Source: Desulfovibrio sp. (GTDB lineage: Bacteria > Desulfobacterota > Desulfovibrionia > Desulfovibrionales > Desulfovibrionaceae). Taken from it: a stretch of DNA of 36,413 bases. Each line of letters begins with the position of its first letter. The first letter of the stretch is position 1. The stretch spans positions 1 through 36,413 of the forward strand of contig JAISMY010000087.1 in NCBI GenBank assembly GCA_031276485.1, written 5' to 3'. The notes under the pieces are model-generated. The model was not told where the DNA came from. It saw only the letters and a list, made by a program, of their open reading frames with translations, and made no database searches. Shown in pieces: positions 1 through 36,413 of the stretch. Both the position numbers and the translations under genes were made by a program.

Positions 1-18
1 AAAGAAGAAATGCTGAAG

Positions 19-42
19 CTGCCGCCTAAAGGCGGGGGTTTT
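19..42 (+). terminator. Possible intrinsic terminator at window edge
   Basis: A CCGCC-TAAA-GGCGG stem-loop is followed by GGG and TTTT. It could end a plus-strand gene lying left of the window. It is followed by further CCC/GGG-rich inverted segments to about position 60, so it may also serve the minus-strand gene ending at 96. The T-run is short, so the call is tentative. Confidence 0.4.
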
Positions 43-95
43 AACCCTCCCAAAGTGGGACAACAAGAGAGTTACGACGAAAATAGTCTGGAAGT

Positions 96-1100
96 TCAGT
101 TTAGGCCGGCCACCTTGCCGGACGGCCGGAAGCGCGTCCGGTCTCCGGATTCCTCGCGGACGACAATGCCGAGGGCGGCAAGGTGGTCAAGGTGCGCCAG
201 CGCTTCATTGATGGCGAACCATTTCTGGGGGACGGGGAAATCTGCCCAGACGGCGCCCCGTATGGACCAGGTCATTTCCGGCGCGAGTTCGCCTGCCGTT
301 GCCGACCGGCCTTCAAGGAGGCTCAACACTTCGGCGAGGCGGCGCGCATGGTGCGCGCGCAGTTCGCCGATGCGTTTCGCCGTGTCCCTGATAAGTCCTC
401 GGTGGCCGGGCAGGGTAAGTGTCGCGCCCAGTTTCTGCGCTTTGTCCAGACTGTCGAGGTAGGCGCCGAGGGAATCCGGCAACTCCCGCCGGCGTGAGAT
501 ATTGGGCGTGATGTCCCCGAGGATGAGGTCCCCGGCAATGAGTATCCCGCGCTGCGCATCGAACAGGACCATGTGGCCGGGGGTATGCCCCGGCATGAGC
601 AGGACTTGCAGCCGGCTTTCCCCATAGACAAGCATGTCGCCTTCGTCGACGGCGGTAAACGCGATTTTCCCCGAAGGACCGTACTGTATGCCGGGATGCT
701 TTGTTTCAAGCGCCCGCAGCAGTTCCGCCGCGCAGCCGTGCCGCGCCGCATCGTTGAGAAGCAGGCGGCGGAACGCCTCTCCGTCACACAACTTGTTGAT
801 GCTTTCGCCGTCCTCTTTGCCTGCGTATACGACCGTGCCGGGCGCCGCGGCCAGGTCGGCCGCCAGCCCGCTGTGGTCGGCGTGCATGTGGGTGATGAAC
901 AGGTCGAATTCGCCGGGCCTTGCCCCGAGAACCTCCAATCCGGCGAACAGAGCCTCGCGGCATTCCCGCCGGTTGAACCCGCTGTCCACAAGCAGGTGCC
1001 GCCGTTCCCCGCGCACAAGATAAGCGTTCAGCATTTTCAGCGGGGTTTCCGGGAGGGGAACTTCAATTCTGAAAATGCCCGCGGCGACTTCTTCCGGCAT
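96..1100 (-). CDS. Metallo-beta-lactamase-fold hydrolase with C-terminal winged-helix region
   Basis: Predicted cytoplasmic metal-dependent hydrolase of 334 residues. The HxHxDH metal motif is at residues 71-76 (H71, H73, D75, H76), with further ligands H172, D191 and H233. The last ~90 residues resemble the winged-helix tail of LACTB2/glyoxalase II-like proteins, many of which act on thioesters or nucleic acids; the substrate here is unknown. The frame stays open to 1364, but the upstream part is basic and unlike the family and overlaps the nitroreductase. I therefore start at ATG 1100; GTG 1109 is an alternative. The gene sits 11 bases after the nitroreductase stop, so the two are probably co-transcribed. 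Function beyond the fold is not determinable. Confidence 0.85.
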   Translation of the reverse strand: MPEEVAAGIFRIEVPLPETPLKMLNAYLVRGERRHLLVDSGFNRRECREALFAGLEVLGARPGEFDLFITHMHADHSGLAADLAAAPGTVVYAGKEDGESINKLCDGEAFRRLLLNDAARHGCAAELLRALETKHPGIQYGPSGKIAFTAVDEGDMLVYGESRLQVLLMPGHTPGHMVLFDAQRGILIAGDLILGDITPNISRRRELPDSLGAYLDSLDKAQKLGATLTLPGHRGLIRDTAKRIGELRAHHARRLAEVLSLLEGRSATAGELAPEMTWSIRGAVWADFPVPQKWFAINEALAHLDHLAALGIVVREESGDRTRFRPSGKVAGLN

Positions 1101-1111
1101 GGCCGTCACGC

Positions 1112-1645
1112 TTAAAATTGCGGGAACTTTCCTTTTTGCCAGGCGTTTAGGTGGGTTTTCGCCGCATCGAAACGGTCCTGCCGCTGTTGTTCCTGCTTGG
1201 GGTGACCGATGACCACGAACGACAGAGGAATAACTTTTTCCGGCAACTCGAAGAAAGCGGCAAACGCCGCTACTCTGTCCTGCACGGGATAAACGCCCAG
1301 CCAAACGGCCCCAAGACCGGAGCCGACAGCGGCCAGAAGCAGGTTTTCCGTTGCGGCGGAACAATCCTGCACCCAGAATCCGGGATATTTTTCCTTTGCC
1401 GTGTTGCCGCAGACAAGTATGCCCAAGGGCGCTTTGGGAGCCATGCCCGCATAGGGATGGATCTCCGGAATTTTGGCCATCCGCGCCGCGTCATCTACAA
1501 TTATGAACTCCCAGGGTTGGCCGTTGCCGGCGCTCGGCGCGGTCATGGCGGCCGCAAGCATGGTCCGGACGGCTTCAGCGTCGACGCGGGCGTCGGTATA
1601 GGCGCGGACACTCCGTCGCGTATGGATTGCGGTAATCACGTCCAC
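1112..1645 (-). CDS. Nitroreductase family FMN oxidoreductase
   Basis: A 177-residue single-domain flavoprotein of the nitroreductase fold. Visible family features are the N-terminal RRSVRAYTD FMN-phosphate motif (10-18), PSAGNGQPWEFIIV (37-50), and the GLGAVWLGVYP segment in the C-terminal half. Such enzymes use NAD(P)H to reduce nitro groups, quinones or flavins; the physiological substrate cannot be read from sequence. The start is GTG, supported by a GAGGAGGAT ribosome-binding site just upstream. The length is typical of the compact anaerobe-type members. It is followed after 11 bases by the metallo-hydrolase, probably as a two-gene operon. The 430-base upstream region holds repeats described separately. 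Confidence 0.9.
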   Translation of the reverse strand: MDVITAIHTRRSVRAYTDARVDAEAVRTMLAAAMTAPSAGNGQPWEFIIVDDAARMAKIPEIHPYAGMAPKAPLGILVCGNTAKEKYPGFWVQDCSAATENLLLAAVGSGLGAVWLGVYPVQDRVAAFAAFFELPEKVIPLSFVVIGHPKQEQQRQDRFDAAKTHLNAWQKGKFPQF

Positions 1646-1670
1646 GGTATCCTCCTCGCGAAAATACTCA

Positions 1671-1851
1671 AAGGAAACGCTGCGTTATTCTTTTTAAAGA
1701 CCTCAAGCGGGATTCGGGACAAAGCTCGGAATGACAAAAGCGTAGTCATTCTGAGCCTCGGCCTGAACAGGGCGAAAGGCCGAACATGCGCCGTCAGGTG
1801 AAGAAGCCGGCTTCATGCATTTTGCCTTTCCTGTATTAATCGCCTTTCCCT
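1671..1851 (-). repeat. Long copy of GGAAACGC-ended intergenic repeat
   Basis: It begins GGAAACGCTGCGTTATTC and ends GATTAATCGCCTTTCCC, which are inverted partners of the ends of the short copy at 32233-32312. The right third reads, on the minus strand, as ATTAATACAGGAAAGGC, then CATGAAGCCGGCTTC, almost identical to the 32.2-kb copy. Inside it lies an extra hairpin (1724-1756). This looks like a small non-autonomous mobile or REP-type element with a nested insertion. Confidence 0.65.
1724..1756. repeat. CATTCTGAG hairpin repeat, copy 1
   Basis: The arms GCTCGGAATGAC and GTCATTCTGAGC surround a 9-base loop (AAAAGCGTA), with one G-T wobble. A near-identical hairpin with the same loop core is at 6968-6998. 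Sequences of this type occur as dispersed intergenic repeats in many bacterial genomes. Confidence 0.75.
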
Positions 1852-1885
1852 GACAGACATTCCAAAAAGGAGAGCGGCAGGGTCA

Positions 1886-1943
1886 GGAAGGGGCTGCGGA
1901 AAAGCTATGCCCGGCCAAGCCGGGCGTCAAGCGGAAATCTCCC
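1886..1943 (+). repeat. 58-bp GCCCGGC hairpin repeat, copy 1
   Basis: The first copy of a 58-bp element that matches 16530-16587 at 49 of 58 positions without gaps. The core is a 7-bp GCCCGGC/GCCGGGC hairpin with loop CAA, preceded by GGAAGGGG and followed by GTCAAGCGG and AATCTCCC. It could be a structured RNA or a dispersed repeat. Confidence 0.7.
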
Positions 1944-2076
1944 TGAAGGCGAGACTTCAGTCCATAAATGAAGTTTGGTGAAGATTCGGCCCGGACAGTG
2001 TCGTCACGATACGTCTTTTTTCGTGACCACACTGTCTGCCTGCTTTTTCCGCCGCCTAATCCGCGGCGCGCTTTCC

Positions 2077-3159
2077 CTATTTGCTTTTTTCCACGAGCCA
2101 GCGCCCGATCTGCGGCGCGATTTCCTTCTGGCTCCTTGAACTCACATACATGCCGATATGTCCCACAGGGAAGGAGGTAAACGACTTGTCCGAGCTGCCC
2201 ACGGCGTCCATCAGCGGTTTGCTGGAAGACAGGGGCACCAGATGGTCATATTCGGCGCAAATGGCGAACAGGGGGCAGGTGATGTTCTTCAGATTCACCT
2301 TCTTGCCGCCGAGTTCCAATTCGCCCTTCATCAGTTTGTTGTCCTTGTACAGGTCGTTGATGAACTGCCGGATGGTAGCACCCGCCTGGCCGGGGGAATC
2401 GAAAATCCATTTTTCCATACGCAGGAAGTTGCTGAGGTATTCAGGATCCTCAATTTTTTTGTCCGAGGCCAGATCAATGTACTTGCCCAGCGTGAGAGAG
2501 AAAGGCTTGAGCATCAGGTAGCTGACGTTCATCACCTCGCCGGGGATGACTCCGTAGGCATCCACCATGGCATCGGCGTCCATATTTTTGCTCCACGCGA
2601 AAAGCAGGGCATCGCTGGGGCTGAAGTCCACAGGCGTGACCATGGTCACCAGAGCGTTGACCTTGTCCTGGTGCAACGCGGTATAGATGGTCGAGAAGGT
2701 GCCGCCCTGACACACGCCGAGCAGATTGATCTTCTTGTGTCCTGTCGACTTGCTGATGAAATTGACGCATTCATCCATATACCAGTTGATATGGTCGTCC
2801 ATGGTCATGTAGCGGTCTTCCGCCGTAGGATAGCCCCAGTCAATGATGTACACGTCCAGCCCCGATTCAAGGAATGACTTGATGACCGAACGGTCGGGCT
2901 GGATGTCCATCATATACTGCCTGTTCACCAGAGCGTAGGTCACCATCACCGGAACCTTTACCGGTTTGGCGCTCGTTTTTACAGGTTTGTAGTGATACAG
3001 TCTCATTTTGCCGATGGAAAAAACTTCGTCTTTTTCCAGCAGGTCGGACTTGATTTCTTCCCTCGGCAGATCCAGCATAGTTTTTATGCCTTTCAGCACA
3101 TTACTCTGAAAATCTATGCTTTCTTGGACAGATTTTTCTAAAAACGCGGCATTCATCAT
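2077..3159 (-). CDS. phaC: Class III poly(3-hydroxyalkanoate) synthase, catalytic subunit PhaC
   Basis: Catalytic subunit that polymerises hydroxyacyl-CoA into intracellular PHA granules as a complex with PhaE. The protein has 360 residues, the usual class III length. An alpha/beta-hydrolase domain carries the lipase-like box GVCQGG with nucleophile C150, and the other triad residues are D305 (AEYDHLVP) and H334 (PVGHIGM). These spacings match the Allochromatium-type enzyme. Its ATG shares one base with the phaE stop (TAATG), indicating translational coupling and a fixed subunit ratio. No phaA/phaB precursor genes, phasin or depolymerase are next to it, so monomer supply must come from elsewhere. 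The TATE-like tail WLVEKSK is complete. Confidence 0.95.
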   Translation of the reverse strand: MMNAAFLEKSVQESIDFQSNVLKGIKTMLDLPREEIKSDLLEKDEVFSIGKMRLYHYKPVKTSAKPVKVPVMVTYALVNRQYMMDIQPDRSVIKSFLESGLDVYIIDWGYPTAEDRYMTMDDHINWYMDECVNFISKSTGHKKINLLGVCQGGTFSTIYTALHQDKVNALVTMVTPVDFSPSDALLFAWSKNMDADAMVDAYGVIPGEVMNVSYLMLKPFSLTLGKYIDLASDKKIEDPEYLSNFLRMEKWIFDSPGQAGATIRQFINDLYKDNKLMKGELELGGKKVNLKNITCPLFAICAEYDHLVPLSSSKPLMDAVGSSDKSFTSFPVGHIGMYVSSRSQKEIAPQIGRWLVEKSK

Positions 3160-4319
3160 TATTTGTCTCCCTTCTTGGAGTTGTTCAGTTGCGCAACGGC
3201 GGTCCGGAGCGAGGCCAGCTCTTCGCGTATTTCGTCCAGCTCCTTGCTGCTCCGATAATCGGACTTGCGCAGGTCGTATACGGTCTTGTACAGGCTCGCC
3301 ATGTCAGAATTTTTGGGAAACGGCACCCAGCCCAGAGTCTGTTCCAGAACCTTGTCGACATAGATCTTGAATTCGCAGGACTTCTTGGCAAAGTCACAGA
3401 AGATCCTGGAAAACTGAGGCGTTCCGAACACCTTGACGAACGAGTTTTCATTAATTTTAACCCAGATGTCGTAAAACTCCTTGAGCGTCTGGGGCTGTTT
3501 GCCTTCCGCAACCAATTGGCCGTAGGTTTCTATAACAGTCACCATATTTTCGCGCGACACTTCGGTGACCAAAGACATCAGTTCCGTCAGCGAGATGATC
3601 ATCTTAAAGAACGCGTCAAACTGGCTCATGACCGTTTCGTTCTGCTCGCGGGTCAAGCCCAGCCCGGCGGCGCTGAACAGCTTGCCGAAGGATTCCTGAT
3701 AGGCCTGATTCAGGTTTTTATACAGACCTCCGTATGCCGAGGTGTCGCCTTCCGCGAGTTTTTTGAAATCTTCGGCGTTTTTCGGGCCGAGTTCCAGCCA
3801 GGGTTTGACAAAGCCCTTGCCTGATGACTCGTACTGTTTCACCAAGTCCATGGCATTGGAAATAAGGGGCCGCATGCTTTCCGGAATGAAGGGGTTGATG
3901 AAGTCCATGGACAACCTCTCAAAATCGGCCTTGTTGTCCTCAATGAACTTCAGAATTTCGTCTCTGGTCGTGAAGGGGTCCTTGCCTACAAGCTGCTGCC
4001 AGATGGCGGACAGATCGGCGAGTCCCTTGCCGCTGTTCATCATTTTGTTGAACATGTCCTGCACGGGATTTTCCGAATTGAACAGATTGTAGCTCCACGG
4101 CGTCAGCTTCATCCACGGGTTGTCGAGAAACTGTTTTTGCCAGGTCTCGTAAATCCCCTGATACATCTTGTTCATGGCGGCAAGCGGATCATCGGCGGCC
4201 GTCTTTTCTCCGGAGCTGCCGGCCGCAGGCGGATTGACCGCGTTCAGCCATGCTTTGGTCATGTTCTGCTGGATTTCAAAACTTTTTTTGAATAAATCGC
4301 CCATCCCATAGTCACTCAT
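3159..4319 (-). CDS. phaE: Class III PHA synthase subunit PhaE
   Basis: Non-catalytic partner that activates PhaC and sets polymer length in class III PHA synthases. It has 386 residues, mostly helical, with a W/F/Y-rich central region and a short C-terminal coiled-coil stretch (RSSKELDEIREELASLRTAV) typical of PhaE. There is no signal peptide or membrane segment. ATG 4319 is chosen over the in-frame ATG 4355 because GGAGGATTGT immediately precedes it. Upstream lies a long leader with a candidate promoter (4651-4679) and an inverted repeat (4746-4761). Pairing with phaC through a one-base overlap makes the assignment firm even though PhaE sequences diverge widely. Confidence 0.92.
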   Translation of the reverse strand: MSDYGMGDLFKKSFEIQQNMTKAWLNAVNPPAAGSSGEKTAADDPLAAMNKMYQGIYETWQKQFLDNPWMKLTPWSYNLFNSENPVQDMFNKMMNSGKGLADLSAIWQQLVGKDPFTTRDEILKFIEDNKADFERLSMDFINPFIPESMRPLISNAMDLVKQYESSGKGFVKPWLELGPKNAEDFKKLAEGDTSAYGGLYKNLNQAYQESFGKLFSAAGLGLTREQNETVMSQFDAFFKMIISLTELMSLVTEVSRENMVTVIETYGQLVAEGKQPQTLKEFYDIWVKINENSFVKVFGTPQFSRIFCDFAKKSCEFKIYVDKVLEQTLGWVPFPKNSDMASLYKTVYDLRKSDYRSSKELDEIREELASLRTAVAQLNNSKKGDK

Positions 4320-4781
4320 ACAATCCTCCGAGATTACATGTATACGGCCGGACACCCTGTCCGTGCCTGCTGTGCGGGGGCGCGCCGGAGGCGCGAATCC
4401 GTACCGGGCGCGGTTCTGAAACCGCGCATATCGTGAAGGCCGGCCGGGTCGCCTGCTGCCGTTCGTGAATTGTCGAATGCCTCTTTGCCGGTACGGTGAA
4501 CACCGGCAAGACGGGCGATGCGCACGTTGTGCCGCGGTACGATGTCTCTCCTCGGAAGACAGGCATGACCGCAGGCCGACAAGGCCTGAGATTTTTAAAC
4601 CTTAACTATAATCTATAAAAGCTGTTCAAGCCTTTCCGGCGGCCAAAAGGACGATACCCTTAAAAAAGCGAAAAGTCAAAGAGATTTTCTTTACTGGTAA
4701 CAGTTTTTTTTATTAAACAATAATTATGTGAAATTATAATGTTATAGTTACTACCGTAACTAAGGATCAGAAAATAAGAGC
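4320..4781 (-). promoter_or_regulatory. Long phaEC leader with candidate promoter and operator
   Basis: This 462-base stretch between tsaD and phaE has an A+T-rich left-flank (4600-4780) and a G+C-rich leader. On the minus strand, TTGACT (4674-4679) and TATCGT (4651-4656) are 17 bases apart, a good sigma70-type match. A second TATAAT (4733-4738) lies beside the perfect inverted repeat AGTTAC-4-GTAACT (4746-4761), which could bind a regulator. Short open frames over 4312-4582 have no coding character. The leader would be over 300 bases, unusually long for a metabolic operon. Start points are inferred only. Confidence 0.45.
4746..4761. promoter_or_regulatory. Perfect 6-4-6 inverted repeat, possible operator
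   Basis: AGTTACTACCGTAACT is a perfect palindrome with a 4-base centre, lying 8 bases from a TATAAT hexamer read on the minus strand. It is 20 bases beyond the tsaD stop. It may be a regulator site for the phaEC promoter, or simply a weak terminator hairpin for tsaD. Confidence 0.35.
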
Positions 4782-5861
4782 TTACCTGCACCTGAGCATA
4801 TCGTCGGGGATGGGCCGGCCGCGCGGCACGGCCTCCATATCCGGAGCGTGCGAGTACCCGATGTCCGCCAGCAAGGCGCCGAGATAGGCGATCATGGCGC
4901 CGTTGTCCGTACACAACGGCGGCGAAGGAACACAAAGCGGCACCTTATGCCTGTCCGCAATATCCCGCATCCTGCGCCGCAACAAGACATTGGCGGCCAC
5001 GCCTCCGGCCGAAACAAGGCTCCTCACTCCAACGGCCGCGCTGCCGCTGAACGCCCTTTCCACTTTGAAACACAAACTTTCCACCACGGCCAGGCGGTAG
5101 GAAGCGCAGACATCCGCCAGAGCCGCGCGCCTGTCCCCCTGCGGGAGCAGCGCTTCCCCGCTCGCCGCGTCAAATGAGACCCTGCATTCCGGGTGCGCGG
5201 CAACATAGTTCCACATCGCCGTCTTCAATCCGCTGAAACTGAAATCAAGGCTCGCATTGTCAAGGTACGGGCGAGGAAAAAGACGCGGCAAGGCCCGTCC
5301 CTCTTCCGCCAAAGCATCTACGACCGCGCCCGCCGGATACGGCAACCCGAGCATTCTGCCCGCTTTGTCGAAGGCTTCCCCCGCCGCATCGTCAAGGCTT
5401 CTCCCCAAAAGCGTAAAGCTGTCCGGCGCGTCCACCCTGTACAGCATGCTGTGTCCGCCGGACACCAGCAGAGCCAGGGCCGGCAAGGGCAACGCGCGCT
5501 CCAGCCCGGCCGCGAAAATATGGGCATGCAGATGGTTGACGCCGAGAAAACGCGCGCCGCTCCCCAAGGCAAAGGCTTTCGCAAAGCCGACGCCCACCAG
5601 CAGGCTGCCGGGCAATCCCGGACCTCTGGCCGGACAGACCACATCAATATCCCGGGCCGACACGCCCGTCCGGCGTAAAAGGCGGTCGAACAGCGGACCT
5701 ATGCAGCGGGCATGCTCCCGCGAGGCAAGTTCCGGCACCACGCCTCCGAACAGAGCGTGCATGCCGGCCTGAGCGGCGCTCTCCTGCCCGAGAAGCCTGC
5801 CGTCCGCTACCAGAGCCAGGGAGGTATCGTCGCACGAGCTTTCAATGCCTAAGCAGAGCAC
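4782..5861 (-). CDS. tsaD: tRNA N6-threonylcarbamoyladenosine transferase TsaD
   Basis: Transfers the threonylcarbamoyl group onto A37 of ANN-decoding tRNAs (t6A synthesis), working with TsaB, TsaE and TsaC elsewhere in the genome. It has 359 residues of the ASKHA fold: N-terminal GIESSCDDTS (5-14), the metal motif NHLHAHIFAAG with H110 and H114, LVSGGHS, the FSFSGLKTA segment, and SAGGVAAN near the C-terminus followed by CTDNGAMIA. The start is GTG 5861, only two bases after the fbp stop, so it is probably translated from an fbp-tsaD message. No strong Shine-Dalgarno is visible at this start, consistent with coupling to fbp. The sequence is complete and typical. Confidence 0.96.
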   Translation of the reverse strand: MLCLGIESSCDDTSLALVADGRLLGQESAAQAGMHALFGGVVPELASREHARCIGPLFDRLLRRTGVSARDIDVVCPARGPGLPGSLLVGVGFAKAFALGSGARFLGVNHLHAHIFAAGLERALPLPALALLVSGGHSMLYRVDAPDSFTLLGRSLDDAAGEAFDKAGRMLGLPYPAGAVVDALAEEGRALPRLFPRPYLDNASLDFSFSGLKTAMWNYVAAHPECRVSFDAASGEALLPQGDRRAALADVCASYRLAVVESLCFKVERAFSGSAAVGVRSLVSAGGVAANVLLRRRMRDIADRHKVPLCVPSPPLCTDNGAMIAYLGALLADIGYSHAPDMEAVPRGRPIPDDMLRCR

Positions 5862-5863
5862 CG

Positions 5864-6889
5864 TTATTTCAATTTGTTTATCACGTGCTGCACGTCGTTT
5901 TTAGAGCCGATAAACAGCGGTACCCGCATATGCAGCGCATCGGGGATGATTTCCAGAATGCGCCGGCGCCCGTCCGAGGCCATGCCTCCCGCCTGCTCGG
6001 CCAGCATGGACATGGGCGCGGCCTCGCACATCAGGCGCAGTTTGCCTTTAGGATGATCGGGATCCTTGTAGTCCATGGGATACATGAAGATGCCGCCCTT
6101 GAGCAGGGTACGGTGAAAATCCGCCACCAGAGACCCGACATAGCGGTGCGAATAGGGCGCGCCGCGGGGATTGTCGCTGCTTTTGAACGTTGCCACCGCC
6201 TGGGCCGTCTTTTCATCCCAGTACGATACATTGCCCTCATTGACCGAATATATCTTGCCCGTCTCCGGAATTTTCACATTGCTGAGGGAAAGCAGAAACT
6301 CCCCTACGCTGGGATCCAGAGTAAACGCATGCACGCCCTGCCCGGTGGTGTACACAAGCATTGTGGACGGCCCGTAGAGCACATAGCCTGCCCCGACCTG
6401 CCTGTAGCCCGGCTGCAGCATGTCCGACAGGGCAACATCCTGCCCGGAAGAAGAAATGCGCCGCAATATGGAAAATATGGTTCCGACGTTGATGTTGACG
6501 TCGATGTTCGACGACCCGTCAAGCGGGTCGAAAATCAAGATGTACTCGCCGCGCTTGAAGGCATCGGGTATATTGATGACATCGGCGTTTTCCTCCGAAG
6601 CCATGGCGCACAGCACGCCTGCCCGCTGCAGGCGATGGATCAGGATGCGGTTGGCGTAATCATCCAGTTTCTGCACATCCTCGCCCTGAACATTGATTTC
6701 ACCTGTCGCGCCGAGAACGTCCAGCAAACCCGCCTTGGTCACATTCCTTGCTATAAGCTTGGCCGCCAGGATCAGGTCGTAAAGAAGCTGCGTAAAACTG
6801 CCCGTTGCCGTCGGAGACTGCTTCTGATGCAGAAGCAGGTGCTCTGTGACCGTAATTTGCCGTTGCTGCGGCGCCGGATGCTCGGACAT
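5864..6889 (-). CDS. fbp: Fructose-1,6-bisphosphatase, class I
   Basis: Hydrolyses fructose-1,6-bisphosphate to fructose-6-phosphate in gluconeogenesis. The 341 residues carry the metal-binding signature [10 protein letters not shown] (121-130), the upstream SEE acidic site (98-100), and the C-terminal [15 protein letters not shown] and GGIFMYP motifs of class I enzymes. ATG 6889 is preceded by GGGGAGGGAAG. The frame stays open to 7018, but that extension is a translation of the repeat at 6903-7074 ([12 protein letters not shown]) and should not be annotated as protein. It is followed after two bases by tsaD, so the pair is probably one operon. Confidence 0.96.
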
Positions 6890-6902
6890 CTTCCCTCCCC
6901 GC

Positions 6903-7074
6903 TCATCAACGCTTCTGGAATGCGGACTTATTCTTGCGAAAGGCAGGAGGATGGATTCTCCGCTACACTCAGAATGACAAAAGCGTAGACATTCTGAGCC
7001 GTAATGAAGCGAAGGCAAAGAATCTTCATCTTGATGTATTTTGCCTTTCCCGCATTAATCAGCGTTTCCCTTCC
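6903..7074 (-). repeat. GGAAACGC-ended intergenic repeat with nested hairpin, copy at fbp
   Basis: On the minus strand this begins GGGAAACGCTGATTAATGCG, followed by GGAAAGGCAAAAT, the same order as in the copies at 1671-1851 and 32233-32312. The other end contains AACGCTtctgg and TTATTCTT, matching the 1671 copy. A CATTCTGAG hairpin sits at 6968-6998. The element ends about a dozen bases before the fbp start codon, so it forms the fbp leader. Confidence 0.6.
6968..6998. repeat. CATTCTGAG hairpin repeat, copy 2
   Basis: The perfect 9-bp arms CTCAGAATG and CATTCTGAG enclose a 13-base loop containing AAAAGCGTA, the same loop core as at 1724-1756. It is transcribed in the fbp leader if the promoter lies further right. 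Confidence 0.75.
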
Positions 7075-7115
7075 TTCATGGTTTGAGCCCCAGGCCTTCA
7101 GGCCCATGCCTCCTT

Positions 7116-8114
7116 TCAGAATTGCGCGCCGGGCGTGTCGACAACGGCCGGATTCCCCTCTTGCGGCGCCGCCGGAGCTGCCTGCGGACGCACAACACGC
7201 TTTCCGCCGTCACCGGCGTTGTCTGCGGCCGGTTCCGCGCCCGCGGGCATCGCGGCGCTGCCGTCCGCCCCGGCTTCACGCCCCGCCGCAGCCGGCGCGC
7301 CCTCTTCCTGTGCCGCGGGAGCCGCGCTTTGGGCGGGCGGGCGAGACGCCTCCCCGGAAACGACGCTTACCGGAACGGCGTACACCAGCGGCAAGTTGCC
7401 GATATACCGCGTGATCCAGAAAAACGCGGCGTCACCGCCGGAGGTCAGGCCGCTGGAGCGTTCTTGCAGGACCGTTTCCCAATTTTCTCCGGCCGCCGCT
7501 CCGAAACGCCCCGGCCAGACTACTCCCGCCGGCGTGATCATGCAGAAGTCGCCCGGATCGGGACTCATGGACGCCAGGGCGGCCGGATCAAAGTGCGCTA
7601 CAATGACCCCCCGCATTTCCTCGCCGACATACACCGGATTGCCGAGATAGATTTCCGGCGCAGTCTTGCCCGTCTGCACATAGGCTCGAAGCATGCCGGG
7701 CCGCTGCTTGGGGTCGGCTTCCAGCAACGGCCCGGCATCGAATTCCTTGGCAAAGTATTCCGGATAACGGGCGTTGACGACGCCGTCGCCGCCGACCAGA
7801 GCCACCCCGGAAATCCAGGGAAACTTCTGCATCATCTGCAACGCCCATTCCTGGTCCGGACGGAGGTCGCTGTTTTCCATGGCCCGGATAAGCCTGACAA
7901 GCTCGGCGTCAACTGCGCGCACGGCTTCGGCCAGAGCCATCTCGTATTCTTCGCGGCCGCCCTTGTCGTCCATGTCGACGCCGGCCGGGGTATTCAGATA
8001 GGCGACGTATTGCCGCCGCGTAAACTTCCAGGAATCCTTCAGCACCTGGTGCGATTCGCACGCTCCGACGACGATAAAGGAAACCATCAGCAGGGAAGCC
8101 AACTTACGATGCAC
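7116..8114 (-). CDS. Lipoprotein with Cache-like sensor region, function unknown
   Basis: Predicted lipoprotein of 332 residues. The signal peptide ends in a VVGAC lipobox with acylated C19. After it come a helical segment and a region (about 90-250) whose alternation of helix, FPWISGVALVGGDGVV, GNPVYVGEEMRGVIVAHFD and DFCMITPAGVVWPG resembles single Cache/extracytoplasmic sensor folds. The last ~90 residues are Ala/Pro/Glu-rich and probably disordered. Start GTG 8114 is preferred because CGGGAG precedes it by six bases and the lipobox follows at the right distance; the longer frame to 8303 overlaps the TPR gene. It lies 130 bases after the TPR gene and may belong to the division cluster. No specific family name is claimed. 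Confidence 0.8.
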   Translation of the reverse strand: MHRKLASLLMVSFIVVGACESHQVLKDSWKFTRRQYVAYLNTPAGVDMDDKGGREEYEMALAEAVRAVDAELVRLIRAMENSDLRPDQEWALQMMQKFPWISGVALVGGDGVVNARYPEYFAKEFDAGPLLEADPKQRPGMLRAYVQTGKTAPEIYLGNPVYVGEEMRGVIVAHFDPAALASMSPDPGDFCMITPAGVVWPGRFGAAAGENWETVLQERSSGLTSGGDAAFFWITRYIGNLPLVYAVPVSVVSGEASRPPAQSAAPAAQEEGAPAAAGREAGADGSAAMPAGAEPAADNAGDGGKRVVRPQAAPAAPQEGNPAVVDTPGAQF

Positions 8115-8244
8115 TGCATACTCCCGGACGACAAGTTTCAATCCGCTCCCGGCGCCGCCCCGGCGGACATGGGCCGCCCGGCATATTCCTCCCGGAAGAG
8201 GGAGGTTTCGGACCACAAAAAACGGTTTGCTCAACGGGCGGCAA

Positions 8245-9165
8245 TCAGCGCGCCCGCGCCTCAAGGCGCTCGGCCAGTGACTCGACAAAGGACAGCGACT
8301 CAAACAGATTGACTATCTTACTGCTTTCCCCCGCAAAAGGAGGAGTTTTTTCCTCGCGTCCCGCGGAATCGGCGGCTTGGCTCATGCAGCGCGAGAGTTC
8401 CTCCACCCTGGCTTCAAGCGACGGTCTGTCGCCGGCCGGCGCGGCTTGCAGCAATTCCCGGTAAATATCCAGAGCGCCCGCGTAATCCCCCTGTTCGGCC
8501 AGCACTTCGGCCATGGACCTGGTGCGCAGGGAAATGCTTTCATCAGCCTCTTCGCCCTCGTCGACCGCGCCCGCGTCCTCGTCCTGCGCCTGTTCCGGGG
8601 GAGAAAGCAGGGCGCGGGTTTCTCCCTCGCAGGCCGGAACGCCCGCAGCGGCATCGCTCCCGGAGCAGTCCACCGCAGCGCGGCGCATTGATCTCAGGAC
8701 CGGCGCCTCTTCGGACAGGCCGGATTCAAAGGCGTCTGCGTCCGGAGCGCCGGCCTCCCGCAGCACCGCCTGTAATCCCTGCTCTACGATCCCGCTCCAG
8801 TCGATCTCTTTTCCCTGCAGCCCGGCAACAAAAAAGCGCAAGGCCGTCGCCGCGTCCCGCATGCGCGGATCCTCGGCAAAACTTTCGCACCATGCCGACC
8901 AGAAGCCGGGATAGGCGGAAAAAAGACGCGCAAGCGTCTCCGTCTGGGCGGACAATTCCTCATCGACGCCCCGGCGGTATAGAAGCTCGACCAGCAACAG
9001 GCGCGCTTCCACATGGTCCGGATGCCGCAGCAAACCTTGGCGAAGCACGGCTTCGGCCTCAGCGGCCTGTTTGTCCGCCGCGAGCAGTTTCGCCAGGGGA
9101 AAAAAGACCTTCGAGCCGGGTTCCAGTTCAAGAACTTCTTTATACCATTCAATTTTTTGCTTCAT
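8245..9165 (-). CDS. TPR-repeat protein linked to ftsB
   Basis: A 306-residue cytoplasmic tetratricopeptide protein without a signal peptide. TPR-like helical pairs are visible at residues 7-70 (WYKEVLELEPGSKVFFPLAK, AAEAEAVLRQGLLRHPDHVEARLLL) and at 215-245 (MAEVLAEQGDYAGALDIYRELL). They are separated by an acidic, low-complexity middle part (about 140-210). The C-terminal helix KIVNLFESLSFVESLAERLEARAR could be an interaction motif. The start overlaps the end of ftsB by 17 bases, so co-expression with the division gene is likely. A scaffold role in division or envelope assembly is an inference from position alone. Confidence 0.82.
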   Translation of the reverse strand: MKQKIEWYKEVLELEPGSKVFFPLAKLLAADKQAAEAEAVLRQGLLRHPDHVEARLLLVELLYRRGVDEELSAQTETLARLFSAYPGFWSAWCESFAEDPRMRDAATALRFFVAGLQGKEIDWSGIVEQGLQAVLREAGAPDADAFESGLSEEAPVLRSMRRAAVDCSGSDAAAGVPACEGETRALLSPPEQAQDEDAGAVDEGEEADESISLRTRSMAEVLAEQGDYAGALDIYRELLQAAPAGDRPSLEARVEELSRCMSQAADSAGREEKTPPFAGESSKIVNLFESLSFVESLAERLEARAR

Positions 9166-9475
9166 TTACCGGCACTCCGGAAAGATCATCAACGCTTTCC
9201 GAGGGAAATATGTACAGTATTTCATTCCCGCGAACAAAGTTAAGGCGGTTGCGTATCGTTTTTTCAATATATTTTGCATCGGACTGCAACAGGCGTATTT
9301 CCCTGCTGAGTTCCAGATTTTGTTCTCCGGCCGCTGTGATGCGGTTTTCCAGAACCTCGCAGCGGGTGCGCAGCTCCATGTAGGCGATTGCCCCGCTCTT
9401 ACCCCAAACGAGATTGTAGCAAAGCACAAGATTAAGCAGCAGGGAAGCGGCAAGCGCCACACGATGCGCAAGCAT
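9149..9475 (-). CDS. ftsB: FtsB/DivIC-family septum formation initiator
   Basis: Small bitopic division protein of 108 residues. A short cytoplasmic N-terminus is followed by one membrane helix (about 5-24, VALAASLLLNLVLCYNLVW), a coiled coil (about 30-72, heptad-like LRTRCEVLENRITAAGEQNLELSREIRLLQ) and a short tail IRNRLNFVRGNEILYIFP. That tail is the typical end of FtsB/DivIC proteins, which link FtsL and FtsQ in the divisome. The start ATG shares one base with the preceding stop (TAATG). The topology and tail motif make the family assignment sound; orthology to FtsB rather than another DivIC-like protein is inferred. Confidence 0.85.
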   Translation of the reverse strand: MLAHRVALAASLLLNLVLCYNLVWGKSGAIAYMELRTRCEVLENRITAAGEQNLELSREIRLLQSDAKYIEKTIRNRLNFVRGNEILYIFPSESVDDLSGVPVNEAKN

Positions 9476-9747
9476 TACTGCAAAAGCCTTTTTTCCGAAA
9501 CATGGCCGAAATCGGCGTTGTCCAACGTATCTTTGAGTTCAGAGAGGAAACGCCCGGTAGCCGCCTCTATCCGACAGACGTCCTGTTCGTCGACGCTGAC
9601 GTGCTCAAGACGCGCCACCACTTTCTTGAGAACCGAAAATTCGTTCTGCAGCGCCGGTCCGAGGTGCGTACGGTCGAGGTCGTTTTCAAGTTCCAGAATG
9701 GTAACAAGGCAGTTGCGCAGGCGACTGTCCAAATGGCCGATATTCAT
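9475..9747 (-). CDS. Small helical protein of unknown function in pgsA-ftsB cluster
   Basis: A 90-residue soluble, mainly helical protein (MNIGHLDSRLRNCLVTILEL...) with no signal peptide, membrane helix or recognised motif. Its start overlaps the pgsA stop (ATGA) and its stop overlaps the ftsB start (TAATG). It is therefore locked between two real genes by translational coupling, which is strong support that it is expressed. An amphipathic helix pattern over 12-75 (LENDLDRTHLG, EFSVLKKVVARLEHV, FLSELKDTL) suggests a helical bundle or coiled coil. A role in division or membrane biology is only implied by the neighbours. Confidence 0.8.
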   Translation of the reverse strand: MNIGHLDSRLRNCLVTILELENDLDRTHLGPALQNEFSVLKKVVARLEHVSVDEQDVCRIEAATGRFLSELKDTLDNADFGHVSEKRLLQ

Positions 9748-10322
9748 GGCAACCCGTTGTCCTGCAGCGGACCGGCGGGTTTTCTTTCCCGCTCCCGGCA
9801 GAAAGTTCTGAAGTAGTTATATCCGGAAAACAATGTCAGTGCCAGTGAAAAGTACAGGACAAGCATGCCGATGTCGTGTACGGGGATACCAAGCAGATCA
9901 TAGTGCAACAGCAGCATATCGACGGCGACAATCTGCAGCACCGTCTTGAATTTGCCGTGCCTGTCGGCGGCTATGACTTCTCCCTCATGGGCGGCCGCGG
10001 CCCGCAAGCCCGTCACCAGCGTGTCGCGTCCGATGATGAGCACGGCTATCCAGCCGGGAACCCACGTGTTGTGCACGAGCATTATCAAGGCGGAATTGAC
10101 CAGGATTTTATCGGCCAGCGGGTCGAGAAATTTGCCCAAACTGGTAATTTGATTTGTCTTTCTTGCAAGCCGCCCGTCCAGAAGGTCGGTAAACCCGGCG
10201 GCGGCGAAAAGCAGGGCGGCGACAAAACACGTCCATCTGCCGGGAAACAGCAGCAGAACGACGATGACGGGCACTATCGCCATGCGGCTGATAGTCAGCC
10301 GGGTGGGAAGGTTGAACTGCAT
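9744..10322 (-). CDS. pgsA: CDP-diacylglycerol-glycerol-3-phosphate 3-phosphatidyltransferase
   Basis: Inner-membrane enzyme that makes phosphatidylglycerophosphate, the committed step to phosphatidylglycerol and cardiolipin. The 192 residues hold the complete CDP-alcohol phosphotransferase motif D-G-x2-A-R-x8-G-x3-D-x3-D (D49, G50, A53, R54, G63, D67, D71) and about five to six membrane helices. The N-terminal NLPTRLTISRM is characteristic of PgsA. ATG 10322 is used; GGGGAT lies eight bases upstream. The next gene starts inside its stop codon (ATGA). The 275 bases upstream contain tandem repeats described separately, so the promoter lies there or in mrp. Confidence 0.93.
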   Translation of the reverse strand: MQFNLPTRLTISRMAIVPVIVVLLLFPGRWTCFVAALLFAAAGFTDLLDGRLARKTNQITSLGKFLDPLADKILVNSALIMLVHNTWVPGWIAVLIIGRDTLVTGLRAAAAHEGEVIAADRHGKFKTVLQIVAVDMLLLHYDLLGIPVHDIGMLVLYFSLALTLFSGYNYFRTFCRERERKPAGPLQDNGLP

Positions 10323-10364
10323 CACGGCATATCCCCGCACCGGACCGCGGCTATGGCTGGGCTG

Positions 10365-10398
10365 ATTACGGCACTACGGGCATTACGGCACTACGGGC
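10365..10398 (+). repeat. Perfect tandem 17-bp repeat (two units)
   Basis: ATTACGGCACTACGGGC occurs twice back to back (10365-10381 and 10382-10398), about 45 bases upstream of pgsA. Perfect adjacent copies suggest recent slippage or a paired protein-binding site in the pgsA leader. Confidence 0.85.
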
Positions 10399-10476
10399 CG
10401 TGTTTTGTCGCATACGTGCTGCTATACACCTTCGCCGCGAATCGCGCAATGCCGAAAATACAGCCCTCGCCTTGCC

Positions 10477-10585
10477 TGTGCTGCAACATTCGACACAGCC
10501 CGCAACATTGCGGCATGGTTATCCGGAAGCGAATCCCGTATTCTGCGTGTGCTGCAGCATTCGACACAGTCCGCAACATTGCGGC
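10477..10585 (+). repeat. Pair of 38-bp direct repeats with internal palindromes
   Basis: Copies at 10477-10514 and 10548-10585 match at 36 of 38 positions. Each holds TGTG...CACA arms and the palindrome CCGCAA-CA-TTGCGG. They lie between mrp (start of its downstream region) and pgsA. They may be twin terminators for mrp, or a REP-type pair. Confidence 0.8.
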
Positions 10586-10597
10586 GCCGGCGCGTCG

Positions 10598-11611
10598 TCA
10601 CTGCCGGCGCGCGGCAAAGTCGACGGCCGCGCCCGCGCGGCAGCGCGCGTCCACTTCGGCGGCCAGCGCCGCGAAAGCGCGCTTGGCCGCGCCGTCGCCG
10701 TCCGCCGCGGCCAGGGGCAGGCCCAGGTCGGCACTCAGCACCGCGGCCGGATCCAAAGGAATTTCCCCGAGGAAAGGGATGCCGTATTCTTCCGCCAGCA
10801 GTCTGCCGCCGCCTTTTTTGAAAAGCCGGATATCGCCGCCGCAGTGCGGACAGCTCAGTCCGCTCATGTTCTCCGTCAGCCCCAGAATTTTTCCCCCCGC
10901 CGTCTTCAGAAAACTCAAGGCCCTGCGCACGTCGGCCAGGGAAATTTCCTGCGGCGTGGTCACCATCACGGCAAGGATGTCGGGTACGGCTTTCAGTACG
11001 GTCAGGTGTTCATCTCCTGTTCCGGGCGGGGAATCGACAATCAGGTAATCAAGCGCCCCCCACTCGACGCCTTTGATGAAACGCAGGACGGCGGCGGATT
11101 TTTTCGGTCCGCGCCAGATGACCGCCCTGTCTCTGTCCTGAAGCAAGGCGGCCATGGAAATAAAATGCAGGTTCGGCATGAATTCGGCCGGCAACAGTTT
11201 GCCGCTTGCTTCATCCACGCCCACGGCGCCGGGGCGGCTGCCGAGCAGGCCCGCCACGCTCGGCCCGTGCAGGTCCGCGTCCACAATGCCGGTCCTGTAC
11301 CCCGCAAGGGCCAGGGCGGCCGCCACATTGACGGCCACAGAGCTTTTTCCGACCCCTCCCTTGCCGCTCATCACGAACAGCTTATGCGCGACCGCCTGAA
11401 GCGGCGGAGAAAATCCGCCCCCCCGCAGTTCCCGGCCGGGCCGTTCCGGCCCGCGCAGTTCCGTCCGCTCCGGCCGCCGGAAAACAGCGCTCGGAACCTG
11501 CGCAAAGCCGTCCTCATCCGCCTTTGCGCAGGCAGCGCAGGACGCGGCGGCGCAACCGGGTTTCCTCCCGTCCGCCGCACACTGTTCCGCCCCGCAGCTC
11601 GCCTGTTTCAT
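10598..11611 (-). CDS. Mrp/NBP35-family Fe-S cluster carrier ATPase
   Basis: P-loop ATPase that binds and hands over Fe-S clusters as a dimer. The 337 residues include the deviant Walker A motif MSGKGGVGKS (81-90), DADLHGPS (111-118), VDSPPGTGDEH (192-202) and the bridging-cluster pair C254-x2-C257 (CPHC). Before the P-loop is an unusual ~75-residue extension with five cysteines within the first 28 residues (C6, C11, C20, C25, C28). This recalls, but does not match, the N-terminal ferredoxin-like motif of NBP35. ATG 11611 is preceded by AAAAGGAAG. It follows pcm after 46 bases and is probably in the nadB-pcm-mrp operon. It could supply the [4Fe-4S] cluster of NadA, but this is inference. Confidence 0.92.
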   Translation of the reverse strand: MKQASCGAEQCAADGRKPGCAAASCAACAKADEDGFAQVPSAVFRRPERTELRGPERPGRELRGGGFSPPLQAVAHKLFVMSGKGGVGKSSVAVNVAAALALAGYRTGIVDADLHGPSVAGLLGSRPGAVGVDEASGKLLPAEFMPNLHFISMAALLQDRDRAVIWRGPKKSAAVLRFIKGVEWGALDYLIVDSPPGTGDEHLTVLKAVPDILAVMVTTPQEISLADVRRALSFLKTAGGKILGLTENMSGLSCPHCGGDIRLFKKGGGRLLAEEYGIPFLGEIPLDPAAVLSADLGLPLAAADGDGAAKRAFAALAAEVDARCRAGAAVDFAARRQ

Positions 11612-11657
11612 CAAAGCTTCCTTTTCCGTGCCGCGACATTCTGCCGATGATGCGGCA

Positions 11658-12323
11658 CTACTTCCATCCGTGTGCGCCTTTGAGGTCCACAAAGGCAACG
11701 GCGGCGTTGTCTTCGCGCGTCACAACGCCCCGTTCCCTGCGCAGCACCGCGAGCCGCTGATTCCTGCCCCGGCCGCCTACGGGAATCACCATGCGGCCGG
11801 GGTCGGCGAGCTGCCCGACCAGGGGCGCCGGCACCTCGGGACCGCCCGCCGTCACAATAATTCTGTCGAAGGGTCCGGCTTCCGGCCAACCCTCGGTGCC
11901 GTCGGCCAGTTTGAGCCGCACGGAGCGGCAACGCAAGCGCACCAGCAGCTTGCCGGCGTTTGCGTACAGTTCCGGCAGGCGTTCCACCGAATACACGGAC
12001 AGACCCATTGCACAGAGCACCGCCGCCTGGTAGCCGGACCCCGTGCCTATTTCCAGCACGCTCATGCCCGGCGACGCCTGCAGCAGCGAGGACATAAGGC
12101 CCACGATATACGGCTGGGAAATGGTCTGGCCGCAGGCTATGGGCAGGGGGATATTTTCATAGGCCTGGGCATACAGGGCGTCTTCCACGAACAGGTGGCG
12201 GGGTACCTTGCGCATGGCGGCGAGCACGGCCGGGTCGTCGACTCCCTGACCCTCGACGGTCTTTACCATGCGCTCGCGGCTTATCCTGAACCTGTCCACT
12301 CCCTGTCCTCCGCAGTCCGGCAT
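11658..12323 (-). CDS. pcm: Protein-L-isoaspartate O-methyltransferase
   Basis: Repairs isomerised aspartyl residues in aged proteins using S-adenosylmethionine. The 221 residues show the PCMT signature: VPRHLFV near 40-46, the conserved [13 protein letters not shown] (62-74), SAM motif [14 protein letters not shown] (89-101), and [19 protein letters not shown] followed by PVGG. The start ATG shares a base with the nadB stop (TAATG), so I place it at 12323; the longer open frame to 12398 would overlap nadB and lacks support. Coupling of a protein-repair enzyme to aspartate oxidase is unusual but may simply reflect operon packing. Confidence 0.93.
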
Positions 12324-13903
12324 TACACCCGGTGATGGCAGCCGATGTCCTTTGTATTGCGCAAGGCGGCCTGCGTTATCAAATAGGCCGTTTCGCACCC
12401 GTGGAAAAGGTCGAGCACGTCGCGGGACAAGGGCGTGCTTTTATAAAATTCGTGAATGTGGCGGGAAAGGTCGCGCAGTTCGTCAAAAGCGCGGGCAAGG
12501 CGCGGGCCCGTGCGCGTTATGCCCACGTAGTTCCACATGGTGTTGCGTATGGTGGCCCAGTCCTGGGCGATGAGGGCCGGGTCGTCGTTGCGCTCGTCCC
12601 CCTGCATCTTCCAGTCCTCAATGTCGTCGTACAGGGGGTCGTTCCGATCCAGACCCGCCTCGACGCGGGCCGCTATGTCGTCCCCGGCCGACCTGCCCCA
12701 GAGCAGGGCTTCCAGCAGGGAGGTGCTGGCCAGACGGTTGGCCCCGTGTACGCCGGTGCAGGCGCATTCGCCCACGGCATACAGGCGGTCCAGGCCGGAG
12801 CGTCCCTTGAGGTCCACGAGAATGCCCCCGCAAAAATAATGGGCGGCGGGGACCACGGGTATGGGTTCCGTGCGGATGTCTATGCCGCGCTCAAGGCAAT
12901 TCTGCAGGACGGTCGGGAAACGCTTCCCAAGATCGTGCCTGACCCCGCCGAGGTCCAGAAACACGCACGGGTCGCCGCTGCGCAGCAGCACGTCCACAAT
13001 GGAACGCGACACGATATCGCGTGGAGCGAGGTCGCCGCGGGGGTCGTAACGCGCCATAAAATAATCGTCCTTGCCCGCGAACAGGCGCGCGCCTTCGCCG
13101 CGCAAGGCTTCGGTGATGAGAAAGCGGCGCGGCTCCGGATAAAAGAGGGTGGTCGGGTGGAACTGCATGAATTCCATGTTCATGAGCCGCACCACGGCCC
13201 GGCCGGCCATGCTGATGCCCGCGCCGGTCGCCGCGCGGGAATTGGAAGTGTGCAGGTAAACCTGCCCGGCTCCCCCCGCGGCCAGCACCGTGATGTCGGC
13301 CCGCATGGTTTCCACGATGCCCGTAGCCTCGTTCAGCACATAGGCTCCGCAACAGCGGTTTGCCAGCTGGTAGCGGTAGGTCGTGCCTCGGCTGTGGTGG
13401 TGCGAGGTCAAAAGGTCCACGGCCGAGCATCCTTCGCGCAGGTCGATGCAGGGGTTGTCGCGCACGGCCCGCCCGACGCATTCCATAATGCTGCGGCCGG
13501 TGTGGTCGGCGCAGTGCAGGATGCGCGCCGCGGAATGTCCGGCCTCACGCGTCAGATCCCGGCGGGAGGCGTCTATGCGGTCGAACGGCACGTCCAGGCG
13601 GTCTATGAGGATCTCGTCGACGGCGTCAGGGCCTTCCCCGGCCAGAAATTTCACGGCAGCGGGGTTATTGATGCGGTGTCCCGCCGTCATGATGTCTTCT
13701 TCAAGGCGCGCCGCATCGTTCCCGTCGCAGGCGCGATAGATTATGCCGCCCTGGGCCAGGACGGAATTGGGCGGGTGGTCTTCGCTGCCCGAAGACAGAA
13801 GCGCGACCCTGATGCCCCGGTCGGCGAGGCGCAGGGCGGCAATGCAGCCGGCCAGGCCCGCCCCGACGATCAGCACGGCGTGTCGACTTTTTTCAGTCTG
13901 CAT
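12323..13903 (-). CDS. nadB: L-aspartate oxidase
   Basis: FAD enzyme that oxidises L-aspartate to iminoaspartate, the first step of de novo NAD synthesis; in anaerobes fumarate replaces oxygen as acceptor. The 526 residues have the Rossmann FAD motif GAGLAG (14-19), the covering segment NSVLAQGGI (46-54), the [12 protein letters not shown] and [13 protein letters not shown] active-site motifs, the GGI segment and [18 protein letters not shown] near the C-terminal FAD site. No obvious defects are seen. The gene is separated from nadA by 232 bases containing two hairpin repeats, but it is in the same direction and probably the same regulon. It is followed by pcm with a one-base overlap. Confidence 0.96.
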
Positions 13904-14038
13904 TTCGACTCCGATCGGGAAGAAGGAGAGGGTCCGGGGGGAATCGTTTCTCCGGGAAAATGCTCAAACGTTCGTCCCTGCGCCTGCGCAGGCCGAGGGT
14001 CCGGGGCAGCGGACACAGGCTCTGCGCAACGTCCGTGT

Positions 14039-14132
14039 CGTGACCTTCTGCGAAGGCCGTGAACGCAAAATAGGATACTGCCCTGCTCCAGCCGGATCGC
14101 GGCCGTGCCGTGACCTTCTGCAAAGGCCGCGA
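14039..14132 (-). repeat. Two 24-bp hairpin repeats between nadA and nadB
   Basis: The copies at 14039-14062 and 14109-14132 differ at two positions. Each carries a CCTTC-TGC-GAAGG type stem-loop (the second with one change). The second ends 4 bases after the nadA stop. They may attenuate or stabilise the nadA message, and interrupt an otherwise tight nad cluster. Confidence 0.7.
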
Positions 14133-14135
14133 CCC

Positions 14136-15269
14136 CTACGCGCACCGCTCCAGCATGCGTTCAAGGGCGGCGCGCGCGGGCGCCTGCAGTTCGCTTTTTA
14201 TCCGGACTCTGCAAGGTGATTCTTCTCCGGCGTCTTCCGCACGGCTCAGGGCTTCCAGCGCGGCGCACAGGGAGTCTTCCGTAGTCTGGGCCATGTGCGT
14301 ACATGCGCTTTCAACGAGAGGAAGCACGGTCAGTCTTTCCGCGTGCCGGCGCGCAAGGCGTTCCACGAGGTTGATTTCCGTGCCTATCCCGAGGACGGCG
14401 TTGTCCGGGGCTTCGTTGACGTAACGGATGATGAAGGCGGTGGATCCCACCGCGTCCGCCGCTGCCGCCACGGCCGGAACGCATTCCGGGTGTACGGCGA
14501 CGGTCGCGCCCGGATGCTCCGCGCGCAGTCTTTCCACCTGGCGCAGGTTGAAGCGCGTGTGTATGGAGCAAAAGCCGGGCCAGAGAAGCAGACGGGCCCT
14601 GTCCGCGGCGGCCGTGTCCAGTTCCTCCGCTCCCCGGACTATGCGCAGGATATGCCGGTCCCGCTCCGGCAGGCCGAGCGCATCGGCGGTATTGCCGCCT
14701 AGATTTTTGTCGGGCAGAAAAAGAACGGCATCGCCTTCCCGCAACGCCCACTCCAGCATCGTCCCGGCATTGGCCGAGGTGCAGACCGCGCCGCCGAACC
14801 CGCCGGCGACGGCTTTTACTCCCAGGGTGGAGTTCACGTAGGCCAGGGGGATGACCTTGCGCCCGTTGCGGGTCAGTGTCTTCATCACCCCGCGCAGCAG
14901 CGCGGCGGGCGACATGAGGGCCATGCTGCATTCAGCCGAAGGTTCGGGCAGGTGTACCTGCACGCCCTGCGCGGCGAGCAGCGCGGCCGATTCAGCCATG
15001 AAATACACCCCGCAAAACATGATGTGCCGCGTTTCCAGCGTCGCGCAACGGCGGGCCAGTTCGAGGGAATCCCCGCACAGGCCGCAGTGTGCGACCACCT
15101 CGTCGGCCTGGTAATGATGCCCGACCACGGTTAAATCGGCTCCGTAGCGGGCGCGCAGTTCTTCTATCCTGTCGCCGACGCTCCGCGCGGCGGCCCGCGG
15201 CGTTTCCATCCTGTCGCCGGCGTCCCGTCCCGGTGCGGCGGTTGTGGGCATGACGGTCCGCGAATGCAT
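14136..15269 (-). CDS. nadA: Quinolinate synthase
   Basis: [4Fe-4S] enzyme that condenses iminoaspartate with dihydroxyacetone phosphate to quinolinate. The 377 residues include VVGHHYQ (48-53), FCGVYFMAESA with C86, VNSTLGVKA, VCTSANAG, FLPDKNLGGNTA, WPGFCSIHTRF, HPECVPAV and ESACTHMAQTTEDSL, which together provide the three cluster cysteines and substrate site. ATG 15269 overlaps the nadC stop by one base (TGATG), fixing the start by coupling; a ~25-residue basic N-terminal stretch precedes the conserved region. The enzyme is oxygen-sensitive, in keeping with an anaerobe. Confidence 0.96.
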   Translation of the reverse strand: MHSRTVMPTTAAPGRDAGDRMETPRAAARSVGDRIEELRARYGADLTVVGHHYQADEVVAHCGLCGDSLELARRCATLETRHIMFCGVYFMAESAALLAAQGVQVHLPEPSAECSMALMSPAALLRGVMKTLTRNGRKVIPLAYVNSTLGVKAVAGGFGGAVCTSANAGTMLEWALREGDAVLFLPDKNLGGNTADALGLPERDRHILRIVRGAEELDTAAADRARLLLWPGFCSIHTRFNLRQVERLRAEHPGATVAVHPECVPAVAAAADAVGSTAFIIRYVNEAPDNAVLGIGTEINLVERLARRHAERLTVLPLVESACTHMAQTTEDSLCAALEALSRAEDAGEESPCRVRIKSELQAPARAALERMLERCA

Positions 15270-16210
15270 CAGAAAGCGCCTGCCGGCTGTGGAGTGGAAC
15301 TTCCGGCTCCCGGTGGAGTGGAACTTCGGGATATCCGCATGCTGAAATCGGCGGCGGGCGCGGAATGCGTGATGCGGCCCACCGAGATGAAATCCGCCTT
15401 GCGCTTGCTTCCGGCCGCGGCAAAGTTTCTGATGTTGTCCAAGGTGATGCCTCCGCTTATTTCAATTTCCACATGGAGAGGAAGCATATCAAGGGTGTTC
15501 CCTACCATTTCGGGGCTCATGTTATCAAGCATGATGCGCGAGACGCCGCAGGCCGCGGCTTCCAGGGCCTCCGTGCAGGTCCGGCATTCGACTTCCACAG
15601 GCGCGCCCGCGGGGAGATGCGCGCGCAGGCGTTGCACGGCGGGGGTGATGCCGCCGGCGGCTTCAATGTGGGTATCCTTGAGCATGGGCAGTTCACCGAG
15701 TGTTTTACGATGGTTGCGACCTCCGCCCGCCTGCACGGCGTACTTGTCCGGATAACGCAGACCCGGCGCGGTTTTGCGCGTGTCCAGAAGCTGCACGCCC
15801 GTGCCTTCAAGCGCGTTTGCATACTTGCGCGTCAACGCTGCCGCTCCGGAAAGCCGGCACAAAAAATTCAGGATAACGCGCTCCGCCCGCAGGATGACGC
15901 GGGCGCTCCCCGCAACGGTAGCCGCCACTGCACCCGCGCGCAGGCAATCGCCGTCTTCGGCGCAGGCCGTTACTTCCCATGCGCCGGGTTCCAGCGCGGC
16001 CGTTTCGGCAAGGATGACCGGCACCAGAGGCAGTCCGGCAAGCACAGTGTCCTCTTTGGCGACTATCTCTGCGTACAGCCCGGCGCGGGCATCGAACACA
16101 GCGTTTGCGGCAACGTCCGCGCCGTCTTCCGCCAGGGCTTCCCTGACGGCCCGCATGAGATGCGCGCGGGCCGGACCGGTAAAAAAAACGTCGAATGCTG
16201 CTTTCGGCAT
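15269..16210 (-). CDS. nadC: Nicotinate-nucleotide pyrophosphorylase (carboxylating)
   Basis: Converts quinolinate and PRPP to nicotinate mononucleotide, the third de novo NAD step. The 313 residues show the family core LNFLCRLSGAAALT, DTRKTAPGLRYPDKYAV, GGGRNHRKTL, VEVECRT, MLDNMSPE and ISGGITLDNIRNFAAAG. The normal end of the family is near ADFSMRI; here about 22 further residues (SRSSTPPGAGSSTPQ...) come from a duplicated GTGGAGTGGAACTTC segment (15289-15303 and 15313-15327). The tail is therefore probably a recent, non-functional extension. It is first in the nadC-nadA pair; the divergent 389-base region toward mgtE should contain its promoter. Confidence 0.95.
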   Translation of the reverse strand: MPKAAFDVFFTGPARAHLMRAVREALAEDGADVAANAVFDARAGLYAEIVAKEDTVLAGLPLVPVILAETAALEPGAWEVTACAEDGDCLRAGAVAATVAGSARVILRAERVILNFLCRLSGAAALTRKYANALEGTGVQLLDTRKTAPGLRYPDKYAVQAGGGRNHRKTLGELPMLKDTHIEAAGGITPAVQRLRAHLPAGAPVEVECRTCTEALEAAACGVSRIMLDNMSPEMVGNTLDMLPLHVEIEISGGITLDNIRNFAAAGSKRKADFISVGRITHSAPAADFSMRISRSSTPPGAGSSTPQPAGAF

Positions 16211-16599
16211 GGATTGTCTGCACCGGACTTATGTGATAGGAACGCCTTGGAAAAACCGCCGCATTGTCACAGGTTCGCCGCATTGCCGCAGTACTTGACG
16301 GCATTGACATATCGTCACGGTATTTCACGGTATCGACATACCGTCCCGGTATTGTCGCACTGTGCGGCATGTGCCCTGTTTCGTCAAGGGGGGTTGCGTC
16401 CCCCGCGCCGCACTCCCCCTGTACCTTCCGCAAACGGGCAACGGATGTTTGTTTCAGGCCGCATCCGGCCCGACCGCCGGATCACTCCGCCGAGTCGATC
16501 GGGAGCCGGACGGACCGGCGTTCACTGAAGGAAGGGGTTACCGGAAAGGTATGCCCGGCGTTGCCGGGCGTCAAGCGGGAATCTCCCGAGGAATTTCTG
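16211..16599. promoter_or_regulatory. Divergent nadC/mgtE control region with direct repeats
   Basis: This 389-base gene-free interval lies between divergent nadC and mgtE. Near nadC are two 19-bp direct repeats, GACATAYCGTCMCGGTATT at 16306-16324 and 16335-16353, which match at 17 positions and sit among further ACGGTAT half-units. They are candidate regulator sites. Near mgtE is the 58-bp hairpin repeat (16530-16587). No known NAD or magnesium riboswitch core was recognised. A plus-strand frame through this region is open but lacks coding character. Confidence 0.5.
16530..16587 (+). repeat. 58-bp GCCCGGC hairpin repeat, copy 2, abutting mgtE
   Basis: Matches 1886-1943 at 49 of 58 positions without gaps. 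The 7-bp hairpin arms are identical while the loop differs (GTT here, CAA there). It ends 12 bases before the mgtE start, and its last CCC directly precedes the GAGGAA ribosome-binding site. In this position it could be a cis-acting RNA or a repeat that happened to insert in the leader. Confidence 0.7.
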
Positions 16600-17964
16600 A
16601 TGAGCACAATACTTTCCCCGGCATCCCCCCCGGAAAAAACGCCGGAACAGCCCGGAACGGCGGAACTTTCCCCGGACGGCAACGGCGGCGGACGGGGTAA
16701 CGAACGCAGGCATCCGGCGGACGTGGCCGCGCACCTGCAGGGCCTGAGCCTCAATGAACAGGTGCATCTGCTCACGGCCCTTCCGCGGGAAGAAGCCGCC
16801 GAGACCGTTGCCGAACTGGACGAGCATGTCCGGGTGGAACTGCTGGAACACCTGGATACGGACACGGCCGCGGGCATAGTCGGAGAAATGTCCCCGGACG
16901 ACGCCGCCGACGTTCTTGACGAACTTGAAGAAGAGCACAGCGACGCCCTGCTGAACAAACTCCACCGCAAGGACGCGGAAGAAATACGCACCCTTATGGC
17001 CTTCGACCCGGAAACGGCGGGCGGGGTGATGAATACGGAAATCATCATCCTCAAGCAGGATATCTCCGCCGACGATGCCATACTCAAGATACGCGCGGAG
17101 CTGGCCGACAAGGAAATCCCCTATTACGGCTATATTGTAGACGACGACAACGTGCTCACCGGCGTGCTTTCGCTGCGCGACCTCATGCTCTGTCCGCCCG
17201 GCATGCCGCTGAAGGCCGTCCTGAAAAACCGGGAGCCGGTTTCCGTCACCTTCGACACGGAACGCGAAGAAGTGGCCCGCCTCATCGGGCACTATAATTT
17301 TATGACCCTGCCGGTTGTGGACCATGAAGGCCGGCTGCTCGGCATTATTTCGCACGACGACGTCATCGACATCATCAACGATCTGGCAAGCGGGGACATG
17401 TTGGGCATGGTGGGCGCGGGACAGGACGAAAGCCCCGAAACGCCCTGGCTTGAGTCGGTGAAAATGCGCCTGCCCTGGCTTATCGTCAACATGCTGAACT
17501 CCGCCCTCGCGGCCTGCGTGGTCTACCTGTTCGACGGAACCATCGCGCAGATGGCCCTGTTGGCCGTCTTCATGCCCATGGTGGCCAACCAGGCGGGTAA
17601 TACCGGGCAACAGGCCCTGGCGGTCATGATCCGCAGCCTGGCCACGGCCAGATTTTCACGCCGCAAAGCCTGGAGCGCCGTGCGCCGCGAAGGCAAAATC
17701 GGCCTTGCCAACGGTCTCATTCTCGGTATACTGATTCTTACGCTCCTGACGCTGTTCACCGGGCGCTCGGATCTGGCCGCGGTCATGGCCGCGGCGCTGC
17801 TGACGGATATGGTGTTGGGGGCGCTCGCCGGCGCGTCCATACCCGTGTTGCTGAAGGAGATGGGGCGCGACCCGGCGCAGGCTTCGAGCATTTTTTTGAC
17901 GGCGGTCACGGACGGCGCCGGCTTTTTCCTGTTTCTCGGGCTGGCTACGCTGTTCCTGGTATGA
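16600..17964 (+). CDS. mgtE: MgtE-family magnesium transporter
   Basis: Inner-membrane Mg2+ channel/transporter of 454 residues. It has an N-terminal superhelical domain (about 40-150, ALPREEAAETVAELDEHV...), a CBS pair (about 155-280, with MNTEIIILKQDIS and VVDHEGRLLGIISHDDVIDII), then five membrane helices (about 290-454). The pore region contains PMVANQAGNTGQQ, and the last segment has TDGAGFFLFLGLAT with the Asp that aligns with the selectivity-site residue of the Thermus protein. The acidic patches of the N and CBS domains suit Mg2+ gating. ATG 16600 is preceded by GAGGAA seven bases away. The long upstream frame is discarded. The histidine kinase follows after 121 bases. Confidence 0.95.
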   Translation: MSTILSPASPPEKTPEQPGTAELSPDGNGGGRGNERRHPADVAAHLQGLSLNEQVHLLTALPREEAAETVAELDEHVRVELLEHLDTDTAAGIVGEMSPDDAADVLDELEEEHSDALLNKLHRKDAEEIRTLMAFDPETAGGVMNTEIIILKQDISADDAILKIRAELADKEIPYYGYIVDDDNVLTGVLSLRDLMLCPPGMPLKAVLKNREPVSVTFDTEREEVARLIGHYNFMTLPVVDHEGRLLGIISHDDVIDIINDLASGDMLGMVGAGQDESPETPWLESVKMRLPWLIVNMLNSALAACVVYLFDGTIAQMALLAVFMPMVANQAGNTGQQALAVMIRSLATARFSRRKAWSAVRREGKIGLANGLILGILILTLLTLFTGRSDLAAVMAAALLTDMVLGALAGASIPVLLKEMGRDPAQASSIFLTAVTDGAGFFLFLGLATLFLV

Positions 17965-18085
17965 TTGCGCCGAACGCGGCCGCTCTTCCGCCTTGCCGGA
18001 TCCAGACCCGCGCGGCCGGCCGCGCCTGCCAGGAGCAGACCAAGCACACGGACAACGGGTATGCCCGGCAACACCGCATCTTGTC

Positions 18086-20272
18086 ATGAGTGACGCGCTG
18101 AACGCCAACGCGCCCGGCGCAACGCCCGTGTACGACGATACCGCCGTTTCCCAAAAACGCGGCGCCGCGCGTTTGCGCATTTTTACTCTGCTGCTGGCGT
18201 CGGGCTGGACGGCGTGCATCGCCTTTTCCGTGTGGTATAATATAGCGCAGGTGCGGAAGCACGCCGTGGATTCGGCCCGCATCCAGGCGCGCACGGTGCT
18301 CGACAAGGATGTGGACGCCCTGTACAACGGGCTGTACGCGCAGGATGTCGCGCAAATTCCCCCGCCTCACGACCGCCCCGCCGGCGACGCCGAAAGCCGG
18401 GGCCGTTTCGAGGAAGTGCTCGCCGAGCTGAATCCCGCGTTCATGGCAATTATCATGCACGAGATGGGCAACCGGAACCGCAACGCTCTGGGGCACATCA
18501 CCGCCAGAACGCCCATCAACAGCCGCAACGCCCCGGATGCCTGGGAGTCCCGGGCGCTGGCGGTTCTTGAAGAACAGGAAACGGCGCGGCGCGCCCGCGC
18601 CGCGGAGCCGGACGAGTCTGAAGCGGCGGCGTTTTCCGGACAACAGACGGCCGGCGAATTCGCCGAGGCGGTTCGGGCGGACGAGGGCGACTACATTCGC
18701 CTGATGCGCGGTTTGAAGACGGCGGAAAGCTGTCTGACCTGCCACACCGCGCAGGGCTATATGCCGGGAGAACTGTGCGGCGGCATCAGCGTGGCCGTGC
18801 CCGTTGCCCCCTATCTGTCGGCCGCGCGCGAGGCGGAAAAAACGATCATCGCGTCGCTGGCCCTGTTGTGGTGCGCGGGTATCGCCGGCATGAGCGTCTG
18901 CCTGCGCCATATTTACCGGGACATGCGGGTCAGGTACGCCGCCGAGCACACCCTGGCCGCTCTGGCCGCCAACCTTGAGCAACGCGTCGCCGAACGCACG
19001 GAAGAGTTGAGAATACGCACAACGGAGGCGGAAGAGGCCAACCGCGTCAAAAGCAGTTTCCTCTCGCGCATGAGCCACGAAATGCGCACGCCGATGAACG
19101 CCATCATCGGCATGACCGGCATCGCCAAAGCCTCGACTAATGCCGCGAAAAAGGAAGACTGCCTGGACAGGATACAGGACGCCGCCGATCACCTGCTGGG
19201 AGTGATCAACGACATTCTGGACATGTCCAAAATTGAAACGGGAAAGTTTGAACTGTTCCTGGACAAATTTTCTTTACCGGAATTGATCAGCCGCGCCGTC
19301 CGGCTTTTTTCCTTCAAGGTCGGCGAGAAAAAGCAGAGCGTCATCCTTGATCTGGATGAAAAGCTGCCGCACAACATCATTTCCGACGAACAGCGCATTA
19401 CCCAGGTACTGACAAATCTGCTTTCCAACGCCGTCAAATTCACGCCCGAGCAAGGCGTGATAACCGTCCGCGCCGCGCTTGAATCTGTAAACGCCGACAT
19501 CTGCATGCTCCGCATTGCTGTTTCGGATACCGGCATCGGCATTTCTCCCGAAGTGCAGGGCAGACTTTTCCGTCCCTTTGAGCAGGCGGACGCCGGCTCG
19601 TCCCGCAGGTTCGGCGGGACGGGGCTGGGACTTGCCATCTCCAGGCACATTGCCGGCTTGATGCAGGGGGAGTTGCGCGTCGAATCCGCCATCGGCAGGG
19701 GTTCGACCTTCTCGTTCCGTTTTGCGGCGGAACTGCCCGCCGCCGGGGCAGGCAGGGATGAGCCGGGCGCCGATGCCGCCGGGCCCGGGCCGGACACGGC
19801 GCCGACGGGCGGGCCGGACGCCGCGCCTGCGCCGGAACCCTCCGGAGACGGTGAACCAGCCGTGCCTGAGACGGTGCGCGGATGCAGGATATTGCTTGCC
19901 GAAGACGTGGAAATCAACCGCGAAATCATGGAGGCCGTGCTGGAACCTGCCGAAGCCGTCCTCACCAGCGCGGAAAACGGCCTGGAAGCCGTCAAACTGT
20001 TCAGTGAAAACCCGGACGCCTTTGACATCATTCTTATGGACATCAACATGCCGGAGATGGACGGCTATGAGGCCGCGCGGCGCATCCGCGCCCTGGACAG
20101 GCCCGAAGCCGCGACGATCCCCATTGTGGCCATGACCGCCAACTCCTACCGCGAAGACGTGGAAAGCTGCCTCGCGGCAGGCATGAACGACCATATCGCC
20201 AAACCCGTCGATACCGAAGCCTTGTTCAATGTGCTGCATAAGCACCTGTCCGGCGTTCATCCTGCCGGCTGA
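18086..20272 (+). CDS. Hybrid histidine kinase with Tll0287-like c-type haem sensor domain
   Basis: Membrane sensor kinase of 728 residues. There is a transmembrane helix at about 31-52, then a periplasmic Tll0287-like (DUF3365) domain (about 55-250) with a CLTCH haem c attachment motif (216-220), followed by GYMPGELCGGISVAVPVAPY. A second helix is at about 253-273, and a coiled coil at 285-320. HisKA has H331 in SHEMRTPMN, the HATPase part shows N, G1 and G2 boxes (LLSNAVKF, DTGIGI, GGTGLGL), and a Pro/Ala linker leads to a receiver domain with D652 (MDINMPEMDG). It probably senses redox, NO or another haem ligand. No DNA-binding response regulator is adjacent, so the downstream partner is unknown. 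ATG 18086 lacks a strong ribosome-binding site. Confidence 0.9.
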   Translation: MSDALNANAPGATPVYDDTAVSQKRGAARLRIFTLLLASGWTACIAFSVWYNIAQVRKHAVDSARIQARTVLDKDVDALYNGLYAQDVAQIPPPHDRPAGDAESRGRFEEVLAELNPAFMAIIMHEMGNRNRNALGHITARTPINSRNAPDAWESRALAVLEEQETARRARAAEPDESEAAAFSGQQTAGEFAEAVRADEGDYIRLMRGLKTAESCLTCHTAQGYMPGELCGGISVAVPVAPYLSAAREAEKTIIASLALLWCAGIAGMSVCLRHIYRDMRVRYAAEHTLAALAANLEQRVAERTEELRIRTTEAEEANRVKSSFLSRMSHEMRTPMNAIIGMTGIAKASTNAAKKEDCLDRIQDAADHLLGVINDILDMSKIETGKFELFLDKFSLPELISRAVRLFSFKVGEKKQSVILDLDEKLPHNIISDEQRITQVLTNLLSNAVKFTPEQGVITVRAALESVNADICMLRIAVSDTGIGISPEVQGRLFRPFEQADAGSSRRFGGTGLGLAISRHIAGLMQGELRVESAIGRGSTFSFRFAAELPAAGAGRDEPGADAAGPGPDTAPTGGPDAAPAPEPSGDGEPAVPETVRGCRILLAEDVEINREIMEAVLEPAEAVLTSAENGLEAVKLFSENPDAFDIILMDINMPEMDGYEAARRIRALDRPEAATIPIVAMTANSYREDVESCLAAGMNDHIAKPVDTEALFNVLHKHLSGVHPAG

Positions 20273-20291
20273 CTGCTGCAAACAGCCGGGC

Positions 20292-21440
20292 ATGCGTATG
20301 TTGCACATCATTGAGGCGGTACTTTTTTTCTACCTGCTGTTCCGGCTGGTTCTCCTGCTGCCCGCGCGCCGTCCGTTCAAGGCGGCCGCGGCGCTTGTCC
20401 TGCTGCTTGCAACGCAGCAGCACATCCTGACCAGGTTATTTTTCGGAGGACTCGCGTCGCCGGACCTGCCGCGCCCGGTTCTGATGACGCAAAGCCTGCT
20501 GTTGGTATCCTGCCTGTTTCTGTTTCTGACGGTTCTGTTGCGGGACGCGGTATTGCTTGTCAGGGGCGCGTTGCGGCGCATGAGGAAGCGGCCCGGCGAC
20601 CAGGCCGGAAGCGGCTTTTCCCAGGGCAGGCGGCTTGTTCTGCTGGCCTGTCCGGCTGTGCTTGCGGCCGCTTACGGCCTCCGGCGCGCGCTGGAGGTTC
20701 CGCAAGTGCGCGAGACGCAGTGTTTCCTGCCCGGTCTGCCCGCCGAACTCGACGGCCTGCGCATAGCGCACGTCAGCGATCTGCACATAGGTCCCCTGCT
20801 GCTGCGCCCCTGGACGGAGGCCGTTGTGGAGGCCGTCAACGGGCTCAAGCCCGATCTGGCCGTGCTGACCGGCGACATCGTGGACGGTCTGCCTGCGCTG
20901 AGGGCGGACAGCGTCGCGCCTTTGCGGCATCTGCGCGCGCGTTGCGGGGTCTTTGCCTGCGCCGGCAACCATGAATATTATGCGGATTTTCGAGCCTGGA
21001 TGCGCGCCTTTTCCGCCCTGGGAACGGATATGCTCCAGAACGAGGGGCGCGTGCTGAACATCGGGGGCCGGCAACTGTTTATAGCGGGAGTGACGGATAT
21101 TGCCGCCGCGCGTTTCAGCCTGCCTCCGCCCGACTGTGCAGCGGCCGCCGGCGGGGCGCCGCAAACGGCAGTGCGCGTGCTTCTGGCGCACCGTCCGAGC
21201 GGCGCGGAGCTGAACGCCGCCGCCGGCTTCAACCTGCAACTTTCCGGGCATACCCACGGCGGGCAGATCCTGGGATTGCAGCGCGTCGTCGCCGCATTCA
21301 ACGACGGCTATCTTTACGGTTGGTATGAAATCCGGGGAATGCGCCTTTACGTCAGCTCCGGCGCGGGTTTGTGGAACGGGTTCCCTGTACGGTTGGGCGT
21401 GCCGTCGGAAATAGCCCACATCACTCTGCGCCGCGCCTGA
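20292..21440 (+). CDS. Membrane-anchored calcineurin-like metallophosphoesterase
   Basis: A 382-residue protein with three or four N-terminal membrane helices (about 3-125), then a YkuE/YaeI-type phosphoesterase domain. The dimetal motifs are in order: DLHIG (HVSDLHIGPL), GDIVDG, GNHEYY, LAHRPSG (H replaces the more common pattern around the fourth motif) and SGHTHGGQI. Relatives hydrolyse UDP-2,3-diacylglucosamine-type or other envelope phosphodiesters; the substrate here is unknown. ATG 20292 is used, with ATG 20298 as an alternative. It follows the kinase stop by 19 bases, so it is probably in the same transcript and may be an output or target of the kinase regulon. Confidence 0.88.
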   Translation: MRMLHIIEAVLFFYLLFRLVLLLPARRPFKAAAALVLLLATQQHILTRLFFGGLASPDLPRPVLMTQSLLLVSCLFLFLTVLLRDAVLLVRGALRRMRKRPGDQAGSGFSQGRRLVLLACPAVLAAAYGLRRALEVPQVRETQCFLPGLPAELDGLRIAHVSDLHIGPLLLRPWTEAVVEAVNGLKPDLAVLTGDIVDGLPALRADSVAPLRHLRARCGVFACAGNHEYYADFRAWMRAFSALGTDMLQNEGRVLNIGGRQLFIAGVTDIAAARFSLPPPDCAAAAGGAPQTAVRVLLAHRPSGAELNAAAGFNLQLSGHTHGGQILGLQRVVAAFNDGYLYGWYEIRGMRLYVSSGAGLWNGFPVRLGVPSEIAHITLRRA

Positions 21441-21490
21441 TTGACAACGAATGTCTTGACCTTGCCTGCGCGTCCGGATCCGGAAAAATT

Positions 21491-21635
21491 TTTATCTATG
21501 GATAGATACAATCATGGTAACGTCCAAAAATTACAAGTTGTTCCGAGCTGTGTCGAGGTGTTGGGAAACATCCTGACAACATGCTGATTTTATAATATTT
21601 TTGTGCAGAAAATCTATCCGTTGATGTACACTCTC
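21491..21635 (+). repeat. Structured ~146-bp repeat, copy A
   Basis: Copy A of an element whose reverse complement is at 26565-26710, with roughly 85-90% identity by eye and almost no gaps. It carries GGATAGAT near one end and ATCTATCC near the other, which could pair. A central hairpin GGTGTT-GGGA-AACATC (21557-21572) has a GNRA-type loop. It lies between the 3' ends of the phosphoesterase gene (plus) and a glycosyltransferase (minus). A+T content is far above the surroundings. Confidence 0.85.
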
Positions 21636-21649
21636 AAAGCAAATTGGTA

Positions 21650-22672
21650 TCAGATGAGTTTTCCGAGGACGCGCCGGCGCAGTTCCATGCCGATGCGGCG
21701 CAGCAGCAAAGGATTGCGGAAGCAGAGCGACGGCGCTTCCCGCAGGGCGCGCAGGGCCGTTTTCGCGGCGTCCCCGCGCTTTCCCATGCGGAACAGGGCG
21801 CAGGCGGCGCGCGCCGTCGCGGCCTGACGCGCCGCCGTACTCAGACCGGGTATTTTGAGCATGGACTCGGCAATGCGGTAGTCGTCCCACGCCCGCGCCC
21901 CGGCCAGAGCGGCATCTTGCGTGGCTTGCCCGGCATGCACCCGGATGTCCGCAAGAACGTCCCCAATGCTTGCCGCCCGGCTTCCCCGCCGGAGCATGGC
22001 CGTCCACAGGGCCAGATCCTGAGCATAGGGGAAGGAGAGATCGTAGCCCCCGGCCGCCTGCGCCGCAACTGTCCTGAACATGCATGCCGAGTTGGCGAAC
22101 GGGTTGCGCAGAGGCAGCGTATCGCGCAACGCATCGTGTTGCGTCGGGAAGCGGTCCCGGGCGAGGACTTGTCCGGAAGCGTCCAGATACTCCACATCCG
22201 AACCCAGCAGGTCCGTTTCCGGGTGCGCGGCCAGAAAATTGCTTTGCCGTTCCAGCCGCTCGGGCCGGCAGCGGTCGTCGGCGTCCATGACGGCGACGAG
22301 GTCCGTGTCCGCCGCATCCAGCCCCATGCGTAAGGCCCCTGTGCGTCCGGCATCGGCGGGCAGATGCCGGACGACAAGGACGCATCCGGGCTTTACCCTG
22401 GGCGGTCCGGGGGGATCGGCGGGGGGGAGGATACTTCGATCCTGTTCGGCGTTGCGTCCGGTCTTTGCGCGGAGCGGAAACTCCGGCGGCCCGCCGTCGA
22501 GCGTCGCCGCCGTTGCGTCGAGAAAGGCGCTGGTGCCGTCCGTCGAGGCGTTGTCCAGAATCAGGAATGTGAAATCCCGGCGGGTCTGGCTCAGAATGCA
22601 GCGTACGGCTTCTTCAAGGTAAGGCATACCGTTGCGCACGGTCATGAGGACGGTCAGGCTGAGTGCCGGCAT
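21650..22672 (-). CDS. GT2-family glycosyltransferase
   Basis: Predicted GT-A fold glycosyltransferase of 340 residues. It starts with the typical first strand LTVLMTVRNGMPYLEEAVRCILSQT, then LILDNASTDGTSAFLD, and the DxD metal/sugar-nucleotide motif in VAVMDADDRC (D130, D132). Between them is an unusual Gly/Pro-rich insertion (about 58-97). The acceptor-side motif NPFANSACMFR and the helical C-terminus LLRRIGMELRRRVLGKL fit a membrane-associated enzyme building surface glycan. ATG 22672 is chosen because the family core begins there; the upstream frame enters the preceding gene. Its stop codon is the TGA at the edge of a repeat (TGATACCAATTTGC). It follows the LpoA-like gene by 47 bases. Confidence 0.88.
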   Translation of the reverse strand: MPALSLTVLMTVRNGMPYLEEAVRCILSQTRRDFTFLILDNASTDGTSAFLDATAATLDGGPPEFPLRAKTGRNAEQDRSILPPADPPGPPRVKPGCVLVVRHLPADAGRTGALRMGLDAADTDLVAVMDADDRCRPERLERQSNFLAAHPETDLLGSDVEYLDASGQVLARDRFPTQHDALRDTLPLRNPFANSACMFRTVAAQAAGGYDLSFPYAQDLALWTAMLRRGSRAASIGDVLADIRVHAGQATQDAALAGARAWDDYRIAESMLKIPGLSTAARQAATARAACALFRMGKRGDAAKTALRALREAPSLCFRNPLLLRRIGMELRRRVLGKLI

Positions 22673-22719
22673 AGGTTTGTATGAGTGTGCAGCGTAACCA
22701 TGCGTGATCGATGCGGCGG

Positions 22720-24636
22720 TCAGCGCCAGGCCTCTTGGTATGCCGCGCGGAAGGCGCTCTCGTCCACCGGGGCGAAGCCGCCGGCGGCAGGCGTAAAAAG
22801 ATGCATGCGCTGCGCGGCGATGCCGCCGTTCCAACTGATGGGGGCTATGCTCCAGTCCAGGGTCACGGACTGCAACGCAGCGTTCACGGTTCCGGGGGAT
22901 ACGTCCGTAATGTTGAGCCCGGCGGACAGGCGGGCGAAATCATAGCCCAGGGCGGACCAGAAATCCGCGCCGGCTTTGCCGGCGGCCGACAGACGCGCCT
23001 GCAGCCTTTCGCCTGCGGGGGTCGGACGCGCGGCGTTCCACAGGCCCGGGAAAACGGCCAGACCGTAATACTGGGTACCGACAAAGCCGCCTGCCGAAAG
23101 ACCCTGTTCCCAAAGACTCGTGCCGAGCAACACTTGCCGCGTTTCGTTCTGGTAAAAGAAATGCGGCACGATGACGTCCATGTTTTTCCAGGTATCGGGC
23201 AGGAAGACGGCCCGGAAGACGCTGCCCTTGCTGTTGGCCGCCAGCAGCTTGTTCGTTGCCGCCATCCAGTCGTTTCGATCGGCCGGGTCATAGCCCTGGA
23301 TCACGATGTCGGTTGCGCCCGCGGCCCGGGCTTTTTCCTCAAAAAGGGCAGCCATGCGTCTGCCGAAATTGTCCTCGGGATGGAAGATACCGTAGCCGCG
23401 TATGCCGAGGCCGGCAGTGAACCCCAACAGGGCGTCCACCTGATCGCCGGCGGCTGCGAAGAAGCGCCATGCGACGCGGCCTTCATCGCCCGGCTCAAGG
23501 GACGGCAGTAGCGCAAAGACGGCCCGGCGTGCGGGTATGCCGGCCGCCTTGGCCTTTGCATAGTCTTCCCGCAGCAGGGGGCCTCCGACGACAAGGGCGG
23601 AGGCGGGCAGGGCATTGACGCGGGCTGTCCAGTCCGCCTGTTTGGTGTCGATAACGAGCAGGGACGCCTTGACTCCGGCCGCGTTCAATTCATCGCAGGC
23701 AATCCCCGCCCCGGCCGTGATTTTTTCGGACACCGGGGCGAATTGCCCGGACAGAGGCAAAAGCAACGCAACGGTCCTGTCTCCCGCCGGCGGGGCGGCA
23801 GGACTGCGCGTACCTGCCTCTATGCGTATTTCCGTTTCCTCCGGCACACGATGCATGAGGGAAGGGTCGGCGAGCGCGGGTTTGCCTGCCGCGTCCTTCA
23901 GGACCGCTTCGACGTCCTCGCGCGTATTCGTCGTCCGGGCGCGGTGCAGTGTGTCCAGCAGGATGACGGAGAACGGGAAAGTACAGCGGTTATCCGCGGT
24001 GACGGCGCTGTAGGCAAGGGTCGACGCCGCCGGATCGGCGAGGTGCAGTTCAAGGGCAAGGCGCCGTTCAAGGGCGGCTTTTTCCGCCGCGCCGGCGGCG
24101 CTGCCGTAAATACTTTCCAAGGCGGCCAGGCTCTGCCCGAGGTCGCCGTCCCGCCACTGGCGCACGGCCAGCACTACGCCCGCCATGCTGCGCACAGGCA
24201 TCGGGCGTCCGCCGGCTTTGTACAGGGCATCGGCCCTGGTACGGGCATCGCCGGACGGCAGGGAGCGTATCGCCTTGGCCCAGGCGTCCTGCCATTCCAC
24301 GCCGGCATCCGCGCCGGGCTCGCTTTTGCGCCAGTCGTCCAGGGCCGTGAGGGCCACGGCGGGGTGGGCATTCTTCAATGCCGCCGCGGCCAGCAGTCGC
24401 GCCGCTCCGGCTTTGTCCGCCGCCTGAGCGCCGGGGTCGGAGGAGAGCCGCAGGGCGAGGCTTTCAGCGCGCCCGTAGTTTCCGGAAATATAGGCTTGCG
24501 CGGCTTCTTCCAGCGGGCTGAACCGGGTTTGCGGGGCAGGGGCTCCGCTCCCGCTTCGGAACAGGGAAACCCCGGAGCAGGCGCTGAAAAAAACGATGCA
24601 GCACAGGCAGATGAATGGGAAAAGATACTTTTTCAT
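22720..24636 (-). CDS. LpoA/ligand-binding-like lipoprotein (penicillin-binding protein activator family)
   Basis: Outer- or inner-membrane lipoprotein of 638 residues. The signal peptide MKKYLFPFICLCCIVFFSAC ends in a lipobox with C20. Residues about 40-270 are TPR-like alpha-helical repeats (YISGNYGRAESLALRL, DALYKAGG). From about 300 a type 1 periplasmic-binding fold begins (VALLLPLSGQFAPVSEKITAGAGIACDEL, ASALVVGGPLLREDYAKAKAAGIP, GYGIFHPEDNFGRRMAALFEEKARAAGATDIV). This TPR plus binding-protein layout is that of LpoA, which activates PBP1A; in other phyla similar proteins are unassigned. ATG 24636 is used as the signal peptide starts there. The function as a peptidoglycan synthase activator is a family inference. 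Confidence 0.85.
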   Translation of the reverse strand: MKKYLFPFICLCCIVFFSACSGVSLFRSGSGAPAPQTRFSPLEEAAQAYISGNYGRAESLALRLSSDPGAQAADKAGAARLLAAAALKNAHPAVALTALDDWRKSEPGADAGVEWQDAWAKAIRSLPSGDARTRADALYKAGGRPMPVRSMAGVVLAVRQWRDGDLGQSLAALESIYGSAAGAAEKAALERRLALELHLADPAASTLAYSAVTADNRCTFPFSVILLDTLHRARTTNTREDVEAVLKDAAGKPALADPSLMHRVPEETEIRIEAGTRSPAAPPAGDRTVALLLPLSGQFAPVSEKITAGAGIACDELNAAGVKASLLVIDTKQADWTARVNALPASALVVGGPLLREDYAKAKAAGIPARRAVFALLPSLEPGDEGRVAWRFFAAAGDQVDALLGFTAGLGIRGYGIFHPEDNFGRRMAALFEEKARAAGATDIVIQGYDPADRNDWMAATNKLLAANSKGSVFRAVFLPDTWKNMDVIVPHFFYQNETRQVLLGTSLWEQGLSAGGFVGTQYYGLAVFPGLWNAARPTPAGERLQARLSAAGKAGADFWSALGYDFARLSAGLNITDVSPGTVNAALQSVTLDWSIAPISWNGGIAAQRMHLFTPAAGGFAPVDESAFRAAYQEAWR

Positions 24637-24920
24637 TGCGTGAACATAGCATCCGGCCATGAAATCAGCAAGTGCCGCACACCGTGCGTGTCGAGAGCAG
24701 ATGATCTCCGTATCATGAATCTTCCGCTTCGGCGGACTGCGGTCGGAACACACTCTGTCAACACCGGCAATGCGCATATTTTCCCCCGCCGTATGCCCCG
24801 CCGGCGCAACGGGAATCCTTGGGAGTCAGGGGGGAAGCAGGGGGAAACAATTAGTGACGATTTTCTTTAACTCGCTAATTTTCAGTGATAAATAGGGTAA
24901 TATGGGATTGCATGGGGGGA

Positions 24921-25280
24921 TCAAATTTTCTGTTTGGTAAACAGAATGATCGCTATGTATTCCAGATCCTTGCTCCCGATGTTTTCTATACCGTGCGTTT
25001 CCCCGTCGCGACAGAAGTTGACGTCGCCGGAGCCGAGTTTCACTTCCGTGCCGTTGTCGTTGACCAGTGCCTCGCCTTGCAGGATGTAGTAAACTTCACA
25101 GTCGCCTTCGTGCTTGTGTACGCCTATGGACGCGCCGGGCGGAATGACGGTTTTGCTGAACAACCGTCCCGCGCCGTTCGATTTGTGCAGGTCGAGAAAA
25201 TGCTCCATGAAGACCTGCCCCTTGCCGCCCCTGAACTCCTTGTGCACGTCCGTTTTGAGTTCCGCATGTTTCTGAATCAC
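24921..25280 (-). CDS. Small cupin-domain protein
   Basis: Single-domain cupin of 119 residues. Motif 1 fits G(X5)HXH(X4)E(X6)G exactly (GASIGVHKHEGDCEVYYILQG), giving metal ligands two His and Glu. Motif 2 (GDVNFCRDGETHGIEN) keeps the last His and Asn but has Arg where Pro is usual. Such proteins are often metal-dependent isomerases, dioxygenases or sugar/small-molecule sensors; no substrate can be named. The start is GTG 25280, preceded by AGGAAGGA. Its leader has a perfect 9-3-9 inverted repeat 41 bases upstream, suggesting regulated expression, and it is bounded upstream by a 99-bp inverted-repeat element. Confidence 0.85.
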   Translation of the reverse strand: MIQKHAELKTDVHKEFRGGKGQVFMEHFLDLHKSNGAGRLFSKTVIPPGASIGVHKHEGDCEVYYILQGEALVNDNGTEVKLGSGDVNFCRDGETHGIENIGSKDLEYIAIILFTKQKI

Positions 25281-25320
25281 GGTAATCCTTCCTTGGTTGA
25301 GGTGTCGGTGGAATTAGAGA

Positions 25321-25341
25321 GCAATTTCAAGGTGAAATTGC
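25321..25341. promoter_or_regulatory. Perfect 9-3-9 inverted repeat upstream of cupin gene
   Basis: GCAATTTCA and TGAAATTGC flank AGG, ending 41 bases before the cupin GTG. Just upstream is a second palindrome, GACAG-A-CTGTC (25390-25400). One or both may be operators for a local regulator; the first could also be a leader hairpin. Confidence 0.5.
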
Positions 25342-25403
25342 TGTTATGCCGGTCTGTCGAAAAATTGAGCTTCATAAACGACTGCATGGACAGACTGTCA
25401 TAG

Positions 25404-25502
25404 GGGAACCTCTAAAAACTCTTTTCCAGACGGAATTGTGCGTTGTAAATCCAGTCTTCGTCAGGTCGGCATGTGACATAAATTTAGTTTTTAGAGGTTC
25501 CC
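25404..25502. mobile_element. 99-bp MITE-like element with perfect 17-bp terminal inverted repeats
   Basis: It starts GGGAACCTCTAAAAACT and ends with its exact reverse complement (25486-25502). The 65-base interior has no coding capacity. These ends resemble transposon termini, so the element is probably a non-autonomous derivative moved by a transposase encoded elsewhere. It lies between the cupin leader and the end of mdh. A target duplication is unclear: the flanks CATA/CATA could fit if the outermost base is excluded. Confidence 0.8.
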
Positions 25503-25535
25503 ATAAGTGGAGATTAAATCAGCGGTTCCCTTCCC

Positions 25536-26471
25536 TCAGGTTCGCTTCGCTGCCGGCAGGGAGGCTGTTTTTGCGCGGATGCCCGCGGCCGAGCGGGCCA
25601 CAGCGTCTTTTTCCTCGTCCGAGAGGTCAAGTACGATGATGTTTTCAACGCCGCGCAGGCCCAGACGCACCGGCACGCACATGAAGATGCCGTCAATGCC
25701 GTACTCCCCGTTCAGGTACGCCGAGCAGGGGAGGATGTCTCCCTTGTCGCGGAGTACCGCTTCGGCCATGACCGCCAGCGCCGCCCCAGGCGCGTAGTAG
25801 GCCGACGAACCCAGATATTCCATAATCCTTGCGCCGCCGAAGACGGCGTTGCTGCAGGCCTGTTCCGTCTGTTCCCCGGTCAGCAGCAGGCCGGCGGGCA
25901 GCCCGGCGACCTGTGAGAGGCGGGGCAGGGGCACCATGCCGTCGCCGTGCTCGCCGATGACCAGTCCCTGGACGGCACGGCCGGGCACGTTCGCCGCGCG
26001 AGCCGTCTCCGCGCGCAGCCGCGCCGTATCAAGCACTCCGGACAGCCCGATAATCCGCCGGGTATCATCAATACCCGCGCGATGCGCGGCCATGCACATG
26101 ACGTCCACGGGGTTGGCCGCTATGATGAAGACCGCGTGCGGCGAATATTTGAGGGTTTTTTGTATTATCTGCCCGACGATGTCCGCGTTGACCATGATCA
26201 GGTCGTCGCGGCTCATCCCGGGTTTGCGGGGTACTCCGGCCGTGACGACGACAATGTCGGAGTGGGCGGTGTCGTCATACTCGGAGCTTCCAGTGACGAT
26301 GCAACCGTGTCCTTCCAGCACGGCCGCCTGGCTGAGGTCAAGGGCTTTGCCCCGCGGGATTTTTTCGTTTATGTCCAGCAGCACCACATCGCCGAGCCCG
26401 CGCATGAGGCAGGCGTGAGCCGCGCTTCCGCCGACGTTTCCGGCGCCGACAACGGTAATGGTATGTCGCAT
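25536..26471 (-). CDS. mdh: NAD-dependent malate dehydrogenase (LDH-like type)
   Basis: Interconverts malate and oxaloacetate. The 311 residues have the Rossmann motif VGAGNVGG (6-13), DINEKIPRGKALDL, VVTAGVPRKPGMSRDDL with the Arg typical of malate rather than lactate specificity, ANPVDVM, GLSGVLDTARLR and catalytic GEHGDGMVPLP. The length and motifs fit the MDH group related to lactate dehydrogenases. ATG 26471 is preceded by AAGGAGAAG. The C-terminus ends 33 bases from the MITE-like element. Upstream lie copy B of the 146-bp repeat and the small membrane-peptide genes in the same direction. Confidence 0.95.
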   Translation of the reverse strand: MRHTITVVGAGNVGGSAAHACLMRGLGDVVLLDINEKIPRGKALDLSQAAVLEGHGCIVTGSSEYDDTAHSDIVVVTAGVPRKPGMSRDDLIMVNADIVGQIIQKTLKYSPHAVFIIAANPVDVMCMAAHRAGIDDTRRIIGLSGVLDTARLRAETARAANVPGRAVQGLVIGEHGDGMVPLPRLSQVAGLPAGLLLTGEQTEQACSNAVFGGARIMEYLGSSAYYAPGAALAVMAEAVLRDKGDILPCSAYLNGEYGIDGIFMCVPVRLGLRGVENIIVLDLSDEEKDAVARSAAGIRAKTASLPAAKRT

Positions 26472-26564
26472 AACTTCTCCTTGCCGGGATTAATTCGCTG
26501 CGGGCGGCGCAACGGGAACCGCCGGCGTTTCGCGGCAACGCGTTCCGCCTGCCGTTTTTTTTGC

Positions 26565-26710
26565 GAGAGTGTACGTCAACAGATAGATTTTCTACGCAAA
26601 AATATTATAAAATCAGCATATTGTCATGATGTTTCTCAACACCTCGACACAGCTCGGAAAAACTTGTAATTTTTTGACGTTACTATGCTTATATCTATCC
26701 ATAGGTAAAA
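26565..26710 (-). repeat. Structured ~146-bp repeat, copy B (inverted relative to copy A)
   Basis: The reverse complement of copy A. The terminal GGATAGAT is kept, and its partner is ATCTATCT, still able to pair with one G-U. The hairpin is GGTGTT-GAGA-AACATC (minus strand, 26643-26628): same stem, and a loop changed from GGGA to GAGA, both GNRA. It follows the tiny 29-residue gene and precedes mdh, all on the minus strand. Confidence 0.85.
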
Positions 26711-26733
26711 ACTCTCACGCTTTTTTCGTATGC

Positions 26734-26823
26734 TTATTTGAGCCGGCCTTTTTTATCCGCGTATATAGCGATAACGCCGATGATAACACAAACAATGCCG
26801 GCAATCCAAATACCACTATTCAC
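26734..26823 (-). CDS. 29-residue single-pass membrane peptide
   Basis: A very short gene encoding MNSGIWIAGIVCVIIGVIAIYADKKGRLK: one hydrophobic helix (about 5-21) followed by a basic tail, so the C-terminus is predicted cytoplasmic. The start is GTG, overlapping the stop of the 61-residue gene by eight bases. AGGAG lies eight bases upstream, inside the end of that gene. The overlap, ribosome-binding site and clean membrane-peptide composition support a real gene. The function is unknown; type I toxin-like peptide, accessory subunit of the larger partner, or small stress membrane protein are all possible. Confidence 0.65.
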   Translation of the reverse strand: MNSGIWIAGIVCVIIGVIAIYADKKGRLK

Positions 26824-27001
26824 GGCTACCGCTCCTTTTCGCAAAATACTGCGGGAAGAACAGGCATATCAGGCTGAACGCGATAGCCGCGCCTGAGCTT
26901 TTGTCTGAGAGAAACGCGCCGACCATAAAAGCCGCGCTTATCTTCTCAAACCAGTCCGCAAGGCGTTTTTTCTCAAACCAGTCCGCAAGGCGTTTCAGCA
27001 T
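26816..27001 (-). CDS. 61-residue membrane protein with duplicated amphipathic N-terminus
   Basis: Small protein with an N-terminal amphipathic helix made of two tandem copies of KRLADWFEK (residues 3-20). A hydrophobic region follows (about 21-51, ISAAFMVGAFLSDKSSGAAIAFSLICLFFP) that could form two short membrane helices, then a basic tail FAKRSGSRE. The peptide duplication comes from a 27-bp tandem repeat (26943-26969 and 26970-26996, 26 of 27 identical). ATG 27001 is preceded by GGAGGGCGGT. The frame stays open for 37 codons upstream with no ATG, GTG or TTG, which may mark a decayed longer gene. It forms an overlapping pair with the 29-residue gene. No family is recognised with confidence. 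Confidence 0.7.
   Translation of the reverse strand: MLKRLADWFEKKRLADWFEKISAAFMVGAFLSDKSSGAAIAFSLICLFFPQYFAKRSGSRE
26943..26996 (-). repeat. 27-bp tandem duplication inside the 61-residue gene
   Basis: Two adjacent 27-bp units differing at one base. The unit length is a multiple of three, so the duplication repeats nine residues and keeps the frame. It is probably recent slippage. Confidence 0.9.
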
Positions 27002-27233
27002 ACCGCCCTCCAGTTCAGAGTTAACCGCTTTTTCGGCATCTGTCCATTGGACCCCCGGACCCTCGCCAAGCCGGGCATGCGTCCCGGCCCTGATTATGCG
27101 TTTCCTTAACGTCTAAACATGGAGTGTATTCTCCGCAATTTTCCCTTGTGCCGTCGCATGCGCATGTCTACGCAAAAAACATATTCCGGCTGCACACTCT
27201 TCGCGGTTTCAATCAACACTTCCGTGTTTCCCG

Positions 27234-28331
27234 CTACAGGCCGTACACAGCGCTGCACCACGCGCCGACAACGCACAGCAGCGCCGCCGCGCAGAGGCCG
27301 GTATCGACGCGCCCGCGTGTTTTTTCAGACGCCGCGCGCAGGCGCGCGTCCACAAGCAACAAGGGCAGCCCGACTCCAAGCCCGCATGCAAAACCGAAAA
27401 TGTGCGCCGCGTAATCCGTGCGAACCTCGCCGCCGCCTCCGAGAAAACCCAACAGCGCCAAGCCTGCCGCCAAAGGCAGCGCCCCGGTGCGCAACACCGC
27501 GCCGGCTGCCGGGGCGCCGCCCGTTTCATGCGCCGCCGCAAAGGACCTCACGCGAATCATGTCTCCCGCGCTGAGAACGCACAGTACGCCGAGCGCGCTG
27601 AATAACGCCGTCGAAAACCCCAGGCTGAGTCCCGCTCCGGGGAAAACCGGCCCCAAACGCCCGTAAATCAAGGCGGCGCTCGCGTTGCCCAACGCTCCCC
27701 CGACCATCGCCGCCGCCGTTCCCGCCCCCAATCCGGCACGGCGGCACAGCGGAATAAAGAACAACAACCCGAATCCCACATTGCCGAAAAGATGGCGCGC
27801 GTCGGCATGCAAGGTCAGGGCCGAAACGCACAGCCCCCACGCCCCGCCGCCGCGCACCCGCGCCTTGTCCAACCCGAAAAGCTCCGGCCAAAGCCGCGCG
27901 TCAGCCGGAAACGGCGGGTCCGGCAAGGACACGGCAAACCAATGGAAACGCAACCCGTGCCAGACAACCAGCAAAAGAAAAAAACATATCACCCCGAGAA
28001 CATTGTCCCGCGCCGGCGGGGGCGGCAACAACGGGATTCGCCGCTCCACTTCGCGCTCAAAAGCGCGTATCTCCTCCAGCGCGCGCGCTTCATCCTCAGC
28101 CGGCACATAAAGTTCCCGCGTCGCAGGGGAAAGCACATGCCGAATGTTCTTGGCCGCCAGCACAAGCATGCGCGCATCCAGCGTTTCCGCCGCGACCGGC
28201 CCCGCCGCGGCGGGCTCAACCGTCAGCGGACGCCACTTCCGTTCCCGCGTATCGGACGCCCGCGCCGCGTCCTGCCCCGGTGCGCCTGATTCACCCGGTT
28301 TATTCCGCCTGCGCGGCGGCAAAATCCTCAT
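27234..28331 (-). CDS. Rhomboid-family intramembrane serine protease
   Basis: Polytopic membrane protease of 365 residues. A ~108-residue Pro/Arg-rich cytoplasmic N-terminal part precedes six to seven hydrophobic segments. Catalytic features are present: H175-x4-H180-x3-N184 (HADARHLFGN) in the second helix, nucleophile S240 in GLSLGFSTALF, and H310 in DYAAHIFGFACG. The residue after the serine is Thr rather than the usual Gly of GxSG, so activity is likely but not certain. ATG 28331 has a weak GGTGGAG site. It is divergent from the LIC12162-type gene across a 252-base region with a 26-bp palindrome. The substrate is unknown; a role in surface-protein processing is possible. Confidence 0.87.
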   Translation of the reverse strand: MRILPPRRRNKPGESGAPGQDAARASDTRERKWRPLTVEPAAAGPVAAETLDARMLVLAAKNIRHVLSPATRELYVPAEDEARALEEIRAFEREVERRIPLLPPPPARDNVLGVICFFLLLVVWHGLRFHWFAVSLPDPPFPADARLWPELFGLDKARVRGGGAWGLCVSALTLHADARHLFGNVGFGLLFFIPLCRRAGLGAGTAAAMVGGALGNASAALIYGRLGPVFPGAGLSLGFSTALFSALGVLCVLSAGDMIRVRSFAAAHETGGAPAAGAVLRTGALPLAAGLALLGFLGGGGEVRTDYAAHIFGFACGLGVGLPLLLVDARLRAASEKTRGRVDTGLCAAALLCVVGAWCSAVYGL

Positions 28332-28373
28332 CGCTCCACCTGTCTTGGCAAGGTCGATTTATACGCCTCCGGC

Positions 28374-28399
28374 GGCCGGGGGAAATAATTTCCCCGGCC
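28374..28399. promoter_or_regulatory. Near-perfect palindrome in the rhomboid/LIC12162 divergent region
   Basis: GGCCGGGGG, then AAATAATTT, then CCCCGGCC: arms pair throughout apart from one extra G. A second hairpin GGGGCC-TTCC-GGCCCC is at 28434-28449. The palindrome lies 43 bases from the rhomboid start and could be an operator shared by both divergent genes, or a structural repeat. Confidence 0.4.
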
Positions 28400-28583
28400 G
28401 GCCTTGCGCCGGCTCAGGCCGACTCCCCTCTCCGGGGCCTTCCGGCCCCCGCAACGGCAGCGCGCTCCGTTTTTCCGCAAGTTGAAGATACTCCAAATCG
28501 CCGCCGGCTTCAATTTCAGGCAAATAATCGTATTGCCCGGCGGCGGGCCGCGCGCTAAGATGTATCCGCCGGAGGTATCCCGC

Positions 28584-30494
28584 ATGCGCACCCTCGTCTT
28601 CGGCCCCATGCCCGAAGGAGCGACTCCGGCGACCCATATCGCCGCGGGCGCCTGGTGCTTCGTCGGCCGCGAAGCGCTGTTCCCGAACTGGGACGGCCCG
28701 AGCGCCGGAAACGCCCCCTCCGGGTCCTGCCCGGAACGCTCTGAAGGAAACCGCGCAGGACACGATGTTCCGGCCGCGTCCGACTCGGGATATTTCCCCC
28801 TGCCGCCCGACCCTTACCCCGATGCGGCCGCCGCAGCGACAGCCGCAGCGACGGCCAACGCCGAAGTTCTGCGCCTTTGCCGCACCTTCGCCTCCCGCTT
28901 CCCCGGCCGCAGCGAACGCTTCTACCTCACCGCCCTCGGCCCCACCCTGCTTACGGCAGCGCACATGACGGAGGAACGGCAACAGCGCCTCCTGGACCTC
29001 GCGGCCCTTTACGGCAATCAACGCCTGCGCGTCGACATGCTGCCCGAAGGCGACTTTTCCTTCCGCGACAGCCTCGATTTTATGGTGCGCGGCGTGCAGG
29101 ATCCCCTATTCAATCATTACCTGTACTCGCGCATGCTGGAACACTCCGCCCCGCCCGCCTGGGAACTGCACAGCCTGCCGCCCGCGCCGGCCCTGCCGCG
29201 CGCCGACACCGCAATCCGCGAACCCCTGCGCGCCCGCCTGCGCGCCTGCCTGCGCCGCATCCTGCTCCGCCTGCCCTTCCCTCCCTTAAAAGGCTTCGGC
29301 CTCACAGGCGCGCTCCTGCTCTCCGCCGCCGCGCTGCTGAACAGGGGACAACAGGACGCGACCCTGGATTTTTCCCTCTATTGCACCCCGCCCGCGCAGC
29401 CGCATCCTCCGCGGCATTTCCCGGACAACCCCGGACAAAGCGTGGGCGCGCCTCTGCCTTCACTCCGCCGGTTCCCGGCCGACGACTTTATCATGCGCTG
29501 CCTGCCTCCCGCATTGCTCCGCGAAGTCTCCCGCCCTCGCGCGCCCTGCTTCGCCCGGCTGCGCGGAAAGCGTGCGGAGCGCCCCCCCGCCCGCTCTCCT
29601 CTGCGCGGCATTTCCCCCGCCTACGCCCAGGACGACGTCTACCGCCTGTATACAGCGCGGTCGGCCGAGCGCGGCGCACGGCTCTTCAGCGTTCAACACG
29701 GCGCCAATTACGGCAACCTGTTCAGCATCGGCGGCCTGCCCTTCGAATATTCCCTGCACGCCTTCCTCACCTGGGGATGGAGCGCCCACCCCGGCCACGC
29801 CGTCAACGCCCGGCCCATGCCGCACCCCGCCCTGGTCGCGGCGGCAGGCAGACACAAAGAACAAAGCCCCTGCCTTATCCTGGTCGGCACGGAAATGAGC
29901 GCGTTCGCCTATCGCCTGAAATCCAGGCCGCAGTCCGGCGCGCTGCCCTCTTACCGCGCCGCGAAAATCCGCTTCCTCGGCACTGTCCGCGCCGGTCTAG
30001 CATCCTCACCCGCTGCCGTCGTCATGTACCGCCCCTATTTCCGGTCCGCCGGCGCCCTGGACGACGGCGAACGCGTTTTCCGCCTGCTCCCGGACATTAC
30101 CCCCTGCACCGGCGACCTTACAGCACACATACACGCCTGCCGGCTCCTTGTCCTCGACCATTACGGCACTACCCTTCACTGCGCTCTGGCCGCCGATACC
30201 CCGACCGTCGCCTTCTGGAAACGCGCCGACTGGGGTATGGACGCGCAAAGCTCCGCCGCTCTCGACATCCTCGCCCGGGCCGGCATCCTCCACGAAACGC
30301 CGGAAGCCGCCGCCGCCCAAACCCTGGCTGTATGGGACAACATCAACGACTGGTGGCACAGCCCGCCGGTGCAAAAAGCCCGCCGTATCTGGCTGGACAG
30401 GTACGCGTGGATCGCCGTGCCCGGAGACGGAGAACTCCGCTCCTCCCCCCGCAGTCTTCTTTGGTATTGGTTCAAGATGTTGATGAAGATATGA
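28584..30494 (+). CDS. LIC12162-family putative transferase (surface polysaccharide)
   Basis: A 636-residue protein resembling the LIC12162 family of putative transferases found in O-antigen and capsule loci. Recognisable parts are the N-terminus LVFGPMPEGATPATHIAAGAWCF, a segment VQHGANYGNLFSIGG... followed by FLTWGWS (about 370-400), and a C-terminal nucleotide-sugar-type motif LLVLDHYGTTLHCALAADTPTVAFW (about 520-545), as in other GT-B-like glycosyl/Kdo transferases. ATG 28584 is chosen because GGAGGT lies seven bases upstream and the family start begins there; the frame opens 60 codons earlier without support. The middle (about 160-350) is rich in Pro/Arg and diverged. The reaction is unknown. 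The coding strand is strongly C-rich, unlike the next gene. Confidence 0.8.
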   Translation: MRTLVFGPMPEGATPATHIAAGAWCFVGREALFPNWDGPSAGNAPSGSCPERSEGNRAGHDVPAASDSGYFPLPPDPYPDAAAAATAAATANAEVLRLCRTFASRFPGRSERFYLTALGPTLLTAAHMTEERQQRLLDLAALYGNQRLRVDMLPEGDFSFRDSLDFMVRGVQDPLFNHYLYSRMLEHSAPPAWELHSLPPAPALPRADTAIREPLRARLRACLRRILLRLPFPPLKGFGLTGALLLSAAALLNRGQQDATLDFSLYCTPPAQPHPPRHFPDNPGQSVGAPLPSLRRFPADDFIMRCLPPALLREVSRPRAPCFARLRGKRAERPPARSPLRGISPAYAQDDVYRLYTARSAERGARLFSVQHGANYGNLFSIGGLPFEYSLHAFLTWGWSAHPGHAVNARPMPHPALVAAAGRHKEQSPCLILVGTEMSAFAYRLKSRPQSGALPSYRAAKIRFLGTVRAGLASSPAAVVMYRPYFRSAGALDDGERVFRLLPDITPCTGDLTAHIHACRLLVLDHYGTTLHCALAADTPTVAFWKRADWGMDAQSSAALDILARAGILHETPEAAAAQTLAVWDNINDWWHSPPVQKARRIWLDRYAWIAVPGDGELRSSPRSLLWYWFKMLMKI

Positions 30495-30540
30495 AAGCGG
30501 TTCAACTTTTTTAGCGCTTGCCGCGGAACCCGGTAAACAG

Positions 30541-30573
30541 CGGCCGCAAGGCCGTTGCGCCGCGCAGCGGCGC
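30541..30573 (+). terminator. Two adjacent strong hairpins after the LIC12162-type gene
   Basis: CGGCC-GCAA-GGCCG (30541-30554) is followed by GCGCCGC-GCA-GCGGCGC (30557-30573). They lie 47 bases after the stop codon, with no T-run. They may act as a factor-dependent terminator or as a paired repeat; the first loop is GNRA-type. Confidence 0.4.
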
Positions 30574-30653
30574 GCGACTGACCCCGGATCTTGCGGTAAG
30601 AAGTTTACCTTTTAACGCAACTGTCAGTATAATCGCAGTAGAAAGGGACGAGG

Positions 30654-32171
30654 ATGGAGTCTTTGGCCGGGCGGTATCTTTACAAGTTGGCGGCTAATAT
30701 TGCTTCCGTACCGCTTTTTCTGGTCATGGAAGCGGTGCTGCCGCGGGCGCTGGGGCCGGCGGCCTACGGGAACTTCAATTTTTCGACGGCGTTGTTTCAG
30801 AATATTACAAATTTTCTGGATCTCGGCACATCGACCTGTCTGACCACGACGTTGGCCAAGCGGCCGCGGGAATTCGGGCCGGCGGCATTTTATGCGCGGG
30901 TAGCCGGAGTCGTGCCCGCGCTCGGCTTGCTGCTTGCGGCGTGTTGTTACCTGCCCGGAGTGGGAGAAGTCCTGTTGCCGGAAGTGCCGTTGTGGCTGGC
31001 GTTCCCGGCGATGTTGTGGGCGTGGCTGACCTGGGTCGGCCGTGTGGCGCGGGGCATGAACGACGCTTTGGGGTTGACGGCGGCGAGCGAGCGGGTGCGC
31101 ATGGGGGGAAGCGTGCTTTCGGCGTGTCTGCTGGCCGGGTTGTATACGGTCGGGGTTCTGGATCTGCCGGTGTTGTTTGCGCAGCAGTATGCGGTGCTGG
31201 CGTTGACGGGGGCGGGTTTCCTGTTTACCATGCGCGGCAGTTGGGAGCGACCTTTGCGTTGGGCTTTGTCGGGAAAGGAGCTGCGGAGGTATGCGCGGGA
31301 GTTTTGGAGGTATTGCTCGCCGCTTTTTGTGACGGCGCTGTGTTCGGTATTGGCGTTGTCCGGGGAACGCTGGATACTGCAGTTTTTTTCCGGCAGCGTG
31401 GAACAGGGGTATTTTTCGCTTTCGCAGAAAATCGGGGCGGCGTGCGTGCTGTTTGTGACGGCGTTGACGCCGTTGCTGGCGCGGGAGCTGGCCGTGGCGC
31501 ACGGAAGAGAGGATGCGGCGGGCATGGCGCGCATAGTGGACCGCTATGCGCCCATGTTGTATGCAATGTCGGCGTGGATATCCTGTTTTGTGGTATTGGA
31601 AGCGCCGGCGGTGCTGCGGATTTTCGGAGGAGAGTCGTTTGCGGAAGCTTTGCTGCCGGTGCGGATCATGGCCTTGTATCCTTTGCACCAGGGGTACGGT
31701 CAGATAGCGGCGGCGATATTTTACGCGAACGGGAACACGCGGTTGCTGCGCAATATTTCGATGGCGACGGCGGCCCTGGGGCCTGCGGCGACATGGTCGC
31801 TGATTGCGCCGGGCGACATGTGGGGGTTGGGAATGGGCGCAGCGGGCTTGGCCTTGAAGATGGTGGGGGCGCAGTTTCTCTCTGTGAACCTGTTGTTTCT
31901 GGCCGCGCGGCGGAGCGTGCCGTTCGCTTTGGGACGCAACGTTCTGCACCAGTTGGCGTGCCCGGCGTTTTTTTTCGCGGCGGGAGCGGCGGCGGGCGTC
32001 GCGACCTCAGCTTTGGGGGACGCGGATGATTTGTTTCGTTTCGCGGTAAGCGGCGTGGTGTATGCCGCAGTGACCGTGGGCCTGGCGCCGGCTGTGCCGG
32101 GCCTGTTCGGGCTGACGCGCGCGGATGTGCGCCGGGGCTTGCGGATGCTTGTCGGGCGCGGCGGAGTATGA
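30654..32171 (+). CDS. Polysaccharide/oligosaccharide flippase (Wzx-like, MATE superfamily)
   Basis: Multi-pass inner-membrane protein of 505 residues with about 12-14 hydrophobic helices, the layout of Wzx/RfbX-type lipid-linked oligosaccharide flippases. The N-terminus LYKLAANIASVPLFLVMEAVLPRALGPAAYGNFNFSTALFQNITNFLDLGTS contains the family's usual first helices and the LGPAAYG segment. It presumably flips a glycan made with the transferases nearby. GACGAGG precedes ATG 30654. Its codon choice (many TTG, GTG, GCG and GGG) contrasts sharply with the C-ending codons of the preceding gene on the same strand, which may indicate a different origin or a rearrangement. Confidence 0.87.
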   Translation: MESLAGRYLYKLAANIASVPLFLVMEAVLPRALGPAAYGNFNFSTALFQNITNFLDLGTSTCLTTTLAKRPREFGPAAFYARVAGVVPALGLLLAACCYLPGVGEVLLPEVPLWLAFPAMLWAWLTWVGRVARGMNDALGLTAASERVRMGGSVLSACLLAGLYTVGVLDLPVLFAQQYAVLALTGAGFLFTMRGSWERPLRWALSGKELRRYAREFWRYCSPLFVTALCSVLALSGERWILQFFSGSVEQGYFSLSQKIGAACVLFVTALTPLLARELAVAHGREDAAGMARIVDRYAPMLYAMSAWISCFVVLEAPAVLRIFGGESFAEALLPVRIMALYPLHQGYGQIAAAIFYANGNTRLLRNISMATAALGPAATWSLIAPGDMWGLGMGAAGLALKMVGAQFLSVNLLFLAARRSVPFALGRNVLHQLACPAFFFAAGAAAGVATSALGDADDLFRFAVSGVVYAAVTVGLAPAVPGLFGLTRADVRRGLRMLVGRGGV

Positions 32172-32232
32172 TGCCCTTTGCGGTCTTCACGCCTGTTGCG
32201 CCAGTACAGGCGTGACATCTAATACCAACATG

Positions 32233-32312
32233 AGGAAACGCGGATTAATGCAGGAAAGGCACAATTCATGAAGCCGGCTTCAGCCTTTCAAAAGAATAAA
32301 GCAGCGTTTCCC
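32233..32312 (+). repeat. Short copy of GGAAACGC-ended repeat upstream of ferritin
   Basis: An ~80-bp element bounded by GGAAACGC and GCGTTTCC, with a central palindrome TGAAGCCGGCTTCA. Both halves match, in reverse, the two ends of the longer copy at 1671-1851. It is the simplest form of this repeat family in the window. Confidence 0.7.
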
Positions 32313-32316
32313 TGAG

Positions 32317-32350
32317 ACCGGTTTGCTTTCAGCGGAAAGCGACTTGGTAT
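32317..32350. repeat. Imperfect TTTGCTTTC hairpin upstream of ferritin
   Basis: ACCGGTTTGCTTTC-AGCG-GAAAGCGACTTGGTAT is a diverged version of the perfect hairpin at 32896-32931. Its 3' half (TTGGTATCA) also occurs next to copy A of the 146-bp repeat at 21643-21655. It lies 28 bases before the ferritin start. Confidence 0.7.
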
Positions 32351-32377
32351 CATCAGAAGAACAAGGAGGAAACAGCA

Positions 32378-32896
32378 ATGTTGAAAGACAGCGTAGTCAA
32401 AGCCCTCAGTGATCAGGTAAATACTGAATATTATTCAGCCTATCTGTATCTTGCCATGTCCGCGAGCGCGGACCGCATGGGTTTCAAAGGTGTGGCCAAC
32501 TGGCTGTTTGTGCAGGCCAGGGAGGAAACAGCGCACGGCACGCACCTTTACCAACATCTTCTGGGGCGGGGCGCAACCCCGTTTTTTGCGGACATCAAAG
32601 CGCCCGAGACCGCCTATGCGGGCATCAGGGAAATCTTTGAGAAGGTGCTGGCGCATGAGCGGCACGTCACCGAACTGATCAACGGCATCGCGTCCCTTGC
32701 CGTGCGTGAGGACGATCACGCCACATACAACTTTATCATGTGGTATGTGAACGAGCAGGTCGAGGAAGAGGCGAGCGCCGAGGAGATTCTGACCAAGATC
32801 CGGTTTGTCGGGGACAAACTCGATCAGTTGTACATCCTGAACACCGAACTGGGCGCGCGCGTGTTCACGGATCCCTTCGCCGCAACGGCGAACTGA
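32378..32896 (+). CDS. Ferritin
   Basis: Iron-storage protein of 172 residues that assembles into a 24-subunit shell, oxidises Fe2+ and stores it as mineral. Ferroxidase-centre ligands are visible: E17, E50 and H53 (REETAH), E94 and the E126-Q127 region (YVNEQVEEE). The length and pattern match bacterial FtnA rather than bacterioferritin (no haem-ligand Met motif recognised). The start is clear, with AAGGAGG nine bases upstream. It is flanked on both sides by TTTGCTTTC hairpins. No Fur box was confidently seen. It appears to be a single-gene unit. Confidence 0.95.
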   Translation: MLKDSVVKALSDQVNTEYYSAYLYLAMSASADRMGFKGVANWLFVQAREETAHGTHLYQHLLGRGATPFFADIKAPETAYAGIREIFEKVLAHERHVTELINGIASLAVREDDHATYNFIMWYVNEQVEEEASAEEILTKIRFVGDKLDQLYILNTELGARVFTDPFAATAN

Positions 32897-32931
32897 TACC
32901 GATTTGCTTTCAGCAGAAAGCAAATCGGTAT
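32896..32931 (+). terminator. Perfect 16-bp stem hairpin at the ferritin stop
   Basis: ATACCGATTTGCTTTC and its exact reverse complement enclose loop AGCA. The hairpin starts at the last base of the TGA stop codon. It probably stabilises or terminates the ferritin message, and belongs to the repeat family also seen at 32317-32350 and 21637-21655. Confidence 0.75.
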
Positions 32932-32955
32932 GGCGGAGGCGACGCCGCCGCCCGC

Positions 32956-32997
32956 AAGTTTTTGAAAAATCAGGCTTCGCCTGTTTTTCAAAAACTT
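32956..32997 (+). terminator. Long A/T-stem hairpin between ferritin and radical SAM gene
   Basis: AAGTTTTTGAAAAA pairs with TTTTTCAAAAACTT, and CAGGC pairs with GCCTG across a TTC loop, with one bulged T. Read in either direction it has U-tracts, so it could work as a bidirectional terminator. Confidence 0.65.
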
Positions 32998-33004
32998 CGG
33001 CGTC

Positions 33005-33030
33005 TTGCATTCAAACGCGTTTGAATGCAA
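33005..33030. repeat. Perfect 26-bp palindrome upstream of radical SAM gene
   Basis: TTGCATTCAAACG followed by its exact reverse complement, with no spacer. It lies 85 bases before the radical SAM start. Together with the two preceding hairpins it makes three strong inverted repeats in 135 bases. Confidence 0.85.
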
Positions 33031-33114
33031 CTCGACATGAAAAGGCATGCCGGGGTTGAAGCCCGGCGGCCGGGGTTTTGCTTGAGGTTCACACAGTGTC
33101 CGCAGGGAGAAGGC

Positions 33115-34383
33115 ATGGCGGGGAGGTTTACGCGCCCGCGCCTGGTGGGGGCGACGGAGAACGGAGAAATTTACGATCATCCGGACCTGCTTATGGTGTG
33201 CAGGCGGGGGGACGAGACGGCGTTGCCCGGACCGGAGGAGTTGATGCCGTTGCCGGAGGAGAGCGAGCTGTTTCTTCTGCCCGGCAGGCGCGCCCTGGGT
33301 CTGGACCCGGCGCGCGGCGCGCTGTCGGAGACGGAAGACCTGGCTGTGGCGGCCTTTCCGGCGCCGGGGCATACCTTGACGGCGCACCCGGAGTATGCGC
33401 GGGACGCCGATGCGCCGGTTCTGCCGCTTTTCGCGTACGGCGCCGTGGGTTTTGCGTCGGGGCGTCTGTATGTGTGCGCGCGGAAGGTGGACGACGACCC
33501 GCGTCAGGTTTTCAGAGGAGTGGACACAGAAGTCCTGCGCCGTAAGGCTCTCGACCTGCAGAATCGCTACCCGCGCAACCGGCTGCTGCGCCGTCTGACC
33601 GCCGTCTGCGCGCTCACGTACAACTGTCCGGCGGCGCGCAACCTGTGTCTGGGCCGCTATGAGGCTCCGCTGCCGGTGTCGGACAGTTGCAATGCCCGCT
33701 GCGTGGGCTGTATTTCCCTGCAGGAAGGGGGAGAAAGCGGGTGTTCAGCGCCGCAGAAGCGCATGACGTTTACTCCGGATGCCGGGGAAATTGTTGAAGT
33801 CATGCTGCACCATGCGTCCGCTGAAACAAAAGCGCCGATCTATTCCTTCGGACAGGGCTGTGAAGGTGAACCTCTGCTCAGAAGCGCGTTGATTGCCGAT
33901 GCGGTGAGGACTTTCCGGGCGCGGGGAGGGCGGGGCACCGTCAACGTCAACAGCAACGCCTCTCTGCCTGACGCCGTCGAGGAAGCGGCGGAAGCGGGAA
34001 TAACGTCGCTGCGCGTGAGTCTGAACAGTGCGGACCCGGAGGCTTATGCCCGCTATTACCGCCCGTGCGGGTACGGCTTCGGTGATGTGCGCGCCGGGAT
34101 AGGGAGAGCGAAGGCCGCGGGTCTTTTCGTTTCGCTGAATCTGCTTTTTTTTCCCGGCTTCAGCGACACGGAGGCGGAGTATGCCGCGCTGGCGGATCTG
34201 GTGCGGGCTGAACGCGTGGACATGCTGCAACTGCGCAACCTGAATATTGACCCGGACGTATACCATGAACTGATGGGGAATGCCGGACGCGGGCCGGCAA
34301 TGGGTTTCCCGGCGTACCGCAAGCGGCTGAAAAAGGAATGTCCCGGCCTGCGCATCGGTTACTTCAATCCTTTCCTGGGGTAA
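33115..34383 (+). CDS. Radical SAM protein of unknown function
   Basis: A 422-residue protein. The radical SAM cluster motif CNARCVGC (C192, C196, C199) appears late, after a ~185-residue N-terminal domain that has no recognised fold. Just before it three more cysteines (C165, C171, C178 in VCALTYNCPAARNLCLG) are spaced to suggest an auxiliary site. The core then continues as a partial TIM barrel: IYSFGQGCEGEPLL, GTVNVNSNASLPDAV, ITSLRVSLNSADPEAYARYYRPCGYGF, VSLNLLFFPGFSDT and VDMLQLRNLNIDP. ATG 33115 is preceded by GGGAGAAGG; the longer frame enters the palindrome. The reaction and partner are unknown, and no peptide-precursor gene is visible next to it. Confidence 0.88.
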   Translation: MAGRFTRPRLVGATENGEIYDHPDLLMVCRRGDETALPGPEELMPLPEESELFLLPGRRALGLDPARGALSETEDLAVAAFPAPGHTLTAHPEYARDADAPVLPLFAYGAVGFASGRLYVCARKVDDDPRQVFRGVDTEVLRRKALDLQNRYPRNRLLRRLTAVCALTYNCPAARNLCLGRYEAPLPVSDSCNARCVGCISLQEGGESGCSAPQKRMTFTPDAGEIVEVMLHHASAETKAPIYSFGQGCEGEPLLRSALIADAVRTFRARGGRGTVNVNSNASLPDAVEEAAEAGITSLRVSLNSADPEAYARYYRPCGYGFGDVRAGIGRAKAAGLFVSLNLLFFPGFSDTEAEYAALADLVRAERVDMLQLRNLNIDPDVYHELMGNAGRGPAMGFPAYRKRLKKECPGLRIGYFNPFLG

Positions 34384-34431
34384 CGCCCCGGCGTCATCCC
34401 CGCGTCGCTTATACTTTTATCTTTAATGCCG

Positions 34432-35121
34432 TCATTTACTGCCGCGCATCTCAGAAAATAACCCGGCCCTCAAAACTGCCGAATAATCTTTATATTCTTT
34501 CGCCGTATCTGTTCGTCCATAATTTGTCATATGAATTCGACGATTACATGCAACAAAATCAATTTTCTTATACTGTAAATGTATTTTGTCCATTTTGGTC
34601 AATAGACTGATTATTTCTCCGGTATTAAGGTTCTCGTCAAAAAAGCCGACACGATCAAAGAGAGCTTTACGCATCAGCACCGCGCCGGTGAACAGGCCAT
34701 AATAGGGTTCTTTTTTGATCGTTGCCGCAATATCTTGTTTTCGTATTTTGCTTAACTCCGGCGATAAAAAATCCCGCACTTTGGCCATGACCAGCCATAG
34801 GTCTTCGCCCGCAACAAGTTTGTTATACAGCGTTGATAAAGCGCCTGCATTCATCATATCGTCGTGATCGTGAAACATAACATAATTGCCGTTCGCCGCT
34901 CTGATCCCGGTATTTTTGCCGGCAACCTGCCCGCGCCTTGCCTCGTGCCGCATTACACGACAGCCGGCACTCTCCGCAAGGCACGCTGTCTTATCCGTAC
35001 TGCCGTCGTCCACAACAATGATTTCCACCGGCAGTTTTTGACGCCGTATGCCTGCAACTGCTTCGCTCAAGTAGTTTTCTCCGTTGCGACACGGGATGAT
35101 GACAGAGATCAACATATTCAT
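34432..35121 (-). CDS. GT2-family glycosyltransferase (A+T-rich)
   Basis: Short GT-A-fold glycosyltransferase of 229 residues. LISVIIPCRNGENYLSEAV forms the first strand and helix, VVDDGSTDKT (37-46) binds the nucleotide, GKNTGIRAANGNYVMFHDHDD (68-88) contains the DxD-type motif, and FTGAVLMRKALFDRVGFFDENL is the usual acceptor-side segment. The C-terminal end is compact, without membrane helices. The gene has lower G+C than most of the window and is followed downstream by nothing on its strand, converging on the radical SAM gene 48 bases away. It lies after fkbM and a GT2 remnant, probably as one transferred cluster. Start ATG 35121 has a distant AAAGGA; ATG 35115 is an alternative. Confidence 0.87.
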   Translation of the reverse strand: MNMLISVIIPCRNGENYLSEAVAGIRRQKLPVEIIVVDDGSTDKTACLAESAGCRVMRHEARRGQVAGKNTGIRAANGNYVMFHDHDDMMNAGALSTLYNKLVAGEDLWLVMAKVRDFLSPELSKIRKQDIAATIKKEPYYGLFTGAVLMRKALFDRVGFFDENLNTGEIISLLTKMDKIHLQYKKIDFVACNRRIHMTNYGRTDTAKEYKDYSAVLRAGLFSEMRGSK

Positions 35122-35138
35122 AATTACTTATTTATCCT

Positions 35139-35315
35139 TTATTCATAAATTTCTTTCTTAATTATTGGGATTTTTCCAAAAAGGCTATAGACTTCATTAA
35201 CTATATTTATATATTTTACATGATGGCGCTGTATATCTGCAACTATTTCAGAAAGATAATTTTATTCGTTGCAGAAGATGATAATGAAGGAAATAAATTT
35301 TTGTATTATTCGCAT
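35139..35315 (-). pseudogene. Broken N-terminal remnant of a second GT2 glycosyltransferase
   Basis: From ATG 35315 the minus strand reads MRIIQKFISFIIIFCNE, then an in-frame TAA (35264-35262), then NYLSEIVADIQRH..., and stops at 35139. Across the stop it aligns with the start of the neighbouring glycosyltransferase: ISFIIIFCNE-stop-NYLSEIVADI against LISVIIPCRNGENYLSEAVAGI. The match fades after ~30 codons, where DDGS should be, so the rest was deleted or diverged. It lies 21 bases after the fkbM stop, where an operon gene would be expected. Chance similarity of a short A+T-rich frame is possible. Confidence 0.5.
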
Positions 35316-35336
35316 AGTTACTTTGATACAGTAAGT

Positions 35337-36374
35337 TTAATCAATAACTGTAGCAAATAAAACTGTTCTAAGTTGCACAATTTTATACTTTGGGTTAGCA
35401 TTAAGTATTATATTTTGCAAAACAATAGGGTCATCCGGCAGATGGTCCGTAGCAATAGCCAGGCGCGGCGCAAATTGCCTTAAAATATTTATTGCTCCTT
35501 TCAACATATCACGCTCACCGCCTTGTATATCAGCTTTTATAAAATCTATTTTCAAAATATTATTTTCCTTTACAAACGCATCAAGGCTTGTCGCCTGCAA
35601 AGTTTCCAAACAATCCAACAAATTTTCATCCTCCTTGGCTATGCGATTTCCGGCACAATTTTGAAGGGCGATATACTGAACTTCTCCTCCATGATTACTC
35701 AGGGCTTTTCTTATTGGATGAATTTTTCCTTCATTCAAGTCGGCTGTTTCGCACAGTAATGCATATGTTGTAGAAGCAGGCTCAAAGGCATATACCGTTG
35801 CTCCTTTCGATGCGGCGTAAGCACTAAAATCACCGATCCACGCTCCTGCGTCAATTACAACGTCTCCTTGCTTGACTGTAACGTCGAACTTTCCATCCTT
35901 ATACCCGCGAGAACCTTCACCCATCCATTGATCGAGCGCTTCAACAACTGCTTTATCATAATTATCATTAAAAAAAGCATGAACAAACAAAGATCTTTGA
36001 AAAATTAAACTGAAGACAGGAATACCAGAAACAATATCACCTGGTATTTTGTAGGTCAGCTTGACACCCTTGACATTCAGATATTCGACACCGCTTGAAG
36101 TTTTTTGCAGCCATTGATGAAAAAATAGTCCACGTCCGCTTGTAAGACGCACATAGCGAGATGACGCCTCTGAAAAATTCAAAGTTAACAGGAATAAAGC
36201 ATCGAAAGTTTCTTTATTGAAAGCATTGTTTAATACATCTTGTTGTTTCAGCAGGTCACAAAGCTTATATGCAGCAATAAAAGACTGATTCATGCGAATA
36301 TCTTCAACTTTTCCGGAAAGATTATTTATTTGTGTATTAATTTGCATATTAATATTATCAATTTTGTTTACCAA
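35337..36374 (-). CDS. FkbM-family SAM-dependent methyltransferase
   Basis: A 345-residue protein. The methyltransferase domain (about 165-330) shows SAM motif I VVIDAGAWIGDFSAYAASKG (172-191), VYAFEPASTTYALL with the acidic ribose ligand, the FkbM-type TSLDAFVKEN...IDFIKADIQGGERDML segment, and the RLAIATDHLPDD end. FkbM enzymes O-methylate sugars or polyketides; next to glycosyltransferases a glycan target is likely. The first ~160 residues, including a coiled-coil-like start (NINMQINTQINNLSGKVEDI), form an extra domain of unknown role. The start is TTG 36374, supported by GGAG eight bases upstream; the nearer ATG is out of frame. It is strongly A+T-rich, suggesting transfer. Confidence 0.87.
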   Translation of the reverse strand: MVNKIDNINMQINTQINNLSGKVEDIRMNQSFIAAYKLCDLLKQQDVLNNAFNKETFDALFLLTLNFSEASSRYVRLTSGRGLFFHQWLQKTSSGVEYLNVKGVKLTYKIPGDIVSGIPVFSLIFQRSLFVHAFFNDNYDKAVVEALDQWMGEGSRGYKDGKFDVTVKQGDVVIDAGAWIGDFSAYAASKGATVYAFEPASTTYALLCETADLNEGKIHPIRKALSNHGGEVQYIALQNCAGNRIAKEDENLLDCLETLQATSLDAFVKENNILKIDFIKADIQGGERDMLKGAINILRQFAPRLAIATDHLPDDPIVLQNIILNANPKYKIVQLRTVLFATVID

Positions 36375-36413
36375 GACATGTACTCCAAATAATTTTCTAA
36401 TAAATTTAATTAC

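What the first reader, a model, noticed from the sequence alone, without database searches (positions are those of the whole stretch)
21491..26710. Duplicated, inverted 146-bp element with conserved GNRA-type hairpin bracketing 5 kb
Copies at 21491-21635 and 26565-26710 are reverse complements, about 85-90% alike by eye. The hairpin stem GGTGTT/AACATC is unchanged while the loop differs GGGA versus GAGA, both GNRA, and the terminal GGATAGAT/ATCTATCC pairing survives as a G-U change. This is what selection on RNA structure would leave. The element is A+T-rich in a G+C-rich genome, encodes no protein, and in each case lies downstream, in sense, of a small transcription unit. It may be an undescribed non-coding RNA or a structured non-autonomous mobile element. 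The inverted pair could also invert the GT2-lpoA-cupin-mdh block.
Basis: partly seen in the sequence, partly recalled or inferred. Interest (0 to 1): 0.65.

Follow-up and report, generated by a model that had tools for sequence, protein, structure and literature searches.

The report
A dispersed MITE-like repeat family

Summary
In detail: 21489-21635 (+) and 26565-26711 (-) are 134/147 (91%) identical inverted copies. They are two of about 45 copies in this 2.23-Mb draft genome. The unit is about 152 nt, A+T-rich, non-coding and intergenic. Its ends are imperfect inverted repeats (GAGAGT-N10-GGATAGAT, 18/24 matches).

Homologues of the same length occur in three more Desulfovibrionaceae genomes: one 94% identical, two about 70%. 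These share the ends and subterminal blocks but not the central GNRA hairpin. Across 34 copies the hairpin has one compensated pair, tracing to one subfamily. The end-to-end pairing shows no covariation. Stem mutation rate resembles the rest. The folding signal comes from the terminal inverted repeats.

Best explanation: a new non-autonomous mobile-element family (MITE kind), presumably moved by a transposase absent from the assembly. Two points stay open. No autonomous partner was found, and 8-bp target duplications are rare (one exact, one 7/8, of 32 copies), although both flanks are AAAATTTT-like. Inversion of the 5-kb block could not be tested. One case elsewhere in the genome suggests that dispersed repeats here do recombine.

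The parts
21484..21635 (+). copy 1 of the repeat (152 nt), between a Metallophos gene and a convergent GT2 gene
26565..26716 (-). copy 2 of the repeat (152 nt), between a very short ORF and mdh
21484..21507 (+). left terminal inverted repeat of copy 1 (outer GAGAGT degenerate, inner GGATAGAT intact)
21612..21635 (-). right terminal inverted repeat of copy 1, GAGAGTGTACATCAACGGATAGAT
26693..26716 (-). left terminal inverted repeat of copy 2, GAGAGTTTTTACCTATGGATAGAT
26565..26588 (+). right terminal inverted repeat of copy 2, GAGAGTGTACGTCAACAGATAGAT
21557..21572 (+). central hairpin GGTGTT[GGGA]AACATC of copy 1 (real, but not conserved in relatives)
26628..26643 (-). central hairpin GGTGTT[GAGA]AACATC of copy 2

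Best explanation
A family of about 152-nt non-autonomous mobile DNA elements of the MITE kind. Shown here: many dispersed copies in an older diverse set and a younger, nearly uniform set; constant ends forming 24-nt imperfect inverted repeats with two conserved blocks (GAGAGT and GGATAGAT); no protein; A+T-rich; intergenic; A/T-rich flanks; nested in and beside other repeats and insertion-sequence fragments; same-length relatives in other Desulfovibrionaceae. Inferred: an insertion-sequence transposase acting in trans binds the inner GGATAGAT block at both ends, cuts at the GAGAGT tips, and inserts the unit into short A/T-rich sites. The central hairpin is a by-product of the element's partly palindromic sequence. 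The two window copies are two independent insertions that happen to face each other.
For: 42 places in the own genome plus solo ends; 33 full-length copies aligned with JAISLI and constant ends; younger copies 95-99% like the consensus and older ones about 79-91%. Same-length relatives with the same end blocks in G239 and G241 (about 70%) and G243/JAISLI (94%). Not found inside genes in a heuristic gene call, apart from one ambiguous case. Both flanks carry an AAAATTTT-like 8-10 bp bias, with one exact 8-bp duplication (L053) and one 7/8 (L013). Nesting in other mobile DNA: IS256-type fragment at C101, a second repeat family, ORFs resembling other IS transposases in G239 and JAISLI. Published traits of bacterial MITEs match: under 500 bp, TIRs of 4-30 bp, A+T-rich, intergenic, transcripts fold into long stem-loops, nested repeats (PMC10969869; PMC2229807).
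Against: Target duplications are mostly missing even in young copies: own left and right 8-mers match no better than shuffled pairs (95 against 84.8, p = 0.09). No element with these ends around a transposase gene was found in this genome or in 288 genomes of the family. The only transposase family tested in the own genome, PF00872, gives one decayed fragment. Full-length homology at about 70% between genera is more than type II MITEs, which share only their ends, would show.
Confidence: 0.83

Rival explanations
1. An undescribed structured non-coding RNA that is selected for its fold: the central GNRA hairpin plus end-to-end pairing acts in the transcript, for instance as a 3' stabiliser or a small RNA.
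For: Full-length folding is better than shuffles (z -3.85 young, -2.63 old consensus), and the + strand folds better than the - strand in 27 of 33 copies. One pair shows T-A, T-G and C-G states. All 34 loops read as GNRA (GAGA, GGGA, GCGA, GCAA) in the alignment.
Against: Without the terminal repeats the core is not better than shuffles in this genome (z -0.55 and -1.2) and worse in G239 (+1.6). Only one compensated pair, from one subfamily; at most a single cell in the ends. Stem mutation rate like the rest. The loop in G241 and G239 is not GNRA. No Rfam match in the window.
Confidence: 0.06
2. A mobile repeat moved by a mechanism that makes no target duplication (not a classical cut-and-paste transposase), which prefers bent, A-tract DNA.
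For: Own-flank 8-mers do not match in 10 of 11 young copies checked, while both flanks show AAAAATTTTT-like bias. The four copies with both flanks seen in G241, G239 and JAISLI also lack an obvious duplication.
Against: Paired 24-nt terminal inverted repeats are typical of cut-and-paste elements; one exact and one 7/8 8-bp duplication. Recombination among copies could separate true duplications: across copies, left and right flanks match 8/8 three times against 0.57 expected, although the shared A/T bias may explain this.
Confidence: 0.13
3. A recombination switch: the inverted pair flips the 5-kb GT2-lpoA-cupin-mdh block.
For: 91% identity in inverted orientation; other dispersed repeats here appear to have recombined.
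Against: Some 45 copies lie all over the genome, so this pair is not special. The longest identical run is 23 nt, short for efficient homologous recombination (general knowledge). The closest relative searched (G078) keeps only lpoA-GT2, not the cupin-mdh part, so orientation cannot be read.
Confidence: 0.03

Closest known systems
Bacterial MITEs such as Chunjie (Geobacter), ERIC, Correia/NEMIS, MITEAba12 (PMC10969869, PMC2229807, PMC6382973)
   Same: Size, A+T richness, terminal inverted repeats, no protein, tens of copies, intergenic, partial copies, stem-loop potential
   Different: No sequence similarity to a known family was tested beyond Rfam, plasmid and phage collections (none found); consistent target duplications and an autonomous partner were not shown
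RUP of Streptococcus pneumoniae (PMC2229807)
   Same: Small element that lands among insertion sequences and other repeats
   Different: RUP ends match IS630-Spn1 and it targets TA; here the partner IS is unknown and targets look like AAAATTTT
IS256-family insertion sequences (Pfam PF00872)
   Same: The only transposase fragment found lies directly beside one copy; 8-9 bp duplications are usual in that family (general knowledge)
   Different: Ends of IS256-type elements closest to the fragment (50% aa) do not resemble the repeat's ends, so the adjacency is probably chance

Membership tests
Bacterial MITE | Length under 500 bp, no transposase | tested here: met
   152 nt, no reading frame of its own
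Bacterial MITE | Terminal inverted repeats | tested here: met
   18/24 matches between the ends, same blocks in most copies and in relatives
Bacterial MITE | Multi-copy and dispersed | tested here: met
   42 places plus solo ends in one genome
Bacterial MITE | A+T-rich, intergenic | tested here: met
   33-36% G+C in a 60% window; intergenic placement by heuristic gene calls
Bacterial MITE | Flanking target duplication in younger copies | tested here: inconclusive
   One exact 8-bp and one 7/8 among 32; overall p = 0.09
Bacterial MITE | Autonomous IS with matching ends | tested here: inconclusive
   None found in own draft genome or 288 family genomes; drafts often lose insertion sequences
Structured ncRNA family | Covarying base pairs beyond shuffles and across species | tested here: not met
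Structured ncRNA family | Match to a described family | tested here: not met
   Rfam 15, no hit
Structured ncRNA family | Transcription | not testable with these tools
   no RNA reads available
Ends of a known insertion sequence (IS256 type) | Ends alike | tested here: not met
   for the closest relatives of the PF00872 fragment only

The most novel reading that the evidence does not exclude
A small element kept at the same 149-152 nt and about 70% identity over its full length in several Desulfovibrionaceae genera, moving without regular target duplications: either a mobile family with an unrecognised transposition mechanism, or one whose subterminal blocks, conserved but not complementary, have a function of their own.
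Probability: 0.12. Interest if true: 0.45.

Novelty: new member of a known kind. Interest (0 to 1): 0.22.

Why it matters
It names and delimits an undescribed repeat family that makes up about 0.3% of this draft genome (about 45 x 152 nt), explains several contig breaks in the assembly, and turns an apparent two-copy RNA motif into a known kind of thing. In the open-access library searched, three papers contain both 'miniature inverted-repeat' and 'Desulfovibrio'; judged by titles and counts (not read), none is about such elements in this group. It also shows that stem conservation between two copies of a repeat is weak evidence for a functional RNA.

Tried and rejected
Rfam scan of the window: nothing. 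Plasmid and phage collections: nothing. IS256 as partner: ends of the nearest IS256-type elements do not match. Shuffled-flank hypothesis (true duplications separated by recombination): only suggestive. Inversion by synteny: the block is not conserved in the relatives searched. Orientation bias relative to genes: weak.

Full report
What is there. The window holds two inverted copies of one sequence, 21489-21635 (+) and 26565-26711 (-), the longest inverted pair in the window. They match at 134 of 147 positions, with a longest identical run of 23 nt.

It is a family. A search of the window's own draft genome (2.23 Mb, 116 contigs, 86.9% complete) finds 42 places. End-pattern searches add a solo right end at C93 upstream of a gene whose product reads like MreB (identified by eye) and left ends or left halves at C57, C71, C73 and C21. 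In all there are about 45 copies. Several contigs start or stop inside or at the element (C19, C26, C81, C84, C106, C107), as expected for a repeat that breaks assemblies.

Anatomy. The full unit is about 152 nt. It begins GAGAGTTTTTAYCTATGGATAGRT and ends in the reverse complement of GAGAGTGTACATCAACGGATAGAT; the ends agree at 18 of 24 positions, in an outer GAGAGT and an inner GGATAGAT block. There are two sets: a younger one, nearly uniform (95-99% to its own consensus), and an older one (about 79-91%). Older copies carry small internal duplications, including a tandem copy of the hairpin in three of them (L030, L056, L058).

Flanks. Both sides are A/T-rich for 8-10 bp with an AAAAATTTTT-like trend. 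Exact target duplication is seen only in L053 (CGATTTCC), with 7/8 in L013; over 32 copies the own-pair matches are not above shuffles (p = 0.09). Copies were not found inside genes in a heuristic gene call, apart from one ambiguous case. They often sit beside other mobile DNA: a decayed PF00872 transposase fragment at C101, a second repeat family, and, in relatives, the beginnings or pieces of ORFs that by eye resemble IS1-, IS630- and IS5-type transposases (not confirmed by a profile search).

Relatives. With the 152-nt query none of 198 other family genomes matched, but the two-block end pattern GAGAGT-N10-GGATAGAT hits G239, G243 and G062 among 288 (the hits in G017 and G130 look like chance), and a G239-based query adds G241. 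G243 is JAISLI, Desulfovibrio sp. Im510_bin1 (same contig position); I take it to be a termite-gut genome from its name pattern only, since the paper I checked does not name it. Its copy is 94% identical to the younger consensus and has the same left flank as the copy at the end of contig C57 here, so either transfer between species or mixed binning is possible. G239 and G241 copies are about 70% identical over their whole length, 149-151 nt.

The RNA question. In 34 copies the central hairpin keeps 95% of cells paired, but has changes on both sides at only one pair (T-A to C-G, with T-G in five copies), which separates the younger set from most older ones and so counts as about one event. The terminal pairing scores below shuffles on covariation. 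In older copies the inner stem changes at 0.062 per site against 0.076 elsewhere; of 10 distinct transitions 8 keep pairing, where 60% is expected. Across species, three pairs show a both-sides change, within the range of shuffles (130 of 500 reach it) and of slid registers. The loop region in G241 and G239 is not GNRA. With the terminal repeats removed, the fold is no better than shuffles in this genome, better in G241 (z -2.2 to -2.9) and worse in G239 (+1.6). That G241 value is the one result that leans the other way; it involves a different register of pairing. A constant GNRA loop in all 34 copies is noted, but only three copies differ from GAGA, and I did not test it formally.

How it probably works. 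Inferred from anatomy: a transposase made elsewhere binds both ends and inserts the unit into A/T-rich intergenic sites; older copies then decay and recombine. Shown: copy number, ends, two age classes, nesting. Not shown: the partner, the duplication, movement itself.

The 5-kb block. In the nearest relative searched (G078, LpoA 88% identical) lpoA and GT2 are kept, but cupin and mdh were not found beside them and homology stops at the GT2 end, next to the element. Orientation therefore cannot be compared. Elsewhere, C73 and C92 carry the left and right halves of what looks like one element, each joined to a 99% identical copy of the second repeat family, with GAGCTGTGTC at both junctions: a plausible trace of recombination between dispersed repeats.

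Verdict. A real, undescribed, ordinary mobile-repeat family; low interest, with open points on target duplication and partner.

Noticed in passing
own genome, e.g. C92:30359-30518, C73:14531-14690, C102:9884-10042: A second dispersed non-coding repeat family of about 160 nt, 35 places, with inverted ends AGCAATTCT; one copy appears to have inserted into the first family with a 10-bp duplication.
   Followed up: partly
window 1885-1943 and 16529-16587: A 59-nt direct repeat (85%) that also lies beside the second repeat family and the element at the end of contig C57 and in JAISLI.
   Followed up: no
window 1803-1851, 7030-7069, 32233-32281: A further short dispersed repeat (GAAGCCGGCTTCATG...), three places in the window.
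   Followed up: no
window 32312-32352 and 32893-32931: Two copies of a palindrome-like sequence (TTTGCTTTCAGCNGAAAGC), similar ones seen at C21 and C73.
   Followed up: no
L031 1477-1974 (C101): An IS256-type transposase fragment lacking both ends, cut off exactly at a young copy of the element, upstream of a gene whose product reads like DsrC.
   Followed up: partly
L020, L030, L056 flanks: A shared flank TATGGCACAA...TTTTTATAA, resembling a sigma-54 promoter or another repeat.
   Followed up: no
L095 (C71 end): Another inserted sequence (TGACTAATTGTTAAAGTTACGAGCAT, repeated about 100 nt apart) interrupts a copy of the element.
   Followed up: no
L140 223-321 against window 25404-25502: A short stretch between cupin and mdh is 76% conserved in G078 although the two genes were not found there.
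   Followed up: no

Follow-up and report, generated by a model that had tools for sequence, protein, structure and literature searches.

The two overlapping reading frames at positions 26,734 to 27,001 of the window (the whole stretch of 36,413 nucleotides analysed here, from Desulfovibrio sp., a sulphate reducer) form a real bicistron encoding two very small membrane proteins. The pair is conserved, its two members stay together, both frames are under selection where close pairs can be compared, and a promoter-like site lies at a set distance ahead of the first gene. These observations strongly support what had originally been predicted from the sequence of the window. Genomes may carry several copies of the pair, and its neighbours include integrases and some defence loci. 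We tentatively favour the view that it is a mobile accessory cassette acting at the membrane.

The gene pair in the window

Both frames lie on the reverse strand (Table 1). The coordinates and sequences of the 61- and 29-residue products, the 8-nt overlap (26816-26823) and the two Shine-Dalgarno sites all proved to be as described in the original prediction. The N-terminal helix of ORF1 carries the motif K-R-x-A-D-W-[LF]-E-K. The promoter-like site ends 17 nt ahead of the ORF1 ATG, and hairpins like the GC-rich inverted repeat beyond it recur upstream of some other copies, as judged by eye and without a control. The genes on either side of the pair encode a rhomboid-family protein (28331..27234) and malate dehydrogenase (26471..25536), and no Rfam match was found in the window. 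A second ORF1 copy in the same genome (L092, contig C27, approximately 50686-50817) has an in-frame stop and is followed by an intact-looking ORF2.

Table 1. Features of the gene pair and its flanks, in window coordinates
Feature	Position	Strand	Description
ORF1	26816..27001	-	61 aa, stop included in the coordinates; predicted helical-hairpin membrane protein
ORF2	26734..26823	-	29 codons, GTG start, stop included in the coordinates; single hydrophobic segment, C terminus basic
Shine-Dalgarno of ORF1	27006..27011	-	GGAGGG, read from the sequence
Shine-Dalgarno of ORF2, within ORF1	26832..26837	-	AAGGAG, read from the sequence
Promoter-like site	27019..27046	-	TGGACA (27046-27041), 16-nt spacer, TTAACT (27024-27019)
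GC-rich inverted repeat	27070..27088	-	Upstream of the promoter-like site; found by eye, without control
27-bp tandem duplication in ORF1	26942..26995	-	Units 26995-26969 and 26968-26942, 26/27 bases the same
Dispersed repeat of about 150 bp	26565..26711	-	147 nt, directly downstream of the pair; judged outside the module

Genomes of the genus were searched for the same locus lacking the pair. Malate dehydrogenase was matched in 6 and the rhomboid protein in 10 of 15 genomes, the window's own included, and no clean empty site was found among these 15. The sequence ahead of the malate dehydrogenase gene in G001 and G002 differs from that in the window, and the gene after the rhomboid gene in G002 is one that we take to be TolQ-like.

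Two further features of the window had been noted at the outset. The nine-residue unit KRLADWFEK is indeed repeated head to tail in ORF1, at residues 3-11 and 12-20. Two such units occur in only 1 of 59 ORF1 copies, that of the window, and the duplication is therefore private to this copy and not a feature of the family; it may be genuine or may have arisen in assembly. The repeat downstream does adjoin the pair, and an inverted copy (91%) lies at 21489-21635. In the genome as a whole it had 43 matches, with 40 of the 50 candidates scored. About 40 of the 43 are long, they are 79-93% identical apart from the query, and several lie at contig ends. With 43 matches across the genome it is an independent dispersed element, MITE- or REP-like, and was ruled out as a part of the module.

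Pairing, selection and transcription signals

Pairing was assessed in 59 ORF1 copies with a usable start, among them the window copy and two identical tandem copies in L066. Twelve ORF1 relatives without an acceptable start had been dropped beforehand, as had duplicates on the same contigs (L005, L006, L007, L059, L062 and L081) or in the same region (L075, which repeats L074); L008 and L010 also stand outside the counts, though both have a pair. An ORF2 start was found near the ORF1 stop in 53 of the 59 copies, 28 of them at offset -1 (the ORF2 frame used for L108 in this offset count is wrong, and a better one exists). In a separate test, which demanded a hydrophobic span and a Shine-Dalgarno site with a start between -8 and +25, ORF2 again stood behind 53/59 ORF1 copies, compared with 6/376 control ORFs; the controls were of at least 110 aa and were chosen in the same loci simply as the longest ORFs, so that they certainly include some that are not genes. 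Of the six copies without ORF2 in the offset count, L014 and L061 are fusions that hold the ORF1 and ORF2 parts in one open frame; in L079 and L111 ORF1 is truncated, and a hydrophobic frame follows at +56 and +65 respectively. The others are L109 and one L060 copy.

The original prediction had proposed synonymous-biased substitution as a check on the second frame, and an excess of synonymous change was found in both. Between L055 and L056, pS and pN were 0.49 and 0.03 for ORF1 and 0.54 and 0.08 for ORF2; between L063 and L064 they were 0.75 and 0.08 for ORF1 and 0.73 and 0.17 for ORF2. These two closest informative pairs show purifying selection on both frames. L096 and L097 are too close to be informative for ORF2 (no synonymous and one replacement change), and distant comparisons are saturated in ORF2, as in L021/L055 (pS 0.61, pN 0.60). 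Frameshifts and loss of conservation, named at the outset as grounds for doubt, are not general; broken copies do occur, with ORF1 split between frames in L084 and L093 and damaged in L111 and L092.

The divergence of ORF1 was correlated with that of ORF2 (Mantel r 0.51, 0/2000 permutations, 50 pairs), as expected from co-inheritance alone, and the closest relatives of the window copy are L013, L012 and L015 for both genes. A two-component membrane module had been conceived for the pair. Adjacency, co-divergence and the two in-frame fusions support that idea, and any function assigned to such a module is put forward here as a proposal.

Transcription signals were compared with shuffled sequences that preserve base composition only. 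A promoter-like site ending 14-18 nt before the ORF1 start was present in 28 of 57 distinct copies, compared with 301/2850 shuffles and 49/402 other ORFs. When a score of at least 8 was required, the counts were 18/57 copies, 40/2850 shuffles and 1/402 other ORFs; both this score and the 14-18 nt range were picked after looking at the promoter data. For 25 such sites in which the spacer is 17 nt, the consensus reads T-G-G-A-C-A-G followed by ATGG-T-TATCT. This placement would give a leader of only about 8-10 nt. Terminators were found by a strict test in 25/53 copies and in 4/530 shuffles of the same kind, and the window copy has none by this strict criterion.

The topology of the products was predicted from models and charge. 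AlphaFold2 gave ORF1 as two helices, with the low confidence common to the structure models (pLDDT 71, pTM 0.35). The C terminus is net basic in 49/50 ORF2 and 35/50 ORF1 sequences, and the N terminus of ORF1 is basic in 43/50. The charge pattern suggests that the C terminus of ORF2 is inside, and that both ends of ORF1 are inside too, less uniformly than for ORF2.

Distribution and genomic surroundings

A single-sequence search of 99 genomes at E≤0.01 gave matches in seven, the window's among them. In the relatives at L005, L006, L007, L008 and L010 the KR-x-ADW-LEK unit occurs once, and another very small hydrophobic frame comes directly after. A profile search at E≤0.01 extended this to 55 of 288 genomes of Desulfovibrionaceae, with up to 8 matches per genome. 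With a larger profile (A3) at E≤0.001, 59 of 348 genomes of the order matched: 58 of the 288 within the family, counted as records titled Desulfovibrio or Desulfovibrionaceae, and 1 of the remaining 60 (348 minus 288), G708, which has two copies. An even sample of 395 genomes across the phylum, with at most 17 candidates scored per genome, gave seven matching genomes, all of them Desulfovibrionaceae, and no ORF1 relative outside the family. Nine loci came from a collection of named sequences. Eight are titled Desulfovibrio, Desulfovibrionaceae or Deltaproteobacteria, and the ninth (L020), an 18-residue match in an Anaerolineae record, was left unused.

Several other candidates were set aside as false or unused. 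L009 passed E≤0.01, but it is interrupted by a stop and lies across an open frame of 434 aa; L011/L022 coincides with an open frame of 2208 aa that is read in a different phase. Phage matches at E 6 and the best match to a solved structure (E 0.039) were likewise discarded.

No family had been recognised originally, and this was borne out at E≤0.001 in Pfam, NCBIfam and PHROGs. Neither window protein matched anything in these libraries better than E 0.019, nor did 28 ORF1 sequences better than E 0.0099; 30 ORF2 sequences, compared with Pfam only, gave nothing better than E 0.012. A literature search found nothing on this gene family, which is weak evidence of novelty as most subscription papers lay outside its scope. 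Passages in a study of Desulfovibrio piger prophages (PMC12724379) touch on possible superinfection exclusion and on defence islands in general, and not on these genes.

The extent of the shared sequence bears on mobility. L055 and L056 have approximately 320 bp in common, and L096 and L097 approximately 410 bp, around the pair only. In L080 and L083 the common sequence covers the upstream region and no more than 15 codons at the start, and cassette boundaries are therefore not uniform. Tandem pairs of differing sequence occur in L098 (3800-6969), L066 (1-5200) and L101, and L111 (1-8000) contains several fragments and one further pair; the intergenic blocks of these arrays are repeated. The L098 array also holds a small CCDC90-like (PF07798) gene. 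Such rows of small cassettes separated by long repeats resemble integron gene-cassette arrays, but the pair cassettes have their own promoters. The integron reading was rejected, as no integron integrase passed the cut-off in any of 12 genomes; weaker tyrosine-recombinase matches were present in all 12 and in all 14 control genomes.

Among the matches listed for the nearest 208 ORFs (of 209; a 1579-aa ORF at L055 was left out) were at least eight phage integrases, at least two resolvases and many ordinary host genes. Many copies, that of the window included, lie between ordinary host genes. Integrases make up the commonest neighbour cluster, at 9/66 loci, and the next cluster reaches 5/66. At six of 66 loci (L012, L014, L061, L063, L070 and L102), in a set that still includes L075, the ORF1 reading frame opens 3-131 nt after the end of a tyrosine recombinase gene on the same strand, a raw count. 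In four loci measured, 16-78 nt separate the recombinase stop codon from the ORF1 start.

Plausible ORF1 relatives on viral contigs were limited to two, on L021 and L137. L021 also has a T7-type terminase gene. The longer ORF1-like protein on L137 (4176-4433; 86 codons, open at the contig end) was not counted; it adjoins genes that we take to be phage tail and baseplate genes from their resemblance. A tblastn search with the L055 protein at E≤1 gave no match in collections of 50,697 phage and 72,556 plasmid records. As phage genes they are therefore atypical.

Defence neighbours were located at four loci, again a raw count. G708 (L142, 7169-19901) has a type III-A CRISPR locus with 22 repeats, Cas1, a RAMP protein, Csm2 and Cas10, in which the pair separates Csm6 from the array. 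In G224 it is approximately 2.8 kb from a type II Cas9, and its ORF1 is incomplete, with neither the N-terminal motif nor an acceptable start. In G117 the distance to the Hachiman gene HamB is approximately 1.6 kb; Hachiman was found in none of four other genomes checked for it. In L012 it is approximately 2.2 kb from HEC-01B, with an integrase in between. PADLOC neighbours of the types PifA, QatA, SoFic, DndA/SspA and PycC-type cyclase, and several candidate models, were left out of this count.

Three other observations concern the surroundings. L142 contains two IS1595-type transposase genes encoding identical proteins, and a partial repeat at 9483-9505 beyond the pair. A small regulator-like gene (approximately 95-142 aa) recurs near pairs in L018, L080, L094, L096 and L108; its L096 copy had no Pfam match. 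tRNA genes lie within approximately 0.7 kb of the pair at 4 of 36 loci scanned (L012, L064, L065 and L073), also a raw count.

A proposed role and its alternatives

From these results we infer the topology of the pair, complex formation, translational coupling and an exclusion function, which together would make up the following scheme. The cassette would be a short transcription unit, driven by a sigma-70-like promoter of its own and closed in many copies by a terminator, from which two membrane microproteins are made by translational coupling. ORF1 would be a two-helix hairpin with both ends probably cytoplasmic and a conserved charged N-terminal helix, whereas ORF2 would cross the membrane once and keep its basic C terminus inside. 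The inner membrane is where the two proteins would most likely come together. As the likeliest benefit, phages or mobile elements would be blocked at the membrane on their way in, by exclusion or by a membrane-acting defence. Such a block would explain why integrative elements and defence islands carry the cassette. The pair may thus be a mobile, moron-type accessory cassette whose hairpin and single-span proteins form a complex that excludes phages or mobile elements, a reading that we prefer and hold as plausible rather than probable.

By definition, a moron is an accessory gene that brings along both a promoter and a terminator. The pair has both as a family (28/57 and 25/53 copies), and the window copy has a promoter-like site only. 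Prophage morons and superinfection exclusion genes such as P22 SieA are accessory genes on integrative elements with a membrane product; the pair would resemble them in its predicted membrane location and, at some loci, in its integrase neighbours. Compared with these genes, the pair consists of two overlapping microproteins of approximately 50 and 29 aa, with a putative exclusion function. It also differs from them in being nearly confined to one bacterial family, in forming tandem arrays of diverged pairs and in having no PHROGs match. A more specific version, which we consider doubtful, is that the pair is a minimal two-protein membrane defence module of approximately 77 residues, diversified in arrays and carried on integrative elements and in CRISPR or other defence islands, where it might act by itself or provide neighbouring systems with a membrane arm.

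The main rival is a membrane-active toxin or abortive-infection pair, in which, as with small hydrophobic toxins, one protein would depolarise the membrane under restraint by the other, or the two would make up the pore together. Sporadic multi-copy spread of tiny hydrophobic proteins, tandem arrays of diverged pairs and defence-locus neighbours would all suit such a pair, and in size, hydrophobicity and tandem multi-copy arrays the family resembles the type I toxins Hok/Gef, Ldr, Ibs, TisB and Fst. However, type I toxin mRNAs have long structured leaders that pair with antisense RNA, whereas the leader predicted here is very short and has a ready Shine-Dalgarno site. Moreover, the pair is a bicistron of two conserved frames, with no Pfam match, and relatives of neither ORF1 nor ORF2 match a toxin family. 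We regard a toxin pair as unlikely.

The proteins might instead serve a membrane enzyme or transporter of the host, as small subunits or as regulators that spread as an accessory trait; CydX, KdpF and AcrZ would be the models. The length of ORF2 is that of CydX-type subunits, a W-I-L sequence starts the span in some ORF2 copies, and a single span with a basic C terminus fits this role, as do near confinement to one family and the housekeeping genes that adjoin several copies. Against it, there is no constant partner gene or enzyme among the neighbours, where the two commonest clusters reach only the 9 and 5 loci given above. ORF2, unlike CydX, follows ORF1 and has no Pfam match, and a core subunit would not be so scattered in its occurrence, present in several diverged copies and placed beside integrases. 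This reading is rather improbable.

Overlapping genes, viral contigs and integrase neighbours could also point to a phage holin and antiholin, or other lysis genes, left in prophage remnants, and the predicted hairpin topology is like that of class II holins. Against this, the pair has its own promoter and often a terminator, ORF1 matches no holin family, and no lysis gene appeared among the 25 neighbour families listed for each batch, of 66 and 101. We regard a lysis function as very unlikely. Chance open frames in a non-coding stretch, which the very short length, GTG start and lack of library matches might suggest, were ruled out by the pairing with ORF2 (53/59 against 6/376) and by selection, and are as good as incompatible with a conserved family that has a fixed motif and a promoter.

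Desulfovibrionaceae thus possess tiny paired membrane proteins with no match in the libraries searched, in approximately one-fifth of the genomes covered (58/288). Whatever their function, coordinates are now supplied for genes whose small size makes them easy to miss. If the proposed exclusion or defence role is correct, the pair would be a very small anti-phage module, and its many natural variants would serve for studying how two microproteins block entry.
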